From contig NZ_JACJSM010000004.1 of NCBI RefSeq assembly GCF_014698145.1, forward strand, positions 1-64,000: a stretch of DNA of 64,000 bases, written 5' to 3'. The translations under genes were made by a program, and so were the position numbers. This DNA is from Oscillatoria sp. FACHB-1406 (GTDB lineage Bacteria > Cyanobacteriota > Cyanobacteriia > Cyanobacteriales > Spirulinaceae). Below, piece after piece: positions 1-64,000 of this stretch (its first letter is position 1; each line of letters starts with the position of its first letter). The notes under the pieces were generated by a model. It did no database searches. It was given only the letters and a program-made list of their open reading frames with translations, and was not told the DNA's origin.

Positions 1-45
1 AGTCTCCAGGATTTTTTGACGAAACTCCGTCGAATAGGCTTTCAT
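1..45 (-). mobile_element. 5' end of an IS630-family transposase gene, cut by the window edge
   Basis: Read on the minus strand, an ATG at 45-43 opens a frame that runs off the left edge and begins MKAYSTEFRQKILET. This matches the usual N-terminus of cyanobacterial IS630-type transposases (M-K-x-Y-S-x-x-x-R-Q-K-I), the start of their helix-turn-helix DNA-binding region. Only 15 codons are visible, so the catalytic DDE domain and the far end of the element cannot be assessed. The gene points away from the broken toxin gene to its right, so the element's terminus should lie between about 46 and 86. IS630 elements insert at TA; a TA dinucleotide at 75-76 is a possible junction (inference). Confidence 0.6.
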
Positions 46-86
46 AATGGCATTTCTAACCTTCTCTTTGACTGTACCTCACTCAC

Positions 87-272
87 GTGAAAATTGCTAT
101 AGATTCTGAAAATAACTTGATTTTTCGTTACGATAATACCGAACATCACCGCAAACTTAATCTTCCGACTTTCCCCCATCATAAACACGATCGCAGCGAA
201 GACAATGTTATCGGCTCAGATGCCCCCTTTCTAATTGATGTCCTTAAAGAAATCGAAAATATTCGGGAATAG
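87..272 (+). pseudogene. C-terminal part of a TumE-like (DUF6516) toxin gene
   Basis: The 61-residue frame starts at a GTG and carries the most recognisable part of the DUF6516/TumE toxin family: an F-R-Y-D-N motif (about residues 13-17), then T-F-P-H-H-K-H (about 28-34) and a C-terminal leucine-rich helix. Family members are usually about 100-125 residues, so roughly half the protein is missing at the N-terminus. The frame is closed by stops just upstream, and an IS630-type transposase starts 41 bases away in the opposite direction, so the toxin gene was probably cut by that insertion. No antitoxin (TumA type, usually an Xre-like regulator) follows before the next gene. It may be a dead remnant; the GTG start need not be used. 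Confidence 0.6.
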
Positions 273-291
273 GAAAACTAGAAACCCATTT

Positions 292-735
292 TTATGAAGA
301 AACCCTTGTCGGACACACAACTATAATTTCAGAGTATCGAGTGAAATCATCAACATTAAAAGTCAGAATATGAGTCATGCCGCGAACCAGCATCGCTGCG
401 ACTAATCGGGCATCATGAACGTTAACACCACTGACTTTGTAAGTTATTACTAAACGCTCCCATTCTCGATAAATTGGAGGCGTATCTAACAAAAGAGGAA
501 ACAGGGTCTTTATGCGATTGATTTCGGCTTCAGCTTGAACCGTATTATACCCTAGTCCATTTCTATCTTTTGGGCGAGTACAAACGTTCCAGAGTTCTAT
601 CAAGTTTTGGGGTACAATATAAATTTCTTCTCCTCTATCTCGTAGTGTGGTGAGAGAATTAACTGCATCAAAATTCATCGGATGAATGATATCAATGCTT
701 CGCAGCAGGACATTAGTATCGACTAAAAAGGACAT
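292..735 (-). CDS. PIN-domain toxin (VapC-like ribonuclease)
   Basis: A 147-residue protein covering a whole PIN domain. The acidic residues expected to bind Mg2+/Mn2+ are present: D6 in the opening F-L-V-D-T-N, E47, D108 in V-H-D-A-R, and D129/D130 near the end. Family members act as endoribonucleases, usually on tRNA or rRNA, and are held inactive by a partner encoded just upstream. Here the partner candidate ends at base 736, so the two genes abut without a gap and are surely co-transcribed. The domain is intact with no frameshift. The specific RNA target cannot be inferred. The pair sits beside a broken toxin gene and an IS630 end, that is, in an accessory patch at the edge of the glycan locus. 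Confidence 0.88.
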   Translation of the reverse strand: MSFLVDTNVLLRSIDIIHPMNFDAVNSLTTLRDRGEEIYIVPQNLIELWNVCTRPKDRNGLGYNTVQAEAEINRIKTLFPLLLDTPPIYREWERLVITYKVSGVNVHDARLVAAMLVRGMTHILTFNVDDFTRYSEIIVVCPTRVSS

Positions 736-1041
736 CTAGCCTCTTTCTCCATAAATACTCTCCCGACTGATAGCTTCATCCGGAAGAGTAGGGAGATTCA
801 ATATTCTGTGACTTTCTACCCAATCCCTAAAGGCAAGCGACCATTCTTGGGGAGTCGCAGTCGCGTAAAAAGGAGAATCTACATTAACAACTAACTGCTC
901 TAACAAAGAGTTTAGTAAAGGCTTAACTTGGGCAGAGGTACGATTTGTAATCCGCTCTATCGCACAGGCAATGGATTGAATCTCTTGTTGATTTTTCTGC
1001 TGAAAGTTATCCCAAGTGAATATTTCTGCATTTGGATTCAT
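736..1041 (-). CDS. Probable antitoxin partner of the PIN toxin
   Basis: A 101-residue protein (start chosen at the ATG at 1041; a longer frame reaches an ATG at 1098, adding 19 residues, and neither start has a clear ribosome-binding site). I recognise no domain. It is mainly helical in appearance, with a central I-E-R-I-T-N-R-T-S-A segment and a C-terminal tail ending E-R-G. The role as antitoxin is inferred only from position: it lies immediately 5' of, and touches, a PIN-domain toxin gene, and antitoxins normally come first in such operons. It lacks an obvious ribbon-helix-helix, AbrB or Phd DNA-binding motif, so autoregulation cannot be argued from the sequence. Confidence 0.55.
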   Translation of the reverse strand: MNPNAEIFTWDNFQQKNQQEIQSIACAIERITNRTSAQVKPLLNSLLEQLVVNVDSPFYATATPQEWSLAFRDWVESHRILNLPTLPDEAISRESIYGERG

Positions 1042-1273
1042 AGCACTTACGTTAATTCTGTCGATTTTAGCCCAGTCGAGTTTGCCGCAACATTTCACGC
1101 AAGCTTTCGCGCTAGGAGGGAGGACACTCGAACTTCTTCGCTTCCAGTTTATCGCAGCAGAGAACGAAGTAGGAAAATGCTGAGCGGGCGTGGGATACGG
1201 GGAAATTGGGATGGGGATGACGCGCTTGGCTTTGAGAGGGGAAACCTAAAAGCCGTTTTTTTTGAGAATGAAA

Positions 1274-2431
1274 TTATAAAATCGAGCGATAAGCGGCTAA
1301 AGTTTCTAGGGCGGTTTTTTCCCAAGAAAAGAGTTTCGCTCTCTCTCGTCCTTTCTCAATTAAAGTTTGTCGCAGTTGCGAACTTTGGAGAACGTTAAAA
1401 ATTGCCTCAGCTAACTCTAAAGGTTCGTCGGGGTTGACGAGTAGGGCTGCATCGCCCGCTACTTCGGGGAGGGAGGAAGTGTTCGCCGTGACGACGGGCG
1501 CGCCCAGTGTCATGGCTTCGAGGACTGGCAAGCCGAACCCTTCGTAATGGGAGGGGTAAACGAAGACATCGGCGTGTTGGTAGAACCAGGCGACATCGTT
1601 ATCGCTGAGGTAGTTGAGGTGATGGATTTCGTGGGAGTAGGGAGAACGCGCGATCGCGTCTAAAATCGGTTCGTACTTCCATCCCTTCTGCCCGATGAGA
1701 ACCAACTGCTGCTCGATGCGGTATTTTTGTTTGAGATAGTTAAACGCTTCGACAATCGCGACGATATTTTTGCGCGGTTCGAGAGTGCTGACGAAGAGGA
1801 GGTAAGGGCGCGAGAAGTTGTAGGGGGCTTGGGGTTGGGGGAGGGAGGCGAGGAGGGGTTGTTCGCCGGAGTAGCGACTGGCGAGGGGCGTTACCCATAT
1901 GCGATCGGGGTCGAAGTTGAGGTATTCTACAATATCGCGCTTGGAGCTTTCGGAGATGGTAATTACCAAATCCGTCCACTCTAGACAGCGTTGAATGCGT
2001 TTAAAGTAGGTTTTGACAACAGAGTTAATGTATTGGGGGTATTTCGCACAGGTAAGATCGTATATCGTCATCACCTTAAGCGGGTACTTGTATGGATAAA
2101 CGTTGTAGTTGGTGCCGTGGAAAATGTCAGGTGAGTTAAGACTAGACTCGAAACAGAGGGGGAATATGAATGGGGCGCGATCGAGCAATAGATTAGAAAT
2201 TCTGACCGGCAGGGGCAGCAAATAACGGTGAGAATAGGCATCGAGAAAATTAGGAAGTTCAAGCTTCCCTCGCAGCCAATTTTTGAGACCGGGTTGATAG
2301 GCGATCGATAATTCAAAGTTTTCTTTTGTTTGGATAGCATCAAAAAAATAAATTAAATTTGCAATATATAAACCAACTCCACTAGGACGAGGAGTAAGAG
2401 CAGTCACGTCAATTGTGCAATAAAACATCAA
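1274..2431 (-). CDS. GT4-family glycosyltransferase
   Basis: A 385-residue GT-B fold glycosyltransferase. The N-terminal half opens with Y-C-T-I-D-V-T and a P-S-G-V-G-L-Y nucleotide-sugar/acceptor loop at about residues 16-22. The C-terminal half has L-F-V-S-T-L-E-P-R-K-N (about 212-222) and the E-x7-E motif of retaining GT4 enzymes at E297-E305 (E-G-F-G-L-P-V-L-E). The family transfers a sugar from a nucleotide donor to a growing lipid-linked glycan at the cytoplasmic face of the membrane; the sugar cannot be read from sequence. It is the last minus-strand gene before a divergent methyltransferase and stands apart from the operon at 3,603-13,302. Confidence 0.93.
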   Translation of the reverse strand: MMFYCTIDVTALTPRPSGVGLYIANLIYFFDAIQTKENFELSIAYQPGLKNWLRGKLELPNFLDAYSHRYLLPLPVRISNLLLDRAPFIFPLCFESSLNSPDIFHGTNYNVYPYKYPLKVMTIYDLTCAKYPQYINSVVKTYFKRIQRCLEWTDLVITISESSKRDIVEYLNFDPDRIWVTPLASRYSGEQPLLASLPQPQAPYNFSRPYLLFVSTLEPRKNIVAIVEAFNYLKQKYRIEQQLVLIGQKGWKYEPILDAIARSPYSHEIHHLNYLSDNDVAWFYQHADVFVYPSHYEGFGLPVLEAMTLGAPVVTANTSSLPEVAGDAALLVNPDEPLELAEAIFNVLQSSQLRQTLIEKGRERAKLFSWEKTALETLAAYRSIL

Positions 2432-2569
2432 TTAGAATTTGAGCCTGTGAATACAGTCGTGTAAAAGGAGATGAATGTATAATTATTCACCTTTATCAAT
2501 TCTATTGACATTCACTTACGAGTGGCTTACAATGGCGCGCAGGTGTGAGCGAACGGTGAGATAAAGGCT

Positions 2570-3298
2570 ATGCAAGTACAAATTGAAGATCGAAACTATA
2601 AAGTAAAAGACTATCTAGCACGGTCGAAGGATTTTTATAGTTTAACTAAATACCAACTGGTTTTAAACTGGCTGCCTCGAGAAAAAGAATTAAGAATTCT
2701 TAATGCGGGCTGTGGCTCTGGCGAAATGAACTTGCTTCTTGCTCAAAACAAGTCTTGGAAAATCGATGCTTTAGATATTGATGAAGCAGCAGTTAGCCTC
2801 TCTAAAGTTCTCAAAGAAAGAGCAGGAATTGATAACCTTCAAGTCTTTCACTCTAGCATAGAAGATTTTCAGTCTCCCCATCTCTACGACGTTATTGTGT
2901 CCAACGATGTTTTAGAGCATATTGAGGATGATGCGCGTGCTTTAGAAAAACTGCATTCATTGCTGAAACCCAATGGTTATCTCTGCATCTCTGTTCCAGC
3001 ATTCCAAATTCTTTTTGGCTATCACGATAAAATGTTAGGGCATTATCGTCGATATAGTTGTGAAACTTTGGCTAACAGAGTATCCAAATTTTTTGATATT
3101 CGGAAAATCCGTTATTTCGGACTAGTTCTCATACCTATTGTTATGCTCTACAGTTGTTTGCTTAAAAAACAGTATCCAGTCGAGCGAGTTTCGTACAAGT
3201 CCTTGCCGACAAAGTTAATTAAAAGCATTCTCAATTTGGAAGCCAAATTTGGCAGTCCTATTGGAATATCGTTGATTTTATTAGCCAGAAAAAGTTAG
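2570..3298 (+). CDS. Class I SAM-dependent methyltransferase
   Basis: A 242-residue Rossmann-fold methyltransferase. Motif I is N-A-G-C-G-S-G-E at about residues 45-52, followed by an acidic D-I-D at the end of strand 2, and V-S-N-D-V-L-E-H near residues 110-117, the usual post-motif-II region. A hydrophobic stretch near residue 190 (Y-F-G-L-V-L-I-P-I-V) is typical of bacterial glycan-cluster methyltransferases that sit near the membrane. AAAGG lies just upstream of the ATG. It diverges from the glycosyltransferase at 1,274-2,431 across 138 bases. By context it probably methylates a sugar or a lipid-linked glycan precursor; the substrate is unknown. Confidence 0.88.
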   Translation: MQVQIEDRNYKVKDYLARSKDFYSLTKYQLVLNWLPREKELRILNAGCGSGEMNLLLAQNKSWKIDALDIDEAAVSLSKVLKERAGIDNLQVFHSSIEDFQSPHLYDVIVSNDVLEHIEDDARALEKLHSLLKPNGYLCISVPAFQILFGYHDKMLGHYRRYSCETLANRVSKFFDIRKIRYFGLVLIPIVMLYSCLLKKQYPVERVSYKSLPTKLIKSILNLEAKFGSPIGISLILLARKS

Positions 3299-3602
3299 AA
3301 AATCTGCTGGGGGGACAAGCACCTTTGAAGCCGAAAAGAGTAAGCCTTTCAGGTTCAGATTGCTCGAAAACATACTGAGCCTTTTTAGCGGGATTTTAGG
3401 GATAGAAATATTATGAAATCGTGCTCGCATCGTTGGAAGGATCCGAAAAATGCTCGTACCTTTGCTAAATCAATTAAGCCTAGTTAAGATGAGATTTATT
3501 TAGTGCAATATCAGTAAGAATTGGTATGAGTATGCCTCCCAAGCTTATCTAGAAAACTTGTCTCATATCTACTAAAACTTATAAAAGTAACTTTTTAAAA
3601 TC
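3299..3602. other. Intergenic, AT-rich, no gene seen
   Basis: This 304-base stretch separates the plus-strand methyltransferase from the 3' end of the minus-strand glycan operon. The longest ATG-started frame I see is only about 24 codons (from about 3,413) and resembles nothing known. No clear inverted repeat followed by a T-run was found, so the terminators of the two convergent units could not be placed. Confidence 0.5.
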
Positions 3603-5363
3603 TTATTGAATTATTGTAATCTGACTCTCTAGCCAAGGAGAGTCAAAAGTTTGAGGTTCTTCAATTAATCTAATCGATGAAATTTTTAAAGATTTTTTAA
3701 AGGTGACTAAATTTCTAACCGGCTGTTTATCAATTTCTTGAACAATATTTTCATCATTATTAATTAGTATTTTGAAATAAGTTGGGTAGTTAGGAGGAAT
3801 CCATAATGAGTTAGAATTTATTAGCTGTAACGCTTTTATCTTGTTGTTATTTTTGAAATCAATCTTTAAACAAGCCGGTGCGTTTCCTGATGCTTCTCTA
3901 AAAATTGTGTATTGCTCGGAACTTACGACTTTAGAGTAGCAAGTAAAAAAAGGTGATAAACTTATTATCAAACATAAAACAATTAAGATTTTATATGTAA
4001 TTTTATATTGTATTACCGAACTAATAACAATAATTGTTGTTAGCAAAAAAGTTCCTATTAATAATTGAGTAATTGTTTGGTTGTATCCAAACGTTCCTAG
4101 AGTTGTGATATCCGAGGGTAAAATTAGTCCGAAGTTAATTGGTATAATTTTAAATAACTTAATGTAAGTTAACGAATTTAATCGGTTTTCTAAATACGAA
4201 TTAGGACTAGTTATGAAAAATATAAAATTAATGATGTTGATGATAAACAATGGAATTATTGGTAAATAGAAAAAATTCTTTTTTGAATTATAGTACATCC
4301 AACAATATAATCCAATACTTAAGAATGGAATGGCCGCTACCCAAAATCTAGCTGTCATAGATTCTGATGCTAATCCCCAAATAAAAGTGATGACATATAG
4401 GAAAAGTAGCGACAATGCTTGAATGGCTAGTCTATTTTTCTTTAAGCAACCGATGATTAATCCAGGAAATCCGAACAAGAGAATAGGAGAATACGCTAAA
4501 AGTCCATGTTGTGAACTAAAAAGTTGCATTCCAAGGCGTTCAAAAAAAGTATCTATAGCTGGAGAAAAGGGCGCACTTGCACTGCCAGTGATTGAACCAA
4601 ATAAATAAGTTTGATACTTCACAAAACAACTGTAACCTAGAAATACCAATATTACTTGAATAACTATTTGTAACTTGTCTGTACTTTTTGATTTCTGATG
4701 TTTATTTAAAATATTGGATGCAAAGATAAATCCTACTAATCCTAAAGATACCAATAAACATCTAATGTGAATAAAAGGTAGTAATATAGCAAAAAAAAGT
4801 GATAAATATTGATTAAATAATTCAAATTCTTCTTTTTTATCTTTATTTATAAAAAATAAAGATAGAGTGATGCAACTCATTAGCATAACTTCTGGATAAA
4901 TAAGCTTCAAATATGCAATTAAAGGTAGTGAAAACGAAATAGAAGCAATTGTAAGTTCACTAAAATAGCTATTATTATTTTTGAAATCATTAAAGTAGGA
5001 ATTAAGTAAATTGTATAAACAAATTATTCCTATAATGCCTAATGTAAAATTAGCCCAACGAGCTATTTCTAAATTGAAATTAGCTAGTAAAGAACCATAT
5101 AGTAAACTGGATGCGATAGTTTGCCTGGGCTTATCGAGCTTTCCGAACGTAAAAAAATTGAATTCATGCTTTTCTAGAAAGTTCGCCCAAGTAGCTTCAC
5201 TTGGATAAAACTTAAGATTGGTAAAAATCCCTAAGCCTTGGTATATATATGTTGGTTCGTCTCCGGTACATATTAATTTTTCAATTAAAATATGTATAAT
5301 TATAAGACTTAAAAGCAAGAAAAATATAAATTTCTTTTTTTTATCTAACTTAATAAAACTCAT
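3603..5363 (-). CDS. Polytopic membrane protein, GT-C-like glycosyltransferase
   Basis: A 586-residue protein with about ten or more hydrophobic segments, beginning with one at residues 12-30. A D-E-P pair (D35-E36) directly after the first membrane segment is the place where GT-C enzymes (GT39/PMT-like) carry their catalytic acidic residue in the first periplasmic loop. The last 90 or so residues form a soluble, probably periplasmic beta-rich tail. This suggests transfer of a sugar from a polyprenyl-phosphate donor on the outer face of the membrane. Its start overlaps the preceding glycosyltransferase stop by 4 bases (ATGA), so the two are translationally coupled; it is the last gene of the operon. 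The gene is strikingly AT-rich and lacks HIP1, as expected for recently acquired DNA. Confidence 0.65.
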   Translation of the reverse strand: MSFIKLDKKKKFIFFLLLSLIIIHILIEKLICTGDEPTYIYQGLGIFTNLKFYPSEATWANFLEKHEFNFFTFGKLDKPRQTIASSLLYGSLLANFNLEIARWANFTLGIIGIICLYNLLNSYFNDFKNNNSYFSELTIASISFSLPLIAYLKLIYPEVMLMSCITLSLFFINKDKKEEFELFNQYLSLFFAILLPFIHIRCLLVSLGLVGFIFASNILNKHQKSKSTDKLQIVIQVILVFLGYSCFVKYQTYLFGSITGSASAPFSPAIDTFFERLGMQLFSSQHGLLAYSPILLFGFPGLIIGCLKKNRLAIQALSLLFLYVITFIWGLASESMTARFWVAAIPFLSIGLYCWMYYNSKKNFFYLPIIPLFIINIINFIFFITSPNSYLENRLNSLTYIKLFKIIPINFGLILPSDITTLGTFGYNQTITQLLIGTFLLTTIIVISSVIQYKITYKILIVLCLIISLSPFFTCYSKVVSSEQYTIFREASGNAPACLKIDFKNNNKIKALQLINSNSLWIPPNYPTYFKILINNDENIVQEIDKQPVRNLVTFKKSLKISSIRLIEEPQTFDSPWLESQITIIQ

Positions 5364-6517
5364 ATTTTTTCTGAAAATTGAGCGATAACTTTAGACCATA
5401 AATAACTCGATTTCACATGGCTGTCACCCTGGTTTCCCATTTTCTTTTTGAGAACACCGTTGATTACTTCTAAACAAACAGTAAATTCTTCTCGATCGCA
5501 ATACCATAGCCCACCATTCGCGCGCCGACATTGCCCCACTAAAACATCGCACCTCCCATTAACTAATACAGCTTTCCCCATCGTCCAGGCTTCCAATAAA
5601 ACAATCGACAGGCTTTCGTAGGGCGAAGGCATAACGAGTAAATCGCAGGCAGCAAGAGCATCCCATTTCGTTTGCTCGTCCACGAAACCCAAAGCAATAA
5701 TATCGGGGTGTTCGGGAATTGTCATGACTGACTTCCCTAACAAGACTAACTTTCTGGGCTGAGACTCCTGACTGCGGAGGTAGATGAAGTAGTCGAATAA
5801 CTCCTGGCAGCCTTTGGATGGATCAATTCTGCCAATATACAGTAAAAAGGGATCGCGAATGTTATATTTTTGGCGAAATCGTTCTGCGTTGTAACTATCG
5901 GGTGGTTCAACACCGACTCCAATAACGGGGCCGTCGATGCCGAGGTGCGGAAAGCGTTTTTGGATGAAGCTTTTTTCTTCGGGAGTATTAAAAATAAAGC
6001 CGCGCGGTTTTTTGAAAAATTCGTCCCACATCGTCATGTAAATCGTCCATTCGTCGTGGGCGAGGGGTTCGAGGTAGGCTTTTTCGGCGACGAGAGGAAG
6101 GATAAAGTAGGTTGTGGCGTAAAGATAACCAAAAAAAATGAAAGCGTCGTAATCGTTATGATGTTTGCTCACAAAGTCAATCAGGTCTGTGGAGAGGGGA
6201 CCTTGGGTTTTCATCCAAGTTTCTTGTTCTTCTAATGAAGCGGTTTTAAGACGGGGAGCAAGCTTTTCGGAGAGTCGGTTAAAGGCTTTGACGTTACGCT
6301 TTTGGCTGACACGGAATCGCCGAACTTTTGCCCCTTTAATGACTTCTACTCCAACGGGATAATGATTCTCCCAAGTCATGTAATCGAGAGCGCAGGTGGT
6401 GAGAATTTCGACTTCCCAATGTTGCGCCATGTGCTGGGCAATTTTAAGGCAAAGATTTTCGGCTCCCCCACCGACTTCGGTTCCGCAACGTTGAACGACA
6501 AAGGCAACTTTGGTCAT
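5360..6517 (-). CDS. GT4-family glycosyltransferase
   Basis: A 385-residue GT-B enzyme. The N-terminal G-G-G-A-E-N loop (about residues 16-21) and the C-terminal L-L-Y-I-G-R-I-D-P-S-K-G strand and E-S-L-S-I-V-L-L-E version of the E-x7-E motif mark a retaining GT4 transferase. It resembles the first half of the double enzyme at 7,477-9,864 (both begin with a short strand, then G-G-A-E, and share an F-I-F-F/L-x-Y-L-Y segment near residue 130-160), so the two are probably paralogues. It overlaps its neighbours on both sides by 1-4 bases, showing tight coupling within the operon. Donor and acceptor unknown. Confidence 0.92.
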   Translation of the reverse strand: MTKVAFVVQRCGTEVGGGAENLCLKIAQHMAQHWEVEILTTCALDYMTWENHYPVGVEVIKGAKVRRFRVSQKRNVKAFNRLSEKLAPRLKTASLEEQETWMKTQGPLSTDLIDFVSKHHNDYDAFIFFGYLYATTYFILPLVAEKAYLEPLAHDEWTIYMTMWDEFFKKPRGFIFNTPEEKSFIQKRFPHLGIDGPVIGVGVEPPDSYNAERFRQKYNIRDPFLLYIGRIDPSKGCQELFDYFIYLRSQESQPRKLVLLGKSVMTIPEHPDIIALGFVDEQTKWDALAACDLLVMPSPYESLSIVLLEAWTMGKAVLVNGRCDVLVGQCRRANGGLWYCDREEFTVCLEVINGVLKKKMGNQGDSHVKSSYLWSKVIAQFSEKI

Positions 6518-7473
6518 TATTCTAATTCTTCTGGAGGATAGCTGCGATAGAGAAATGAAGGTTTTTTGGAATGACCGGGCTGGGAATTTATCGCCTTGAC
6601 AAAAAGGTATTGTCCTAAGTCCTGTTCTCGTGCTTGAAGAACGGGTTTCAGTTTGGAGAGTGCAATATAATTTCCAGCATTATTCTGATGAACGTCAGCA
6701 CTAAATAAGGTCTCGATCTCAAATCCTAAATAAGTTAATAATAAATAAAGTTCGTGCTTATTATATTCCCGATTGTGTCTGCCGTAGGGGCCGTAGCCTG
6801 AATAAGGATCGTAGATGTTTGCGCCTGCTATCATTTTTGCAACATTTTCTAAGCGGCTGACGTTAGGCGTTGTTAAAATTAGCGCTCCGTCCGGTTTTAA
6901 GATACGTTTGATTTCTCGTAAAACGGCAACGGGATCGAGAAGGAGATGTTCGATAATTTCGCAAAAAAAGACGACATCAAATTGGCTCTCTTGAAATGGG
7001 AACTTTTCTTGTTCGATATTGAAGTGGTAGGATTTTAACTCAACGCGATTATGCTTTTCAGTCTTAAAATCTCGAAAATTTACAGACTGGGAAACCAGCG
7101 AGTCTAATTCAGAGCCGAAGTAGTTGGCTAATGTGAGTTGTAGGGGTGAAAACTCTCGAAGCAAAAAGGTGGTAAAGTAAGGATTTGCACCGAGTTCGAG
7201 GGCTTGCCCCGACAAATTCCTAGCGAGTCCATAGGTATAAACAAATCGCCTGAAGTCTTGAGTGCAGTAATTTGCCATTTCCTGGGGCGGTGCATCGGAA
7301 ACTAACACGGATTGAAGGAACTGAAAAAGTTGCCCTTCGCTAACCCCTTCAGGCAGGGGAAGTGGGGGGCAAAGCGGGAACATATCTTCTGAATTTCCTG
7401 CGAGATTTTCCTTCAATTTTCGTTTGGCTTTCCCTAGGGAGCGACGAAAGCTACTGACAAAACTAGGCTTCAT
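6517..7473 (-). CDS. Class I methyltransferase with atypical motif I
   Basis: A 318-residue protein. The second half is a standard methyltransferase-11 type domain: F-D-V-V-F-F-C-E-I-I-E-H-L followed by L-R-E-I-K-R-I-L-K-P-D-G and L-T-T-P-N. Motif I reads L-E-L-G-A-N-P, replacing the usual G-x-G-x-G, so SAM binding may be altered. A Y-G-P-Y-G-R-H-N-R-E-Y segment near residue 235 is common in glycan-cluster methyltransferases. It lies 3 bases after the double glycosyltransferase and overlaps the next gene by one base. Sugar methylation is the likely job, by context only. Confidence 0.82.
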   Translation of the reverse strand: MKPSFVSSFRRSLGKAKRKLKENLAGNSEDMFPLCPPLPLPEGVSEGQLFQFLQSVLVSDAPPQEMANYCTQDFRRFVYTYGLARNLSGQALELGANPYFTTFLLREFSPLQLTLANYFGSELDSLVSQSVNFRDFKTEKHNRVELKSYHFNIEQEKFPFQESQFDVVFFCEIIEHLLLDPVAVLREIKRILKPDGALILTTPNVSRLENVAKMIAGANIYDPYSGYGPYGRHNREYNKHELYLLLTYLGFEIETLFSADVHQNNAGNYIALSKLKPVLQAREQDLGQYLFVKAINSQPGHSKKPSFLYRSYPPEELE

Positions 7474-7476
7474 ACT

Positions 7477-9864
7477 CTAACTTTGTTCTAATTGATGGAT
7501 CAGTCGGTCTATGTCTTGGCGCACGTTAGCGAGTAAAAAGCGATCGCGCTCCTTTCGCTGAGATTTTACCACCCGATCGCGCCATTCCCTCTCCCATACC
7601 AATATTTTTGCCAGCGCCGCCACCTCCAGCAAATTGTCCTTACTAAAAAACATTACTCCCCCACCTTGCAGCGTTTCCGGAACGGCACTGCTTTTATAAG
7701 CGAGAACGGGTATATCGAACCACATCGCCTCCACTAACGGTACGCCGAATCCTTCATGCTCGCTCATCGACCAGAATAGGTGAGCAGTGCGATAAAAGGC
7801 AAGCAGTTGCGCGTCGTTAACTTTCCCGGTAATCCAAACGCGCTGCTGCAATCCCAACTCTTCAATTAACTTCAGCAGATAGCAGTAGTAGGGTTCGCGT
7901 TCGCTCCCCCACCCAACCAAAATCAGACGCGCTCCTGAATCCATCGTCAGGTATTCGGCGAATGCGCGCACCAAGTCATCCTGTTTCTTATTAGGAGCAA
8001 TTCTACCAACAAATAGGAGATTTCTCTCACCGTCTTGGAGTCGTTCCATTAACTCCGTATCCGGCGCAATATCCCACTTACCGGGGTCTACAATAATAGG
8101 AAGGACGCTCGGTTCCTGAAAGCCCGCAGCCGCGAGTTCGGAAGCGTTGTAGGCGGAGTCTCCCACCGATAAGGAAAAAGCCGTCGCGAGGGCAGAAAGT
8201 TCCTGACGACCTCCTTCGAGCAGTTGAGCAAATTGAGGGTCGAAGGGGTGAAAAAATTCGGCAGGGGTAATATTGTGATAAATCAAGCCTTTGGGTGCGG
8301 GATGGCTGATGGCTAAAGGCGTGACTTCCGAACCGATAGAATGATGATAGAGAAGTCCTGCATTTGCATCCAGTTTAGTTTCGGTTAATAGTTTAACTTC
8401 GCTCAACACTCGTTCTTCGACGTAACGAACAAAAATTTCAGACTCATATCCCCGATTGCGAAGATATTGGCGCACATTCAGCGCTTGATTGGAAATCGCA
8501 TCGCCGTAGCTGAAGTTAGGAAGAAGTTGGTGAATAGCTTGAAGCTTTCGCGGCACAGAAGAAACTGTTTGAATAGGAGTTCTGTCCCCGAAGAAATGCG
8601 TTCCTAATTTTAATAAAATACTTTTACTATCAGAACTTGCACTTTCATCGAGCAATCCTAACGCGCCTTCGTAGCGCTCCATCACCTTATCCCAAACGGC
8701 GCAATTTTCAGCGTAAATATAACCTCGTTTCCCAAGCTCTGACAGTTCTAAAGGGTTTAAACAGTCAACCGTTGCAAATACCTCCGCCCATTCTGCCTCC
8801 GTCTCTGCCAACCAACCCCCACCGGCGGCTGAAACTGCCATTGCTGTTGCTAAGCAATCTCGATGGGCGGCTACAGGGCGTTCTTTAAACCACGCTTCCA
8901 TAATAACGCGGGAATAACTTTCGTTGCGGCTCGGTTGAAATAGGGCTTGACAATTTTCCAGTAATGCTATCTTTTCGGCTTCTTCAACTAACCCCAAATC
9001 GACAATTCCTACGGTTAAATCTTGATACGATACATTACCCGGACCGGCTAGAACAAGTTTGAGCAGTGAATCGGGATATTTTTCTTTAAAAATCGTGTAA
9101 GCTCGAACGAGGAGATCGGTATTTTTGGTAGAGTCGCGACGACCGAGACAGAGAATAAATGCTTCCTGTTGAGGTGCAAAATTACCGATCTTTTCGATAA
9201 TGTCTCGCGATTCTAGGTTAACTTCTACCCCCGCTCCAGCGACAATACTTTTATTATGGATGCCCGGACCGAAAAGCTTGCGAGCGAGTTGAGCTTCTCC
9301 TTCGCTGATGAAAAGCAAACCTTTGGCACGATGAAAAATGTCGGCAACTTCAGGAAGGTAGGCGTAAACTTCATCGTGCAGGCAGGGCTGAAGATAGGCG
9401 CGCTCTGCAACGAAGGGTAAACCGTTTAGGATAATGCCGTAAAGGTAAGGTAAAAAAATGAAAGCGCGATAGTCGCGGGCGTGTTGGCGGAGATAGTGAA
9501 GGAGTTTATCGGAGTTAATATTTTGGGCGGCGAAGATGGCGGATTCGGCGGCGGAAACGGGGGAAACGCCAATTTTTAGGCGATGGCGCTCTATCCCTAG
9601 CATGACGCTGTTCGCTCGGTCAAAAGCACCCGCATCGCGCTTGTTAACCGGAAAGCGACGAACTTTCAGACCTGCTTCGCGCGTCACGCCTGACCGATAA
9701 TAATTCTTTTCCCAATTGTCTTGAAAGGCGCGACAGCAAGTGGTGAGAACTTCAACGCGATGCCCCCGGGCGGCAAGGCGCGTGGCGACTTGATAGGCTT
9801 GTTGTTCTGCGCCGCCTTTTAATTCTTTGCCCCACCAAGGAGTTACGACAGCAATGGGTTGCAT
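7477..9864 (-). CDS. Two-domain glycosyltransferase (two GT4 modules fused)
   Basis: A 795-residue protein made of two complete GT-B enzymes. Module 1 (about 1-410) starts with V-T-P-W-W-G and a G-G-A-E loop and has S-R-N-E-S-Y-S-R-V-I-M-E. Module 2 (about 430-795) starts near I-H-Q-L-L-P-N-F-S-Y-G-D-A, has L-L-F-V-G-R-I-A-P-N-K and ends with the E-x7-E motif E-G-F-G-V-P-L-V-E. Each module keeps both glutamates, so both could be active and add two sugars in turn. The gene overlaps the upstream methyltransferase by 22 bases. Such fusions occur in ABC-transporter-dependent O-antigen and S-layer glycan loci. Confidence 0.9.
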   Translation of the reverse strand: MQPIAVVTPWWGKELKGGAEQQAYQVATRLAARGHRVEVLTTCCRAFQDNWEKNYYRSGVTREAGLKVRRFPVNKRDAGAFDRANSVMLGIERHRLKIGVSPVSAAESAIFAAQNINSDKLLHYLRQHARDYRAFIFLPYLYGIILNGLPFVAERAYLQPCLHDEVYAYLPEVADIFHRAKGLLFISEGEAQLARKLFGPGIHNKSIVAGAGVEVNLESRDIIEKIGNFAPQQEAFILCLGRRDSTKNTDLLVRAYTIFKEKYPDSLLKLVLAGPGNVSYQDLTVGIVDLGLVEEAEKIALLENCQALFQPSRNESYSRVIMEAWFKERPVAAHRDCLATAMAVSAAGGGWLAETEAEWAEVFATVDCLNPLELSELGKRGYIYAENCAVWDKVMERYEGALGLLDESASSDSKSILLKLGTHFFGDRTPIQTVSSVPRKLQAIHQLLPNFSYGDAISNQALNVRQYLRNRGYESEIFVRYVEERVLSEVKLLTETKLDANAGLLYHHSIGSEVTPLAISHPAPKGLIYHNITPAEFFHPFDPQFAQLLEGGRQELSALATAFSLSVGDSAYNASELAAAGFQEPSVLPIIVDPGKWDIAPDTELMERLQDGERNLLFVGRIAPNKKQDDLVRAFAEYLTMDSGARLILVGWGSEREPYYCYLLKLIEELGLQQRVWITGKVNDAQLLAFYRTAHLFWSMSEHEGFGVPLVEAMWFDIPVLAYKSSAVPETLQGGGVMFFSKDNLLEVAALAKILVWEREWRDRVVKSQRKERDRFLLANVRQDIDRLIHQLEQS

Positions 9865-11138
9865 GGTTTATATCCAATGACAGCGTAATCTTGCGGCCCG
9901 TAGAAGTATTCGTTGAATCGCTGAGTTAGTTCTTCGGCACCTTCAATTTTTAGAGCTGCATTATAGGGATGCAGCGGTAAGATTTCGACGGCATCAAAGC
10001 CCGCATTATCCAATACAAACTGCACGAGCTCTCCGGGTAAGGGATTGCGATGTGTAGGATCGAGGTAAAAGGTACGACTGCTAACGAGGACATTTTGGGG
10101 ATTCGGGGTTTCAAAAATGGCAACACCGCCCGGTTGGAGGACGCGGAGGGTTTCTTGCAGCAAGCGTAGAAGGGCGGGAAAGGGAAGGTGTTCGATGATG
10201 TGAAAGCCTGTTACGGCACTCAGACTATTATCGGGTAAGTTACGGAGGTGCGCGATCGCGTCGGCTTCATAAACTTCCAAATTCCGACTGCGGCACTCCT
10301 CCAACATGACTTGATTGAGATCGATTCCTTTAGCTTTATAGCCCTTATTTTGCAGCAATTCCAGCCATTCGCCGCGCCCGCATCCTAAATCCAATATTTC
10401 ATTCGCTTGGGCTGGGTTTGCACGCTCGATATACGGCAGGTACACTGCAAGACGTTCGGCGATCGCATTATAGCTTCCCCTAAATCGTTCTTCAAACGCA
10501 ACGTAGAACGCATCGAGTAAATGGTCTTCCCCAGCCGAAGATGAGGAAACAGACGATGTTGTTGCTTCTCCACCTGTTTGGGAACGGAGAGATTTGAGTA
10601 GGTCAGCATAAGCTCGTTGACTGTGCGAAAGTTCGAGTTGAAGAGCTTTGATTTGATGATTTAGCTTTTGTTCTAAGGCTTGATGTCTTTGTTCTAAGGC
10701 TTGATGTCTTTGTTCTAAGGCTTGATGTCTTTGTTCTAAGGCTTGATGTCTTTGTTCGTGTTTTTGCTCTAAGGCTCGATTTTTTTCGCTAGCAATCCGT
10801 TCTAGCTCTCCAATCGCCTCAATTAAATCTTGGTTAACAACTTGCTGCTTTTTAAAAGTAAAGTTATAAAGCTTTAGTAAAGTTTTTCTGATTTTTTCTT
10901 GATTGAAAGGGAATCGATTGAATTTATTGGGTAATTTCTCGAGATTTTGAGAATTTATTCTGGCATCTTCTAGCAATGATTCAAATCGACTCATAGAGAG
11001 CGATCGAGCGAGCAAGGAATTGTCTCCTATCGAAGTATCGTTAGAAGTAATTTGTTTTGACTTACGACGAGCAACCTCTTCCCTTACTTGCTCCATCAAC
11101 TCGTCTACATTGATTTCCGAATTATTATTATCTATCAT
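9843..11138 (-). CDS. Coiled-coil methyltransferase, WbdD-like role possible
   Basis: A 431-residue protein. Residues 11-27 form a D-E-L-M-E-Q-V-R-E-E-V-A-R-R motif often found at the N-terminus of proteins in ABC-dependent O-antigen clusters. Residues about 105-185 are a long charged helix, including four exact copies of a seven-residue unit (E-Q-R-H-Q-A-L). The methyltransferase domain follows at about 235-430: L-D-L-G-C-G-R-G-E-W (motif I), G-I-D-L-N-Q, then T-G-F-H-I-I-E-H-L. It directly follows the ABC ATPase gene (4-base overlap). In known ABC systems, WbdD caps the glycan with methyl (and phosphate) groups and its coiled coil sets chain length; here the domain order is reversed and no kinase domain is seen. 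A capping role is inference. Confidence 0.82.
   Translation of the reverse strand: MIDNNNSEINVDELMEQVREEVARRKSKQITSNDTSIGDNSLLARSLSMSRFESLLEDARINSQNLEKLPNKFNRFPFNQEKIRKTLLKLYNFTFKKQQVVNQDLIEAIGELERIASEKNRALEQKHEQRHQALEQRHQALEQRHQALEQRHQALEQKLNHQIKALQLELSHSQRAYADLLKSLRSQTGGEATTSSVSSSSAGEDHLLDAFYVAFEERFRGSYNAIAERLAVYLPYIERANPAQANEILDLGCGRGEWLELLQNKGYKAKGIDLNQVMLEECRSRNLEVYEADAIAHLRNLPDNSLSAVTGFHIIEHLPFPALLRLLQETLRVLQPGGVAIFETPNPQNVLVSSRTFYLDPTHRNPLPGELVQFVLDNAGFDAVEILPLHPYNAALKIEGAEELTQRFNEYFYGPQDYAVIGYKPCNPLLS
10671..10754 (-). repeat. Four perfect 21-bp tandem repeats inside the methyltransferase gene
   Basis: Four head-to-tail copies of a 21-base unit occupy 10,671-10,691, 10,692-10,712, 10,713-10,733 and 10,734-10,754 with no mismatch; a degenerate fifth unit follows to about 10,780. 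Each copy encodes one heptad of the coiled-coil region, so gain or loss of a copy keeps the frame. Perfect identity at the DNA level, including third positions, points to recent expansion by slippage. Confidence 0.95.
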
Positions 11139-12472
11139 AAAGGGTTTTCGTCTCTGTTAAAAGAAGCGAGCACTTGCTCATCTTTTCCCAATTTTTTTTG
11201 TATTCCCACTCCCAAAAGTGCAGAATTTTGCGGTTCGATTGAAGCGCGAGCATCTAAATCAATCAAGCCATCGCATTGCGTGGGATTAATGACTTCTAAC
11301 AAAACTAAATCATCTAGCCAGTCATAACTAATTCCTTCAGAAGAATGCAGCCCTATCGAAACTGAATAGAGTCCTTTATTTAAAAAACAAGGCATTTCAA
11401 AGGTGACGACCATCGTTTCCTGCTGAGTTAAGCAAGGAATCGTCATTCCTAAAAGGCGAGTGTTTGTTCCGTAAAGAATAACTCCAGTTAATGTTCTTAA
11501 AGAAAAACCAACAATAAGGTCGTCAATAGGAGAGTTCGCTTCTAAGGTAACTTGAATTTTAAAACTCGAACCGGTTGCCACTTTTCCTTTTAAGTTAACA
11601 CCCACAAGATCGGTAACGATCGCGGATTTAATCATCGCGATCGCGTTACCATGTCGGTGATACTCTTCACTCCGTCCATCATCAGCTTCCCGAGCGGACG
11701 GCTCATCAGTTGTCGGAGATTGGGTATATTCGCTGGAGTTATCCGAACTTAACAGAGCAATATAGCGATCCGCGACATATTTGGGCGTACCTCGAGCGAA
11801 AATTTCCCCGCTATGGAGCAAAATTGCGCTCTGACACAGAAATTTGACGTTCGATAAGTCGTGGGATACGAACAGCAGCGAAATCCCCTCATCTTGCAGT
11901 TGTCGGATTTTTTTCATGCAGCGAGCTTGGAATCTTGCATCGCCCACCGCTAGAGCTTCATCGACGATGACAATTTGCGCGTCGATGTGCGTGGCAACAG
12001 CAAAAGCGAGGCGGACTGCCATACCGCTAGAATAGGTTTTGAGCGGTTGGTCGAGAAAATCGCCAATATCCGCAAATCCAGCAATACTATCAAATTTGGC
12101 TTCGATTTCTTTTTTGGTCAATCCTAAAATCTGACCGTTGAAAAAGACGTTTTGTCGCCCGGTAAATTCTGGATTAAAGCCGCTACCGAGCTCGAGCAGG
12201 GCAGAAACGCGACCTTTCACTTCCATAGTCCCCGTTGTAGGAGTCAGCGTTCGCGCGATAATTTGCAGTAGCGTGCTTTTACCCGAACCATTTTGCCCGA
12301 CGATGCCGAGGGTTTCGCCTCGGGCGACTTCGAGGTTAATATTTCGCAGCGCCCAAAACTCTTTGCCGCGTTTGCTTCCCGGTAGCAAAATGTCTTGCAA
12401 GCGATCGCGAGAACGCTGGTAGCAGTGGTAACATTTAGAGATATTATCGAGCGCGATCGCGATATCACCCAT
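11135..12472 (-). CDS. wzt: Polysaccharide ABC transporter ATP-binding protein (Wzt type)
   Basis: A 445-residue ATPase. The start is placed at the ATG at 12,472 (M-G-D-I-A-I-A-L); the longer open frame to 12,595 overlaps the permease gene and has no family-like sequence. Walker A is G-Q-N-G-S-G-K-S-T (about 59-67), the signature is Y-S-S-G-M, Walker B is I-V-I-V-D-E-A-L, and V-S-H-D is the switch histidine. After the nucleotide-binding domain (about 1-250) comes a further 180 residues of beta-rich sequence matching in size and place the Wzt C-terminal glycan-recognition domain that binds the modified chain end before export. Together with the permease 29 bases upstream it would flip complete undecaprenyl-linked glycans. 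Confidence 0.93.
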   Translation of the reverse strand: MGDIAIALDNISKCYHCYQRSRDRLQDILLPGSKRGKEFWALRNINLEVARGETLGIVGQNGSGKSTLLQIIARTLTPTTGTMEVKGRVSALLELGSGFNPEFTGRQNVFFNGQILGLTKKEIEAKFDSIAGFADIGDFLDQPLKTYSSGMAVRLAFAVATHIDAQIVIVDEALAVGDARFQARCMKKIRQLQDEGISLLFVSHDLSNVKFLCQSAILLHSGEIFARGTPKYVADRYIALLSSDNSSEYTQSPTTDEPSAREADDGRSEEYHRHGNAIAMIKSAIVTDLVGVNLKGKVATGSSFKIQVTLEANSPIDDLIVGFSLRTLTGVILYGTNTRLLGMTIPCLTQQETMVVTFEMPCFLNKGLYSVSIGLHSSEGISYDWLDDLVLLEVINPTQCDGLIDLDARASIEPQNSALLGVGIQKKLGKDEQVLASFNRDENPL

Positions 12473-12501
12473 AGCAACAGGACAGTATTTTAAAAATCTT
12501 A

Positions 12502-13302
12502 CTAGAGTACATCGGCAAATCCCGGACGCAAACGCTGATAAAGAGCAAAACCGCCAAGAAAAATGACGAGGGAAACGGCTGAAGCTACCCCCCATTCGCC
12601 CAAATGGTTAACCTCTCCTGCTAGAACCAAATCTCGATAAACCTCCGCGATCGCTGCCAAAGGATTGAGCCAAAATACCCAACCTCGCAACTGTTCGGGA
12701 ATTACATTAGCTGGATACACGATTGGAGTCAAGTAAAAGCCCAAATTTAACGCCACGCCAAGTGTTTGAGGAATATCCCGCAGGAATACAGTCAATCCCG
12801 CGCAAAAATAACTCAGTCCTGCGGTGAGAAGGAATTGCGGTAGCCAGACGAGAGGAAGAAGGGCTAACGTTTCCGGCAAACGTCCAGAAGAAATTGCAGA
12901 TAATACGATTAAAGCAGCTAAACCCAGCGCACTTTCAATTAATGCAGATAAAACGGGAACCACGGGCAGCATTTCTAGCGGAAACACCACTTTTTTCACT
13001 AAATTTGGCTGATTGACCACAGAACCCGTCGCTTGTATCAGTCCGCTGGTAAAGGCAATCCAAGGGAGCAATCCGGCAAAGAGCCACAGACCAAAAGCAA
13101 TGTTATTATCTTCCGGCAAGCCTTTTAAACTGAGCTTGACCTTCAGGACGATTGAAAAAACGTAGGTATAAATGAGTAACTGAGACAGTTGATTGATGAG
13201 GGGCCACAAATTCCCCAAAATAGAACCTTTGTAACGTGCTTCTAAGTCTCGTCGTACTAAGGATTGCAGTAAGCCGAACTTAGCTTTCCATGCAGGTTTC
13301 AA
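12502..13302 (-). CDS. wzm: Polysaccharide ABC transporter permease (Wzm type)
   Basis: A 266-residue ABC-2 type membrane protein with about six hydrophobic segments. The N-terminus has R-R-D-L-E-A-R-Y-K-G-S-x-L-G-N-L-W-P, the amphipathic region typical of Wzm/TagG/KpsM permeases, and the C-terminal third has Y-L-T-P-I-V-Y-P and W-V-F-W-L-N-P-L. It pairs with the ATPase downstream to export a long glycan through the inner membrane. It is the first gene of a seven-gene minus-strand operon that ends at 3,603; its promoter should lie in the 134 bases shared with the divergent gene at 13,437. Confidence 0.94.
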   Translation of the reverse strand: MKPAWKAKFGLLQSLVRRDLEARYKGSILGNLWPLINQLSQLLIYTYVFSIVLKVKLSLKGLPEDNNIAFGLWLFAGLLPWIAFTSGLIQATGSVVNQPNLVKKVVFPLEMLPVVPVLSALIESALGLAALIVLSAISSGRLPETLALLPLVWLPQFLLTAGLSYFCAGLTVFLRDIPQTLGVALNLGFYLTPIVYPANVIPEQLRGWVFWLNPLAAIAEVYRDLVLAGEVNHLGEWGVASAVSLVIFLGGFALYQRLRPGFADVL

Positions 13303-13436
13303 GGGTAACTTGCTCGCAAGATTCGATAATTTAGACAGATATCCTCCTTACAGCGGGGTTATTTCTCTATATATTAGACGAAGCGCGATCGCGATCGCCC
13401 CCAAAATCCGCCACAATCCCTTTTTTATCGACGAAC

Positions 13437-15725
13437 ATGAAGGCTCAAAGAGTGCAGCTTTATTATGTAGCTTTAACTATTGGACTTGCCGCCATTACAA
13501 TTGTTTATTTATTAGTTCCTGTCTATCCCGCTTATACTTTGCCCGTTACTCCAGATTTATTTGGAGTTGCTGTCGTTAGCGCTCTACTGGCTACTGCTTG
13601 GAAAATTGGCAAACCGTTAACCCTTCCTTTTGTATTGCGTCGCAGCGAGCTTATTGTTATTGGATTGATTTGGTTTAATCTTTTGATTTTAATTGCTCCT
13701 AGAGCATTTTTATCATTATTTAAAACGCCGGGACAGCAATGGATTCCCTGCAAGATTATTCCAGGGTTTGCTCCTAAGCTAGAGTGTCTTATGCAAGCTG
13801 CGGTTAACCAGCACTATGGAATTAGAAACTTTTTTATTTTCTTTACAGGTGTTATTTTAGCTACGCTGGTTTTTTTCCTAGGACGAACAGTGCGAGAGGC
13901 TTGGAAATTCTTACTGAGTTCTATTGTATTTGGAGCTACAATCGTTACTGGAACTGGTTTTTTAGGAGAGATGTTAAAGATAGACCAGTTTCTACCTAAA
14001 AGTTTAGTCAACAGCGTCTACGGCTCCTACGATTATAAAATGACGCAGATATTTGATAATCCGGGTCCTGTTTGGACGTATTTAGCACCCGGTTTAGCTA
14101 TTACATTATGGTTGAGTCTTTCAATGCGCGATCTGTATAGGAGAATTTTAGCGATCGCGTTATCCTGTTTCTTTACATTAGGAATTTTAGCGACGGGTCA
14201 ACGAGGAGGATTTTTACTCTGCCTGCTTTATCTAACAATTTGCAGCATTTACTCCTCGATTAAAGGTTGGAAAAAACGAAACTTTCCGATTTTAATGATT
14301 GGAGGAGTAATATTAGCAGGCGTAGGTAGTAGTGTATACAGCTTGGTACGCAATCCTTTATTGATTTCTGAAACTGCTGGAAAAATTGGCTATTCCTGGA
14401 AGAGCGCTCCGATGTTCTTTGATGATATGCGTTATAAACTCTGGGTTGCAGCTTGGAATATATTTAGAGAATCGCCCCTTCTGGGACACGGGTATGCGAG
14501 TTGGTTTCAATTGAATTCGCAAGCTTTTAAATCAAACTCTTCGATCGGCGTATTTCATAGCGCTCATAACTGGTTTGTACAACTTCCTGTAGAATTTGGT
14601 TTATGTCACTCTACTATCTTTTTTTCTATAATCCTCCTCATTTTCTTGGTAGCTTTGCGTTGTCAAGATACTGCAAGCAAAAAAATATTAGTTATTTTAC
14701 TGACAATAGCTTTTATTGTACCTTCTTTTTTAGGAAATCTTGATGACATCAGACCTGTATTTTATGCTCATATTATTTCATGGGCGACTCTGCTTGGAAA
14801 ATATAGTGATAGAAATCTTGAGGCAAAAAATGCTTATAAATTTATTCATAAGAATGAAAAGATACGGATTTATAATATCTTCAATAAGAAAGTAATTTTA
14901 ATTGTTCCCATAATGGCTGCACTGATAATAATATTTTGTTTTCTTAACTTTACCTGGGGAGGTTCCGCTTTTGAAGCTAATTTAGCTCAACCCAGTCGAT
15001 CGGTTTTTCGATGGCTAGGGCAATCAGCTAACATTGCCACTTTTAGAACTGCGGAAAACAGAGCTTATTCATTGTCAGAACTACAACCCTTTGAAAAACC
15101 AATCGCAGTTCGCTTTAAAGATTTACAGATTGACGTAAATTCAGATGAAAGCATATCTCTAGCCTTAGAAAATGGTTCTAAATGGCTTCCAAAACGTCAC
15201 CCCGTATCTTTTTCTAAAGGAATGCCTGATACTGCTCGCTGGATTAGCGCCGGAATTAACTATCCTTTCATACAATCTAACTTAGCCATTTCCTGGTCGA
15301 AAAGTTTATTTTGGTGGGAGGATTTTGGCGGAACTTTGGGGCGTTGGTGCGGGAAAGAATGTTGGTTTTTAGCAAAGAGTTGCGGCCATCGCGATCGCTT
15401 GGATTTTTCTCTATTCGCTCCGAGAAAGGATTTAACGGCAGCAACACCGCTCTCTATTGAGGTTACGACTTACCCGCTACCGACTGGCGGTACTTTTTCC
15501 AGTCAGACGCTAGCCAGTTTGCCACAACCGTTAGCCCAGCAGCAGTTCCAGTTACAAAATCCCGAAGAACGCCTAAGCGTCGGCGTTGAAGGGAAAAGAG
15601 ATTTGGCATGGTATTTAGTGCGGGTTGGAACCCGTTCGACGCTAAATCCGAAGACGAGCGGTTTATCGGAGGATAATCGCGATTTGGGAGTGGTAGTGGG
15701 CGAGGCTGTTTGCAGCAACAATTAA
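13437..15725 (+). CDS. O-antigen ligase/polymerase-like membrane protein
   Basis: A 762-residue protein. The first 500 residues contain roughly a dozen hydrophobic segments with the Wzy_C/WaaL hallmark in the second half: A-T-G-Q-R-G-G-F (about 257-264), then L-G-H-G-Y-A-S-W and F-H-S-A-H-N-W-F-V-Q, whose histidine and nearby arginine are the likely catalytic region. The last 230 residues, after a final membrane helix near 485-505, are soluble and probably periplasmic. Such proteins polymerise glycan repeats or transfer a glycan to lipid A or protein. It is divergent from the ABC exporter operon, which needs a ligase but no Wzy polymerase, so ligase is slightly favoured. Sure of family, unsure of reaction. 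Confidence 0.85.
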   Translation: MKAQRVQLYYVALTIGLAAITIVYLLVPVYPAYTLPVTPDLFGVAVVSALLATAWKIGKPLTLPFVLRRSELIVIGLIWFNLLILIAPRAFLSLFKTPGQQWIPCKIIPGFAPKLECLMQAAVNQHYGIRNFFIFFTGVILATLVFFLGRTVREAWKFLLSSIVFGATIVTGTGFLGEMLKIDQFLPKSLVNSVYGSYDYKMTQIFDNPGPVWTYLAPGLAITLWLSLSMRDLYRRILAIALSCFFTLGILATGQRGGFLLCLLYLTICSIYSSIKGWKKRNFPILMIGGVILAGVGSSVYSLVRNPLLISETAGKIGYSWKSAPMFFDDMRYKLWVAAWNIFRESPLLGHGYASWFQLNSQAFKSNSSIGVFHSAHNWFVQLPVEFGLCHSTIFFSIILLIFLVALRCQDTASKKILVILLTIAFIVPSFLGNLDDIRPVFYAHIISWATLLGKYSDRNLEAKNAYKFIHKNEKIRIYNIFNKKVILIVPIMAALIIIFCFLNFTWGGSAFEANLAQPSRSVFRWLGQSANIATFRTAENRAYSLSELQPFEKPIAVRFKDLQIDVNSDESISLALENGSKWLPKRHPVSFSKGMPDTARWISAGINYPFIQSNLAISWSKSLFWWEDFGGTLGRWCGKECWFLAKSCGHRDRLDFSLFAPRKDLTAATPLSIEVTTYPLPTGGTFSSQTLASLPQPLAQQQFQLQNPEERLSVGVEGKRDLAWYLVRVGTRSTLNPKTSGLSEDNRDLGVVVGEAVCSNN

Positions 15726-15756
15726 CTGCTGTGGTATGCGTTATACAGGCAATGGG

Positions 15757-16434
15757 CTACGATTCAGAAAGTTTCCGCAGAAAAGCTTGATGTTCTGCTG
15801 AGGCTAATCCTTCGTTTAAAATCGATAGTACGCGCTGCATATTTCCGGCTAATAATTCCCGCGTGGCTAACCATAAACCCGGAAAAGTTTGACTGCGAAT
15901 GATTCCCGCCTCATCCATCGGTAAGGACACATATTTCCCTTCCTGCCAAACAAACCAGTCCAATTTTTGCTCGAAGACCTGCCAGACAAAGTATTCTTGC
16001 ACCTGATTGCGCCGATAAGCGCGTTTCTTATCCCCTAAATCGATCGCGGCACCACTGGCAGCAATTTCAGCAATAAATTCGGGCGCACCTTCAATATAAT
16101 CATCTTTGCTCAGTCGGGCTTGTCCGCCCCGTTGTTTGTCGAGGAATAAAGCAATATCGGGTTGAGGGGCGTTGTCGAGATCGAGACGCACTGTGGGATT
16201 ATTGCCCAGCAGAACTCCCGGAGTAAAAGTTTGATAAATCCCAAACCAACTTATCAGATGAGCATGGGGTTCTGCGTGACTCTTAAACCTTACGCTCGCA
16301 GTTAGATAAACCACTCCTTCAATTAACTCTGCCTTCTTGAGATGGGGCATCGCATTGTAGCGGCGCTCAAATTCATAGCGATTCAGGCGATCGCCGTTTT
16401 CGAGTGGGGGGATACGTTGGGCAAAACTAACCAT
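15757..16434 (-). CDS. Uma2-family (DUF820) putative endonuclease
   Basis: A 225-residue protein of the Uma2 family, which has a PD-(D/E)XK nuclease-like fold and is greatly expanded in cyanobacteria. Visible core: Q-P-D-I-A-L-F (aspartate of the PD site), P-E-F-I-A-E-I-A-A-S (the glutamate strand), and D-K-K-R-A-Y in the following helix. The E-I-A-A-S reading departs from the common E-V-x-S-P-S. The biological role of the family is unsettled; many copies behave like mobile or selfish genes. It is convergent with the ligase-like gene across 31 bases and unrelated to glycan synthesis. Confidence 0.88.
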   Translation of the reverse strand: MVSFAQRIPPLENGDRLNRYEFERRYNAMPHLKKAELIEGVVYLTASVRFKSHAEPHAHLISWFGIYQTFTPGVLLGNNPTVRLDLDNAPQPDIALFLDKQRGGQARLSKDDYIEGAPEFIAEIAASGAAIDLGDKKRAYRRNQVQEYFVWQVFEQKLDWFVWQEGKYVSLPMDEAGIIRSQTFPGLWLATRELLAGNMQRVLSILNEGLASAEHQAFLRKLSES

Positions 16435-16485
16435 TGGGGAGCCTCGAGTTAAAGAGTTGGTTAACCGAGCATGGTTTTATTTTAT

Positions 16486-17454
16486 TCAATTCAATGCCTC
16501 TAAAACTCGATCTGCTGAATTCGGGCCTTGGTCGTGCTGGTTTCTGCGGTACAGATAAAATTCCCCTCCAGCGATCGCGCTTATCGCTAGTCCTGTACTC
16601 ATAACACTGCCGAGGAGTCCAAGGGTACTAATCAAAACCGCGATCGCGCCCGTAACCAACAGATACGCGATCGCGACTTGGGAATGCGTCCAACCGGATT
16701 GCTGGAGGCGTTGGTAGAGGTGGGTGCGGTGCGCTTTGAAGATATTTTCGCCCTTAAGGAGGCGGCGGCTGAGGGTGTAGGTGGCATCGCCGATAAGGGG
16801 GAAAGTAATGGGAAGGGCAGTCCAGAGGTGGGTAGGCGTGGGACTGTTGAGAAGCGCGATCGCGATACTAGCACCCAGAACGGTACTGCCGACATCGCCC
16901 ATAAAGATTTTCGCGGGCGACCAATTCCAGTAGAGGAAGCCGAGGAGGGCGGCGACGAGCAGCCACCAGAGCGGTTGATTGAGGGTAACGGCAAGGAAGG
17001 CGAGTTGGAGGGCGGCGGTACTGGCAACGAGACCGTCGAGGCCGTCCATAAAGTTGTAGAAGTTGATAAAGGCGGTAAAGGCGATCGCGATAAAGGGAAT
17101 TGCGAAAAGTGGCAGAGTGCCGAACTGGGCAATGGCGAGAGCAGCAGCGAGCAGTTGAACGAGGTAGCGGATTGAAGCGGGAACGTGACCGCGATCGTCG
17201 AGAAAGCCGATGAGAGCGAGGGGCGCGAGAACCAGTCCGACTGCGAGGGGGTTTGGATGGGTGAAGGCAGCCGTTAGCGCAAAGGCGAGGATAAAGCCCA
17301 GTCCGCCGCCGCGTGGAGTCGGGCGGGTGTGGGAACTGCGATCGTTTGGAATGTCGAGGAATCGGGTTTGGAAGTTCGCCTTGAGGAGCCCGGTGAAGAC
17401 TAGGGCGAGGGCGCAACTTAACGCCATTAAAGGGATAAGGGGTATTTCAGTCAT
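16486..17454 (-). CDS. MraY/WecA-type polyprenyl-phosphate phosphoglycosyl transferase
   Basis: A 322-residue polytopic protein with about ten membrane helices. Family motifs are all present: D-I-P-N-D-R-S-S-H-T-x-P-T-P-R-G-G-G (about 34-51), D-D-R-G-H (Mg2+/catalytic aspartates), N-F-M-D-G-L-D-G-L, and F-M-G-D-V-G-S. The cytoplasmic H-R-T-H-L-Y-Q-R-L loop near the C-terminus resembles WbpL/WecA rather than MraY. It would start glycan assembly by moving a HexNAc-1-phosphate or deoxyHexNAc-1-phosphate from UDP-sugar to undecaprenyl phosphate, and is the only glycan-initiating enzyme I see in the window, so it may serve both glycan blocks. GC-rich with several HIP1 sites, unlike many of the transferases. 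Confidence 0.92.
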   Translation of the reverse strand: MTEIPLIPLMALSCALALVFTGLLKANFQTRFLDIPNDRSSHTRPTPRGGGLGFILAFALTAAFTHPNPLAVGLVLAPLALIGFLDDRGHVPASIRYLVQLLAAALAIAQFGTLPLFAIPFIAIAFTAFINFYNFMDGLDGLVASTAALQLAFLAVTLNQPLWWLLVAALLGFLYWNWSPAKIFMGDVGSTVLGASIAIALLNSPTPTHLWTALPITFPLIGDATYTLSRRLLKGENIFKAHRTHLYQRLQQSGWTHSQVAIAYLLVTGAIAVLISTLGLLGSVMSTGLAISAIAGGEFYLYRRNQHDQGPNSADRVLEALN

Positions 17455-17723
17455 CGGTTATCACTCACACACACATCACACCATTTCATTTTACGTTTCG
17501 CGCAGGCGCATTTAGGGTTTTTCGACCGGCGCGATCGATTCCCGGAAGATTGGGTTGCAGATGCGAGCGGATTATAGCCTATATAGTGAGTTAAGAGCGC
17601 ATACCAATTGCCCAATCGCACTGCACTAAATTTTTGCTGTAGCGGCATTGTAGCTCTGGGAGGATCGAGATATCCTAGAGATAGCGTAGTTAGTGGCAGA
17701 TCGCGTCATTGCGATAAACTGAA

Positions 17724-17966
17724 ATGAGTCTTAGAGAACAACTCCTCCACGCGATCGATGCTTTACCCAATAGTCGCCTCGCGATCGTTCTCCGCTTTGT
17801 TGATTCCCTTTCGGGACAACCGACGAAGACAACCGCGCGATCGTTTTTAGCTCATCTCCAAACGCTGAATGCTTGGTCGGGCGACGATCTCCAGGACTGC
17901 CTGGAAGCGGTTGAGAATTCACAGGGGTCAGCACGATTTGACTATGGTGTCAATCCTTTCGATTAA
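17724..17966 (+). CDS. VapB-type antitoxin of PIN module
   Basis: An 80-residue protein immediately 5' of a PIN-domain toxin; its stop (TAA) overlaps the next ATG by one base, so translation is coupled. The N-terminal half (residues 1-30) is a leucine-rich helical region resembling the short cyanobacterial antitoxins that begin M-x-L-R-E-x-L-L, and the C-terminal half is acidic, with W-S-G-D-D-L-x-x-C-L-E near 51-62. No classical DNA-binding motif is visible. Antitoxin role rests on position and on this architecture being common next to VapC in cyanobacteria. Confidence 0.8.
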   Translation: MSLREQLLHAIDALPNSRLAIVLRFVDSLSGQPTKTTARSFLAHLQTLNAWSGDDLQDCLEAVENSQGSARFDYGVNPFD

Positions 17967-18409
17967 TGTTTCTCCTCGATACGAATCATTGTAGTTCTGC
18001 GATTCTCGGCAATCTTCAAGTTCGCGATCGCCTTAATCGCATTGGAGATGGCGCGATCGCCACTTGTACGATTGTCGAGAGTGAGTTATTTGATATGGCT
18101 GCCCGCTCTCAACAGCGACAGGCAAATACGGATTTAGTTCGGCATTTTCTGGAAGGACTCTACATTTATCCGCTCGACGATATCACCGCTGAAGTTTATG
18201 GGACTCTCAAAGCAGGAATCTTCGCTCGCTACGCTCCCAAGGATAAAGCACAACGCCGGAGAACAAATCTTGAACAGTTGGGAGTTGGAGAGAACGATCT
18301 GTGGATTGCTGCGGTTGTACTTCAGCATCAACTCACTCTCGTAACGAGCGATCGAGATTTCCGACGCATTCAAGCTGTCGAGCCTTTTGAGATGGAATCT
18401 TGGCTGTAA
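17966..18409 (+). CDS. PIN-domain toxin (VapC-like)
   Basis: A 147-residue intact PIN domain. Metal-binding acids: D5 in M-F-L-L-D-T-N, E39 in I-V-E-S-E-L, D110 in G-E-N-D-L-W-I-A and D129 in T-S-D-R-D-F. The predicted activity is RNA cleavage that halts growth when the antitoxin is lost. The pair has several HIP1 octamers, so it is either long resident or comes from another cyanobacterium. It sits exactly between the two minus-strand glycan blocks, in the opposite orientation to both. Confidence 0.92.
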   Translation: MFLLDTNHCSSAILGNLQVRDRLNRIGDGAIATCTIVESELFDMAARSQQRQANTDLVRHFLEGLYIYPLDDITAEVYGTLKAGIFARYAPKDKAQRRRTNLEQLGVGENDLWIAAVVLQHQLTLVTSDRDFRRIQAVEPFEMESWL

Positions 18410-18498
18410 TTGTCGCGATCGCAGTTTGCGAGGCAACAGAAATTTGTGCGATTGAACTCTTTGCCCGAAAAGATAGCGATTTAGTCTTTAAATTGCTT

Positions 18499-19389
18499 TC
18501 AGATGATGCCTTCGGCACGCAAGATTTCAATTTCTTGGGCGAGTCCGATTTCAAGCGATCGCGGTTCGTAACCAAAATCTCGTTGGGCTGCTTCGTGGGA
18601 GTAAGCTTTGTCTTCCTGGAGGCGCAGGATTTGTTCGCGGCGGACAGGCGATCGCGCTCCAAGAATTTTTTCAGCAAAGGTTGCCGCTCCCAAACCGAGA
18701 TTGTAGGGAACATATAGGGGACGCACGGGTTTTTCGAGGAGTTTTTCAACGAGGGCAAGGAGTTCGCGAAAGGTGACAACCGTTCCGCCAGAGAGGTCGT
18801 AGCTTCCTTTGATATTAGGGTTGAGGAGGACGGAAAGGAGAGCTTTTGCGAGGTCGTCGGCGTGGACGGGTTGGAGGAGGCAGTTACCGCTGCCGAAGAC
18901 GGGGAAGAAACCGTAGCGATCGCAGAATTTTATCAATTTATGCAGATTTTTATCGCGGTGCGAACCGTAAATCATCGTCGGGCGGAGCAGGCAGTATGAA
19001 CCTCTATAGGTTTGGAGTGTGCTTTCTGCTTGCTCGTAGTCTTGCGAGTATTGATTGTATTGAGAATAAACGCCTGTCGTTCCAATGATAATTAGGCGAG
19101 GCCACTGTTGAGCCTTCTTTAAAGAGTCTAGAATAACTGGAACGTGACGGAGTTGAGCAAGATGAATGATTGTGTTGAGCGTTTTCTCGCTGAGGAGACT
19201 TTCCCAATTTTGAGGAGTCGAGCTATCGCCGACAGAATAATACAGTTTTAGAGCGAGGCTATTGATTATGGAGCGATCGCTATCCGGACGAACTAGACAA
19301 TGGACTTCCGCTTTTGGCTGTTCGCGGGTTAAGGCTTCGAGGAAAAGGCTTCCCATTAAGCCGGTTGCTCCTGTAATAACGATACTCAT
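18499..19389 (-). CDS. Atypical NAD-dependent epimerase/dehydratase family protein
   Basis: A 296-residue extended-SDR protein. The N-terminal G-A-T-G-L-M-G (residues 7-13) is a clear NAD(P)-binding glycine motif and Y-C-L-L-R-P-T-M-I-Y-G (about 132-142) is the R-P-x-x-x-Y-G element of the family. The active-site Y-x-x-x-K is not evident: Y-S-Q-Y-N-Q-Y-S-Q-D-Y-E-Q-A-E contains several tyrosines but no lysine three residues on. It could therefore be a non-catalytic or altered-specificity member, like NDUFA9-type atypical SDRs. It is the last gene of the second glycan operon, 28 bases after a glycosyltransferase, suggesting a sugar-nucleotide role. Confidence 0.82.
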   Translation of the reverse strand: MSIVITGATGLMGSLFLEALTREQPKAEVHCLVRPDSDRSIINSLALKLYYSVGDSSTPQNWESLLSEKTLNTIIHLAQLRHVPVILDSLKKAQQWPRLIIIGTTGVYSQYNQYSQDYEQAESTLQTYRGSYCLLRPTMIYGSHRDKNLHKLIKFCDRYGFFPVFGSGNCLLQPVHADDLAKALLSVLLNPNIKGSYDLSGGTVVTFRELLALVEKLLEKPVRPLYVPYNLGLGAATFAEKILGARSPVRREQILRLQEDKAYSHEAAQRDFGYEPRSLEIGLAQEIEILRAEGII

Positions 19390-19416
19390 AAAAAACTTTA
19401 GTTACAAGGCTCATCT

Positions 19417-20535
19417 CTAATTATCGCAAACCTTAGAGTTTTTATCTAAAACGCTTTTGTATACGGCAAGCGTCTTTTGATACATTTCCTCAAACATAAA
19501 GTTTTGTTCGTAGTATCTTCTTGCCGCTTCTCCCATCTGCTTGCGGATATTTTCATTATTAACAAGAGTTAATATTCTAGTCCTCAGTATTTCAACATTC
19601 CCTTGAGGAACACAGTAACCTGTTTGACCTTCAACTATGGCTTCAGAAGCTCCCCCTACATCGGATACAATTGTCGGTAATCCTGCTCGCATCGCCTCTA
19701 AAGTAGTACGTGGAAAACCTTCCCAATTTGAAATCAACAGAAAAATCTGTGCTTTGGACAAAAATTTTGCTACATTAGTCTGAAAGCCCAAAAACTCTAC
19801 CTTATCGAGCAATTCTAAATATTTAGCTTGATTATAAATTTCTGTATAATTTGAGCCATCTCCGACAAACTGAAGTTTGATATTTGGAATTCCTGTAATA
19901 GCTTGAAGTAAGGTTGAATGATCTTTTTGAGCATCCATTCGTGCTACCATAATCAGTCTTAAGGGATTGCTTTGAGCAGGGTTTGCCCGAAGGGAAGGTT
20001 CAATATCTGGCATTCCATTGTGAATCGTCACTAAATGAATAGGATTCATTCCTGCACTAATTCCCAAACTACGGTCGTACTCTGAAACACAAATAGTTTT
20101 AGAGCCTAAAGGCTGTATTAACTTCTCGACTATTCGGTAAGCTATTTTCTGAGGTTCAGGGACTCCATCGGTAAATGACCAACCGTGTGCTGTAAAAATG
20201 CAAGGCTTGCGATTAGAAAAATAACAAGCTAATCTGCCCAATATTCCGACTTTACTAGAATGAAGACTTATAATATCTGGGATAAATTCTTCAATCTTCT
20301 TTTGAATATCTTTCATGGCTTTAAAATCATTCATCGGGCTAATTGAACGCTTCAAACTTGGACAAGAAATAGCATCAATATTTAGAGAATTTAAAAGATC
20401 AATGTATTTTCCGGATGTGCCTGTTATAACTTTAATAGAATGATTGTCTTGTTTTAGTCTAAGAGCTAAATCTTTAACGTGAACTTGTGCTCCTCCAACT
20501 GTATCTGCTCTAGTGATTACAAATAAAATTTTCAT
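19417..20535 (-). CDS. GT4-family glycosyltransferase
   Basis: A 372-residue GT-B enzyme. V-G-G-A-Q-V-H-V-K-D-L at about residues 13-23 is the acceptor/nucleotide loop; I-T-A-H-G-W-S-F region binds acceptor; L-I-M-V-A-R-M-D-A-Q-K-D and the E-x7-E motif E-G-F-P-R-T-T-L-E (about 275-283) are present with D-V-G-G-A-S-E following. The architecture is close to EpsD/CapM-like transferases. It lies in the AT-rich, HIP1-free part of the second operon between a methyltransferase and an epimerase. Sugar specificity unknown. Confidence 0.92.
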   Translation of the reverse strand: MKILFVITRADTVGGAQVHVKDLALRLKQDNHSIKVITGTSGKYIDLLNSLNIDAISCPSLKRSISPMNDFKAMKDIQKKIEEFIPDIISLHSSKVGILGRLACYFSNRKPCIFTAHGWSFTDGVPEPQKIAYRIVEKLIQPLGSKTICVSEYDRSLGISAGMNPIHLVTIHNGMPDIEPSLRANPAQSNPLRLIMVARMDAQKDHSTLLQAITGIPNIKLQFVGDGSNYTEIYNQAKYLELLDKVEFLGFQTNVAKFLSKAQIFLLISNWEGFPRTTLEAMRAGLPTIVSDVGGASEAIVEGQTGYCVPQGNVEILRTRILTLVNNENIRKQMGEAARRYYEQNFMFEEMYQKTLAVYKSVLDKNSKVCDN

Positions 20536-20598
20536 AAGTTAAGAAAGTGCTTACACTGTTTTCTTTTTTGACCTTTATTATTAATTTTCAATATTTAA

Positions 20599-21459
20599 TT
20601 ATACAGGACTTAAAACAATTGAAAATCCTGAGATCGACAATTCTTTTTCATCCATATTTTTAAATGGAAATGCAAGCTTAGAACGAGGGGTTGGTAGTTG
20701 CTCCCATTGGCTCGTATAAATATGTGATATCTCAAAGCCAGCCTCTTTAAATATGTCTATCATTTCTGAGTATCGAATTCTATTCGTGTAGAAACCAGAA
20801 CTTGACATAAAATTAGACTCCCAAATTTTCTCCGTAAATCTAAGATTGTTAAGGGCATCTCCTAAATGATCTTTTAGATCGACGGTGTGCGAACAGTAGC
20901 CTGTATCTTTAACAATTCTTCGCAACTCTTTGATAACGTCAGTAAATTCTCTTTTTTTGATGTGTTCTAAAACTGCTTGAGAAAATATAAAATCAACCGA
21001 ATTACTAGGGATTTTTCGTAAAGAATCTAATCCTCTTGTTAAATAGAAAGCTTCATAACTCTTCAGTATATCTTCAAGGTTACTACAAGCACTTAGGTCT
21101 TTTGTTGGTAACTTTTCTGACTCTAAAAAAATATTAAAATTTCGATAGAATTCAACACTTCTGCTAGCGTAATATCCAGTATCTACTAAATAACTTTTTT
21201 TGCCGCCCAAGGAATAGTTGATTGCTGCCGCAAACAGACTATCTCCCGGTCCTAGTTCCAGTGTAGTAAAATCTTTAGCTAGTTTGCTTTCATTAAAATG
21301 TTTCTTGAAAACCCTATAAGCATAAGCCGCATCTTGCATACTACCGTGTCTAAAAATTGAGATATTTCTCCAAACATTATAAGGTAGTGGCAGCCTAGAA
21401 AATATTATTTTCAAGAGAATTTTTAGTTGCCAAGGTACATTTTTTTTTATAGAAATCAT
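20599..21459 (-). CDS. Class I methyltransferase
   Basis: A 286-residue protein with a central Rossmann domain. Motif I is L-E-L-G-P-G-D-S (about 66-73), followed by a tyrosine-rich V-D-T-G-Y-Y-A-S-R-S in place of the usual acidic loop, and V-D-F-I-F-S-Q-A-V-L-E-H-I. The first 50 residues (basic, with L-K-I-L-L-K-I-I-F-S-R) may form a membrane-associating helix. There is a 55-base gap to the dehydrogenase upstream. AT-rich and without HIP1. Likely a sugar O-methyltransferase; target unknown. Confidence 0.83.
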   Translation of the reverse strand: MISIKKNVPWQLKILLKIIFSRLPLPYNVWRNISIFRHGSMQDAAYAYRVFKKHFNESKLAKDFTTLELGPGDSLFAAAINYSLGGKKSYLVDTGYYASRSVEFYRNFNIFLESEKLPTKDLSACSNLEDILKSYEAFYLTRGLDSLRKIPSNSVDFIFSQAVLEHIKKREFTDVIKELRRIVKDTGYCSHTVDLKDHLGDALNNLRFTEKIWESNFMSSSGFYTNRIRYSEMIDIFKEAGFEISHIYTSQWEQLPTPRSKLAFPFKNMDEKELSISGFSIVLSPV

Positions 21460-21514
21460 TGCGCTTCTGGTAGTAAAATAACTGACGCTACGTCTCAGAG
21501 AAATAATAAATTGA

Positions 21515-22795
21515 CTATAAACTCCAATAATATATATTAGGAAATAAACTATTCGGATCGAGTGCTGATTTTACATCTATTAACACCGAAGAGGGTCGCA
21601 ATTTTTTTAAAAGTTCAGCTAGGGGTAATTCCAAATAATATTGATGATTTACAGCAAAAATCATTCCATCTAAATTTGATAGTTCTGACCATACTGCCAG
21701 TTGAATTCCATATTCCCTTTGCGCTTCTTTATGATTAGCCAGCGGATCGTGAATGAGGGGATTAATGCCAAACTGTTGTAATTCTTGAACGATGTCAGGG
21801 ATGCGGCTATTTCTCAAATCTGGGACGTTTTCTTTGAACGTTAATCCTAAAATTCCGATACGGGCATTTTTAATCGGTAAATTAGCTTTAACTAAGAGTT
21901 TAACCAGCCGTTGAGCGATATAATTTCCCATACTATCGTTGATTCGCCGTCCGGCTAGGATGACTTGAGGATTGTAGCCGAGTTCTTCTGCTTTTGTTGT
22001 AAGGTAGTAGGGGTCAACGCCGATACAGTGTCCGCCCACTAATCCGGGAGTGAAAGGTAAGAAATTCCATTTGGTTTGAGCGGCTTGGAGAACGTCGTGA
22101 GTGCGGATGTCTAAGCGATCGCATATTAAAGCTAATTCGTTCATAAAGGCGATGTTCAAATCGCGTTGCGTGTTTTCAATCACTTTCGCCATTTCTGCAA
22201 CTTTAATGGAGGGGGCGCGATAGACTCCCGCTTCGATAATTGCTTCGTAGACGCTAGCGACTCGTTCTAAGGTTTCCGCATCTTCGCCAGACACGACTTT
22301 AACGATTTTGGCGAGGGTATGGGCTTTGTCGCCGGGATTGATGCGTTCGGGAGAGTAACCGAGTTTGAAATCTATGCCCTGTTTTAAGCCCGAAGTTCTT
22401 GCGAGGGCGGGGCCGCAAATTTCTTCGGTTACTCCGGGATAAACGGTAGATTCATACACCACTACCGAACCCGGTTGGAGAACTTTCGCAACTAACTCGG
22501 AGGCTTTGAGGAGTGGACTAAGATCGGGGCGAGAGTTGCGATCGATAGGCGTGGGAACGGCGACAATAAAGAAGTTTGTTGCCGATAAGTCCTCAATATC
22601 AGCGGTGAACTGGAGGGAGGTTTGTTGTAGGGCTTGAGGAGTGACTTCTTTGGTGCGATCGCGTCCTGCTTTCAATTCTTGGATGCGATCGGGATTGATA
22701 TCGAAGCCAATAGTGTTGGGGAATTTTTCAGCTAGAGCCAGGGCGACAGGAAGTCCGACATATCCTAGACCGATAACTGTAATGCGATCGCTCAT
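21515..22795 (-). CDS. UDP-HexNAc 6-dehydrogenase (TviB/WbpO-like)
   Basis: A 426-residue nucleotide-sugar dehydrogenase with the three usual domains: NAD-binding G-L-G-Y-V-G-L-P at residues 9-16, a central helix domain with E-M-A-K-V-I-E-N-T-Q-R-D (about 206-217), and a C-terminal UDP-binding domain. The catalytic cysteine is in G-G-H-C-I-G-V-D-P-Y-Y-L (C about 260). The Y-E-S-T-V-Y-P-G-V-T-E loop and the N-T-Q-R-D-L-N-I-A sequence fit the TviB/WbpO/WbpA branch, which oxidises UDP-GalNAc or UDP-GlcNAc to the uronic acid, rather than UDP-glucose dehydrogenase. It starts 8 bases after an amidotransferase gene, which together suggest an amidated HexNAc-uronic acid. Confidence 0.92.
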   Translation of the reverse strand: MSDRITVIGLGYVGLPVALALAEKFPNTIGFDINPDRIQELKAGRDRTKEVTPQALQQTSLQFTADIEDLSATNFFIVAVPTPIDRNSRPDLSPLLKASELVAKVLQPGSVVVYESTVYPGVTEEICGPALARTSGLKQGIDFKLGYSPERINPGDKAHTLAKIVKVVSGEDAETLERVASVYEAIIEAGVYRAPSIKVAEMAKVIENTQRDLNIAFMNELALICDRLDIRTHDVLQAAQTKWNFLPFTPGLVGGHCIGVDPYYLTTKAEELGYNPQVILAGRRINDSMGNYIAQRLVKLLVKANLPIKNARIGILGLTFKENVPDLRNSRIPDIVQELQQFGINPLIHDPLANHKEAQREYGIQLAVWSELSNLDGMIFAVNHQYYLELPLAELLKKLRPSSVLIDVKSALDPNSLFPNIYYWSL

Positions 22796-22802
22796 GACCC
22801 AA

Positions 22803-24749
22803 CTATTGCGCCTCTAGCCAAGATTGAAACATTAGTACGTCCCACAAATGATATTGCCAATTTCGCGTACCCGATAGATGCTCTTGCCACTTCTGGCGAA
22901 TCGGTTGGGGATTGAAAAAACCTTCTTGCTCTAACCGCTGCTCGCTCAGTAAATCTTCTGCCCAATCCCTCAGTTCGTTTCGCAACCAGCGATCGAGGGG
23001 GATACCAAAACCCATTTTCGGGCGTTCGATGAGCTTCGGAGGGACATATTGGTATAACACTTGACGCAACAGCCATTTACTTTGACTCTGACGAATTTTG
23101 AGCGCGAGCGGTAAGGTACTGGTAAATTCTACAACCCGATGGTCGAGAAAGGGAACGCGGGTTTCCAGACTGACTCCCATCGCCGCCCGATCTACTTTCG
23201 TGAGAATATCGCCTGGAAGGTAGGTTACGGCATCAAGATACATCATCTGTTGGGTAAAGTCCGGCAAGTTTGCCCAGTGAGTGGAGTCGGTGAGTGCCGT
23301 TGGCGGTTCGGATGCACCGAGGACAAGGGCAGCGGGGTTTGACCAGTGGGAAACCAAATTAGTATATAGTGCTTCTGGGCTATCAACTGCTAACACAGCA
23401 GCGAGTTTATGAAGTTTGTCTCCAGGAAGGCGTTGTCGGAGGCTTTTAGGCAGGATAGGAGCAAGTTGCTCGAAGGTTTTGTTCCAAGCTTCGGGAGAAC
23501 GAAGGGTAAGACCTCGGGCAATTGTACTTTTTAGGTTTTGGGGAAGCCAACCAACCTGCTTCCAAATTCGATTAGCTAAGAAATAGCGGTTATAGCCGCC
23601 AAAGAGTTCGTCGCCACCGTCGCCCGATAGACTGACAGTAACGTGCTGGCGAGCGAGTTGGGAGACCAGAAAAGTAGGAATTTGCGACGAGTCGGAGAAT
23701 GGTTCGTCATAAAGCGCGGGTAGTTTGGGGATAACCGCGAGGGCTTCTTCTGGGGTCACATAGAGTTCTGTATGATCGGTTCCTAAATGTCTAGCCACGA
23801 CTTTGGCATCGTTAGCTTCGTTATAAGCAGCTTCGTGAAAACCAATGGTAAAGGTTTTGACGGGGCGGCTGCTTTGCGCCTGCATGAGGGCAACCACGGT
23901 TGAGGAGTCAACACCGCCGGAGAGAAACGCCCCCAAAGGAACATCAGCAACTATCTGCTGGCTGATGGCATCGCGGAGAAGGCTATCGAGTTGGGCAACG
24001 GCTTCTCTTTCGCTGCCCTGAAAAGGGTTATCTCGTCCCGATTCTACGACGGACTGCATCGACCAGTAGGGTTTAGGCGTGGGGCGAGCGCTGGGGTTTG
24101 CTGTCGGGAGAGTGAGGAGCGTTCCGGGGGGAAGTTTGTAAATGTTTTGATAAATAGAGTAGGGAGCGGGAATGTAGTTATGACGTAGGAGGAGTGTCAG
24201 GACATCGCGATCGATTTTGCCTTGCCAATGGGGATGCGCTTTGAGGGCTTTGAGTTCGGAACCAAAGAGAAAAGTATCCCCCATCCAGCCATAGTAGAGC
24301 GGCTTTTCGCCGAGCCTATCCCGCCCTAAATGTAAAACTCGCTCTTGTCTATCCCAAAGCGCAAAAGCGAACATCCCCACAAATTTCTGTACTGCCGGTT
24401 CGATTCCCCACTGACAGAAGGCAGCGAGCATCACTTCGGTGTCGGAGTGACCGCGAAAGGAATGACCGAAGGCGAGGAGTTGTTGTTGGAGGTCTCGGAA
24501 GTTATAGATTTCGCCATTGAAAACGAGGATATAGCGATCGTTGGCGGAGTGCATGGGTTGATGACCTTCGGGGGAAAGGTCAACAATAGCGAGGCGGCGA
24601 TGTCCGAGAGCGATACCTGTTGTGGGGTCTACCCAAGTCCCTTTGCTGTCAGGGCCGCGATGGATAATAGTATTCGACATTTTGCAGGCAATCGCTTCTA
24701 AATTTTCTAGATTGCCTGCTTGACTCCAATAACCTGTAAGACCGCACAT
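22803..24749 (-). CDS. asnB: Glutamine-hydrolysing asparagine synthase family amidotransferase
   Basis: A 648-residue protein. Start set at the ATG at 24,749 because the class II amidotransferase domain needs a cysteine at position 2 (M-C-G-L-T-G-Y-W); the open frame extends 23 codons further but without family sequence. The N-terminal domain (about 1-200) has R-G-P-D-S-K-G and N-G-E-I-Y-N-F; the synthetase domain has the ATP-binding S-G-G-V-D-S-S (about 275-281) and S-G-D-G-G-D-E-L-F-G-G-Y. In glycan clusters such enzymes (for example WbpS) amidate uronic acids rather than make asparagine; the adjacent UDP-HexNAc dehydrogenase supports that. Free asparagine synthesis cannot be excluded. Confidence 0.93.
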   Translation of the reverse strand: MCGLTGYWSQAGNLENLEAIACKMSNTIIHRGPDSKGTWVDPTTGIALGHRRLAIVDLSPEGHQPMHSANDRYILVFNGEIYNFRDLQQQLLAFGHSFRGHSDTEVMLAAFCQWGIEPAVQKFVGMFAFALWDRQERVLHLGRDRLGEKPLYYGWMGDTFLFGSELKALKAHPHWQGKIDRDVLTLLLRHNYIPAPYSIYQNIYKLPPGTLLTLPTANPSARPTPKPYWSMQSVVESGRDNPFQGSEREAVAQLDSLLRDAISQQIVADVPLGAFLSGGVDSSTVVALMQAQSSRPVKTFTIGFHEAAYNEANDAKVVARHLGTDHTELYVTPEEALAVIPKLPALYDEPFSDSSQIPTFLVSQLARQHVTVSLSGDGGDELFGGYNRYFLANRIWKQVGWLPQNLKSTIARGLTLRSPEAWNKTFEQLAPILPKSLRQRLPGDKLHKLAAVLAVDSPEALYTNLVSHWSNPAALVLGASEPPTALTDSTHWANLPDFTQQMMYLDAVTYLPGDILTKVDRAAMGVSLETRVPFLDHRVVEFTSTLPLALKIRQSQSKWLLRQVLYQYVPPKLIERPKMGFGIPLDRWLRNELRDWAEDLLSEQRLEQEGFFNPQPIRQKWQEHLSGTRNWQYHLWDVLMFQSWLEAQ

Positions 24750-24756
24750 AAAGTTT

Positions 24757-25884
24757 TTAACTTGCGTAAACTTCCTCGTACAAAGCTTCATACAGTTTAA
24801 CAACGCGAGAAATGTCAAAGTTCTCTTGAATCCGATGGCGGGCTTGTTGCCCGATCTGCTCGCGTTCCTCGCTGGGAAGATCGAGGAAAGATTCTAGTGC
24901 TTCAGCGAGAGCTTTCATATCGCCTGACCCAACAACCTTTCCTGTATTGCCAACAATATAGGCTGAGTCCCCGACATCTGTAACAGCACAAGGAACCCCA
25001 CAAGCCATTGCTTCACCTAATACGTTAGGAAAGGCTTCCCCGTAAGAAGAAGAGGCTAAAACATCAAGAGATGCCATGATACGAGGGATATCTTCACGCA
25101 GCCCTAGTAAATGAGTGACATCGCTAACTCCCGCTCGCTCGATAGCCGCTATGATAGCTGGATTTTTCGTATCGATCTTATCGCCTGCTAACAAGAAATG
25201 AACATCCGGTCTCTTTTTATGTAAATAGCCAGCTGCTTCAAAAAAACCGCTATGATTTTTTTGGGGATCGAACCGAGCTATTAAACCGACTAAAGGTGTA
25301 TCTACTCCTACAGCTAGCTCTTGACGTACCGCTAGACGCGCATGAGAATCTGGTACAAAACGCTCTAGGTCAAAGCCATTGGGGGTAATAATAAATTTAT
25401 CGCGATCGTAGCCCCAGGATAAATGTATATCTTTCGCTACATTAGAGCAGCACTGAATGCGATTGGGTATTAGAACAGACAACTTCGCACATAAAGCTAC
25501 AACTAAACGAGTCGTAGCTTTATTTCTTTCCCTTGATAGATCGCTACTACGAATATTCCAAATGATAGATGGAATTCCAGCCCATCGCGCAGCAAGTCCC
25601 CCTAGTAAGTCTGCATGATACATCCAGGTATGAATTATATCTGGTCGCTCTTTTTGTAGTAATCGCACCAACCCAAGTAAGGCAAATGGATTGAGAGTAC
25701 CAGGACGCATCTCTAATGCGACTACAGGAATTCCTAAGTCATTAATGCGTTTTCCAATAGAGTCAGTGTGAGTTAGAGAAATGACTTTAGCTTTGACTTT
25801 TGGCGAGCGCCTCTCCAAAAGCTTAAGAAGCATCATTTCTGCGCCTCCCACTTTCAGACCCGTTATGATATGAAATATTTTCAT
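24757..25884 (-). CDS. GT4-family glycosyltransferase
   Basis: A 375-residue GT-B enzyme with V-G-G-A-E-M-M-L at about residues 12-19, L-V-G-L-I-A-R-F-D-P-Q-K-N and the E-x7-E motif E-A-F-P-N-V-L-G-E followed by A-M-A-C-G-V-P-C. It is closely related to the enzyme at 27,141-28,262: the block around the second glutamate is nearly identical in both. The two flank the Wzy-like polymerase gene. Its start overlaps the polymerase stop by 4 bases. It presumably adds one sugar of the lipid-linked repeat unit. Confidence 0.93.
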   Translation of the reverse strand: MKIFHIITGLKVGGAEMMLLKLLERRSPKVKAKVISLTHTDSIGKRINDLGIPVVALEMRPGTLNPFALLGLVRLLQKERPDIIHTWMYHADLLGGLAARWAGIPSIIWNIRSSDLSRERNKATTRLVVALCAKLSVLIPNRIQCCSNVAKDIHLSWGYDRDKFIITPNGFDLERFVPDSHARLAVRQELAVGVDTPLVGLIARFDPQKNHSGFFEAAGYLHKKRPDVHFLLAGDKIDTKNPAIIAAIERAGVSDVTHLLGLREDIPRIMASLDVLASSSYGEAFPNVLGEAMACGVPCAVTDVGDSAYIVGNTGKVVGSGDMKALAEALESFLDLPSEEREQIGQQARHRIQENFDISRVVKLYEALYEEVYAS

Positions 25885-27134
25885 CTGTATAGATGTTTGG
25901 ATATTGTTCTGTGACTGTTAGAATTCATTGCTGACATTAATGCAAACCCAATTAAGACATAACGTTCTGTCAGTAAATTATGACTAAACAATCCCAAGAA
26001 TAGCATCAAAGTCGTAAACAGCAAGCCTATAAATCTAGCCTCTCCACGAGCGTGTTTTGTTACAACCCATATCAAAATCGGAAAAATAAAGATGCCAATA
26101 ATTCCGTGATCCACCATGTAATACAAGTACATATTATGGGTCGATACTATTTCTTGCCAATCCAAGGTAGAACCTAAGCCATTACCGAACAATGGATGTT
26201 GTAAAAACATTATCCATCCTAACTCAATCACTCTCGATCGTAAAGAGTCAGACTCATCGAGTAAAAATGGATTATTAAGCCATTCCATTCTTACAGAAAT
26301 CGAGTAATCATAAAAAGAATTTATATTCCCTACTTCGGTCAGCTTTATCCCATTACTCCCTAAATTCCCTAAGTAAAAAATAAGATAAGTTATAAGTAGC
26401 AATGAAATCAAAACCAATGTTGACTTCCAATAAATTACAAGTTTTTTTTCCTTTGCTAGTAGTAAAGTCACAAATAAGTAGCCAATTATCGCCGATCGAG
26501 AAAGAGTAAGTATTAAGCCAATGCCGACAAAAAGCCAAAAATAAAAACGGTATTTTGGCTTAACTACACCAATGCTGAAAATCATCCCTAAAACTAGAGA
26601 ATATCCTGATTGATTAGGGTTAATATATAATCCTGCGGGGCGACCAAGATTACACGAGCAAAAAACAAAAGGATGAAAAAAATCATAGATATTATTAAAT
26701 ACTGCTAATATGACCGCTAATAAAATAGCTTTTTTTACCCATTTCTGAATTACACCGTCTTTAGAAAAGACAACGATCATCAGTCCCAAAAAAATAGTTG
26801 ATAGTATTCTCAATCTGAATTCTTGAAAAGCAATCGGATAACTTACCCTACTATTATCAAATATTAGTAGAGACAGACTTGAGATCGAAATAAACGCAAT
26901 AGCCCAAAATATAAAATACCGAGGCAAGGAGGAATATTTAGAGAAAACTACCGGAAGAGAAAATAAAGCATATCCAAAAATTAAAATTGTCGGCGGGTAG
27001 GGAATTATGCCAGCTATATACAAGTACAAATCTAAGTTAGTAAAGAACAATAAAATGGCAATTATAGCCAAGACAATTTGATAAAAGTCAAGAAAACTAT
27101 CCTTTCGACTAAGAGCGAGAGTGCTAATCATCAT
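25881..27134 (-). CDS. Wzy-like O-antigen polymerase
   Basis: A 417-residue integral membrane protein with about ten to twelve hydrophobic helices. The Wzy/ligase-type signature lies in the C-terminal third: L-F-G-N-G-L-G-S-T-L-D, then S-T-H-N-M-Y-L-Y-Y-M-V-D-H-G-I-I-G near residues 330-350, where a histidine plus an earlier arginine (L-T-L-S-R-S-A-I-I-G) are thought to be functional. It would polymerise repeat units on undecaprenyl diphosphate in the periplasm, working with the flippase at 31,056 and the Wzz-like protein at 34,129. AT-rich and HIP1-free. A ligase role is the alternative, but the operon context favours polymerase. Confidence 0.85.
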   Translation of the reverse strand: MMISTLALSRKDSFLDFYQIVLAIIAILLFFTNLDLYLYIAGIIPYPPTILIFGYALFSLPVVFSKYSSLPRYFIFWAIAFISISSLSLLIFDNSRVSYPIAFQEFRLRILSTIFLGLMIVVFSKDGVIQKWVKKAILLAVILAVFNNIYDFFHPFVFCSCNLGRPAGLYINPNQSGYSLVLGMIFSIGVVKPKYRFYFWLFVGIGLILTLSRSAIIGYLFVTLLLAKEKKLVIYWKSTLVLISLLLITYLIFYLGNLGSNGIKLTEVGNINSFYDYSISVRMEWLNNPFLLDESDSLRSRVIELGWIMFLQHPLFGNGLGSTLDWQEIVSTHNMYLYYMVDHGIIGIFIFPILIWVVTKHARGEARFIGLLFTTLMLFLGLFSHNLLTERYVLIGFALMSAMNSNSHRTISKHLYR

Positions 27135-27140
27135 AATTTT

Positions 27141-28262
27141 TTACAGGTTCAGCAAAACAGACTTGGTTTTTGTCACTAAATTTAGTAGTGAAAAATTTTC
27201 TATTATTCGCTGACGAATTTCTTCCTGTTTGTATATGTTATTGCGATCGCTCCCTATTAACTTTTCCATAGCTATTTTCAAAGATTCAGGATTTTTCGCG
27301 GGTACGACTATACCTGTGTCCCCAACAATCCAAGCAGAATCTCCTACATCAGTCACGATACAGGGAACTCCACAAGCCATCGCTTCGCCAATAACATTCG
27401 GAAATCCTTCTCCACAAGAAGAAGAAGAAGCTAAAATATCTATAGCGTTGTAAACAGCTACCATATCTTCTCGTTTTCCTGCCCAAATTACTTGTTGCTC
27501 GATGTTAAGAGTGGAAGCTAAGTGATAAAGCTCTTTTGTATAATTATCTTCTCCAGAACCCACGCAGACAAATTTTACATCCGAACGCGACTGCAACAGA
27601 AGAGCGGCAGCCTTTAAAAAATTTGGATGATCCTTCATTGGATCTAGTCGCCCTACTAAACCAATTAAAGTAATCTCATTAGTAAGTCCCCATTCTGCTC
27701 TTATACGTTGCCTAGCTATGCGATCGGGCTTGAACTTTTCAGTATCAATGCCGTTGGGAATAACAGTCATTTTTTCCTTTGGAAAGCCATGCTTTCGGTG
27801 ATACTTATGACCTGCATTTGAGTTAACAATAATTAGATCGGCGTAACGAGATAGCAAACATTCAAGCTTAAATACTAGATCAGATAACCAGTTATAATGA
27901 TTAAAATCTACATTAGATGCTCGAACTCCCCAGACAATACGAGTGGAGATAAATAAAGGTTTTAAGCAAGCCGTACAGATATTAGGTACACCTAAGTACC
28001 CATGCAATATATCTGGTTTAATTTGCTTTAAACACTGAAATAGCCTATAGAAAAAACCAACAACATCCCATCGCCCTAACTTGTTTAAAGAAACAAGCTT
28101 AACTTCACTTTCTATTATTTCTTGCTCTAACTCCCCACCCGAATAAAATTCAACAACTGTAACATCAAAATCATTCAAAGGAAGAGACTTAGCTAAATTA
28201 ATTAACTGACGTTCCGCTCCACCGATATTCAAAGATCGTAGTAAAAAGACAAGTTTTTTCAT
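27141..28262 (-). CDS. GT4-family glycosyltransferase
   Basis: A 373-residue GT-B enzyme: I-G-G-A-E-R-Q-L at about 13-20, L-I-G-L-V-G-R-L-D-P-M-K-D (about 200-212) and E-G-F-P-N-V-I-G-E as E-x7-E, then D-V-G-D-S-A-W-I-V-G-D-T-G. The last block matches the paralogue at 24,757-25,884. The group resembles transferases of the PelF/EpsF type found in Wzy-dependent clusters. Coupled by a 4-base overlap to the methyltransferase before it. Contains one HIP1 octamer, the only one between about 22,900 and 32,800 that I noticed inside the transferase genes. Confidence 0.93.
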   Translation of the reverse strand: MKKLVFLLRSLNIGGAERQLINLAKSLPLNDFDVTVVEFYSGGELEQEIIESEVKLVSLNKLGRWDVVGFFYRLFQCLKQIKPDILHGYLGVPNICTACLKPLFISTRIVWGVRASNVDFNHYNWLSDLVFKLECLLSRYADLIIVNSNAGHKYHRKHGFPKEKMTVIPNGIDTEKFKPDRIARQRIRAEWGLTNEITLIGLVGRLDPMKDHPNFLKAAALLLQSRSDVKFVCVGSGEDNYTKELYHLASTLNIEQQVIWAGKREDMVAVYNAIDILASSSSCGEGFPNVIGEAMACGVPCIVTDVGDSAWIVGDTGIVVPAKNPESLKIAMEKLIGSDRNNIYKQEEIRQRIIENFSLLNLVTKTKSVLLNL

Positions 28263-29092
28263 GTCTGCTTCATAAAGACATATTCATTACATCCCAATCC
28301 ACCGCTACAAGTTTTTAATTGTTTTAATAAATATTTTTTATTGCGAAAAAACATAAAAATTTCTTCGGGCTTTGCTACTTCAAAAGGATAGCCTCCCAGC
28401 CAATCAAACCAATCGTGAAATCGCGACATACCCCGCGATTTAAAATACTCAGTATAACGTAAAGTAGGATTTTTAAATTTTACGAGGTCTACGGCTAATC
28501 CTCCTAAAGCAAAATAAGGGATAAATATACTTGAAACTATCACTTTACCTAACAAACTAGAACAGTAAAAAGATTTCACTCTTCTCCACCTGACAGATTT
28601 TCCCCCCTGATCGTTATAAATAGATATAAACAAATTACCATTTTTTTTAACAACTAAATCAATATTTTCTAAGGCTTCCCACATTGACCCAGTATGATGT
28701 AACACTCCCCAAGAATAAACTATATCAAACTCTCCTAATGAAGTTAGATAAGCTTTATTTAAAACTGAGCCTTCCTCAATTTTCCATTTAGGATCGTCCA
28801 TAAAATAACGACGCTTTAACTCTTTGGTACAACTTACTGAGTCTGGATCGTAGTCAAAAGAATGAACAGTGGCTCCTAAACGACGGGCAGCTAAAGAAAA
28901 CAATCCACTACCCGATCCAATATCAAGAAATGTTTTATTTTCTAAACTTACAGTTTCTAATTTATCTTTTAAAGATTTTTCTGCCTCGATAATTCGTTCT
29001 TCATTAAGAACTGACAAAAAACGTCTCCAGTTTTTGCCGAATTCAAATCGCTCTCCGCTCTTAATTTCTTTTTCAAATATATTAATCATCAA
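28259..29092 (-). CDS. Class I methyltransferase
   Basis: A 277-residue protein: L-D-I-G-S-G-S-G-L-F (motif I, about 57-66), F-D-Y-D-P-D-S-V (acidic loop), and V-Y-S-W-G-V-L-H-H-T-G-S (about 130-141). A hydrophobic stretch near residue 185 and a basic C-terminal half with W-L-G-G-Y-P-F-E-V resemble bacterial UbiG-like glycan methyltransferases. It overlaps both flanking glycosyltransferase genes by 4 bases. By position it decorates the same repeat unit. Confidence 0.86.
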   Translation of the reverse strand: MMINIFEKEIKSGERFEFGKNWRRFLSVLNEERIIEAEKSLKDKLETVSLENKTFLDIGSGSGLFSLAARRLGATVHSFDYDPDSVSCTKELKRRYFMDDPKWKIEEGSVLNKAYLTSLGEFDIVYSWGVLHHTGSMWEALENIDLVVKKNGNLFISIYNDQGGKSVRWRRVKSFYCSSLLGKVIVSSIFIPYFALGGLAVDLVKFKNPTLRYTEYFKSRGMSRFHDWFDWLGGYPFEVAKPEEIFMFFRNKKYLLKQLKTCSGGLGCNEYVFMKQT

Positions 29093-30195
29093 TCACCTCC
29101 AACGCACTCTAATAATAAAGTTTCCCACATTAACATGACTTTTTCAAGACTGAATCGCTCTGTTATTTCTTTGGCGCGAGTAGCTAACCGTATTCTTTCC
29201 CTTTCATCTGCCATCAGCCTTTCCATCGCTTCGGCTAACGCAGAAACATCTTGATTGGGAACTAAAATCCCATCAATACCGTTGCGAATAATTTCTCTAG
29301 GTCCATTAGCACAATCTGTAGAGATAACAGGAAGTCCACAAGCCATTGCTTCACAGAGAGCGTTGGGAAATCCCTCGAAACGAGATGCCAGCACAAAAAT
29401 ATCTGCCTGTAGAAAGAATTCATAGGGATTTTTTACTTTACCAATAAAATTCACATAATCTCGTAAACCCAGTCGATCGCGTAGACTCTCAAGTTCTTGG
29501 CGAAGTTCCCCTTCTCCTAGAATTATCAACTTCCATTCCGGAAAAGACTTTTGTATTTTGTTAAAAGCTTGTAGTAAGAGATCGAATCCTTTCTGAGCCG
29601 TGAGTCGTCCCATAGCAATAAGCGATGGTTTGTGTAGTAGCTGCCTAACTAATATTTCTCTAGAATCAGGAGGAGCTAGGATTGGATTTGGTATGATTGA
29701 AATATCTAGTTGCCGTGCCAGAGGAAAATTTTCTTTTGCTGCCTGGGTCTGAAGCACAAGTTTATCTGCTAAAGGATAACTCAACCTACGCAGCATTTCC
29801 CAACTGTTAGAAATTTTGTAGGCTGAAGTATCTACACGTTCTGATATAAGAATTGGTATCTTTAATTGATATGTTGCCAGTAATGTCAGTACATTAGTTT
29901 TATCCATGAAACTGATTACAGCATTTGGTTTGCTATGAGACATCGCTGAACGCAAGCGTTTTAATCGTTTAACATTGTTTCCAATAGCCGCCAAAAAATC
30001 GAAGGAGTTACTTGCAATATTTAAGGGAATATGATTGATGTGGTTATCTAATTCATAAAATGGTGCTTCTCGACCATCATCAAAAGTTAACAGGGTTATT
30101 TTCCATTTTTTTTCTGCCCAATAGTTTGCCATAATAGATAGAACTCGTTCAGCACCTCCTGCACCAAGAGAATTTATCACTAAAGTTAAATTCAT
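29089..30195 (-). CDS. GT4-family glycosyltransferase (PglH/AmsD-like)
   Basis: A 368-residue enzyme. The start N-S-L-G-A-G-G-A-E-R-V-L (about 8-19) and the C-terminal S-R-F-E-G-F-P-N-A-L-C-E-A-M-A-C-G-L-P-V with G-P-R-E-I-I-R-N-G-x-D-G-x-L-V place it in the GT4 branch that contains PglH/PglJ and AmsD, many of which transfer GalNAc or Gal onto lipid-linked intermediates. This fits a HexNAc-rich glycan, but specificity inside the branch varies. AT-rich, no HIP1 octamer seen. Confidence 0.92.
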   Translation of the reverse strand: MNLTLVINSLGAGGAERVLSIMANYWAEKKWKITLLTFDDGREAPFYELDNHINHIPLNIASNSFDFLAAIGNNVKRLKRLRSAMSHSKPNAVISFMDKTNVLTLLATYQLKIPILISERVDTSAYKISNSWEMLRRLSYPLADKLVLQTQAAKENFPLARQLDISIIPNPILAPPDSREILVRQLLHKPSLIAMGRLTAQKGFDLLLQAFNKIQKSFPEWKLIILGEGELRQELESLRDRLGLRDYVNFIGKVKNPYEFFLQADIFVLASRFEGFPNALCEAMACGLPVISTDCANGPREIIRNGIDGILVPNQDVSALAEAMERLMADERERIRLATRAKEITERFSLEKVMLMWETLLLECVGGD

Positions 30196-30248
30196 GATTT
30201 TTGCGATATGAACTTCAATTTATTAGTTTATTCACAGAAAAAACTGTT

Positions 30249-31052
30249 TTAACATAACTTTTTGGCTGTACAAATAATGTAGGGGGATAAGAATTGACTC
30301 TTGGGCAGAGAAATGATTTTTTCATCTACAACATTTAGCAATTTAGAAAATCGACTTAAATTAACCTGAAACTTTTGCTTAAGCTTGGTAGAACATGATT
30401 TTTCATCCATTTGTTCTCCATTAAGAACTCCAAAGTTTGTTGCTAGAAAATAATCGCAGTGGCTTATAGAAAAGCCAGCTTCTTGATGAAATCGTCTTAG
30501 TTCTTCTCGATTAAGAGGTATATGTATTTTATACACTTCTTCATTTATGAGTTTTTGTAAATATCCGATAATTCCAGATAAATTAGGTACGATCGTTATG
30601 ATAATTCCACTTTTATGTAAAAATCTGGAAAAAGCTGAAAGGCAATCCGAAGTTTTATCAAAATGTTCGACTACTCCAAAAGACACTACAATGTCAAAAA
30701 AATCGACTAAATTATCAGGGGGTGTAAAGAAATTAGCACAGATGACCTCCCCTTCTACTCCAGCACTCGTTAGAATTTGACGACTTGCTTCGCAACCAAT
30801 TTCAGAATAGTCTATCCCAGTGATACTGTAGCCAAACTCGCGACGGTAATAAGGCAGCCAAGCCGATCTCGCACAACCGATTTCGAGGAGCTTTTTATCC
30901 CCTGCTCCCAAACTGGTAAATAATTTTGAGAAATACTCATGAAACTGTCTATTAACATAGTTGTTCCAATTTCGATCGTAGGGATCTATCGGCTTCGGCA
31001 GATCGCTATTTGACCAACAATCATCCCAGTATTTTTTTCCAGCTTTGTCCAT
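30249..31052 (-). CDS. Class I methyltransferase, modified motif I
   Basis: A 267-residue protein of methyltransferase-11/12 type. Motif I is L-L-E-I-G-C-A-R-S-A-W (about 55-65), with A-R-S where G-x-G normally sits; then I-D-Y-S-E-I-G-C and V-V-S-F-G-V-V-E-H-F. The C-terminal part has R-E-E-L-R-R-F-H-Q-E-A-G-F. It lies 3 bases downstream of the flippase gene and is followed by a 53-base gap. It is probably active on a sugar, although the motif change makes SAM use worth testing. Confidence 0.82.
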   Translation of the reverse strand: MDKAGKKYWDDCWSNSDLPKPIDPYDRNWNNYVNRQFHEYFSKLFTSLGAGDKKLLEIGCARSAWLPYYRREFGYSITGIDYSEIGCEASRQILTSAGVEGEVICANFFTPPDNLVDFFDIVVSFGVVEHFDKTSDCLSAFSRFLHKSGIIITIVPNLSGIIGYLQKLINEEVYKIHIPLNREELRRFHQEAGFSISHCDYFLATNFGVLNGEQMDEKSCSTKLKQKFQVNLSRFSKLLNVVDEKIISLPKSQFLSPYIICTAKKLC

Positions 31053-31055
31053 AAC

Positions 31056-32414
31056 TTATCCCGCCACGTAGTTCTTTAAAGTTCTAACACTATAGAACAG
31101 AAGATAAATAAAAGATATGACGTATACGCAACTTGTAGAAAGCGCAATACCTTTGACTCCGATAACTTCTGCGAAAATGTAATTCAATAAACAGTTTACA
31201 ACTAAGCTAATCAAGGCTCCATACATTAAAATATGGTTTGATTTTAAGGAAGAAATCAACCTGACTAAGACAATTCCACTGATATAAAAAGGAATTTGAA
31301 GTGCATAGCATGATTGTATTTGTGCCACTATCCGAGTATCGCGAGCAGTGAAAGCTCCTCTTTGAAATACTAATTCTACTAGGGGAACAGAAAAGATAAC
31401 AAGAAGAATTGTAAGGGGGATAGAGAGCGCGAAAGACAGGAAAATATATTTTTTAGTTGTATCAATTGCACCAAACCAATTTCCTTGTGCGACCATCTGA
31501 GAACAATAAGGAACAAAAGCTGTACTTAACGCTGTAGTAGCTAACCCAAGCGGCAAAGCAATTAAACGGTTTCCATAATCTAAAGCTGCTACACTACCTG
31601 GCTCCAGCATCGCTGCCATTGCGCGATCTATTAAACTTGTACTGCTTAATAAAAAAGCGCCAGCAATCATAGGAATATATTGACTGGCTACTTGATTGAG
31701 ATGCACTCCCCAGTAACGGAGTTGAGGAATAAATGAAATACCTTGCTTCTGTAATGCTTTTCCCAAAGCTATTATTTCTAATACTGTTCCTAGAGGTAAA
31801 CTCAGAGCAAGCCCATAAATTCCAAGAAATGGGAAAGCGATAAGGAAAACAATTGAGACAATAGGAGTAATGGCTGGAGTGAAAGCCGCCAGGGCAAATC
31901 GCTCTCCTGAATTTAGTACAGCACTCCAAATTGTAATAATTCCACTGAAGATTATAAGAGGGCTAACTATGCACAGTAGTTGAAAAGTAAGATGGAGTTT
32001 TTCAGGACTAAAGTTACTCCCCAAAAGCTTTAAATAAAAAGGAGCAGTAGTAACGGTGAGGAGATTAGCCAAAGTTAATAAAATCAAACTTGAGGCGGAA
32101 ACGGTAGAAAATAGCTTCTGAGCAGAGACTACTCCTTCTTGCTGTCGAACCTGAATATAAGTTGGAATAAAAGCTGCATTCAAAGAACCTCCTATAACGT
32201 TAACGAGAAAAGAAGGGAGAATAAATGCGATCAGAAAAGCATCAATATCGTCTCCTCTACCAAATTTCCAAGCGAGCGTAAGTTGCTTACAGATACTCGC
32301 AAAGTTGACGAGTATGGTCATAGCAGCAACGACTACAGCAGCAGCAAATATTTTACGATTGGTAGACTTATTTTTAAAAGCATCCCAATAGTTAATAATT
32401 TTTGAAGTTCTCAA
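31056..32414 (-). CDS. MOP-superfamily flippase (MurJ/Wzx-like)
   Basis: A 452-residue polytopic protein with about twelve to fourteen membrane helices. Sequence features are those of the mouse-virulence-factor branch of the MOP superfamily: A-W-K-F-G-R-G-D-D-I-D-A-F in loop 1, P-S-F-L-V-N-V-I-G-G-S-L-N-A-A-F-I-P, and D-Y-G-N-R-L-I-A-L-P-L-G near residues 280-291. MurJ proper is usually longer (about 510 or more residues). Placed first in a glycan operon with a Wzy polymerase, it most likely flips an undecaprenyl-linked repeat unit, i.e. acts as Wzx, rather than lipid II. First gene of the second operon; its promoter lies in the 274 bases before the wzz copy. Confidence 0.88.
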   Translation of the reverse strand: MRTSKIINYWDAFKNKSTNRKIFAAAVVVAAMTILVNFASICKQLTLAWKFGRGDDIDAFLIAFILPSFLVNVIGGSLNAAFIPTYIQVRQQEGVVSAQKLFSTVSASSLILLTLANLLTVTTAPFYLKLLGSNFSPEKLHLTFQLLCIVSPLIIFSGIITIWSAVLNSGERFALAAFTPAITPIVSIVFLIAFPFLGIYGLALSLPLGTVLEIIALGKALQKQGISFIPQLRYWGVHLNQVASQYIPMIAGAFLLSSTSLIDRAMAAMLEPGSVAALDYGNRLIALPLGLATTALSTAFVPYCSQMVAQGNWFGAIDTTKKYIFLSFALSIPLTILLVIFSVPLVELVFQRGAFTARDTRIVAQIQSCYALQIPFYISGIVLVRLISSLKSNHILMYGALISLVVNCLLNYIFAEVIGVKGIALSTSCVYVISFIYLLFYSVRTLKNYVAG

Positions 32415-32688
32415 GTATTATCCTTTCTCGTTACGATTTTTTAGTATTACATATTTGTTTAAAAACGTCTTCTTGCTCGCGCTCTTGCGTCCATACTTAT
32501 ATCCCTGATTCACTGCATCCTGGATTCGACTTTCTAAGCCCGGTTTATCCTCAAGAATACGCTCGATTTTAATTCTCTACTTATCGATAGAATTCCGCTA
32601 GATTAAAGATTAGCTTTATTCATTTCTTGCCGAAATCATTCTACTTTCTGGAATACTGGACGTGAATTAACACTCCAACTCTCCATCT

Positions 32689-33177
32689 ATGACCCCAGAA
32701 ATTCAAACTACCTCCGCCCCCATCGACGACGATGAAATCTCCCTGGTCGATATCATCCGCTTTCTGCACCGCAATTGGCGCTTCATTAGCCTCGTCACCC
32801 TAGGCTTCGTGGCGATCGCGCTCCCCTTCACCTTGCTCAAACCCAACGCCTACGAACGGCAATTGACCTTGAGCGTTGGCTCGAAACCGATCGCACTATC
32901 CGCCAACCAACAAATAGGACTGGATGCAGCCCGCGCCAACACTTTAGCCACAGAGAAGCTCAAAAGTCAAGAGTGGAAGGAAATTTCCGCGCAGCCTACC
33001 TACGATGCAACTAAGCAGGAAATCGCCCTAGCGCTGCGATCGCCGAATCCCGAAGCCCTTAAACAGCTTACTCCCAACGCGATCGCAACCCAACTCCAAA
33101 CCGACCTCCAAGATGAACTGCTCGATACCCTAAAACCCAGTTTAGAGGCGCTGGAGTTGCAAATTGCGCGATCGTGA
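32689..33177 (+). pseudogene. Truncated 5' copy of the Wzz-like gene
   Basis: This 162-codon frame is a copy of the first 58 percent of the Wzz-like gene at 34,129-34,965. From 32,689 to about 33,114 the two DNA sequences align without gaps, differing at roughly a dozen of 426 positions; from 33,115 similarity drops, and the frame ends at a stop directly after a G-C-G-A-T-C-G. It keeps the first transmembrane helix (about 28-52) and part of the periplasmic domain but lacks the second helix that Wzz proteins need. It could be a dead copy or make a single-pass partner protein. About 30 bases upstream of both copies are also similar (both have tttctggaatactg). Confidence 0.8.
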
Positions 33178-33200
33178 CAAATTCTTTAGACTTTTTTCAG

Positions 33201-33237
33201 AATGCTCTTAAAAGAGCCTTAGATTTTTAAGAGCATT
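33201..33237. repeat. 13-bp perfect inverted repeat before xisH
   Basis: aatgctcttaaaa at 33,201-33,213 is repeated in inverse orientation at 33,225-33,237 with an 11-base loop. A second, smaller hairpin (gctctt-aa-aagagc, 33,204-33,217) overlaps the left arm, so two alternative folds exist. No T-run follows the right arm, so it is not a standard terminator. It sits between the truncated wzz copy and xisH and may mark the boundary of the inserted pair. Confidence 0.85.
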
Positions 33238-33280
33238 GAGTTAAAATCAATTTTAGATTCCGTGCTGACAACTCGCTCTA

Positions 33281-33700
33281 ATGACAGCTAAAGACATTTT
33301 CCACGATACCGTGCGCTTGGCTTTAGAAAAGGATGGCTGGACGATTACCAACAATCCGCTGACTTTAAGTCCCAGTCGTCGGGCTACTGTTAAAATAGAC
33401 TTAGCTGCGGAAAAATTACTTTCAGCAGAAAAAGGAACGCGAAAAATCGCTGTAGAAGTCAAAAGTTTTGTTGGCTTATCGACAATCTACGAATTTCACA
33501 CTGCTGTTGGTCAATATATTAACTATCGTTTGGCACTAGAAGATTTGAAAATTGAAAGAATTTTATATTTAGCGCTACCAAAAGATATTTATCAAAACTT
33601 TTTTAACGATCCATTCATCAAAAAAGTAATTTCACAAAACAAAATTAAGTTACTCGTGTTTGAGATTGAAAAACAGGAGATCGCACTATGGATCGACTAA
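33281..33700 (+). CDS. xisH: XisH family protein
   Basis: A 139-residue protein that matches XisH across its length, from the opening T-A-K-D-I-F-H-D-x-V-R-x-A-L-x-K-D-G-W to the C-terminal I-A-L-W-I. XisH is one of two factors controlling excision of the fdxN element in Anabaena heterocysts, and its fold resembles PD-(D/E)XK nucleases: here D40 and E59-x-K61 (E-V-K) are in the expected places. Copies are scattered through cyanobacterial genomes far from any fdxN element, where their role is not known. It overlaps xisI by 13 bases. No recombinase (XisF) gene is present in the window. Confidence 0.92.
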   Translation: MTAKDIFHDTVRLALEKDGWTITNNPLTLSPSRRATVKIDLAAEKLLSAEKGTRKIAVEVKSFVGLSTIYEFHTAVGQYINYRLALEDLKIERILYLALPKDIYQNFFNDPFIKKVISQNKIKLLVFEIEKQEIALWID

Positions 33701-34020
33701 ACTATCGAGAATTAATTCAAACAGTCATTCAGCAACACGCCAACGAATATCCCCCAAATAATGAAATTCAAGCCAATCTGCTCTTTGACGAACGGCGCGA
33801 TCGCTACCTACTTCTATACATCGGATGGCGCGGAGAAGAGCGCTTTCACGGCTGTCCGATTCACATCGATCTGATCGATGGCAAAATTTGGATTCAACAA
33901 GATTTTACTGAAGAAGGACTTGCCCAGCAATTGGTCGAGCTTGGAGTCCCTAAAAGCGATATTATTCTGGGATTCAGAGCGCCTTACGTGCGACAATTTA
34001 CCGGATTTGCTGTCGCGTGA
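33688..34020 (+). CDS. xisI: XisI family protein
   Basis: A 110-residue XisI protein, full length, with M-D-x-L-x-x-Y-R-x-x-I-Q-type start, D-x-R-R-D-R-Y-L-L-L-Y-I-G-W (about 30-43), H-G-C-P-I-H-I-D-L-I-D-G-K-I-W-I-Q-Q-D (about 53-71) and the closing P-K-S-D-I-I-L-G-F-R-A-P-Y-V-R-x-F-T-G-F-A. XisI accompanies XisH in a fixed pair and is required with it for fdxN element excision in Anabaena; the biochemical function is unknown. Here the pair is bracketed by the two copies of the wzz 5' region. Confidence 0.92.
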   Translation: MDRLNYRELIQTVIQQHANEYPPNNEIQANLLFDERRDRYLLLYIGWRGEERFHGCPIHIDLIDGKIWIQQDFTEEGLAQQLVELGVPKSDIILGFRAPYVRQFTGFAVA

Positions 34021-34128
34021 GATTGGGGGCATCTGAATATCAGAATTGATGTGAAGCTGTCCCGATCTCCTGAAATAATTCCAATTTCTGGAATACTGTA
34101 AGCTGTTTGATACCCAATTTCTCAGCTT

Positions 34129-34965
34129 ATGACCCAAGAAATTCAGACCACCTCCGCCCCCATCGACGACGATGAAATCTCCCTGGTCGATATCATCCGC
34201 TTTCTGCACCGCAATTGGCGCTTCATTAGCCTCGTCACCCTAGGCTTCGTCGCGATCGCGCTCCCCTTCACCTTGCTCAAACCCAACGCCTACGAACGGC
34301 AATTGACCTTGAGCGTTGGCTCGAAACCGATCGCACTATCCGCCAATCAACAAATAGGACTGGATGCAGCCCGCGCCAACACTTTAGCCACAGAGAAGCT
34401 CAAAAGTCAAGAGTGGAAGGAAATTTCCGCGCAGCCTACCTACGATGCCACCAAACAAGAAATCGCCCTAACGCTGCGATCGCCGAATCCCGAAGCCCTT
34501 AAACAGCTTACTCCCAACGCGATCGCAACCCAACTCCAAACCGACTTCCAAGACGAGATCGTCGATACCATTAAACCCTATTTAGAGACGATCTCGCTCC
34601 AAATCCAGCGATCGCGCCAAATCCTCAAAAGTGTAGAAGCTGACATTGCCAAAACCCCAGCGAGTAATACGCCCCGCCTTGAAGCCCTCGAAGTCCAACG
34701 TGCTGCCTACTTATCTTCCATTGCTTCCCTAGAAGTCGATCGTCAATACCTCCAACAAGCTAGCGGCAAAATCGCCGAAATCGCCAAAATCGTCCTCCCC
34801 ATCGAGATCAAAACTTTCTCGGAAGTTACCCAAAAAGCTCGCTCTCCACTCCAAATTGCTATCCTTTCCCTCATCGCGGGTTTCATGCTCGCTACCCTCG
34901 CCGCTATTATCCGCGAGCAAATTCCCCACATCAAAGCCGAACTGAGTAGAGAAGAGGGAAAATGA
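34129..34965 (+). CDS. Wzz-like chain-length determinant protein
   Basis: A 278-residue protein with the Wzz topology: short cytoplasmic N-terminus with D-D-E-I-S-L-V-D-I-I-R-F-L (about 13-25), first membrane helix (about 28-52), a periplasmic helical domain with a long coiled coil (about 150-235), and a second helix (about 243-262) followed by a short basic/acidic tail. Wzz proteins set the chain length made by Wzy. It lacks any C-terminal tyrosine kinase domain. It is the only complete copy in the window; the 5' 426 bases are nearly repeated upstream. Together with the flippase and Wzy-like genes across the divergent promoter it completes a Wzy-dependent system. Confidence 0.9.
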   Translation: MTQEIQTTSAPIDDDEISLVDIIRFLHRNWRFISLVTLGFVAIALPFTLLKPNAYERQLTLSVGSKPIALSANQQIGLDAARANTLATEKLKSQEWKEISAQPTYDATKQEIALTLRSPNPEALKQLTPNAIATQLQTDFQDEIVDTIKPYLETISLQIQRSRQILKSVEADIAKTPASNTPRLEALEVQRAAYLSSIASLEVDRQYLQQASGKIAEIAKIVLPIEIKTFSEVTQKARSPLQIAILSLIAGFMLATLAAIIREQIPHIKAELSREEGK

Positions 34966-35024
34966 CCGAATGTCGGGCTTTTGAGTTAAAGTAGTTACAT
35001 TTGTAGTTACGGGGAGAGCCAAAG

Positions 35025-35252
35025 ATGCTTCAAACAATAAAACTGCGACGGATTGGGAACTCAGTGGGCGTAACCTTCCCCAAAGAATGGTTAGAGCGGC
35101 TGAACCTTACTGAAGGGGACACTCTCTTTGTCACGGAAACCGAACGAGGACTCGAACTCAGTCCTTACGATCCCGACTTTGAGCGGGCGATGGCAATTTA
35201 CCGACAAGGAAGCCAAAAGTTCCGCCACGCCCTCAAGGAATTAGCTCGGTGA
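35025..35252 (+). CDS. AbrB/MazE-type antitoxin
   Basis: A 75-residue protein with an N-terminal swapped-hairpin AbrB DNA-binding domain: L-R-R-I-G-N-S-V-G-V-T-F-P-K-E-W-L (about 7-23) and L-N-L-T-E-G-D. The C-terminal tail (D-P-D-F-E-R-A-M-A-I-Y-R) is the part expected to wrap the toxin; this tail with Y-D-P-D-F-E is typical of antitoxins paired with Doc. Such antitoxins repress their own promoter, which should lie in the 59 bases before the gene. Its stop overlaps the toxin's GTG start by 4 bases. Confidence 0.92.
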   Translation: MLQTIKLRRIGNSVGVTFPKEWLERLNLTEGDTLFVTETERGLELSPYDPDFERAMAIYRQGSQKFRHALKELAR

Positions 35253-35632
35253 ATCAACCGACATGGCTGACAGAACCCATAGTTCTGGCAATTCACGAGG
35301 CTTTAATCTCCCAATACGGTGGTTTATCGGGACTAAGGGATAGTGGGATGCTGAGTGCGAGTTTGGCTCGCCCCCGCCATCGCTTTGCCTACGAGCCAGA
35401 GGTTTCTTTACCCGCTTTAGCCGCCGCCTACGGTTTCGCCCTATGTAATAACCATCCTTTCATTGATGGCAATAAACGCACGGCTTTCATGGCAATGTAC
35501 GTTTTCTTAGGGTTGAATGGCTATGGCTTGACGGTTCCAGAACCGGAGGTTGTTCTGATGATGGAAGGATTGGCATCGGCAGAGATTGATGAAAAGGCTC
35601 TGGCTGCGTGGTTGACTCAATCAATCCCATAG
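35249..35632 (+). CDS. doc: Doc-type Fic toxin (death on curing)
   Basis: A 127-residue Doc protein starting at GTG (V-N-Q-P-T-W-L), coupled to its antitoxin. The Fic motif H-P-F-I-D-G-N-K-R-T-A-F is present at about residues 68-79, with catalytic histidine and the N-K-R in the Doc form. Doc toxins phosphorylate elongation factor Tu and stop translation. The upstream E-A-L-I-x-x-Y-G-G-L-S-G-L-R-D is the conserved N-terminal half. Intact, so presumably functional. The pairing with AbrB rather than Phd is common in cyanobacteria. Confidence 0.93.
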   Translation: MNQPTWLTEPIVLAIHEALISQYGGLSGLRDSGMLSASLARPRHRFAYEPEVSLPALAAAYGFALCNNHPFIDGNKRTAFMAMYVFLGLNGYGLTVPEPEVVLMMEGLASAEIDEKALAAWLTQSIP

Positions 35633-35716
35633 ACGCGACTCAACACTCGCGTGCTAGGAAACTGCCTGCAAGCGGTTAAAATCCTCTAAAGTTTCGAGCA
35701 ATCGATCGCGCCCCTT

Positions 35717-37651
35717 ATGGTCAAACGATTTCCCTTCCCTTCCACCTACCGTTTCGCACAATTTGCACTTGATGCCTTCACTGCTGGGTTTGCGTTCTAC
35801 CTCGCCTTTCCGATACGGTTCGAGGGCAGCGTCGTCCCCCCCCACGACACCATCGCCATCGTCCTCCCCCTCCTCGCCATTCCCGGACGACTGCTAACTA
35901 ATGCTGCCTTTGGTTTATACCAACAAGTCTGGCGTTTATTTGGCTTCAAGGACTTCATTCGCCTATTCAACGCCGTTACCTTCTTCTCTCTTTTCACCCT
36001 CGTCCTCACTCGCCTCTTGCTCCCGCGCTGGTGGCTCAATTTCGTTGGCGTTCCCCTCGGCGTGTCCGTCATCGATTGGTGCTTCTGCTTGATGGGAATG
36101 GTCGCCCTGCGCTACGCCCGCCGTCGTTCTGCACAGCAACCTTTGTGGCGGCGAAGGCAGCGTAACGAACCGCAAAAGCGGGTACTGCTCATCGGCGCGG
36201 GACAAGCGGGATCCCTGGTAGCGCAAGAAGTTCGGCAAAATCCCAGTCTCAATTTCAAAGTTGTGGGTTTTCTGGACGACGATCGCACCAAAGTCGGACG
36301 CACGGTAGAAGGGATTAAAGTTCTCGGTACGACCTCTCAACTGGTCGCGATCGCGCAGTACCATCAGGTCAAAGAAGTCCTGATCGCCATGCCTTCAGCC
36401 AGAGCAGAGCAAATTCGCCACATCGTCGCTCTGGCGCGCGGTACGTCCCTTGACCTTAAGATTATCCCCAGTCACGGCGAACTACTGCGCGATCGCTCCC
36501 TTGCCCCCCAAGCGCGGGAAATCCAAATTCAAGACATCCTCGGACGCGCCGAAATCCATCTTGACTTTGCCGAGCAGTTCGATACTCTCTTCTCCTCCGC
36601 CCAAGAACAAGTTGCCGGACGAACGATCCTCGTCACCGGCGCAGGAGGAACCATCGGCTCGGAAATCTGCCGCCAAATCGCCCGTTTAGCCCCGCAGCGC
36701 CTCTTGTTACTGGGTCGAGGGGAAAACAGTATCTTTCACGTCGAACGGAGCCTTAAACGCCAATTTCCGACGGTAGAGATGACACCCCTCATCGCTGATA
36801 TCCGCCATCGCGATCGCATCGAATGGATTCTCAAAACCTGGCAACCTGATATTATCTTCCACGCTGCCGCCCACAAGCACGTCCCCTTGATGCAGCACAA
36901 CCCGACGGAAGCGCTGGAAAATAACAGCCTCGCTTCCGCCCAACTCGCCGCACTCGCCCAACGCTACGGGGTTAAAAGTTTTGTGATGATTTCTACCGAT
37001 AAGGCGGTCGATCCCCGTAACTTTATGGGAGCAAGCAAGCGCCTAGCAGAACTGCTGGTTAAGGCGCAGGCGCACCAGAGCAATACTCGCTTTTTGGTAG
37101 TACGATTCGGCAATGTTTTAGGGAGTCGCGGCAGCGTCGTTCCCATTTTCCAGGAACAAATCGCGCGGGGCGGTCCGGTGACGGTGACAGATCGAGAGAT
37201 GACGCGCTATTTCATGACAGCACCGGAAGCCTCGCAGTTGGTGATTCAAAGCTTAGCTGTAGGGAAGTCGGGGCAAACATTGATCCTAGATATGGGGCAG
37301 CCGGTGAGAATTTACGACCTAGCAGAACAAGCGATCGAACTGGCAGGATTTGTTCCTCATGTCGATATTCCCATTGAGATTATTGGCTTGCGTCCCGGCG
37401 AAAAATTACACGAATCTTTGGTTTGCAAGGTGGAAACAGTGGAAATAACTCCGCATCCAAAAATTGTTGCTGTGGTGGGAGGAATTCCTGACTTTCAAGC
37501 AGCAGAACAAGCGATTTTAATGCTGCAAAACGCAACGCAAAACGTTAATGACTCGGAAGAATTATGGGCGATCGCGCAGCAGTGCCAAACGGCATTAGAA
37601 TCATCAAATTGCTTGACTCGGATAAGTACGCGAGAGCAAAGAATAAGCTAA
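35717..37651 (+). CDS. CapD/WbpM-type nucleotide-sugar 4,6-dehydratase
   Basis: A 644-residue membrane-bound SDR. Residues about 15-140 hold four hydrophobic helices, followed by a degenerate nucleotide-binding domain with L-L-I-G-A-G-Q-A-G (about 156-164), then the catalytic domain with V-T-G-A-G-G-T-I-G-S-E-I (about 307-318). The active site is S-T-D-K-A-V-x-P-x-N-x-M-G-A-S-K-R, the Thr/Met/Lys form found in inverting and retaining UDP-GlcNAc 4,6-dehydratases of the WbpM/PglF group. It converts UDP-GlcNAc to the 4-keto-6-deoxy sugar, feeding synthesis of QuiNAc, FucNAc or bacillosamine. No dedicated reductase or aminotransferase is in the window except possibly the atypical SDR at 18,499. 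Confidence 0.93.
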   Translation: MVKRFPFPSTYRFAQFALDAFTAGFAFYLAFPIRFEGSVVPPHDTIAIVLPLLAIPGRLLTNAAFGLYQQVWRLFGFKDFIRLFNAVTFFSLFTLVLTRLLLPRWWLNFVGVPLGVSVIDWCFCLMGMVALRYARRRSAQQPLWRRRQRNEPQKRVLLIGAGQAGSLVAQEVRQNPSLNFKVVGFLDDDRTKVGRTVEGIKVLGTTSQLVAIAQYHQVKEVLIAMPSARAEQIRHIVALARGTSLDLKIIPSHGELLRDRSLAPQAREIQIQDILGRAEIHLDFAEQFDTLFSSAQEQVAGRTILVTGAGGTIGSEICRQIARLAPQRLLLLGRGENSIFHVERSLKRQFPTVEMTPLIADIRHRDRIEWILKTWQPDIIFHAAAHKHVPLMQHNPTEALENNSLASAQLAALAQRYGVKSFVMISTDKAVDPRNFMGASKRLAELLVKAQAHQSNTRFLVVRFGNVLGSRGSVVPIFQEQIARGGPVTVTDREMTRYFMTAPEASQLVIQSLAVGKSGQTLILDMGQPVRIYDLAEQAIELAGFVPHVDIPIEIIGLRPGEKLHESLVCKVETVEITPHPKIVAVVGGIPDFQAAEQAILMLQNATQNVNDSEELWAIAQQCQTALESSNCLTRISTREQRIS

Positions 37652-38367
37652 CGCCTTCCTTGCTGTCGTAGTATTTCATCTGCCCAAATCCGATCTTCTT
37701 TCGGTAGTAGCGGGTTTGCTTCTGCTGCATAGTCGATCGCGAGATCGAAACCCGCGCGCTGGTAAACTTCGCTCAATACGGCTTGCAAATCGACGAGGGG
37801 TTCTTCATCGCCCGCGCACAGGGGCAAGGCAAAGGCTGGAATTCGGGATCGCACCCCAAAAACATACAATTCCGCCCAGGGACGGCGATTGCTCCGACTC
37901 ACGAGAATGTTATAATCCCCCGTCGGTCTTTCTTCTACTAATTCCATCGGTTTTCCCTCTCGCAGCAAGTCAATCTCGATGAAATGGGTTAAACTGCCCA
38001 AAACTTCCCAACGCTTGCGAAGATAACTCTCTCGCCCGACTCCGGAACGTTTGTTTTTTGGTGATAAAATCTCGATCGCCGCTATAACAGTTTCCGTTGC
38101 AATTTCTCGAATTTCTAAAAAATATTCTCTCACCTCTTCCGACATCGGCGTTCTCACGGCAATTGCGGGTGCTGTCGCCAAGACTCCAAGAGGTTCGCTA
38201 GGAGTTTCAATTTTGGGAATGGGGGTAGAAATCGTCACATCGGGCAAGCCGACAAAAACCGATTCAACGCGATCGAGGTAAGTTCGCTTTTCCACTGCTA
38301 CGCGGTACTTCGGACGTAGCTGCGGACCGAGGGTATCGGCTAGATTAACGATTAACCGATTATGCAC
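37648..38367 (-). pseudogene. DUF4058-family protein with lost 5' end
   Basis: A 239-codon frame from a GTG. It matches cyanobacterial DUF4058 proteins (H-N-R-L-I-V at the start; R-x-Y-L-D-R-V; E-I-L-S-P-K-N-K-R-x-G-x-G-R-x-x-Y; a W-A-E-L-Y motif late). The frame continues without stop or ATG upstream, encoding Y-L-E-H-P-Q-L-W-A-E-V directly before H-N-R-L, which is the expected family sequence, but the usual opening (M-x-x-P-F-P-G-M) is absent and replaced by a 93-base inverted-repeat element. So the native start is lost; the GTG may give a shortened protein. Its stop codon overlaps that of the convergent CapD-like gene. Function of the family unknown. Confidence 0.7.
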
Positions 38368-38401
38368 TTCTGCCCAGAGTTGGGGATGTTCTAAATAACC
38401 T

Positions 38402-38494
38402 GAGTTCGGGTTAAGGCTATTTTTACACTCATTTTACGAAGGAATCGGGGTTAGAGCGAACGAAAGAATGAGGCTTTCGGCTTATCCCGAACTG
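38402..38494. mobile_element. 93-bp MITE-like element at the DUF4058 5' end
   Basis: agttcgggttaaggc (from 38,403) and its inverse at 38,479-38,493 match at 13 of 15 positions, giving a small element of about 93 bases with terminal inverted repeats and no coding capacity. It lies exactly where the start of the DUF4058 gene should be. No target duplication could be identified with certainty. MITE status is inference; an origin as a terminator-like hairpin is less likely because the loop is over 60 bases. Confidence 0.5.
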
Positions 38495-38551
38495 ACGTTA
38501 AATAATTGCAGGTGCTTCGCTCTTAATTGTATCCTTGCCCCTTAATTCAAA

Positions 38552-39787
38552 CTAAGCGTAATTCCCAATCTCGTGGCAAATCCCAAACACCGAAGTATAG
38601 CCGTGCAAGAACGTACTTTCACCCACCGGGCCGATTTCGCCGTTGCAGAAAAAGCCGCCTAAAGGAACGTCTTTAAAATAGCGATCGAAGAGTTGAGATT
38701 CAAAGTTGGGCTTTCCGTAAAGTCCCTCGCCGCGTCCCAAACAGGAGAAGAGCAGCGCGCCCGCTGCATCGCCCTGACGCTTTTGCAGCCACATTTCTAA
38801 GTCTTCGGCTGAGGTACGAGCGTCGCGCAGGTGGAACTGGATGCGCTGTCCGGGGCGCACGCGATCGCCGATCGCGATCGCACCAAGCCGAGGATCGATC
38901 CCGATGATGTTCCGAATTAAAAAATCGCCCCGATCTAAATCTGGCTTGAATTCATCGCGCACTAACCCGATAAACAGCGAGTGTTGGGCGAGTTGTCTAT
39001 CCTCTGGGTTCAAAGTCTGGATAATGCTTTGCAAAGCCTCTAACGGCGTTTGTGCAGCCGTTGTCGCCGATCGCTCGCTATCCGGTTGCAGTTGCAACAG
39101 CACGTTGCGTTCCCCTTGGATAATGCGATAGGGCTGACCGATGGGACGGCAACCTTGAGCGACAATGGTTTCGATGACAATCTTGCCACTCAGGGCTACG
39201 CCAATCGTCCCTTCCTGATAATGGCGATTGTTACTAAATAAGCTCATCCCGAGATTACTACTCCCCGCACTCGCCAGTCCCCCAATCGTCACCGAACCGG
39301 GATAGGCATAATCGATCCCTTGCAACAGATTGTTAATTTGGGAACTGAACGGATCCGCTAGCAAAATAAACTTAGGTTGAGCTTCGGGAAATACCCCAAT
39401 TGCCTCCGCCCAGCGATCGGGCGACGCATCCAAGTCCGGCAGATCGGCTTCTAACAGATGAAAGGTCGTAATTTCAACTTCCGGCAGGCGGGCAAGGGTC
39501 AAACTCAGTGCAGGCGAGCGTTCCACTTCCTGCGCTTCCGCTCCGACTGGCCCGCTGCCGATCGCACCGCCCCCGCCGCAGCCAATTAGAATCGGTTCGG
39601 GGAGTTGTTCTGCTAAAAGTGGCATTAGTCTGGGATATTCGCTAGCAAAGGCGGCAGAAATAAAGATAATTCCTAAATCGGGCTTGCAAGCGAGCGATTC
39701 TCGGGCGGTTTCGACAACCTCATTGACTGCCGCTTCTAGGGAAGGACGAGTCGAAAAGGCGTTGGCCCACTTCATGGAATCTGACAT
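38552..39787 (-). CDS. FIST-domain sensory protein
   Basis: A 411-residue protein consisting of FIST_N (about 30-240) and FIST_C (about 245-390) with no attached histidine kinase or cyclase domain. Supporting sequence: L-I-G-C-G-G-G-G-A-I-G (about 88-98), the F-I-L-L-A-D-P-F-S segment, G-G-L-A-S-A-G, and a C-terminal G-A-L-L-F-S-C-L-G-R-G-E-G-L-Y-G followed by G-G-F-F-C-N-G-E-I-G-P-V-G, the classical FIST_C end. FIST domains are thought to bind small ligands such as amino acids. Stand-alone copies are common in cyanobacteria; no two-component partner is adjacent. Confidence 0.92.
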   Translation of the reverse strand: MSDSMKWANAFSTRPSLEAAVNEVVETARESLACKPDLGIIFISAAFASEYPRLMPLLAEQLPEPILIGCGGGGAIGSGPVGAEAQEVERSPALSLTLARLPEVEITTFHLLEADLPDLDASPDRWAEAIGVFPEAQPKFILLADPFSSQINNLLQGIDYAYPGSVTIGGLASAGSSNLGMSLFSNNRHYQEGTIGVALSGKIVIETIVAQGCRPIGQPYRIIQGERNVLLQLQPDSERSATTAAQTPLEALQSIIQTLNPEDRQLAQHSLFIGLVRDEFKPDLDRGDFLIRNIIGIDPRLGAIAIGDRVRPGQRIQFHLRDARTSAEDLEMWLQKRQGDAAGALLFSCLGRGEGLYGKPNFESQLFDRYFKDVPLGGFFCNGEIGPVGESTFLHGYTSVFGICHEIGNYA

Positions 39788-40317
39788 GGCTAATATCGCT
39801 TCGCGAAATTAAAAATTAAATCTTAAAAATTTTGAACGGTCAGTAAGCATGAGTTTAAGGATCGGTCAATTCAGTCTTAGTTAAATACCACGCGCTTGAC
39901 CTTTGCTATCTCAACTCTACGCTTAAGAGCGATCCGATCTGCTAGGAGGGTCGTCCCACCATGAATTAATTTTACGGCTAATGACGGCAATCTATTTTAA
40001 TGGATTGACCTTAAAATTATTCATCGGTAGGAACATTCAATTGAATATCCCTACTCGAGTTCCCCGTGGGAGCAAGTCACTTTTGTCGCCCTCTCCCTAA
40101 ATCCCTTTCCCAACTTTGGGAGACGACTTTGAGGCTACTCCCCTTCGCCGTTCAACAAACAGCGAAGCATCCTCTGTCATCCCCACCAGAATTGCGGGGG
40201 GAATGAGGAGGGGGCAGAGAAGGGGCCGGGGGATGAGGGCGATCGCGGCGCAAGTTTGACCTGCTCCCGTTCACCGTACTGTCAAGCTTCTCCGCTCGAT
40301 TTAATATCCAGAATTCC
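39788..40317. other. Intergenic with palindromic repeat and CT-rich repeat-like sequence
   Basis: These 530 bases lie between divergent/tail ends of the FIST and CrtR genes, both minus strand. They contain a near-perfect 28-base palindrome at 40,027-40,054 and, from about 40,090 to 40,240, a stretch of alternating CT-rich and GA-rich segments (ctctccctaaatcccttt and partially complementary gggagacgac) that resembles multicopy intergenic repeats common in cyanobacteria. No coding frame is convincing. Confidence 0.5.
40027..40054. repeat. 28-bp palindrome, gtagg...cctac type
   Basis: Left arm gtaggaacattcaa (40,027-40,040) and right arm ttgaatatccctac (40,041-40,054) pair at 12 of 14 positions with no loop. 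It resembles the hairpin at 48,726-48,751, which has the same gtaGGGAC-type outer sequence; both look like members of a dispersed cyanobacterial hairpin repeat. Confidence 0.7.
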
Positions 40318-41220
40318 CTAAGAATCTGAGGGATTATTTTTGGGTTTCCTAGGGTGAAAGCGAATGCCTAAAAAAACATCATAAAGAAAAATCCAAAAAT
40401 CTTTTCCTTGAAATATTCCTAGCGATAAATGGCTACCTTTTGATTCTAACAGCGGTTTAGTAGCCCGATAAGCCGCTTGATATTTGTACCAAGGAATAGA
40501 AGGCCACAGGTGATGGATCAAGTGATAATTTTGACCAAAAATGGCAATATTTAAAATCGGACTGGCATAGACTCGCGCGTTTTTCCAGCGATTTCGTTCT
40601 TGAAAAGGACGGTGAGGGAGATAATCAAAAAACAACCCTAACGCTATCCCTACAACTAACGCCGCTGACAGCCAATAGTTAATTAAGTAATTATAAAAGC
40701 CGTACTGGAGCGAACAATAAACCAAAACGACTAAAAACAAACGGCTGAGAAACCATTCGAGCAACTCGTATTTTCTCCACAAACGCCGCTTAAAGAAAAA
40801 AATTTCGTGATAGAAGAAGCGGGGTGCAATCAACCATAACGGACCGCCAGTGGAAACAAAATGATCGGGATCGTTCTCCGGATCGTTAACGTTAGCGTGA
40901 TGCTGGAGGTGAACTCGCGTAAATACGGGGAATGCAAACCCTAAAATTAGTGCGCTGCCGTGTCCCAAAATCGCATTGACAATTTTGTTGCGATGTGCTG
41001 CGTTGTGCGAAGCATCGTGAATGACAGAGCCAGCGAGGTGAAGCGCCAGCACGTTCATCCAGAAACTGCACCAATGATGCCAACCCCACAGCCAGTAGCC
41101 GTACGTCGAAATCGTCAAAAGGACGATGGAAGCGACTAGCATCAATAACGTTGGATTTAGACCGCCCGGGGGTTGTAAAAACTCTCTAGGGACTGTCAGC
41201 GGCATTTTTGCCTCCGACAT
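40318..41220 (-). CDS. crtR: Beta-carotene hydroxylase, CrtR type
   Basis: A 300-residue membrane di-iron oxygenase of the fatty-acid-desaturase fold. The three histidine boxes are H68-D-A-S-H72 with H76, H104-L-Q-H-H108, and H233-L-I-H-H237, and the A-N-V-N-D-P-E-N-D-P-D-H-F-V-S block after box 2 is characteristic of cyanobacterial CrtR. It hydroxylates beta-ionone rings to make zeaxanthin and contributes to myxoxanthophyll. Length matches the family (about 300). Several hydrophobic segments (about 25-45, 50-65, 160-195) anchor it in the membrane. No carotenoid neighbour is present, as usual for this gene. Confidence 0.93.
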   Translation of the reverse strand: MSEAKMPLTVPREFLQPPGGLNPTLLMLVASIVLLTISTYGYWLWGWHHWCSFWMNVLALHLAGSVIHDASHNAAHRNKIVNAILGHGSALILGFAFPVFTRVHLQHHANVNDPENDPDHFVSTGGPLWLIAPRFFYHEIFFFKRRLWRKYELLEWFLSRLFLVVLVYCSLQYGFYNYLINYWLSAALVVGIALGLFFDYLPHRPFQERNRWKNARVYASPILNIAIFGQNYHLIHHLWPSIPWYKYQAAYRATKPLLESKGSHLSLGIFQGKDFWIFLYDVFLGIRFHPRKPKNNPSDS

Positions 41221-41354
41221 CGTTCTTTTTGCTCCTTCTATTTACAAGTCCATTGGGTAGTATAAGCGACAACGGTACAATGATAAAGATTTGTAACACG
41301 ACATTAGACTTATACCCCAGAGGGAAGACAACTAAAGGAACTTATCATTAGTTA

Positions 41355-42164
41355 TTAAGCTGCTGGGGTAGAAGAGAAAGATGATTCTTCAGATGAGAGG
41401 TTCTGCGGGAGCGTGCCGTAGCGCTTGAGAATGCGATCGAGTTTAATCTCCTTTTCGAGCAGGCAAGCATGACCGCTGTCGGGTAGGATACAAATCCGAG
41501 CATCGGGGAACAGTCCGGCTAAACGCTTTGCTTCTTGGACCGAAGGTAATAAGCGATCGGCGGCTCCTGCAATTAAAACGACGGGTTTGTTAAAGCGCTG
41601 GAGTTGTTTGCGATCGATCTGAAAGTCGCGCAATAGGGATAAACGCCAACTGACGGTTTTAGGGGGAAGCGACTGCATTGCCGCTAGCAGCGCCGAGCTA
41701 TTTTTAGGTTCGACTCGCCGCGTCTCTGCTAAAAAGGGGAGTAGGATTCCGGCTGTTCCGCGATACAGGGGTTCCGGAAAGGATTCAACCAAAGGAATCG
41801 CCCAATGGTAGAGGGGATAGCGGCTAAACGACGAAGCGGGATTGCTTAGAATTAGAGTATCAATGGCTTCGGGTTGCGCGATCGCGACTTTCATCGCCAA
41901 GCACCCCCCAAACGACTCGCCGCATAAAACAACTTGTCTTTGCCCCCGTTCGGCTTCGATCGCATTCGTCACCTGCCTCTGTAGGGCATCCCAGTCTTGC
42001 AAATTTTCAGCGGGGATCGCAGCGCAACGCACGTCAAAGCAGGATTCCAAACTCCCAATCTGGGCGTGCAATAACTGCCCGGTGCTGTCCATTCCCGGCA
42101 GGTAAACGAAGAGAGGAGCGTTGGGATTGCTTTTTCTCGGCTTCAAAAAGGAAAGATAAGTCAT
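41355..42164 (-). CDS. Alpha/beta-hydrolase fold protein
   Basis: A 269-residue soluble hydrolase. The nucleophile elbow is C-G-E-S84-F-G-G and the catalytic histidine sits in P-D-S-G-H-A-C-L-L-E (about 236); L-I-A-G-A-A-D-R-L-L-P carries the probable acid. An Y-L-P-G-M-D-S-T-G oxyanion loop is at about 21-29. The sequence style (P-G-M-D-G/S-T-G, C-G-E-S-F-G-G) resembles the hydrolase half of plant and cyanobacterial phytyl-ester-synthase/DGAT proteins, but the acyltransferase half is absent. Substrate unknown. Confidence 0.85.
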   Translation of the reverse strand: MTYLSFLKPRKSNPNAPLFVYLPGMDSTGQLLHAQIGSLESCFDVRCAAIPAENLQDWDALQRQVTNAIEAERGQRQVVLCGESFGGCLAMKVAIAQPEAIDTLILSNPASSFSRYPLYHWAIPLVESFPEPLYRGTAGILLPFLAETRRVEPKNSSALLAAMQSLPPKTVSWRLSLLRDFQIDRKQLQRFNKPVVLIAGAADRLLPSVQEAKRLAGLFPDARICILPDSGHACLLEKEIKLDRILKRYGTLPQNLSSEESSFSSTPAA

Positions 42165-42400
42165 TACGGTTATCAGTCATCGGTTATCAGTTATCAGCGA
42201 TCCAATGGCACGGTTTTAAGACCAAAATTCAAATTCAGGCGAACGGGTCGGGACATTCGATTGAAGTCGGGTTGATTTGAGTTCTCGCTGAATTGGACGA
42301 TCGCGCGGCAATTTCTGGGAATCTTGCCCAATGGCTCCATTGTACGTTGCCGGGTGCGATGGAAGGGGAGGCAAGCAGATGGGTGAATTCCCGAGCCATT

Positions 42401-42493
42401 GCTAAGCTAAGGCGCATTTAAATTGGGTAAACTCAATCTCTCCCTCTCTCCCCGTCAGTCCCAGATCGCAATTTAAATGACGAACAGCTTAGG
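42401..42493. mobile_element. 93-bp MITE-like element with 25-bp imperfect terminal inverted repeats
   Basis: The left end (42,401-42,425, ending catttaaattg) and the right end (42,469-42,493, beginning caatttaaatg) are inverted copies matching at 18 of 25 positions, with exact blocks ctaagct (outer) and catttaaattg (inner). The 43-base interior is CT-rich and non-coding. This structure fits a MITE or a deletion derivative of an insertion sequence. The parent element is not in the window. Confidence 0.6.
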
Positions 42494-42583
42494 GGTGCAA
42501 AACACGATCGAGGTGAGGGAAAGGATAGAATTGCGTCTTTCTACAAGAGCTTTTTAGGTTATCCTAGGGGATTGTAGAATTGA

Positions 42584-42597
42584 CTTGCACGTGCAAG
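42584..42597. promoter_or_regulatory. 14-bp perfect palindrome, possible operator
   Basis: cttgcacgtgcaag at 42,584-42,597 is a perfect dyad lying 220 bases upstream of the metG start and preceded by ttgact. A protein-binding operator is possible; there is no direct evidence. Confidence 0.4.
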
Positions 42598-42817
42598 ATT
42601 GTTAGCGAGATCGAGTCTCTCAACTTCCCAAAATCGACGAAGCGCTTTAAACGGCTGCCTCTCGGTAGAGCGGAAAACTTGAGACAGAGTGCCTCGCTCG
42701 ACTTGCCAAGCCGTTAAGTTTATCGATTAAATATACGCCTCTATTTCTGGGGATCGTAGTTCCAAGAATCGCGATCGCGATCGCCAGAGAGATTATTAAA
42801 AATCTAAGTATTATTTC

Positions 42818-44419
42818 ATGAACGCCTCTCATCAACCCCCGGAAACGTTTGCGCTGACGACTCCTTTGTATTATGTCAATGATGTTCCCCATATCGGGAG
42901 CGCTTATACGACAATAGCAGCCGACGCGATCGCGCGCTTCAAACGCCTCCAAGGGCTATCTGTCCTCTTCATTACCGGGACTGACGAACACGGGCAAAAG
43001 ATTCAACGCACTGCCGAAGCGAACCAATTAGCACCGCAAGAACATTGCGATCGCGTTGTTGCACGCTTTGCAGAACTTTGGAATTTGCTCGAAATTCAGT
43101 ACGATCGCTTCAGCCGCACCACCGCCGATAACCACAAACGCATCGTCAAAGAATTTTTTATGCGCGTTTGGGAGCGCGGCGACATTTATCTAGCTCAACA
43201 ACAAGGCTGGTACTGCGTCGCCTGCGAAGAATTTAAAGAAAAGCGGGAACTCACAGAGACGGGGAACTGCCAAATCCACACCAACCAAAAAGCTGAATGG
43301 CGCGACGAACAAAATTACTTTTTCAAACTCTCCAATTACCAACAACAACTAGAAGACCTCTATCGCGATCGCCCCAGCTTTATTCAACCGGAATCGCGTC
43401 GCAATGAAGTGTTAAAATTCGTCCGCCAAGGACTGCAAGATTTCTCTATTTCTCGTATCGATCTCGATTGGGGCTTCCCTGTTCCGACCGATCCCCAACA
43501 TACTATTTATGTTTGGTTCGACGCACTTTTAGGATATGTCACCGCCCTCCTGGAACCCGATGCCGAACCGACCTTAGAGAACGCTTTATCTCAAGGGTGG
43601 CCGATAAATTTACATCTCATTGGCAAAGATATTTTGCGGTTTCATGCGGTCTATTGGCCTGCCATGTTACTCTCAGCAGGGATTTCCCCCCCTGAAAAAG
43701 TTTTCGGTCACGGTTTTCTAACTAAAGATGGCCGTAAAATGGGAAAAACGCTGGGAAACACCGTCGATCCCTTCGAGCTAGTCAAGCGCTATGGCTCGGA
43801 TGCAGTTCGTTATTATTTCCTTAAGGAAATCGAGCTAGGGCAAGACGGCGACTACAATGAAGTTCGATTTGTTAATATTTTGAATGCGGACTTAGCCGAT
43901 AGCTTTGGTAATTTACTCAATCGAACCCTCGGTATGGCAAAAAAATATTGTCGCGGGCAAGTACCAGAGCGATCGGGAAGTGAAATTTCGGAAAATTGCA
44001 TACTTAAATCTCTGGGTTTAGGATTGGGAGAGCGAGTTTCACAAGCTTACGACTCGCTGGCGTTCAGACAGGCGTGTGAAGAAATCTTTATTTTGATTCG
44101 AGGGTGCAATAAATACATTGACGAGCAAGCGCCTTGGAGCCTCTATAAGCAAAAAAAACAAGCCGAGGTCGAAGAGATATTGTATTCTGTTTTAGAATCA
44201 GTTAGATTATCAGCGTATCTTCTGGCACCGATTGTTCCCAACCTTAGCAATGCGGTTTACCAGCAACTCGGCTTCGGGATTGACTTTAACAATAAAAATC
44301 TAGTTAATAGTAGAGAACTTTTTCAGAATCACAGTCAATGGGGCATCTTACCGCCAGGGCAAGCGCTCGGTCAATCTCGTCCGATTTTTCCCCAACTGGA
44401 ACTTCCCGCTTCGAGTTGA
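42818..44419 (+). CDS. metG: Methionyl-tRNA synthetase
   Basis: A 533-residue class I aminoacyl-tRNA synthetase that charges tRNA-Met. The HIGH motif is H25-I-G-S, G-T-D-E-H-G-Q-K-I-Q follows at about 52-61, and the KMSKS equivalent is K-M-G-K-T in D-G-R-K-M-G-K-T-L-G-N (about 305-315). The zinc-knuckle insertion has C-V-A-C-E and a reduced later part, as in the short MetRS1 group. The C-terminal anticodon-binding helices end at about 500 and there is no tRNA-binding EMAP-like domain, typical of cyanobacterial MetG (about 530 residues). Overlapping HIP1 sites lie just before the ATG. Confidence 0.97.
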   Translation: MNASHQPPETFALTTPLYYVNDVPHIGSAYTTIAADAIARFKRLQGLSVLFITGTDEHGQKIQRTAEANQLAPQEHCDRVVARFAELWNLLEIQYDRFSRTTADNHKRIVKEFFMRVWERGDIYLAQQQGWYCVACEEFKEKRELTETGNCQIHTNQKAEWRDEQNYFFKLSNYQQQLEDLYRDRPSFIQPESRRNEVLKFVRQGLQDFSISRIDLDWGFPVPTDPQHTIYVWFDALLGYVTALLEPDAEPTLENALSQGWPINLHLIGKDILRFHAVYWPAMLLSAGISPPEKVFGHGFLTKDGRKMGKTLGNTVDPFELVKRYGSDAVRYYFLKEIELGQDGDYNEVRFVNILNADLADSFGNLLNRTLGMAKKYCRGQVPERSGSEISENCILKSLGLGLGERVSQAYDSLAFRQACEEIFILIRGCNKYIDEQAPWSLYKQKKQAEVEEILYSVLESVRLSAYLLAPIVPNLSNAVYQQLGFGIDFNNKNLVNSRELFQNHSQWGILPPGQALGQSRPIFPQLELPASS

Positions 44420-44531
44420 GCGTCTTTGCTATTTAGAGGAACTATCCTTCTGTAAGGTGATTCCTCCGGAAGCGAAATCTCTCAAAACATCCTGTTTTTC
44501 ATATTTTTTAGATAATAAATGAGGTATAGCC

Positions 44532-45149
44532 ATGCTAGAAGAAAGTTTTAGCGACGACCCGGTTTTTCCGCCGGAACAAGTCTTGGAGAACCGAGGTCGA
44601 GTCGCAATTTTTATTGACGGCTCGAATCTCTTTTATGCAGCTTTACAACTCGGACTAGAAATCGATTACACGAAACTTCTGTATCGCCTGACCTCGGGAT
44701 CGCGGCTTTTGCGAGCCTTCTTTTACACGGGAGTCGATCGCACCAACGAAAAGCAGCAAGGCTTTCTATTGTGGATGCGGCGCAACGGCTATCGCGTCAT
44801 TGCTAAAGACTTGGTTCAACTCCCCGATGGCTCGAAAAAAGCGAATTTGGATGTCGAAATTGCGGTCGATATGATGGCTTTAGTGGGCGCTTACGATACG
44901 GCAGTTCTCGTCAGCGGCGACGGCGATCTCGCTTACGCTGTCGATGCGGTCAGTTATCGCGGGGCGCGGGTGGAAGTGGTAAGCTTGCGCTCGATGACGA
45001 GCGACAGCTTGATTAATGTGGCGGATCGCTATATCGACTTGGATCAAATCAAGGAAGATATTCAAAAACACCCAAAGCATAGCGCCCATAGTCCTCACTA
45101 CCGAACCTTCCCCGGCATCCGAATTTTAAATGAAGAGAACCAGCGATAA
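44532..45149 (+). CDS. NYN-domain protein, LabA-like (DUF88)
   Basis: A 205-residue protein with a NYN (PIN-related) nuclease-like fold at about 20-180. The acidic site is complete: D29 in F-I-D-G-S-N, D107, D113 in V-D-M-M and D130/D132 in S-G-D-G-D. In Synechococcus elongatus LabA of this family acts in negative feedback of the KaiC clock output; many cyanobacteria have several homologues with unknown roles. It is preceded by a 112-base gap after metG and followed 83 bases later by an LptC-like gene in the same direction. Confidence 0.88.
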   Translation: MLEESFSDDPVFPPEQVLENRGRVAIFIDGSNLFYAALQLGLEIDYTKLLYRLTSGSRLLRAFFYTGVDRTNEKQQGFLLWMRRNGYRVIAKDLVQLPDGSKKANLDVEIAVDMMALVGAYDTAVLVSGDGDLAYAVDAVSYRGARVEVVSLRSMTSDSLINVADRYIDLDQIKEDIQKHPKHSAHSPHYRTFPGIRILNEENQR

Positions 45150-45232
45150 GGGCTATTCGGGCGCGGAACTTCGCCGGAGGTTCGGGGTCAACAGGTTAAA
45201 CTGGCGATCGCAAACGGCAATTTTGAGCTTGA

Positions 45233-46387
45233 ATGCTGAAGGATATCAAAGGAATGAGGTTAGCGAGCGGCGCGCTGGGCTGTATGCTGTTGGGGTTGAG
45301 CGTTGGATTTTTGGGATGCCAGCGCGCTCCCCAATCGCAGCAGCAAGCAGCAGTCTCTTCGCCCGCTTCTCCCGTCGAAGAAGGGTTAACTGCTGAAAAT
45401 GTAACGCTGGAGCAGAAGGATAAGAACGGTCAACCGCTCTGGAAATTAGAGGCGGCAAAAACAAAATATTCCAAAGAGCGCAAATACGTCTATCTCGAAG
45501 GGGTGAAGGGAAACCTGTATCAAGATGGCAAAATCGTGTTGCAGGTGCGATCGCGGCTGGGCGAATTAGAAGAAAACGGCAAAAAAGTGCTGCTCAAAGA
45601 CCAAATTGTGGCGATCGATCCTCGCAATCAGGCGGTTATGAAAGCAGATGAGTTCGAGTGGCGGCCCGAGGAAGATGTCGCGATCGCGCGTAAAAATTTG
45701 ACCGGTAGTAACGGTAATATTAATGCTTCTGCCACAGAAGGACGCTACCAAAGCCGTTCTCAGCGTTTAGAACTGCTCGGACAAGCCAAAGCGATCGCCA
45801 AAGATCCCGCCTTGCAATTGCAAGCCGAACGGCTACTCTGGGAAATTCCAACTAAAGTCGTCAGCAGCGATCGCCCGATTGCCGTCGATCGCTATCAAGG
45901 CAAAAATGTTAGCGATCGCCTCGTTGCGAAAAAAGGGCAAATCAACCTCGCCACGCAAATTGCAACCGTTGAGGGTAACGTCGAGCTAAAATCCCTCGAA
46001 CCCAAAATGCAAATTGCTTCCAACAGCGCCAGTTGGAACCTCAAAAATCGTACCGTCCAAACCAACCAACCGACGCGCGTTCTTCACCACCAAGCCGGAT
46101 TTACGGCTACCGGGAATCAAGGCTTCATCGACATCGAACGCCAACTCGTGCGCTTGCAAGGCGGCACGCAAGCGATTAATCTCCGCAAAAAAGCCAATCT
46201 TTACGCCAACCAACTGATCTGGCAAATTCCGCAAAAACTTCTGTTTGCAGAAGGCAATGTTATTTACGATCAAGCCGATCCCCCGTTGCATTTAGAAGGT
46301 CCTAAAGCGACGGGAAATCTCGACACCCAGCAGATTGAAGTCGCGGGAAATACCGGCGGTCAAGTCGTTACCGAAATTGCTCCTTAA
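45233..46387 (+). CDS. lptC: LptC-like LPS export protein (lipoprotein)
   Basis: A 384-residue protein with an N-terminal signal of the lipoprotein type: hydrophobic L-G-C-M-L-L-G-L-S-V-G-F-L-G-C, giving a lipobox cysteine at about 29. The rest is a chain of beta-strand repeats with L-E-G-V-K-G-N-L, N-L-T-G-S-N-G-N-I, V-E-G-N-V-E-L and E-G-N-V-I-Y-D-Q, typical of LptC/LptA OstA-type jellyroll domains, in about twice the length of enterobacterial LptC (about 190). Such long forms are usual in cyanobacteria. It would carry LPS across the periplasm from the LptB2FG transporter. Ties the window's envelope theme together but is not next to other lpt genes. Confidence 0.85.
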   Translation: MLKDIKGMRLASGALGCMLLGLSVGFLGCQRAPQSQQQAAVSSPASPVEEGLTAENVTLEQKDKNGQPLWKLEAAKTKYSKERKYVYLEGVKGNLYQDGKIVLQVRSRLGELEENGKKVLLKDQIVAIDPRNQAVMKADEFEWRPEEDVAIARKNLTGSNGNINASATEGRYQSRSQRLELLGQAKAIAKDPALQLQAERLLWEIPTKVVSSDRPIAVDRYQGKNVSDRLVAKKGQINLATQIATVEGNVELKSLEPKMQIASNSASWNLKNRTVQTNQPTRVLHHQAGFTATGNQGFIDIERQLVRLQGGTQAINLRKKANLYANQLIWQIPQKLLFAEGNVIYDQADPPLHLEGPKATGNLDTQQIEVAGNTGGQVVTEIAP

Positions 46388-46423
46388 ACTGATGTGCTTT
46401 GGTGAGTCTTGCGCGAGCGCGCT

Positions 46424-47242
46424 TTAATAAAGCGCAAACGTTAACTCCTGCTGGTACTTGCGAGTTAACAGGTGATTGCTCCCCAACAAATTAAAAATCG
46501 ATAACATCGCCTTCCGCGCCCCATCATCCCGATATTTGCGGCTTTCTTGCACGATCGCAAGAAACGCTTGCAACGCTCCCTCGTAATCCTCCGCCAGCGT
46601 CAAACGTGCCGCTTCTGCAAAGGCGCGATCGAGTTCGCTTTCGGTGGGCTGCTGTACGATTTGTTGGAATTGAATCAAGGTTTTTAGCGACTGGGCGCGG
46701 GCGTAATCCTCGCCCTTATCCGCGCCAATAGTAGAGAGCATCTGTTCTGCTGCATCTAAGAGATTGACGCGCAGCAAAAACTGCGCTGCCGCTAAAATAA
46801 CGCGAGTATTATCGGGATAGCGAGCGAATAAATCATCGAAAATTTCTTTCGCCCGTTGAGGATATTTGGAGGCGATCGCAGCGTTAGCTTCCTCCAAACC
46901 CAACTCCAACGACGACTTTAAATTCAGCCGTCCCAAAAACTCCCGCAACTGCCCTTCCGAAAGCGCGCCCACAAACCCCGGAATCGTTTCTCCTTGGGTA
47001 ACAACGCGCACGTCAGGTACGCCTTCAACTCCGTATTGTCCCGCCAAGTCCGGTTCGCGATCGATATCAACCTTAGCGAGGATAAAATCGTACTCTTGCA
47101 CTAATTTTTCTAAAATTGGCTTTAAAAGCTGGCAAGGACCGCACCAAGTCGCGTAAAAATCGACTAAGACTGGCGTTTTGTAGGACTTTTCCAGAACTTC
47201 TGTGCTGTAGCTGTCGCGATCGACTTCGATTGCATAGCCCAT
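46424..47242 (-). CDS. Thioredoxin-domain protein with TPR-like C-terminus (CnoX/YbbN-like)
   Basis: A 272-residue protein. Residues 1-110 are a thioredoxin fold with W-C34-G-P-C37, so both redox cysteines are present, and a cis-proline loop G-V-P-D-V-R-V. Residues about 115-272 form helical repeats (L-D-A-A-E-Q-M-L, A-L-Q-A-F-L-A-I-V) ending in the R-K-x-Y-R-D-D-G-A-R-K-A-M-L-x-I-F-x-L-L-G conserved in YbbN/CnoX. Those proteins protect substrates from oxidation and hand them to chaperones. Convergent with lptC across 36 bases. Confidence 0.92.
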   Translation of the reverse strand: MGYAIEVDRDSYSTEVLEKSYKTPVLVDFYATWCGPCQLLKPILEKLVQEYDFILAKVDIDREPDLAGQYGVEGVPDVRVVTQGETIPGFVGALSEGQLREFLGRLNLKSSLELGLEEANAAIASKYPQRAKEIFDDLFARYPDNTRVILAAAQFLLRVNLLDAAEQMLSTIGADKGEDYARAQSLKTLIQFQQIVQQPTESELDRAFAEAARLTLAEDYEGALQAFLAIVQESRKYRDDGARKAMLSIFNLLGSNHLLTRKYQQELTFALY

Positions 47243-47500
47243 GTTCTACATATCCTTAAACTGTGAGTTCAACGGAGTCGCAAGTCTCTATTTTATCTTA
47301 AGTTGAAAGCCTCATTTCTTCAGGGTCGCGATCGAGCTTCAGGTTTTTATCGAACTCTTGTTTTTAAAATAGTACAAAAATACAAGCTAACCGTTTAAAC
47401 TCGAAAACACCGGTTGTTAAAGAAAACAATGGGGAGAGCGATAAACGTTGTCCGTCCTCCATTGATTGAATCCTGTTCGCTATTTTAGGTGCTAGGAAAA

Positions 47501-47821
47501 TTATTCTTTAAAAAATATTTGGTAAACGATCCAACCAATTAAGCTACCAATCCCTAAATAGATGAGCAAACCCCCCACCACCAGCACAGCGTAGACCAGG
47601 GAAACTCCAACAATCGTAAAGAAAATAAATTTAACAACATTAACAGTTTTCTTTCCCAAGCGTTGCAATTGTGCTGCAGGTGAATTTGGTTTCGTCCTTT
47701 TAGATGAGTCGTTTTGGTTGATTTCGGCTTCAAGTTCCCGTAAACGTAAATCTTGTTCTCGCTTGTTTAAGTTTTGTTCCAGACGTTTGAGTTCCCTTTC
47801 TGGATCGTTATTGAAATTCAT
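47501..47821 (-). CDS. Hypothetical small membrane protein with N-terminal coiled coil
   Basis: A 106-residue protein. Residues 7-40 are a strongly charged helix with heptad-like leucines (E-L-K-R-L-E-Q-N-L-N-K-R-E-Q-D-L-R-L), residues 40-60 a linker, and residues 64-103 two closely spaced hydrophobic helices ending in a single charged F-F-K-E. I do not recognise the family, but this layout (charged coil, then membrane hairpin) is seen in several cyanobacterial hypotheticals. It stands alone, with 258 bases before and 196 after it. Confidence 0.65.
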   Translation of the reverse strand: MNFNNDPERELKRLEQNLNKREQDLRLRELEAEINQNDSSKRTKPNSPAAQLQRLGKKTVNVVKFIFFTIVGVSLVYAVLVVGGLLIYLGIGSLIGWIVYQIFFKE

Positions 47822-48017
47822 AGGAGTTCACTCGATCTCAAAACTGCATTAATATTAAAAAGTAACGCGAAAATCTCATATAAGTATAACTGAAGATAAA
47901 AGCATCGGCTACAAACGGATTACTCTTGCTGAAACTCAAACCCAGTTTCTCACTGCTCGTTTCGGCGTAAATTTTCCCGACTGCCCACTGCTCCGCCATC
48001 AGGCGCTGATAACTAAA

Positions 48018-48698
48018 ATGACTCTCTCCCTCGATCGCGAAATTCTCTACCCCGACAGCGACGGCCGACCAATGGCAGATAATACGAAACAATATCGCTG
48101 GATTGTCTTAATTAAAGAAAATCTCGAACTGCTCTTCGCCGACAATCCCGAAATTTTTGTGGCGGGCGACTTACTTTGGTACGCAGTCGAAGGTTCCCCC
48201 GAAATTCGCCTCGCTCCCGATGTAATGGTTATCTTCGGAAGACCTAAAGGCGATCGCGGTTCGTATCAACAGTGGAAAGAAGACAACATTGCACCGCAAG
48301 TCGTCTTTGAAATTCTTTCTCCCGGAAATCGTCTCAAAGAGATGGTGAAAAAGCTCCGATTTTACGAGGACTATGGGGTAGAAGAATATTACATCTACGA
48401 CCCCGATTCTAACGAACTCGATGGAATGCTGCGCCAACAAGGGGAGTTGAATTTCATTGAAGAAATAGACGGATTTACGAGTCCGAGGTTGGGAATTCGC
48501 TTTGTTTTGACTCCGGAAACGCTCTTAATTTATCGTCCCGACGGGCGGAAGTTTTTAACGACTCTCGAACTCGAACAGCGTGCCGAACAAGAACGCCAAC
48601 GCGCCGAACAAGAACACCAGCGCGCCGAACAAGAACACCAGCGCGCCGAACGATTAGCGGCTCAACTCAGAGCATTAGGAATTGAGCCTGAAATTTGA
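48018..48698 (+). CDS. Uma2-family protein with C-terminal heptad repeats
   Basis: A 226-residue Uma2/DUF820 protein with the strict family core: A-P-D-V-M-V-I-F (aspartate), P-Q-V-V-F-E-I-L-S-P-G-N-R-L (E and S-P), then K-x-x-F-Y-E-D-Y-G-V-E-E-Y-Y-I-Y-D-P. A nuclease fold is predicted but activity unproven. The C-terminal tail (about 185-220) contains a heptad unit A-E-Q-E-x-Q-R in three successive copies, encoded by 21-base repeats, forming a charged coil. Such tails are common in this family and vary in length. Between convergent pntB and this gene lies a hairpin terminator candidate. Confidence 0.9.
   Translation: MTLSLDREILYPDSDGRPMADNTKQYRWIVLIKENLELLFADNPEIFVAGDLLWYAVEGSPEIRLAPDVMVIFGRPKGDRGSYQQWKEDNIAPQVVFEILSPGNRLKEMVKKLRFYEDYGVEEYYIYDPDSNELDGMLRQQGELNFIEEIDGFTSPRLGIRFVLTPETLLIYRPDGRKFLTTLELEQRAEQERQRAEQEHQRAEQEHQRAERLAAQLRALGIEPEI
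48583..48647 (+). repeat. 21-bp tandem repeats in the Uma2 gene
   Basis: Three consecutive 21-base units (gccgaacaagaacaccagcgc and close variants) encode A-E-Q-E-(R/H)-Q-R heptads. The second and third copies are identical; the first differs at a few positions. Copy number changes would lengthen or shorten the coil without a frameshift. Confidence 0.8.
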
Positions 48699-48725
48699 AA
48701 TCGCCGAAAGCCACACCCAAGAGAA

Positions 48726-48751
48726 TAGGGACGTTAAATGTAACGTCCCTA
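48726..48751. terminator. Hairpin between convergent Uma2 and pntB genes
   Basis: tagggacgtta (48,726-48,736) and taacgtcccta (48,741-48,751) form a perfect 11-bp stem with a 4-base loop (aatg), followed by ctttat. It suits a bidirectional terminator for the two convergent genes; the same outer sequence as the palindrome at 40,027 suggests it is also a dispersed repeat. Confidence 0.65.
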
Positions 48752-48825
48752 CTTTATGTATTTTGGCTCTCTGTGGTTCGCCAATTTTTGCGTATTTTAG
48801 GATCGATCGGATTGCATCTCAAAAA

Positions 48826-50238
48826 CTACTCGAGTTGTTTGACTTCATTAACTAATTGAGCAACAACGTCTCGAGCGCTACCAAATAACATCATGGTACG
48901 GTCTTGGAAAAATAACTCATTTTGAACGCCAGAAAAACCAGTTCCCGTCCCGCGTTTGATGACAATGGTATGCTTGGCTTTATCAACTTCAAGAATTGGC
49001 ATTCCATAAATCGGGCTGCCGCGATCGTGACGCGCGGCGGGGTTCACCACATCGTTCGCCCCAATCACTAGCGCCACATCAGTTTGATCGAACTGAGGGT
49101 TGATATCATCCATGTCGTAAAGCTGGGTGTAGGGAACGTTAGCTTCGGCGAGCAAGACGTTCATATGTCCCGGCATTCGTCCGGCAACGGGGTGAATGGC
49201 GTATTTCACTTCAACGCCCGACTTTTCAAGCATTTCGGCGAGTTCGCGGACGGCGTGCTGTGCTTGAGCGACTGCCATTCCGTAACCGGGGACAATCGCA
49301 ACAGATCGCGCGTACCCCAGCATCATCGCACCTTCTTCGGGATCGATACTCTTCATCGAACCGCCGGAAGTTCCCGAAGAACCGCCGCCGCCGACTTCGC
49401 TTGCGCCCCCAAATCCGCCAAACAGAACGCTTGTCAGCGAACGGTTCATCGCTTTGCACATGATCTGGGTGAGGATGATCCCCGAAGCGCCTACCAACGC
49501 GCCCGCAACAATGAGCATATTATTGTTGACGACAAAACCGGCAGCCGCCGCAGCGAGTCCGGAGTAGGAGTTGAGTAGCGAGATCACGACGGGCATATCG
49601 CCGCCGCCGATGGGGATGACGAAGAGGATACCGAGGGCGAGGGAAATCGCAACTAAGCCAAAGAAGACAGCAAGATTTTCGGGATAGAGGCAGAAGTAAA
49701 TGCTACCGCCAAGGAAACTTGCGAGTAAGAGCGCGTTAATCGATTGTTGGAAGGGAAATAAAATAGGCGCGCCGGGGAGGAGTTCTTGCAGTTTGGCGAA
49801 AGCGACAAGACTGCCGGTGAGGGTGACGCAACCAATGAGAATGCCGAGGAGAATGACAATTTCGGAGGTGAGGGAGAGGGGTTGTCCGCTCGATAGCACT
49901 CGCCAGAATTCCGCGATCGCGACTAAAGCCGAAGCCGCACCGCCCAAACCGTTGAAAATGCCGACCATCTGCGGCATAGCTGTCATCGCGACTTTGTAGG
50001 CGGAAACGGCCCCAATGGCGCTGCCAACTGCGATCGCGCCGAGAATCCCTCCATAGCTCAAAACTTGGCGATCGAGCATCGTCGCAACAATAGCGACTAA
50101 CATCCCTGCTGCCGCTAATTGGTTGCCAAAGCGCGCCGTCGCCGGAGAACCTAACTTTTTCAAACCGACAATAAACAAGCCGATGGCAATCAAATAACTG
50201 GCTTGAATGCCGGTTGGAATTAATTCGCTCCAGTTCAT
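48826..50238 (-). CDS. pntB: NAD(P) transhydrogenase subunit beta
   Basis: A 470-residue protein: about nine membrane helices in residues 1-260 (domain II beta part) and a C-terminal NADPH-binding domain III. Domain III hallmarks: G-Y-G-M-A-V-A-Q-A-Q-H (fingerprint with the non-standard Gly-x-Gly-x-x-Ala/Val), H-P-V-A-G-R-M-P-G-H-M-N-V-L-L-A-E, D-M-D-D-I-N-P-x-F and V-I-G-A-N-D-V-V-N-P-A-A. It couples hydride transfer between NADH and NADP+ to proton movement and generates NADPH. Works with the pntA1-pntA2 products encoded just upstream; the gap of 170 bases to pntA2 is larger than within most pnt operons. Confidence 0.96.
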   Translation of the reverse strand: MNWSELIPTGIQASYLIAIGLFIVGLKKLGSPATARFGNQLAAAGMLVAIVATMLDRQVLSYGGILGAIAVGSAIGAVSAYKVAMTAMPQMVGIFNGLGGAASALVAIAEFWRVLSSGQPLSLTSEIVILLGILIGCVTLTGSLVAFAKLQELLPGAPILFPFQQSINALLLASFLGGSIYFCLYPENLAVFFGLVAISLALGILFVIPIGGGDMPVVISLLNSYSGLAAAAAGFVVNNNMLIVAGALVGASGIILTQIMCKAMNRSLTSVLFGGFGGASEVGGGGSSGTSGGSMKSIDPEEGAMMLGYARSVAIVPGYGMAVAQAQHAVRELAEMLEKSGVEVKYAIHPVAGRMPGHMNVLLAEANVPYTQLYDMDDINPQFDQTDVALVIGANDVVNPAARHDRGSPIYGMPILEVDKAKHTIVIKRGTGTGFSGVQNELFFQDRTMMLFGSARDVVAQLVNEVKQLE

Positions 50239-50408
50239 CGAAAACTCCTGAGTGTGAAACCCCGTCTTAGAAAAACGGTTTTTGTTTGAGAAGGACGAGC
50301 GGTTGTCTTGGAAACCAAGTCACCGTTATTTCGAGGGCTGCAACAGTGAATAGTACACAAACCGCTCATCGTGAGGTTTTGGAGTCACCCTATCGGGTGG
50401 TTAAAATG

Positions 50409-50705
50409 TCAAGCCTTGCTCTCTTTTTTCGCAAACATTAGCAACATTCGGTCGGTCACAAGAAAGCCGCCGACAACGTTAATTGTTGCTAAAATAACGG
50501 CGATTAATCCCAAAATGACAGGGAGATGGAAGTTGGTTGCCCCGGAGACTAAAATTGCTCCGAGAACTGCAATCCCAGAAATAGCATTGGCCCCAGACAT
50601 TAAGGGCGTATGCAAGGTCGGCGGGACTTTATTAATGATCTCAAAACCAACGAAACTTGCCAGCACGAAGACCAGCAAACAAGTTAGCAATGTTTCGGCA
50701 CTCAT
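50409..50705 (-). CDS. NAD(P) transhydrogenase subunit alpha-2 (membrane part)
   Basis: A 98-residue protein of three hydrophobic helices with V-G-F-E-I-I-N-K-V-P-P-T-L-H-T-P-L-M-S-G-A-N-A-I-S-G-I (about 19-45), the conserved first part of transhydrogenase domain II. Cyanobacteria, like Rhodospirillum, split the alpha subunit into PntA1 (NAD-binding) and this small membrane piece. It lies 65 bases downstream of pntA1 and before pntB, so the three genes form one minus-strand unit. Confidence 0.95.
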   Translation of the reverse strand: MSAETLLTCLLVFVLASFVGFEIINKVPPTLHTPLMSGANAISGIAVLGAILVSGATNFHLPVILGLIAVILATINVVGGFLVTDRMLLMFAKKESKA

Positions 50706-50769
50706 GATTTTAGTGATTAGCTATCAGTTATTAGCGAACGGTCATTAGTCTCGAACTTGACTTTCTCGG

Positions 50770-51912
50770 TTAACTATTGACGGTTTGTTCCAGCGCAGAT
50801 TTCACCCGTTCGTTACGAATCTCTCCAGCATAAGTAACGCAGGTTTCGGCAACAATATCATCGTTGAAATCTAGCTCGATTTGCCCATCTTTCACCAAAC
50901 ACGCTAAAAATGTCGCGATATTTTTGGCATACATTTGACTGGCGTGGACGGACATAGAAGCCGGAAGATTAATCGGGCCAATAATGCTAACGCCTTTATA
51001 TTGAATGTCTTTTCCGGCTTCAGTGACGGCGCAGTTACCGCCCTGTTCGGCAGCAATATCGACAATGACGGCTCCCGGCTTCATTTGGGAGACCATTTCT
51101 TCAGTGACGATAATCGGCGCTTTTTTACCGGGAACTTGGGCAGTACAGATAACCGCATCGGCACTGGCGACGTGGGTTGCGATCGCGTCTTGGGTACGCC
51201 GTTTGGATTCTTCGGAGATTTCTTTAGCGTATCCTCCGGCTGCTACGGTGTCTTCTTCCAGATTCGCCTCAACAAACTTAGCCCCCAAACTTTGCACTTC
51301 TTCTTTGACGGCAGGGCGAATGTCAAACGCTTCGACGACTGCACCCAAGCGCCGCGCCGTCGCAATCGCACTCAATCCCGCTACGCCCGCACCAATAACG
51401 AAAACCTTAGCCGGACGAATTGTTCCTGCTGCTGTCGTCAGCATCGGGAAAAATTTTGGGAGCGCTGCGGCGGCGATTAAAACAGCTTTATATCCCGCTA
51501 GGGAGGCTTGCGAAGAAAGCGCATCCATGCTTTGGGCGCGACTGGTGCGCGGGATCGATTCCATTGCGAAGGCGGTAATTTGGCGCTGTTGTAACTGTTG
51601 AATTGCCGCCGGATTGCCGAGGGGATTGAGGAATCCCACCAAAACTGCACCTGGTTTCAGGCGTTCGATTTCTTCGGGTTTAGGGGGTGCGACTTTCAGA
51701 ATAACGTCGGCTTCGCCCCAGAGTTGGGCGGGATCGTCGATGATTTTAGCGCCGACGGATTCATAAGCATCGTTACTAAAAAACGAGCCGTCTCCCGCGC
51801 CCGACTCGACCCAAATTTCCCAACCTTGTTTGACCCAACGCGCAATTGTATCCGGGATCGAGGCAACCCGGCGTTCGCCGACTTCAATTTCTTTCGCGAT
51901 CGCTATTTTCAT
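50770..51912 (-). CDS. pntA: NAD(P) transhydrogenase subunit alpha-1 (NAD-binding)
   Basis: A 380-residue soluble subunit. The start is set at the ATG at 51,912, where aaaggagtcttc provides a good ribosome-binding site and M-K-I-A-I-A-K-E matches the family; the open frame goes on 18 codons further. Motifs: R-V-A-S-I-P-D-T, G-F-L-N-P-L, the NAD-binding G-A-G-V-A-G-L-S-A-I-A-T-A-R-R-L-G-A-V-V-E with D at the strand-2 end (about 168-190), and T-A-Q-V-P-G-K-K-A-P. It resembles alanine dehydrogenase but lacks the latter's catalytic context; the adjacent pnt genes settle the assignment. Confidence 0.96.
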   Translation of the reverse strand: MKIAIAKEIEVGERRVASIPDTIARWVKQGWEIWVESGAGDGSFFSNDAYESVGAKIIDDPAQLWGEADVILKVAPPKPEEIERLKPGAVLVGFLNPLGNPAAIQQLQQRQITAFAMESIPRTSRAQSMDALSSQASLAGYKAVLIAAAALPKFFPMLTTAAGTIRPAKVFVIGAGVAGLSAIATARRLGAVVEAFDIRPAVKEEVQSLGAKFVEANLEEDTVAAGGYAKEISEESKRRTQDAIATHVASADAVICTAQVPGKKAPIIVTEEMVSQMKPGAVIVDIAAEQGGNCAVTEAGKDIQYKGVSIIGPINLPASMSVHASQMYAKNIATFLACLVKDGQIELDFNDDIVAETCVTYAGEIRNERVKSALEQTVNS

Positions 51913-52173
51913 GAAGACTCCTTTAGCAAAATTTTTCGATGTTGGGGGCTTGCTTTCCCTCCCCAATCGCGGCGCGTTACACTCAATTGCATCCTAAGCT
52001 GCCTCCTAATCTAATCTCGATTTGCGATCGCGACCGGCGATCTTTAGCTTGTTTTATGGATTGCAAGGAATGGAATCGCTAGGGAACAAATGCTAAGTAT
52101 TTCTACGTCTTGGGAATCGCTTAAAGTTTAGTAACATAGTGATTCGAGTATTTCCAGTTCTGAACTAAAATTT

Positions 52174-52707
52174 ATGCTTTTCTCAAAAATAGTCTCCTCT
52201 CGGTTTGTGTCTGCGATCGCTGCGACAGGTTGCCTCTTAGCGGGCTTTAGCGCGCCGATTTTAGCCCAAAATAACTCCGGATTGACGATTTTTAGTGGGG
52301 TCGAGCGTCCCAATCAACTCGGATACTACCTGGATTTTGGCGGCAACCGCGACCAACGCGATCGCTATCGCCTCCGCGTCCCTAGCGACAAAATGGAACT
52401 CGGCGTAAAAACCTTCGCCATTAGCTATCCGGATTACTACGACGGTAAATTCGATGTCGATAGCGTTGAAGTGGTTGCTGAAGGTCAATCGATTCCCATT
52501 GATGAAGTCGTTTGGAACAAACCCGATCGCGTCCTCTTAATCTACCTCGCCGACCCAATCGAAGCTGGCAAATCCGTCGAACTTGTCCTCTCCAACGTCC
52601 GCAATCCGCGCTGGGGCGGAACCTACTACTTTGAAGGACGCGCTGCTGCCCCCGGCGACGTTCCCCTCCCCCGTTACCTCGGCACCTGGATTGTCAGCAT
52701 TCAATAA
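52174..52707 (+). CDS. DUF2808 secreted protein
   Basis: A 177-residue protein with a clear signal peptide: M-L-F-S-K, hydrophobic core to about residue 28 and A-P-I-L-A before Q-N-N. The mature part is the DUF2808 domain: Y-Y-L-D-F, R-D-R-Y-R-L-R-V-P, F-A-I-S-Y-P-D-Y-Y-D-G-K-F-D, V-W-N-K-P-D-R-V-L-L-I-Y-L and a closing N-P-R-W-G-G-T-Y-Y-F-E-G-R. It is almost confined to cyanobacteria; the function is unknown. Divergent from pntA across about 260 bases. It is followed by the rpmH operon 117 bases later in the same direction. Confidence 0.9.
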   Translation: MLFSKIVSSRFVSAIAATGCLLAGFSAPILAQNNSGLTIFSGVERPNQLGYYLDFGGNRDQRDRYRLRVPSDKMELGVKTFAISYPDYYDGKFDVDSVEVVAEGQSIPIDEVVWNKPDRVLLIYLADPIEAGKSVELVLSNVRNPRWGGTYYFEGRAAAPGDVPLPRYLGTWIVSIQ

Positions 52708-52824
52708 CTCGCTAGCAGATGGTGTGATAGCGCGCTTTTGTGTTAAAATAAAAGACTGTGGCTTTTTTTGAAAAGCTAGCCAACAATTTTCTATTTTATT
52801 TTAACGATCGCGAGGAGAGAGGCA

Positions 52825-52962
52825 GTGACTCAGCGTACTTTAGGTGGCACCAATCGCAAACGCAAAAGAACATCCGGGTTCCGCGCTCGAATGCGTACCC
52901 CCAACGGTCGCCGGGTTATTAGCGCCCGTCGCCGTAAAGGTCGCCATCGTTTGGCAGTCTAA
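52825..52962 (+). CDS. rpmH: 50S ribosomal protein L34
   Basis: A 45-residue basic protein from a GTG start: [20 protein letters not shown] then [23 protein letters not shown]. This matches cyanobacterial L34. GAGGAG lies 6-8 bases before the start, a strong ribosome-binding site, which supports GTG. Too short for an ORF caller with a 60-codon limit. First gene of the conserved rpmH-rnpA-yidC-jag run. Confidence 0.97.
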
Positions 52963-52968
52963 TCCACT

Positions 52969-52994
52969 TCAGTTAATCAAAACTCGTTAACTGA
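52969..52994 (+). promoter_or_regulatory. Hairpin directly in front of the rnpA start
   Basis: tcagttaa (52,969-52,976) and ttaactga (52,987-52,994) form a perfect 8-bp stem with a 10-base loop, ending 2 bases before the GTG at 52,997. It covers the place where a ribosome-binding site would be; none is visible. It could limit RnpA translation relative to L34 or stabilise the rpmH transcript end. Confidence 0.55.
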
Positions 52995-52996
52995 GT

Positions 52997-53374
52997 GTGG
53001 GATTGCCAAAAATAAATCGGCTTCATCGACGGGATTTTCAGGTCGTTTACCAACAGGGCTTTTCCCGCCATAGCTCGCATTTGAAGTTGAAAGCACTTCC
53101 GGCCCGTGGAAACGCTGGGATAGAGGAAGGACAGCAGCTTCCTGCGAGCCAGTTTGGTATTACTATCAGTCGAAAAATCAGCAAGAAAGCCGTCGCTCGC
53201 AACCGAGTCAAACGTCAATTACGAGCGGCTCTGCGGCAATTGCTCCCCCAAATTCCCCGAGGCTGGAAAATGATTTTTGTGGTGAAACCCAGAGCCACCG
53301 AGTGCAAATATGAACATTTTTTGCGAGAATTAGAACAGTTGTTGTCGCAAGCGGAGGCGATCGATGGGCATTAA
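52997..53374 (+). CDS. rnpA: RNase P protein component
   Basis: A 125-residue basic protein starting with GTG (M-G-L-P-K-I-N-R-L-H-R-R-D-F). The signature R-N-R-V-K-R-Q-L-R is at about 69-77, and F-V-V-K-P-R-A precedes the C-terminal helix. It binds the RNase P RNA and helps cleave the 5' leader of tRNA precursors. The RNA gene (rnpB) is not in the window. Its end overlaps the next gene by 11 bases. Confidence 0.96.
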   Translation: MGLPKINRLHRRDFQVVYQQGFSRHSSHLKLKALPARGNAGIEEGQQLPASQFGITISRKISKKAVARNRVKRQLRAALRQLLPQIPRGWKMIFVVKPRATECKYEHFLRELEQLLSQAEAIDGH

Positions 53375-53756
53375 AGAAACAACCTTTTATGAAGGCGGCC
53401 CCCATATTGGGGACTTGATCGTTAATATTCTGCTCGGTTTTACCGTTATTTGTTTGCCGCTGACCGTAGGAGCTATAGTACGGGCGCTATGGCTGCGCTA
53501 TAAAATTACCGATCGCCGTATTTCCGTTACCGGTGGCTGGCAGGGACGCGATCGAACCGATATCATTTACTCAGAGATCGTCAGAATCGTTAAAGTTCCG
53601 CGCGGGATCGGATTGTGGGGCGATATGGTTGTCACCCTGCGCGATAAAAGTCGTTTGGAATTGCGCGCAGTTCCCCGCTATCGCGAAATCTACGACTACA
53701 TTGCCGAACGCACTGCTGATAAAACCGGACGTTCCCTCGAAGAGATTAAGAGTTAA
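53364..53756 (+). CDS. PH-domain (bPH2-like) membrane-associated protein
   Basis: A 130-residue protein with an N-terminal hydrophobic stretch (about 12-38, one or two helices) and a bacterial PH-like domain of beta-strands: Y-K-I-T-D-R-R-I-S-V-T-G-G-W-Q-G-R-D-R-T-D-I-I-Y, then V-V-T-L-R-D-K-S-R-L-E-L-R-A-V-P-R-Y. This gene always stands between rnpA and yidC in many cyanobacteria. Role unknown; membrane association with YidC is inference. Confidence 0.9.
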   Translation: MGIKETTFYEGGPHIGDLIVNILLGFTVICLPLTVGAIVRALWLRYKITDRRISVTGGWQGRDRTDIIYSEIVRIVKVPRGIGLWGDMVVTLRDKSRLELRAVPRYREIYDYIAERTADKTGRSLEEIKS

Positions 53757-53825
53757 TCTTTGAGCTTTAAACCTCGCCGAGAAAACACTTTTCAGCACCC
53801 AATTGCCGCGAGTTAAAACCATCGA

Positions 53826-53866
53826 CCCAGTTCACCCCCCCAGTTCACCCCCCCCAGTTCACCCCT
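53826..53866. repeat. Tandem C-run repeats before yidC
   Basis: Three units of cagttcacc followed by runs of C (6-8 long) stand in tandem between the PH-domain gene and yidC. Runs of this kind mutate by slippage. The stretch is 27-67 bases before the yidC start, within the expected leader. Confidence 0.85.
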
Positions 53867-53892
53867 AGTACCGAGGCTTCACTTCTAAACCA

Positions 53893-55068
53893 ATGGATTT
53901 TGGTATCGGATTTCTTACCACAAACATCATGTTGCCGATCCTGGACTTCTTCTACAGGATCGTTCCCAGCTACGGCTTCGCCATCATCGCACTCACCCTT
54001 GCGATTCGCTTCGCCGTCTATCCCCTCAGCGCGAAATCGATTCGCAGCATGAGACGCACGAAAATCGCTCAACCCGTAATGCAAAAGCGGGTGAAAGAAG
54101 TGCAAGAACGCCATAAAGACGATCCGGCGAAGCTCCAGCAGGAGATGGGAGAAATCTACAAAGAATTCGGCAATCCGCTATCCGGATGCTTGCCAATTCT
54201 CCTGCAAATGCCGATCCTGTTCGCCCTTTTCGCAACCTTGCGGGGATCGCCATTTACCGATATCAATTACACCGTTGACGTACAGATTTTTCCCAAAGAA
54301 CAAGTCGAACTGGTTCAACCCCAAGTTTTCGCTACAAAACCCCAGAACATCTATATCGATAACGGCCTTCACTATCCCGTTACCGCACTCCTCCCCGCAG
54401 GTAACAAATTAGTCGTCGGCGAAAAAACTCAAGCAGAATTCCAAACGCCAGAGGGTAAAAGCCTTGAAGCTTTAATCGCCCAGCAGGGGAACGAGGAAGT
54501 TAAACCCGTTTGGAAAGTCACTAAAGGCGAAGAACGCCTTAAGGTTCAGCCAGACGGGACTATCGAAGCCCTAGCCCCCGGCGAAGCGACTTTACAAGGT
54601 ACGATTCACGGACTGGCAGCGAACAAAGGCTTCCTCTTTATTAAAGCCCTCGGACAAGTAGGAGCAACGGCTCCCGACGGTAGTATTAACTGGGATATTG
54701 TCGGGATGGTGATCTTCTTCGGACTCAGTACCTATGTCAGCCAAAATCTGACGAATAAATCCGATAGCTCGAGTGCCGCCCTCAACGAGCAACAACAACA
54801 GCAGCAAGCGATCGGCAAGATTACACCAATTATCTTCTCGGCGATGTTTCTGTTCTTCCCCCTACCGGCAGGGGTGCTGATGTATATGGTAGTGGCGAAT
54901 ATTTTCCAAACCGTGCAAACCTTTATTTTGATGCGGGAACCACTGCCAGAAAACTTGCAAAAATTGGTTGCCCAGCAGGAAAAAGAAGAACAGCGCAAAG
55001 CCGGACGGGATCAATTACCCTTCGAGCGCAGCAAGCGTTCTAAGAAGAAAGAAAAGACTTCGGGTTAG
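53893..55068 (+). CDS. yidC: Membrane protein insertase YidC/Oxa1/Alb3
   Basis: A 391-residue insertase of the cyanobacterial type. Residues 1-60 contain a first helix and [19 protein letters not shown] with the conserved arginine R38 facing the hydrophilic groove, then a coiled C1 region ([14 protein letters not shown]) and [20 protein letters not shown] periplasmic beta-rich insert (about 120-265) precedes helices of the second half. It inserts thylakoid and plasma membrane proteins with or without SecYEG. No ribosome-binding site is visible; a poly-C repeat sits upstream. Confidence 0.96.
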
Positions 55069-55071
55069 GCT

Positions 55072-55584
55072 ATGAACGAACAAGAACAACGGGGGAAACA
55101 ATGGCTCGAACGCCTGCTCGGAGTCATGGGTTTTCCGGCTAGCGTCACCGTCAAAAATATGGAAACCGTTGAGGGATTGCAGCCTTGGTTGGAAATTGAC
55201 GGAAGCGCTTGGAGCGCAGAACGAATTAACGCGCTAATTGGCGATCGCGGCAAAACCATCGACGCAATTCAGTATCTAGCGAATACGCTCTTAAATATTT
55301 CAGTTTCTTCTGACTTGCAACAAGCATTTGTCATCGAACTGGATGGCTACCGAGCGAAGCGGCAAACCGAATTACAAGCGTTAGTGGTTGAAATTGCCGA
55401 TCGCGTCCGCGAGACCGGACAACCGGAAACCCTCGAGTCCCTCTCTTCGGCAGAACGGCGACAGGTGCATAACTTGTTTAAAGAATATGCCGATCTGATC
55501 GCTGAAAGTCACGGCGTAGAACCCCATCGCCGTCTTGTTGTCAGCTTGGCGGAGGAAGCAGAGGAACCTATCGCTACGGTATAA
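55072..55584 (+). CDS. jag: Jag/KhpB RNA-binding protein (KH and R3H domains)
   Basis: A 170-residue protein 3 bases after yidC. KH-type sequence at about 55-85 (I-N-A-L-I-G-D-R-G-K-T-I-D-A-I-Q-Y-L-A-N) carries the G-x-x-G loop; the C-terminal R3H domain has S-A-E-R-R-Q-V-H-N-L-F-K-E-Y-A-D-L and E-S-H-G-V-E-P-H-R-R-L-V-V. Family members bind small RNAs and affect cell shape or division. The N-terminal Jag_N domain is short here. Confidence 0.92.
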   Translation: MNEQEQRGKQWLERLLGVMGFPASVTVKNMETVEGLQPWLEIDGSAWSAERINALIGDRGKTIDAIQYLANTLLNISVSSDLQQAFVIELDGYRAKRQTELQALVVEIADRVRETGQPETLESLSSAERRQVHNLFKEYADLIAESHGVEPHRRLVVSLAEEAEEPIATV

Positions 55585-55592
55585 AAGGCAAA

Positions 55593-56102
55593 ATGGAAGC
55601 GATTTATATTCCGCAAATCCAGAGCGCGAAAGATCGCAAGGAAACCCTTCAGTTTGAAGAATTTCTGCCCGATTTAGAGACGCTAACGCCGGTGCGAGGA
55701 CAGTTGAGCGTGACGCACCGGAAGACGTTTTTAGAAGTGACAGTCGAGGCGGAAACGATTGTAACTTTGTGTTGCGATCGCTGCTTGCAACATTACAATC
55801 GCCGTCTCGCGCTGAATACCAGCGAACTGATTTGGCTGGAGGACGAGGACGGCGACTCGTTACCATCCGAACGAGAAATCGCCTTAGAAGACTTGTCGGA
55901 AATCCTGCCGCCCCAAGGTTATTTCGATCCAAATCGCTGGCTTTACGAGCAGTTTTGCCTTGCCATGCCCGCTCAACAACTTTGCGGCAACAACTGTCGG
56001 GGGATTGAAGTCGATCGCGCAGAACATGAAGGCAAGATCGATAATCGCTGGGCAGGTTTAGCAGCGTTAAAAGACCGATTTTCGCCCGAACAATCGGGTT
56101 AA
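55593..56102 (+). CDS. DUF177 (YceD-like) protein
   Basis: A 169-residue protein with the DUF177 core: T-L-C-C-D-R-C-L-Q-H-Y-N-R-R-L (C-x-x-C, about 58-72), then an acidic strand with E-L-I-W-L-E-D-E-D-G-D, L-P-P-Q-G-Y-F-D-P, and a second cysteine pair C-G-N-N-C-R-G. A W-A-G-L-A-A-L-K-D-R-F tail completes the family pattern. Relatives (YceD, plant DUF177) are implicated in 23S rRNA accumulation. Eight bases after jag, so part of the same operon. Confidence 0.9.
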   Translation: MEAIYIPQIQSAKDRKETLQFEEFLPDLETLTPVRGQLSVTHRKTFLEVTVEAETIVTLCCDRCLQHYNRRLALNTSELIWLEDEDGDSLPSEREIALEDLSEILPPQGYFDPNRWLYEQFCLAMPAQQLCGNNCRGIEVDRAEHEGKIDNRWAGLAALKDRFSPEQSG

Positions 56103-56130
56103 ATAAGGGAGACTGGGAGAACTAACGGCG

Positions 56131-57651
56131 ATGAATTTTAACGAAGAGTTTGAATTACTGCTGCGTGCCTGTTATCCCTTACTCTACATTCCCACAGCCG
56201 AAGAAGAACGCTTAGAGGCTGCGATCGCGCAGTCCGCCAAACGAGTCGGTTCCCGTAACCTCTATCTCTGGGATTTTGTCGAAGGTTATCGCGATAACCC
56301 CAACAATACAGGCTTTGGTCGCCGCAATCCCTTGCAAGCCCTCGAATGGGTAGAAAAACTACCTGAATCCGCCGCAGGCATTTTTATTTTGCGGGATTTC
56401 CATCGTTTCCTCGAAGATGTATCGATTTCTCGCAAATTACGAAATTTTGCCCGCAGCCTTAAATCCCAACCGAAAAATATCGTTATCGTCGCGCCAGAAA
56501 TTAGCATTCCCTCCGAATTAACCGAGGTTTTAACCGTCGTTGATTTCCCCTTGCCGAGCGCATCAGAAATCGAGACAGAAGTCAAGCGATTGCTCGGAGC
56601 CAGTAATAGCGCCCTCGATGGTAAACTGATCGACGAACTGGTGCGAGCAGCGCGCGGCTTATCTTTAGAACGGATTCGACGAGTTTTAACTAAAGCGATC
56701 GCAACTCGAGGCTACCTCGAACCCGAAGATGTCGAACTCGTCCTCGAAGAAAAACGGCAAACCATCCGCCAGACGCAAATCCTCGACTTCTACCCCGCCA
56801 CCGAACAAATTTCTGATATCGGCGGACTCGATAACCTCAAAGATTGGCTGCTGCGGCGCGGCGGCGCATTTAGCGATCGCGCCCGCACCTACGGAATCCC
56901 CCACCCGCGCGGCTTACTCCTCGCTGGAATTCAAGGGACGGGCAAATCACTAACTGCAAAAGCGATCGCCCATCACTGGCATCTCCCCCTTCTCCGCCTC
57001 GATGTCGGGCGCTTATTCGGCAACCTCGTCGGCGAATCCGAATCCCGCACGCGCCAAACCATCACCCTCGCCGAAGCCCTCGCCCCTTGTATCCTCTGGA
57101 TTGACGAAATCGACAAAGCCTTCGCTGGATTCGACGGTAAAGGCGACTCCGGTACGAGTAGCCGCGTCTTCGGAACCTTCATCACCTGGCTCTCTGAAAA
57201 GCGATCGCCCGTATTTGTCGTCGCCACCGCCAACAATGTCCGCGAACTCCCCCCCGAAATGTTGCGCAAAGGACGCTTCGACGAAATCTTCTTCGTCGGC
57301 TTGCCCTCCCAAGAAGAACGCAAAGCAATTTTTGAGGTACACTTATCCCGATTGCGGCCTCACAGCCTGAAAAACTACGACATCGATCGCCTCGCCTACG
57401 AAACTCCCGACTTCTCCGGCGCAGAAATCGAAGAAACCCTCGTCGAAGCCATGCACATCGGCTTTAGTCAAAATCGCGATTTCACCAACGACGATATCTT
57501 AGAAGCCGCTAGTCAAATCGTCCCTCTCGCACGAACCGCCACCGAACAAATTCAATTCCTACAAAGCTGGGCGGCTTCTGGCAGAGCGCGCCTCGCTTCC
57601 CGGAGTCAACGGCTTGGCAGCCCTATCGAACCCTTGAACGATGAGTTGTAA
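56131..57651 (+). CDS. ycf46: AAA ATPase, Ycf46-like
   Basis: A 506-residue AAA protein. Residues 1-210 are an alpha/beta domain with no known catalytic site; the AAA module (about 225-450) has Walker A G266-I-Q-G-T-G-K-S273, Walker B C-I-L-W-I-D-E-I-D-K-A-F (about 323-334), sensor-like V-V-A-T-A-N-N and the arginine-rich R-K-G-R-F-D-E. This matches the cyanobacterial/plastid Ycf46 family, which in Synechocystis has been tied to inorganic carbon use in photosynthesis. The gene ends the rpmH run; its start is 28 bases after DUF177. Confidence 0.92.
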   Translation: MNFNEEFELLLRACYPLLYIPTAEEERLEAAIAQSAKRVGSRNLYLWDFVEGYRDNPNNTGFGRRNPLQALEWVEKLPESAAGIFILRDFHRFLEDVSISRKLRNFARSLKSQPKNIVIVAPEISIPSELTEVLTVVDFPLPSASEIETEVKRLLGASNSALDGKLIDELVRAARGLSLERIRRVLTKAIATRGYLEPEDVELVLEEKRQTIRQTQILDFYPATEQISDIGGLDNLKDWLLRRGGAFSDRARTYGIPHPRGLLLAGIQGTGKSLTAKAIAHHWHLPLLRLDVGRLFGNLVGESESRTRQTITLAEALAPCILWIDEIDKAFAGFDGKGDSGTSSRVFGTFITWLSEKRSPVFVVATANNVRELPPEMLRKGRFDEIFFVGLPSQEERKAIFEVHLSRLRPHSLKNYDIDRLAYETPDFSGAEIEETLVEAMHIGFSQNRDFTNDDILEAASQIVPLARTATEQIQFLQSWAASGRARLASRSQRLGSPIEPLNDEL

Positions 57652-57760
57652 GCTAAATTCTTATCTTTAACAAGATTGTCCGGAAATCCCCCATCCTCGA
57701 TTTGGGTGGGGTAATTCGCGAAGAATATTCTTAACGATTAACGATTTACAATTCACAAAA

Positions 57761-58261
57761 ATGTCCCGAGCTTCCCGTATTTTCCAAATCTTTTTCGGCT
57801 TTATTATCGGTATCGTAATTTTAGCGGGTGCGAGTGCCGCCGCCGCCTATTACTTTCTCACCCGCTTAACAGATACTCCGCCCAAACCCGTATTTAGCGA
57901 AGAATTACCGAAAAAAACCGCTCCAAAAGCAGCAAAGCCTGCATCCAAAACTGAAAAAACCACGCCAACTCCTCAACCGAGCCAAGAAGTTTCTCCTAAA
58001 CCCCCTGAAGAACTCGAACCCGGAGCGTATAAGGCCCGCGTCACTTGGTCGGAAGGGCTGAGCTTGCGAGACGAACCAACGACAGATGGAAATCGAGTTG
58101 GTGGTGTTGCTTTTAAAGAAGAACTGATTGTGATTAAAGACAGCGATGACGGAAAATGGCAAAAAGTTCGCATTCCCAGCAGTAATACCGAAGGGTGGAT
58201 CAAATCGGGAAATATAGAAAAGATTGACGAAAAAACAGAGGACAAACAAAACGGGCAATAG
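57761..58261 (+). CDS. SH3-domain membrane protein
   Basis: A 166-residue protein: N-terminal transmembrane helix (about 8-32, F-G-F-I-I-G-I-V-I-L-A-G-A-S-A-A-A-A-Y-Y), a Pro/Lys/Thr-rich linker (about 40-90) and a bacterial SH3 (SH3_3) domain at about 92-155 (G-L-S-L-R-D-E-P-x-x-x-G-N-R-V-G-G-V, W-Q-K-V-R, T-E-G-W-I). The SH3 fold faces the periplasm and may bind peptidoglycan. Lysine-rich C-terminal tail. Confidence 0.86.
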   Translation: MSRASRIFQIFFGFIIGIVILAGASAAAAYYFLTRLTDTPPKPVFSEELPKKTAPKAAKPASKTEKTTPTPQPSQEVSPKPPEELEPGAYKARVTWSEGLSLRDEPTTDGNRVGGVAFKEELIVIKDSDDGKWQKVRIPSSNTEGWIKSGNIEKIDEKTEDKQNGQ

Positions 58262-58304
58262 CCGTTGAGTTTTGCGAGTAGAAATTGAAAGTAGAATTAG
58301 GGTG

Positions 58305-58359
58305 GGCATTGCCGTTCTGGAGTGAAAGCTTAGAAAAAGCGCAAAAGATCGGCAATGCC
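58305..58359. terminator. Long-loop hairpin between convergent genes
   Basis: ggcattgccg (58,305-58,314) and cggcaatgcc (58,350-58,359) form a perfect 10-bp stem with a 35-base loop, between the convergent SH3 and beta-helix genes. No T-run follows, so termination is only a guess; the ggcattgcc core is also a common cyanobacterial repeat. Confidence 0.45.
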
Positions 58360-58412
58360 TACAAAGACAGTTTTGTCAATAGCGAACGGTAATAGTCATT
58401 CAGCCTGATTGG

Positions 58413-59867
58413 TTAGCTCGCCGGAGTTGCCCCCGCCGTCACTTGGGTATTGCCCGGTTTTAATGGAGTTTGCAAAGCTGTCCCGTTATCCACAAAAGCA
58501 CAGAGGAGCGGATCGCTAACGGTTATGCTGGGAACCACTTTCGTATCGTTGGCATTGTGGGGATTATAACCGACGTTACCGCCGCCATTAATAAAAGTCG
58601 TCCCCGTGTCGTGATTCACATTCCAGTTGTTGCCACCATTGTAAGCCTTGTTCCCGCTCACTAAGGTATTCTTGAGCGTGGTATTCGAGCCGCCGCCCCA
58701 AAAAGCGCCACCTTGGAATCCGGCGTAGTTGTTGGCAATCGTGCTATTAACAATCGAAGTTTTGGGATCGTTCGATAGGAGCATTGCACCGCCTAAACCC
58801 GATTTACCATCGAAAGAGTTGGCAGCGTTTCCACAAAACGTACTGTTGTTAATTGTAACTGGCGAACCTTCCGATACATACAGTCCGCCCCCTTGGTCGA
58901 GAGCGCGGTTATTGGCAACGGTGGTATTGGTCATCGTGAAACTGCCGCCGCCACCGATACGAATTCCCCCCCCGAGGGATAGGTTTTGGGTATCTTTAGC
59001 AACGTAACTGCTAATAATCGTGCTGTTTTGGAGGGTAATACTATCGCCTCCGGGGTAGGCATACAGGAATAGCGCGCCGCCTTGTCCGGCACCTTTATTG
59101 CCGTCAAAGCGACTGTTCGTAATTGACATGGTATCGTCGATCCCTTTTTTGCCGCCATCGGTATAGATCGCACCGCCGTAGCCTCGCGTATCCGGACCGA
59201 ATGTACCGCCTTTAGTTGTGTCGTTGCCTTTGAAGGTGGAAGTGCTGACGGTGAGGGTGCTGAGGACGGTATTAATCGCACCGCCATTAATCCCGGTGTT
59301 GCCGGTAAAGGTGCTGTCGCTGACGTTGAGGCTGCTGTTACTTCCGATCGCGATCGCGCCGCCGCCCCGTTCGCCAACACTACCCTGGGCCTGATAGCCG
59401 TTGGTGCTGTTAGACTCAAAGCGGGTCTTGGTGACGGTGACATTGCTATCATTGCTCGCCCAGAGTCCACCGCCGCCGTCGCCATTAGCGAAATTGTTGC
59501 GGACGACGCTATTTTGCAGATTTAGCGTCACGCCCGTACCCGTGCGAATGCCTCCGCCCGCACCATCTATCGCAACTCCGGTAGTTTTTCCATTGGCAAT
59601 GGTAAGACCGCGCAAGGTGACATTAAGGTTGGAGGCGATATCGATGACGCGGGAGGCGTTATTAGCGCTGATGGTTAAACCGGAAGCCGCCGTTGCATCG
59701 ATGGTTAAGTTTTTGTCGATAAGCAATTGACCGCTGGTGAGGGTAATCGTTTGGCCAGCTAGGGTGGAAGAAAATTGCAGCGTGTCTCCGGCTTTGGCTG
59801 CCGCGATCGCTGCCCGTAAAGAGTCTGTACCGCTATCGTTGCTATTCGTAACCGTAAGAGTAGCCAT
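58413..59867 (-). CDS. Right-handed parallel beta-helix repeat protein
   Basis: A 484-residue protein with no signal peptide in the standard sense. It starts A-T-L-T-V-T-N-S-N-D-S-G-T-D-S-L-R-A-A-I, the usual opening of cyanobacterial polymorphic outer-membrane-type proteins, and then alternates N-N-S-T-F, G-G-A-I and G-G-G-L motifs every 20-30 residues, the ladder of a beta-helix (pectate-lyase fold). The C-terminus ends shortly after the helix, without adhesin or Calx-beta domains. Probably extracellular, perhaps by type I secretion, though no glycine-rich calcium repeat is seen. Function unknown. Confidence 0.85.
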   Translation of the reverse strand: MATLTVTNSNDSGTDSLRAAIAAAKAGDTLQFSSTLAGQTITLTSGQLLIDKNLTIDATAASGLTISANNASRVIDIASNLNVTLRGLTIANGKTTGVAIDGAGGGIRTGTGVTLNLQNSVVRNNFANGDGGGGLWASNDSNVTVTKTRFESNSTNGYQAQGSVGERGGGAIAIGSNSSLNVSDSTFTGNTGINGGAINTVLSTLTVSTSTFKGNDTTKGGTFGPDTRGYGGAIYTDGGKKGIDDTMSITNSRFDGNKGAGQGGALFLYAYPGGDSITLQNSTIISSYVAKDTQNLSLGGGIRIGGGGSFTMTNTTVANNRALDQGGGLYVSEGSPVTINNSTFCGNAANSFDGKSGLGGAMLLSNDPKTSIVNSTIANNYAGFQGGAFWGGGSNTTLKNTLVSGNKAYNGGNNWNVNHDTGTTFINGGGNVGYNPHNANDTKVVPSITVSDPLLCAFVDNGTALQTPLKPGNTQVTAGATPAS

Positions 59868-60222
59868 AACTTAATTCGTTAGTAGATGATGTGAACGATT
59901 GGACTTAAATAAACGCAACTACGCTTCAATATCAAGTTAGGGCTAACCGATAGTTTGTGAGGTTAGAAAAAGCACTCACTAATCTCTCTAAGGTTAACCC
60001 TCTAACCGACGATCGTGCTGTGCAGAATCAGCCCGCGATCGGAATTTTTTCCTAACATTAAAGCTGTGCTAAGGATTGCATGAACCGACTGCCAGCGTCA
60101 ACCAATTTGATGTTTCCGATCGATAAACTTAAATTCAAGCTAAAGATTAATTTCAAAAAGTGACGAAAGAGAAATATTTACTGGATTGCTCTTTGGAAAC
60201 AATCGGGATTCGTAACAACCTA
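59868..60222. other. Intergenic region, no gene seen
   Basis: These 355 bases separate two minus-strand genes and should hold the promoter of the beta-helix gene. Visible are partial inverted repeats of ggttag/ctaacc type between about 59,937 and 60,012, and an AT-rich segment from 60,120. No RNA gene could be recognised. Confidence 0.45.
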
Positions 60223-60885
60223 TTAAGGACAACTTGCAAAATTTCCTTCATTAAGCGTTGGAAACCCATTCGCACTCCAACCACTCACAGGCGATAGTAG
60301 TCTAAGCCATTGCCGCCCTTCCCCATCGAGTTGAGTCGCACTCGGTTCGATCGTGACGATATCGTTGTAAAAAATTCCGCCGACTCGGGCAAAACTCAAG
60401 CCCGGACCGGAACGAACCGCCATTCCTTCAGGTTCTGGATAGTTGACGCGGCGACAAAGATAGGGAGATTGTCGGACAGGAGTTGCGGCTCGAGTGGGGG
60501 GCGGTAGGGTGGGGAATTGCGATGGAGTTACGACGGTATTTCGAGCGGGTGGCGGCGGGATGGGAGGTTCTGGGGGCATGGATAGCGGTGCTGCGACACA
60601 AATTGCCAGCAGTTGCGTGCGGACAAAACCCGTGGATGGCGAAGTAACGGCAATCCATCCATCTCTACCTGTCTCTTCGGCTAGGGTAACGCGCTCGTTT
60701 TGAGCTAGGGCGCTGAGCGGGTCGGTTTGCGATCGCGTCCGATAAATAAAGGTATCTTGGTTAACTTGACGGCATTGTCCTTGGAGGCTTTGAGCCATCG
60801 ACGGTTGTGGCGCTGCGATCGCGGCTAACCCCAAAATTCCGCAACTTGCAGCGAGAACTGCCACTCCTTTTGCCCTGTTTTTCAT
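60223..60885 (-). CDS. Secreted protein with two SH3-like domains
   Basis: A 220-residue protein. Start chosen at the ATG at 60,885, preceded by taaggagtgca, a strong ribosome-binding site; the frame extends 13 codons upstream without one. Signal peptide: M-K-N-R-A-K-G then a hydrophobic segment and A-A-P-Q-P-S-M-A-Q (about 28-36). Two bacterial SH3-type domains follow (about 40-95: C-R-Q-V-N-Q-D-T-F-I-Y-R; about 140-205: C-R-R-V-N-Y-P-E-P-E-G-M-A-V-R-S-G-P-G), with a proline-rich linker between. Probably periplasmic, envelope-related. Confidence 0.86.
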   Translation of the reverse strand: MKNRAKGVAVLAASCGILGLAAIAAPQPSMAQSLQGQCRQVNQDTFIYRTRSQTDPLSALAQNERVTLAEETGRDGWIAVTSPSTGFVRTQLLAICVAAPLSMPPEPPIPPPPARNTVVTPSQFPTLPPPTRAATPVRQSPYLCRRVNYPEPEGMAVRSGPGLSFARVGGIFYNDIVTIEPSATQLDGEGRQWLRLLSPVSGWSANGFPTLNEGNFASCP

Positions 60886-61217
60886 TGCACTCCTTACAGA
60901 TCCCCTCTTGGGTATTTTCCTCAACTCCCCCTTATCTTAGCTGCCAAGCGTTCTCCCCTTCAATCGGGTCTATAAAGTTGCTATTTCTAAGGTCTCTGCC
61001 CGCCCGATCCCCTTATGTTAAGAAACTTAGCTGAATTTAAATCTTAATTGCAATTTTCAAAGGATTGCTTAACTTCCTAAAAAGGCAGTGTTAATGTTGC
61101 TACACGCTATTAAAAAAACACCCTTATCGAAGCACCCTGAAATCCGCCGGAAAGCAGGCGATTATAAGGGACTTCATTATCAATTGTCCATTGTCAATTA
61201 TCAATTAACCAGACCCT
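60886..61217. other. Intergenic with short caattgtcaatta repeats
   Basis: No gene in these 332 bases apart from promoters. Near the right end (61,174-61,210) is a run of about four units of a t-c-a-a-t-t heptanucleotide type, of a kind scattered widely through cyanobacterial genomes. Confidence 0.5.
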
Positions 61218-61394
61218 ATGTATAATAAAGACACCGATCGCGACCTCTTAAATGCAGCTTTAACCGCCGCTTTAGGGGCAGGAATCGTAACTTCCTTTGC
61301 TGTTAGCCAAGGGCAACATCCCCTGGTCGCACTGGCTATCACCGCGATCGCCGCTGGGTTTGCGATCGCCTGTTACAAAGCCAAACTTTTCTAA
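61218..61394 (+). CDS. Small hypothetical membrane protein
   Basis: A 58-residue frame, too short for the usual cutoff. It has an acidic/charged start (M-Y-N-K-D-T-D-R-D-L-L-N) and two hydrophobic stretches (A-A-L-T-A-A-L-G-A-G-I-V-T-S-F-A-V and P-L-V-A-L-A-I-T-A-I-A-A-G-F-A-I-A) separated by S-Q-G-Q-H, then a basic C-Y-K-A-K-L-F end: a helical hairpin. Real-gene status is supported by the codon pattern and HIP1 sites in frame, not by homology. Followed 54 bases later by a peptidoglycan-binding protein gene. Confidence 0.5.
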   Translation: MYNKDTDRDLLNAALTAALGAGIVTSFAVSQGQHPLVALAITAIAAGFAIACYKAKLF

Positions 61395-61448
61395 AGCGCA
61401 CCGCATCATAGCCTGCGCTCGACCCATTACCCCTTAAATCGAACGAGT

Positions 61449-62408
61449 ATGATGGAAAGTTTGGTTTATCTTCAGCTTTGCGAGCTTAACGAGGCATCTT
61501 CCCCCACAACAAGCGTTCCCGCAAAAGCGCTATCAAAGTCAGCCGTCTTGCTGGCAGCAACCCTGTTTATCGGGGGTTGGGTAGGCGCAAACCCAACTTA
61601 CGCACAATCGCTTTGGGACAGTGGCGATGAAGTACAACGCCTCCAATTTCGATTGCAAGTTCTCGGCTATGAAAACGTACAACCGACAGGCTTCTACGAT
61701 TTAAATACGCAAGCCGCCGTCATGGATTTTCAGCAGAAAAATGGGTTGCAGGTCGATGGGGTCGTCGGTCGTACAACTCGTCCCATTTTATTTGGTAACG
61801 CAGCCGAAGATTCCTTCAGGAATAGCGCTGCTTCTAATGGCGACAGCCTTTCTGCTTTTTCCTTTCCTCCCGAAGGCGCAAATATTTCCTCCACGCTCCC
61901 ACAATTTCCAGAGCCATTCCGCAACGAAACGCCCGCACCATCTACCGACTTCCAGCCAGAGCGACCCCTTTTGACTTCGCGCTTGTTTAAAGCGGGTTCT
62001 CGCGGCGAAGATGTTCGCATTATTCAGCGGCGGCTGAGGGAACTCGGTTACTATTACGACAGCCTTGACGGTGTTTACGGCTCAAACCTCACCAGTGCGG
62101 TAACGCGGTTTCAAAGCGACAGAAATCTTTGGCCGGATGGTGTTGTGGGAGAGAGAACGTTAGAAGCGTTAGGACTCTCCGAGCTTGGCGGTAGTAACGC
62201 TCGCGGCTATGTGGTTGTGATTCCGGGCGATACCAATGTGCTTTATACAGTTCAAAATCGCAGTGGTCTCTCTAACGCTCGCTTGCAAAGTTCCAGACGG
62301 GGCAATTTTGTCAACGCCGGTCAGTTTTCCAGCCGTCAGGAAGCAGAAAGTCTGGCTGCCCGTTTGCGAGGACTTGGATTTGATGCGCGGGTTGCCCACA
62401 ACCCTTGA
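61449..62408 (+). CDS. Peptidoglycan-binding protein (two PG_binding_1 domains, SPOR-like end)
   Basis: A 319-residue secreted protein. Signal: A-V-L-L-A-A-T-L-F-I-G-G-W-V-G-A then N-P-T-Y-A-Q. Two PG_binding_1 domains are at about 60-112 (E-V-Q-R-L-Q-F-R-L-Q-V-L-G-Y, A-V-M-D-F-Q-Q-K-N-G-L-Q-V-D-G-V-V-G) and 185-235 (G-S-R-G-E-D-V-R-I-I-Q-R-R-L-R-E-L-G-Y, D-G-V-V-G-E-R-T-L). The end (about 250-319) has a SPOR-like segment: V-V-I-P-G-D-T, then S-S-R-Q-E-A-E-S-L-A-A-R-L-R-G-L-G-F-D-A-R-V. No catalytic domain. First of three tandem paralogues. Confidence 0.9.
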   Translation: MMESLVYLQLCELNEASSPTTSVPAKALSKSAVLLAATLFIGGWVGANPTYAQSLWDSGDEVQRLQFRLQVLGYENVQPTGFYDLNTQAAVMDFQQKNGLQVDGVVGRTTRPILFGNAAEDSFRNSAASNGDSLSAFSFPPEGANISSTLPQFPEPFRNETPAPSTDFQPERPLLTSRLFKAGSRGEDVRIIQRRLRELGYYYDSLDGVYGSNLTSAVTRFQSDRNLWPDGVVGERTLEALGLSELGGSNARGYVVVIPGDTNVLYTVQNRSGLSNARLQSSRRGNFVNAGQFSSRQEAESLAARLRGLGFDARVAHNP

Positions 62409-62576
62409 TTTCGAGTCGAAACAATTCTAAAACTTTAGAAAAAACTGTTACGCGCCCGGAGTTGTGTTTCTTTGTCTAAATTTTAAAAGATTAATCACCA
62501 AACAATGCTCTCTGATAAAATTTAGGCGGGATCGTCAACAATGTCGATCGCATCGGCTATCACTACTACAAGGACT

Positions 62577-63506
62577 ATGGATACGCTCGCTTATCTTCAT
62601 TTAGCTCTGACCTACGAAGAACCCGTCCGGACTAACGAAACAACCCCCGTTTCCGGTCGCTGGTTTCTGGCCGCCAAGGGAAGGACGTTCGCGAAGCGCG
62701 GTCAATACTGTCTCTTAGCGCTGGGAACGGCTGTCGGACTGATTTATAGCGCTCCTTATGCCTTTGCGATCGCGACGAAAGGCGACCAAAATACTCAAGT
62801 GACTCGCGTCCAAAAGCGGTTACAAGAGTTAAGATTTTTCAGCGATGAACCAACCGGATATTACGGAGAAGTGACCGTAGAGGCGGTGAAGAAATTTCAA
62901 CGCGATCGCGGTATCACTGCTGATGGTATTGTTGGCAAAGAAACAGAAGCCGCTCTTTTCGGTCGAGGAACTCAGAGCGACAATCCCTTCAATTCAGACA
63001 GTTTTTTAAGCAGTAACGAAAACCCAGCCGCTAATAAAGGTCGTAGCAAATCTTCCCGATACTTGGACGGACGCAAAATTCGCCGTCCGATTGTTCGACC
63101 GTCGGCCCGAGTGTTACCCGAAGCCACCGCACCCCAAGAAAGCTTTTTAAGCGAAACGCTCGAACCGCCGACAGGAACCGTAAAGGGAAATACGGACGCT
63201 AAAATTCAGCGTCCTCATCCTGCTCCGGCAGCAGCAGCAACTCAAGACGCGACCGAACTGCTGAAAGTCGGCGCGCGCGGCGAACGGGTTAAGGAATTTC
63301 AAGAAAAGTTGCAGGATGCAGGTTACGATCCCGGCGAAATTGATGGCGTTTACGGCCAGCAAACGAAAAAAGCGGCGATCGCTTTTCAACGCGCGCGCGG
63401 TTTAGAAGTGGATGGCATTGCCGGAGCGCAAACCCTGGAAGCGCTAAATTCTGCCCATCCCGAACCCTCCCAGCGCCTCTATCCTCGGAAGATTCGCAAT
63501 TCTTAA
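62577..63506 (+). CDS. Peptidoglycan-binding protein (two PG_binding_1 domains)
   Basis: A 309-residue paralogue. The start is set at the ATG at 62,577, preceded by caaggact, because the N-terminus (M-D-T-L-A-Y-L-H-L-A) then matches those of its neighbours; an earlier ATG at 62,541 would add 12 residues. A hydrophobic segment (about 53-72) ends F-A-I-A. PG_binding_1 domains lie near 78-128 (Q-V-T-R-V-Q-K-R-L-Q-E-L, F-Q-R-D-R-G-I-T-A-D-G-I-V-G) and 235-285 (G-A-R-G-E-R-V-K-E-F-Q-E-K-L, D-G-V-Y-G), joined by a long Pro/Ser-rich linker. No catalytic domain. Confidence 0.88.
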   Translation: MDTLAYLHLALTYEEPVRTNETTPVSGRWFLAAKGRTFAKRGQYCLLALGTAVGLIYSAPYAFAIATKGDQNTQVTRVQKRLQELRFFSDEPTGYYGEVTVEAVKKFQRDRGITADGIVGKETEAALFGRGTQSDNPFNSDSFLSSNENPAANKGRSKSSRYLDGRKIRRPIVRPSARVLPEATAPQESFLSETLEPPTGTVKGNTDAKIQRPHPAPAAAATQDATELLKVGARGERVKEFQEKLQDAGYDPGEIDGVYGQQTKKAAIAFQRARGLEVDGIAGAQTLEALNSAHPEPSQRLYPRKIRNS

Positions 63507-63638
63507 TTTTGACAGTATCGAGGCGCTCCTGACTCGATTTTATCGTTAAGTGGGGGAGCGATCGCCCTCTTAAATTGAGCGATCGCTCTTCCCCCCGCCC
63601 AGCAACCGAGCCAGACTCACTGTACCGAAGAATAAAAT

Positions 63639-64000
63639 ATGATCGGGTTGGTTTATTTTCCCCTAGCGCTTACCCTCGCCCTGACCGAAATATCGCAGCC
63701 CGCAAGGGTTAGCTTGCCCCAAGACCTTGGCACGCCCGCTCAAATTGTTCAAAACGCTGACTCCTACCTCGTTCAAGGCAGTCAAGGAGAAGCAGTAGCA
63801 GCGCTTCAGCAAAAATTGCAAGTCCTCGGTTACTATCGCGGTGTTATTAACGGCAACTTCGATGCCGCCACGAAAGAAGCAGTCATCGGCTTTCAGCGCG
63901 CGCAAGGCGTAGCCCCCGATGGTATTGTCGGCCCGCGAACGCTCGGCTTAATTATTCAAGCCCGTCCTCCCGCACCTGCTCCTAACCCGACTGCGCTCCT
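63639..64000 (+). CDS. Peptidoglycan-binding protein, 5' part only
   Basis: A third paralogue, running off the window end (120 codons visible). It opens M-I-G-L-V-Y-F-P-L-A-L-T, like the two before it, and carries one PG_binding_1 domain at about 47-100 (G-S-Q-G-E-A-V-A-A-L-Q-Q-K-L-Q-V-L-G-Y-Y, F-Q-R-A-Q-G-V-A-P-D-G-I-V-G-P-R-T-L), then a proline-rich segment. Unlike the others it lacks a long hydrophobic signal; the rest of the gene is beyond the window. Confidence 0.85.
   Translation, partial: MIGLVYFPLALTLALTEISQPARVSLPQDLGTPAQIVQNADSYLVQGSQGEAVAALQQKLQVLGYYRGVINGNFDAATKEAVIGFQRAQGVAPDGIVGPRTLGLIIQARPPAPAPNPTAL

Follow-up and report, generated by a model that had tools for sequence, protein, structure and literature searches.

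Gene-end-restoring integrative islands have an integrase and short att sites; they insert at the end of a gene and supply that end a second time, so that the gene stays intact. Type II toxin-antitoxin modules, vapBC and mazE-doc among them, are compact overlapping pairs, multi-copy, patchy in distribution and also found on plasmids. For the fdxN element of Nostoc/Anabaena sp. PCC 7120, excision requires XisH and XisI, according to the relevant passage of PMC4874684. The closest published case that we found in the literature is AcnSP of Synechocystis 6803, described in a section of PMC7336809 as a promoter and N-terminal fragment of the aconitase gene acnB beside a two-gene toxin-antitoxin system on plasmid pSYSA.

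The locus analyzed here lies in a window of 64,000 nt (positions 1 to 64,000 of contig NZ_JACJSM010000004.1 of Oscillatoria sp. FACHB-1406), with all genes of the locus described below on the forward strand. It resembles AcnSP in that a gene fragment adjoins a two-gene pair; however, in the account of PMC7336809 the AcnSP fragment is plasmid-borne, encodes 44 aa and lies apart from the intact gene on the chromosome, whereas here a 162-codon fragment of wzz and the intact gene bracket the pair xisH-xisI. As in integrative islands, the insert sits at a gene end, the end is duplicated and the gene is intact, but neither an integrase nor short att sites were seen in the interval. The pair shares the XisH and XisI families (PF08814, PF08869) with the fdxN element; in contrast to that element, the interval holds no recombinase gene, a single, distant XisF-like gene was found on another contig, and the neighboring gene, wzz, is already intact. 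Overall, the locus has the look of a scar left where a mobile gene pair settled at a gene end, and does not resemble a sugar-changing switch.

The original prediction described a gapless repeat of 426 bases with about a dozen mismatches at an offset of 1,440, and this was recovered: positions 32689-33114 and 34129-34554 are identical at 414 of 426 bases, with 9 of the 12 mismatches at third codon positions and identical runs of up to 101 bp, a match far beyond chance. Local alignment extends the repeat to 32632-33185 and 34072-34625 (557 columns, 508 identical, 6 gap columns). The upstream similarity, put at about 30 bases originally, is present and reaches further, over about 57 bp (32632-32688 in the 5' flank of copy A, 34072-34128 before copy B) at about 73% identity with small gaps by hand count on the alignment. 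Downstream, copy A had been described as cut right after gcgatcg; instead, some 70 bp more (33115-33186) is recognizable at about 69% by the same hand count, and copy A ends in a diverged 3' tail (33115-33185), not in an abrupt cut. Over codons 140-162 of this tail, 20 of 69 bases differ from copy B, and the amino-acid changes are constrained (BLOSUM62 sum 74, where random substitution gives a mean of 42-43; P 0.0004-0.0015), suggesting that the tail resembles that of another functional wzz and not decay. Within the core, 4 of the 8 inner mismatches are clustered within 10 bp (P = 0.002 if random), the pattern expected from patchy conversion. A core of 97% identity between edges of about 70%, together with the constrained tail, supports a recent homogenization of the two wzz 5' parts, as anticipated by the earlier proposal of conversion between the copies.

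Copy A (32689-33177) is a frame of 162 codons without frameshift that ends in a TGA stop at 33175-33177. Its only hydrophobic stretch corresponds to the first membrane helix (residues 32-50), and it lacks the second membrane helix required of Wzz. Copy B (34129-34965) is full length, with 278 codons and both helices (32-50 and 243-261), and stands in a polysaccharide context, with a capD-like biosynthesis gene at 35717-37651 that is also found beside its homologues. Copy A matches PF02706 with 29.1 bits, above the cut-off, and copy B with 24.8, just under the cut-off of 25.5; the N-terminal domain of copy A thus scores higher, yet it is near-identical to that of copy B. NCBIfam Wzz models matched neither copy. 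The two repeat copies are separated by 886 bp (33186-34071) holding, as predicted, only an intact xisH and xisI with short spacers. Directly after the copy A stop there is a terminator-like stem-loop (33204-33217), a background-level signal, given that 5 terminator-like matches were found against 4.3 expected; promoter-like matches (6 against 3.6 expected) are little above background.

The products of xisH (33281-33700, 139 aa) and xisI (33688-34020, 110 aa, overlapping xisH by 13 bp) belong to their families over nearly their full length (PF08814, 180.7 bits, E 1.8e-53; PF08869, 140.6 bits, E 3.1e-41; cut-offs 25), for which there are PDB matches (2inb/2okf and 2nlv/3d7q/2nwv/2nvm). Residues D40, E59 and K61, which we take to be the PD-(D/E)XK catalytic residues, are invariant in 10 of 10 aligned XisH sequences. 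The family is found at 6 places in the genome itself, in 35 of the 39 genomes searched (own included) and in 82 of 291 genomes across the phylum; xisH and xisI co-occur in 178 of 186 module matches (78/82 plus 100/104, the loci having been fetched for XisH). Five plasmid records carry xisHI, and their matches cover the xisH and xisI parts only, with no plasmid source for the wzz piece; a single-protein Wzz query, which reaches close relatives only, likewise found no Wzz relative on viral contigs. The pair has the layout of type II toxin-antitoxin modules, being small, overlapping, co-directional, multi-copy and patchy, but toxin-antitoxin roles for xisHI are putative; PADLOC matched neither XisH nor XisI. 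XisH is listed among previously identified PD-(D/E)XK superfamily members in a passage of PMC1189080, and in the part of PMC4853749 concerned it is cited as a likely endonuclease, with XisI as a likely recombination directionality factor. The same part mentions xisHI without xisF in other organisms, and a passage of PMC2674450 places xisHI in a non-heterocystous strain with no function disclosed there.

The original prediction linked xisHI to an interval whose excision would change the promoter and reading frame of wzz and could switch glycan chain length. In the corresponding switch model, XisHI acts with a recombinase, and loss of the interval alters wzz expression or glycan chain length. 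The involvement of XisH and XisI in fdxN excision, the long direct repeats around the pair and an XisF-like gene on another contig (G000:C22; NF041201, 112 bits; PF07508, 46.6 bits) speak for this reading. On the other side, there is no recombinase ORF between the repeats, as there would be in an fdxN-type element, and no interrupted gene for excision to restore, copy B being already intact. The XisF-like protein is far under the XisF equivalog cut-off of 375 bits, and its resolvase match starts at profile position 44, leaving unmatched the preceding part that presumably holds the catalytic serine; its recombinase activity is doubtful as judged from these matches, and its contig gave no xisH match. 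This protein accounts for the single PF00239 match of the genome (24.9 bits, cut-off 23.3, residues 38-109 of 145); its ORF of 420 aa matches PF07508 as well, and its XisF NF041201 match is below cut-off. A recombinase acting on the wzz repeats may come from elsewhere in the genome; the other five xisH places, however, show no comparable gene duplication around them, one (L019) having only a non-coding repeat of about 97 nt, and the published occurrences of the pair without xisF or in a non-heterocystous strain also argue against a tie to excision. Simulated crossovers between copies A and B (at each position, offset 30-419, after 10 identical bases) all gave an open 278-aa Wzz that differed from copy B at 1-2 residues. 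Ordinary recombination could in principle delete exactly 1,440 bp, and this would change the region upstream of wzz, as predicted, while the reading frame and the length of Wzz would stay the same. Since the family is multi-copy, the recombinant Wzz is of the same length and no recombinase lies in the interval, the switch reading is unsupported, and we regard it as very improbable. This removes an attractive phase-switch story for wzz.

Fourteen wzz loci fetched from other genomes (one of them, L083, ending inside wzz at a contig end) each contain a single wzz place, with no second wzz copy and nothing that matches xisH, xisI, mazE or doc at E 1e-4; in 11 of them the gene directly after wzz is capD. 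The same arrangement fixed across distant relatives, named with the original prediction as counting against it, was looked for and is absent from all 14. This supports a wzz duplication event that would be peculiar to Oscillatoria sp. FACHB-1406 among the genomes examined. The genomes searched included no other of the same genus, so that no empty site at wzz is available for comparison.

We surveyed, post hoc, how often small gene pairs are bracketed by gene ends. Under a facing-end rule, applied to strand-aware pairs, a case counted when the gene end that faces the module recurred as a fragment on the opposite side of it, with the match start set at base 1501 of the search locus, except in nine contig-clipped loci. 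The test covered 177 of 186 xisHI modules, after removal of those that were repeated or located too close to an end, along with 42 of 50 vapBC, 24 of 30 parE and 23 of 30 response-regulator loci. Facing-end brackets were found at 5/177 xisHI (window included), 3/42 vapBC, 0/24 parE and 1/446 control loci, the sole control being the C-terminus of an 852-aa ORF in L094. Without the window, the xisHI count is 4/176 (p = 0.024), one of the four (L107) being weak. Besides the window there are six clear cases, with repeats of 98-184 bp and inserts of 782-1,184 bp. A looser count admitting fragments of any gene part gave 6/177 for xisHI, 5/43 for vapBC and 2/412 for genes; it classes L177 as a paralogue and includes L314, which is absent from the facing-end count after module borders were redefined. 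Fragments off the facing end (L244 for xisHI, L318 and L326 for vapBC, L119 for controls) were counted apart. The idea that such brackets are specific to xisHI was rejected, vapBC being at least as frequent.

At the strict DNA level (a repeat of at least 80 bp and at least 85% identity in both 700-bp flanks), direct repeats occur at 10/177 xisHI modules against 7/230 ordinary small genes or pairs, which is no significant excess (p = 0.15), and at 4/43 vapBC loci. Among the 7 positive controls, L099 spans a PIN match, L305 contains an HNH gene, and L105, which overlaps L317 of the vapBC set, contains a PIN gene, suggesting that some controls are themselves such pairs. Random-window controls, which seemed more favorable to the idea of specificity, gave 0/395 at the strict level (read from the listing) and 2/268, and were judged unfair because they fall mostly inside genes. 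In one surveyed case, at acnB, the fragment shows 95% identity to its own intact copy and 91.5% to a genome of the same genus; the acnB region of that genome and the intact copy are 92.4% alike. These identities fit a local duplication better than foreign DNA. The intact gene retains the native stop plus a few further bases, and the fragment stops short. Taken together, the counts lend modest, post hoc support to the view that such pairs settle at the ends of genes along with a duplicate of the end.

We favor, at a probability of roughly 60%, the reading that xisHI, as a mobile pair of toxin-antitoxin-like character, settled at the wzz 5' end and is bracketed by the duplicated gene end. The pair would have become flanked by a direct duplication of about 555 bp, made up of 166 codons and 57 bp of sequence before them. 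Copy A, on the upstream side, would have been left as a truncated stub beside the native upstream gene, and copy B, on the downstream side and continuous with the native 3' part, would have kept wzz intact. Either the wzz 5' end that came in with the new DNA was already diverged, or a divergent tandem wzz pre-existed, and later gene conversion could have brought the core to 97% identity while the edges stayed at about 70%. A putatively selfish or addictive xisHI whose loss is penalized might have helped the deletable repeat to persist. The repeat mosaic, the constrained tail, the absence from the 14 loci, the dispersal of xisHI and the recurring topology support this reading; it is weakened by the post hoc nature of the survey, the xisHI count of 4/176 without the window (one of the four being weak), the 0/24 for parE, the DNA-level p of 0.15, the better fit of a local duplication at acnB, the search set without another genome of the genus and the roles for XisH and XisI cited in the part of PMC4853749. 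A long target-site duplication may be the sole mechanism, but the constrained copy A tail speaks against copies that were identical at the start.

The constrained divergence of that tail, like an old paralogue's, and the similar core between diverged edges would also suit an older full tandem duplication of wzz, in which xisHI later entered the first copy, taking the place of the 3' part there, while conversion kept the 5' parts alike. We consider this possible but rather unlikely, as it requires an additional event, no second wzz exists in the 14 fetched loci (L083 being cut inside wzz by the contig end), and a search of the genome with full Wzz gave, at copy A, a match limited to query residues 1-177 and no remnant of the lost 3' part. 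The open frame, the retained first helix and the constrained tail of copy A, with AcnSP as a precedent for an N-terminal derivative beside a toxin-antitoxin pair (in the passage of PMC7336809), could by analogy point to truncated WzzA as an expressed small regulator of Wzz. The tail constraint may, however, predate truncation, and the terminator-like and promoter-like signals lend it little; this role seems improbable.

The proposed settlement of xisHI at the wzz end points to a testable question, how small pairs that lack their own recombinase spread to the ends of genes while sparing the gene, and bears on the origin of truncated neighbors such as WzzA or AcnSP. As a tentative generalization, to which we give limited credence, two-gene toxin-antitoxin-like cassettes (xisHI, vapBC and others) might recurrently install at gene ends with 0.1-0.55 kb of duplicated end, the target staying intact and no recombinase being carried, and leave truncated, sometimes expressed paralogue fragments, AcnSP being an example, from which small regulatory proteins could arise. 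At wzz itself, a second two-gene module adjoins copy B downstream (35025-35632), formed by a MazE/AbrB-type antitoxin (35025-35252, TIGR02609) and a Doc-type toxin (35249-35632, TIGR01550), both genes matching curated models above cut-off.

We confirmed that the 5' region of wzz is present twice, as a direct repeat of ~555 bp (32632-33185 and 34072-34625, with 508 of 557 aligned columns identical) whose core, 32689-33114 against 34129-34554, aligns without gaps at 414 of 426 positions. The duplication around an xisH-xisI pair, as the original prediction had it, is therefore real and was well described. The 886 bp separating the repeat copies contain, as had been stated, xisH and xisI alone, both complete and overlapping by 13 bp, apart from short spacers. 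The downstream copy (copy B) is a complete wzz of 278 codons. The upstream copy (copy A) had been reported as cut short directly after the core; its frame does end early, with a TGA after 162 codons, but diverged and still recognisable wzz sequence runs on to ~33186.

Wzz was searched in 39 genomes of relatives and in 388 genomes of the order (the strain's own included in each, the sets overlapping), and all 14 wzz loci found outside the window were fetched for comparison. None of these 14 stretches has a second wzz place or a match at E 1e-4 to the window's XisH, XisI, MazE or Doc; a single wzz without xisHI was found in every one, showing that the duplicated arrangement is not fixed among relatives. 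A capD-like match starts ~70-170 bp past the wzz match in 11 of the 14 loci; as for the other three, capD was not seen within the contig of L073, a contig end cuts inside wzz in L083, and L084 has a weak Wzz match (22%) without capD. The window has a divergent flippase gene upstream of wzz, and so do L077, L081, L083 and L084. Based on this flanking order, flippase upstream and capD downstream, copy A sits in the native 5' position and copy B in the native 3' position. The closest Wzz is only 44% identical and the searched set holds no other genome of the window's genus, so that the age of the event, like the existence of an empty site, is accessible only indirectly. The window's wzz is bounded by two gene pairs, xisHI and a mazE-doc toxin-antitoxin pair (35025-35632), the latter placed after copy B and before the capD-like gene, in the gap that measures only ~70-170 bp in 11 of the 14 other loci.

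Divergence between the two copies is uneven, with 12 mismatches per 426 bases in the core against 20 per 69 bases over codons 140-162, and four of the eight inner core mismatches fall within 10 bp (P = 0.002). In the tail, copy A differs from copy B mainly by conservative replacements, giving a BLOSUM62 sum of 74, where 42-43 is expected under random substitution (P 0.0004-0.0015), and, when 13 relatives are compared, neither tail is clearly the closer one (sums 276 and 269). The uneven mismatches, together with the conservative tail of copy A, led us to interpret the repeat as a pair of functional wzz 5' regions that had diverged before gene conversion probably homogenised their core, in agreement with the conversion between copies that had been predicted. 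Alternatively, copy A may itself be expressed and under constraint. Overall, the likely history is that an xisHI pair settled at the 5' end of wzz, that the gene end would have been duplicated with it, and that conversion between the wzz copies would have come later.

The original prediction also proposed that excision of the interval would change the promoter and reading frame of wzz and could thereby switch glycan chain length. XisF needs both XisH and XisI to excise the fdxN element (PMC4874684). A description of xisHI without xisF in sulfur bacteria cites XisH as a probable endonuclease and XisI as a probable recombination directionality factor (PMC4853749), and a non-heterocystous cyanobacterium also carries xisHI with a function still to be disclosed (PMC2674450). 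No recombinase gene lies between the repeat copies, and the resolvase family has one match in the whole genome, on another contig (24.9 bits, cut-off 23.3). A distant XisF-like serine recombinase of 420 aa is encoded at L145 523-1785 (G000:C22, a contig of the same genome without an xisH match); its Recombinase domain scores 46.6 bits, above cut-off, while it reaches 112 bits against the XisF model, far under the equivalog cut-off of 375, its PDB matches are weak and to serine integrases, and it has no plasmid match. The resolvase match of this ORF starts at profile position 44, leaving unmatched the preceding segment, which presumably holds the catalytic serine, so that the protein is possibly an XisF-like recombinase without a working catalytic segment. 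It might act in trans on the window's interval. Deletion by ordinary recombination between the repeats is also conceivable; at the tested positions, a crossover between A and B yields a single open Wzz of 278 aa, with one or two residues unlike B, and such a deletion would keep the reading frame and would not on its own change chain length, the difference being confined to the upstream region. Reading xisHI as a sign of an excisable element is not supported either: xisH matches occur at six places in this genome and the family in 35 of 39 genomes of relatives (own included). An excision switch at wzz is thus not likely, and the switch idea is not supported.

Across the phylum, the xisHI family was present in 82 of 291 sampled genomes. 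XisH has relatives of solved structure (2inb, 2okf), as does XisI (2nlv, 3d7q, 2nwv, 2nvm), and all 10 aligned XisH sequences share D40, E59 and K61. One of the six xisH matches is partial and two, the partial one among them, carry an internal stop; these degenerate-looking matches are L008 1501-1635 (partial) and L006 1501-1902 (full-length). In L019, also from this genome, an xisHI pair (5172-5932) is flanked on either side by a ~97-nt non-coding repeat (GGGTGGGCAAGG...), at 4843-4939 and 6092-6188, with a third copy nearby at 3306-3402.

We surveyed 186 xisHI module matches, 177 of them testable, for direct repeats between 700-bp flanks, using 230 gene-bounded controls. Any flanking direct repeat was found in 27/177 xisHI modules and 18/230 controls (p = 0.014), a strict one in 10/177 and 7/230 (p = 0.15); for vapBC the counts were 7/43 and 4/43. 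At the protein level, we looked beyond each module for a piece of the intact neighbour gene that corresponds to its module-facing end. Such fragments accompany xisHI in 5/177 cases (window included), vapBC in 3/42 and parE in 0/24, against 1/446 for other genes and response regulators. The pooled modules (8/243) differ from controls at p = 0.0014, and xisHI minus the window (4/176) at p = 0.024, both values being affected by a facing-end rule set post hoc, once the first cases were known, and by counts that treat modules singly, although those of one genome are not independent, with ORFs called mechanically.

Besides the window, six clear brackets (repeats 98-184 bp, inserts 782-1,184 bp) were found. 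Those of xisHI involve the promoter and N-terminus of a 277-aa ORF (L094), the C-terminus of acnB, the aconitase gene (L142), and the C-terminus of an MFS transporter (L213); those of vapBC involve the N-terminus of a DUF1810 protein (L327), a part near the C-terminus of a Bax1-I protein (L328) and the C-terminus of a 359-aa ORF (L270). L107 is a weak xisHI case. The 88% DNA match of the L094 fragment points to a recent copy, even though diverged paralogues of the neighbour gene (43-45%) occur in the same genome and in a related one. The wider pattern, common to vapBC and not restricted to xisHI, is suggestive and merits a proper survey; no published description of it was found by title or abstract start among the papers listed, most subscription journals being outside coverage. 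AcnSP, an aconitase-derived fragment beside a toxin-antitoxin pair in Synechocystis 6803, is an example of a gene-end fragment that is found next to such a pair and has acquired a function (PMC7336809).

Related arrangements were seen at other loci. In L305 (453-1863), the window's topology recurs with another type of pair, whose second gene encodes an HNH endonuclease, flanked on one side by a 66-codon start of a Uma2 gene and on the other by its intact copy of 227 codons. Both xisHI flanks in L172 (947-1128 and 1931-2112) carry a decayed start of a gene that by eye resembles a REP-associated transposase, and in L017 (3849-4746) a 120-bp unit is repeated six times in register inside a 625-aa ORF immediately upstream of an xisHI pair.

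The 3' site of acnB carries xisHI, complete, truncated or as a remnant, in 4 of the 11 family genomes with fetched acnB (L301 3383-6296, L292 4372-4889, L293 4598-4942 and L294 4203-4301): complete in G009, lacking the xisH start in G010, as xisI alone in G006 and as a piece of xisI in G002. No xis match was present downstream of acnB in the seven others, including G004, of the same genus as G009, some of them on short contigs. The site looks like a hot spot where local duplication and decay have recurred. In G009, a second acnB tail (95%) follows xisHI, and parts of xisI and of the stretch beyond the fragment are repeated farther on as nested partial duplications; compared with G004, the acnB fragment matches at 91.5% and the acnB region at 92.4%.
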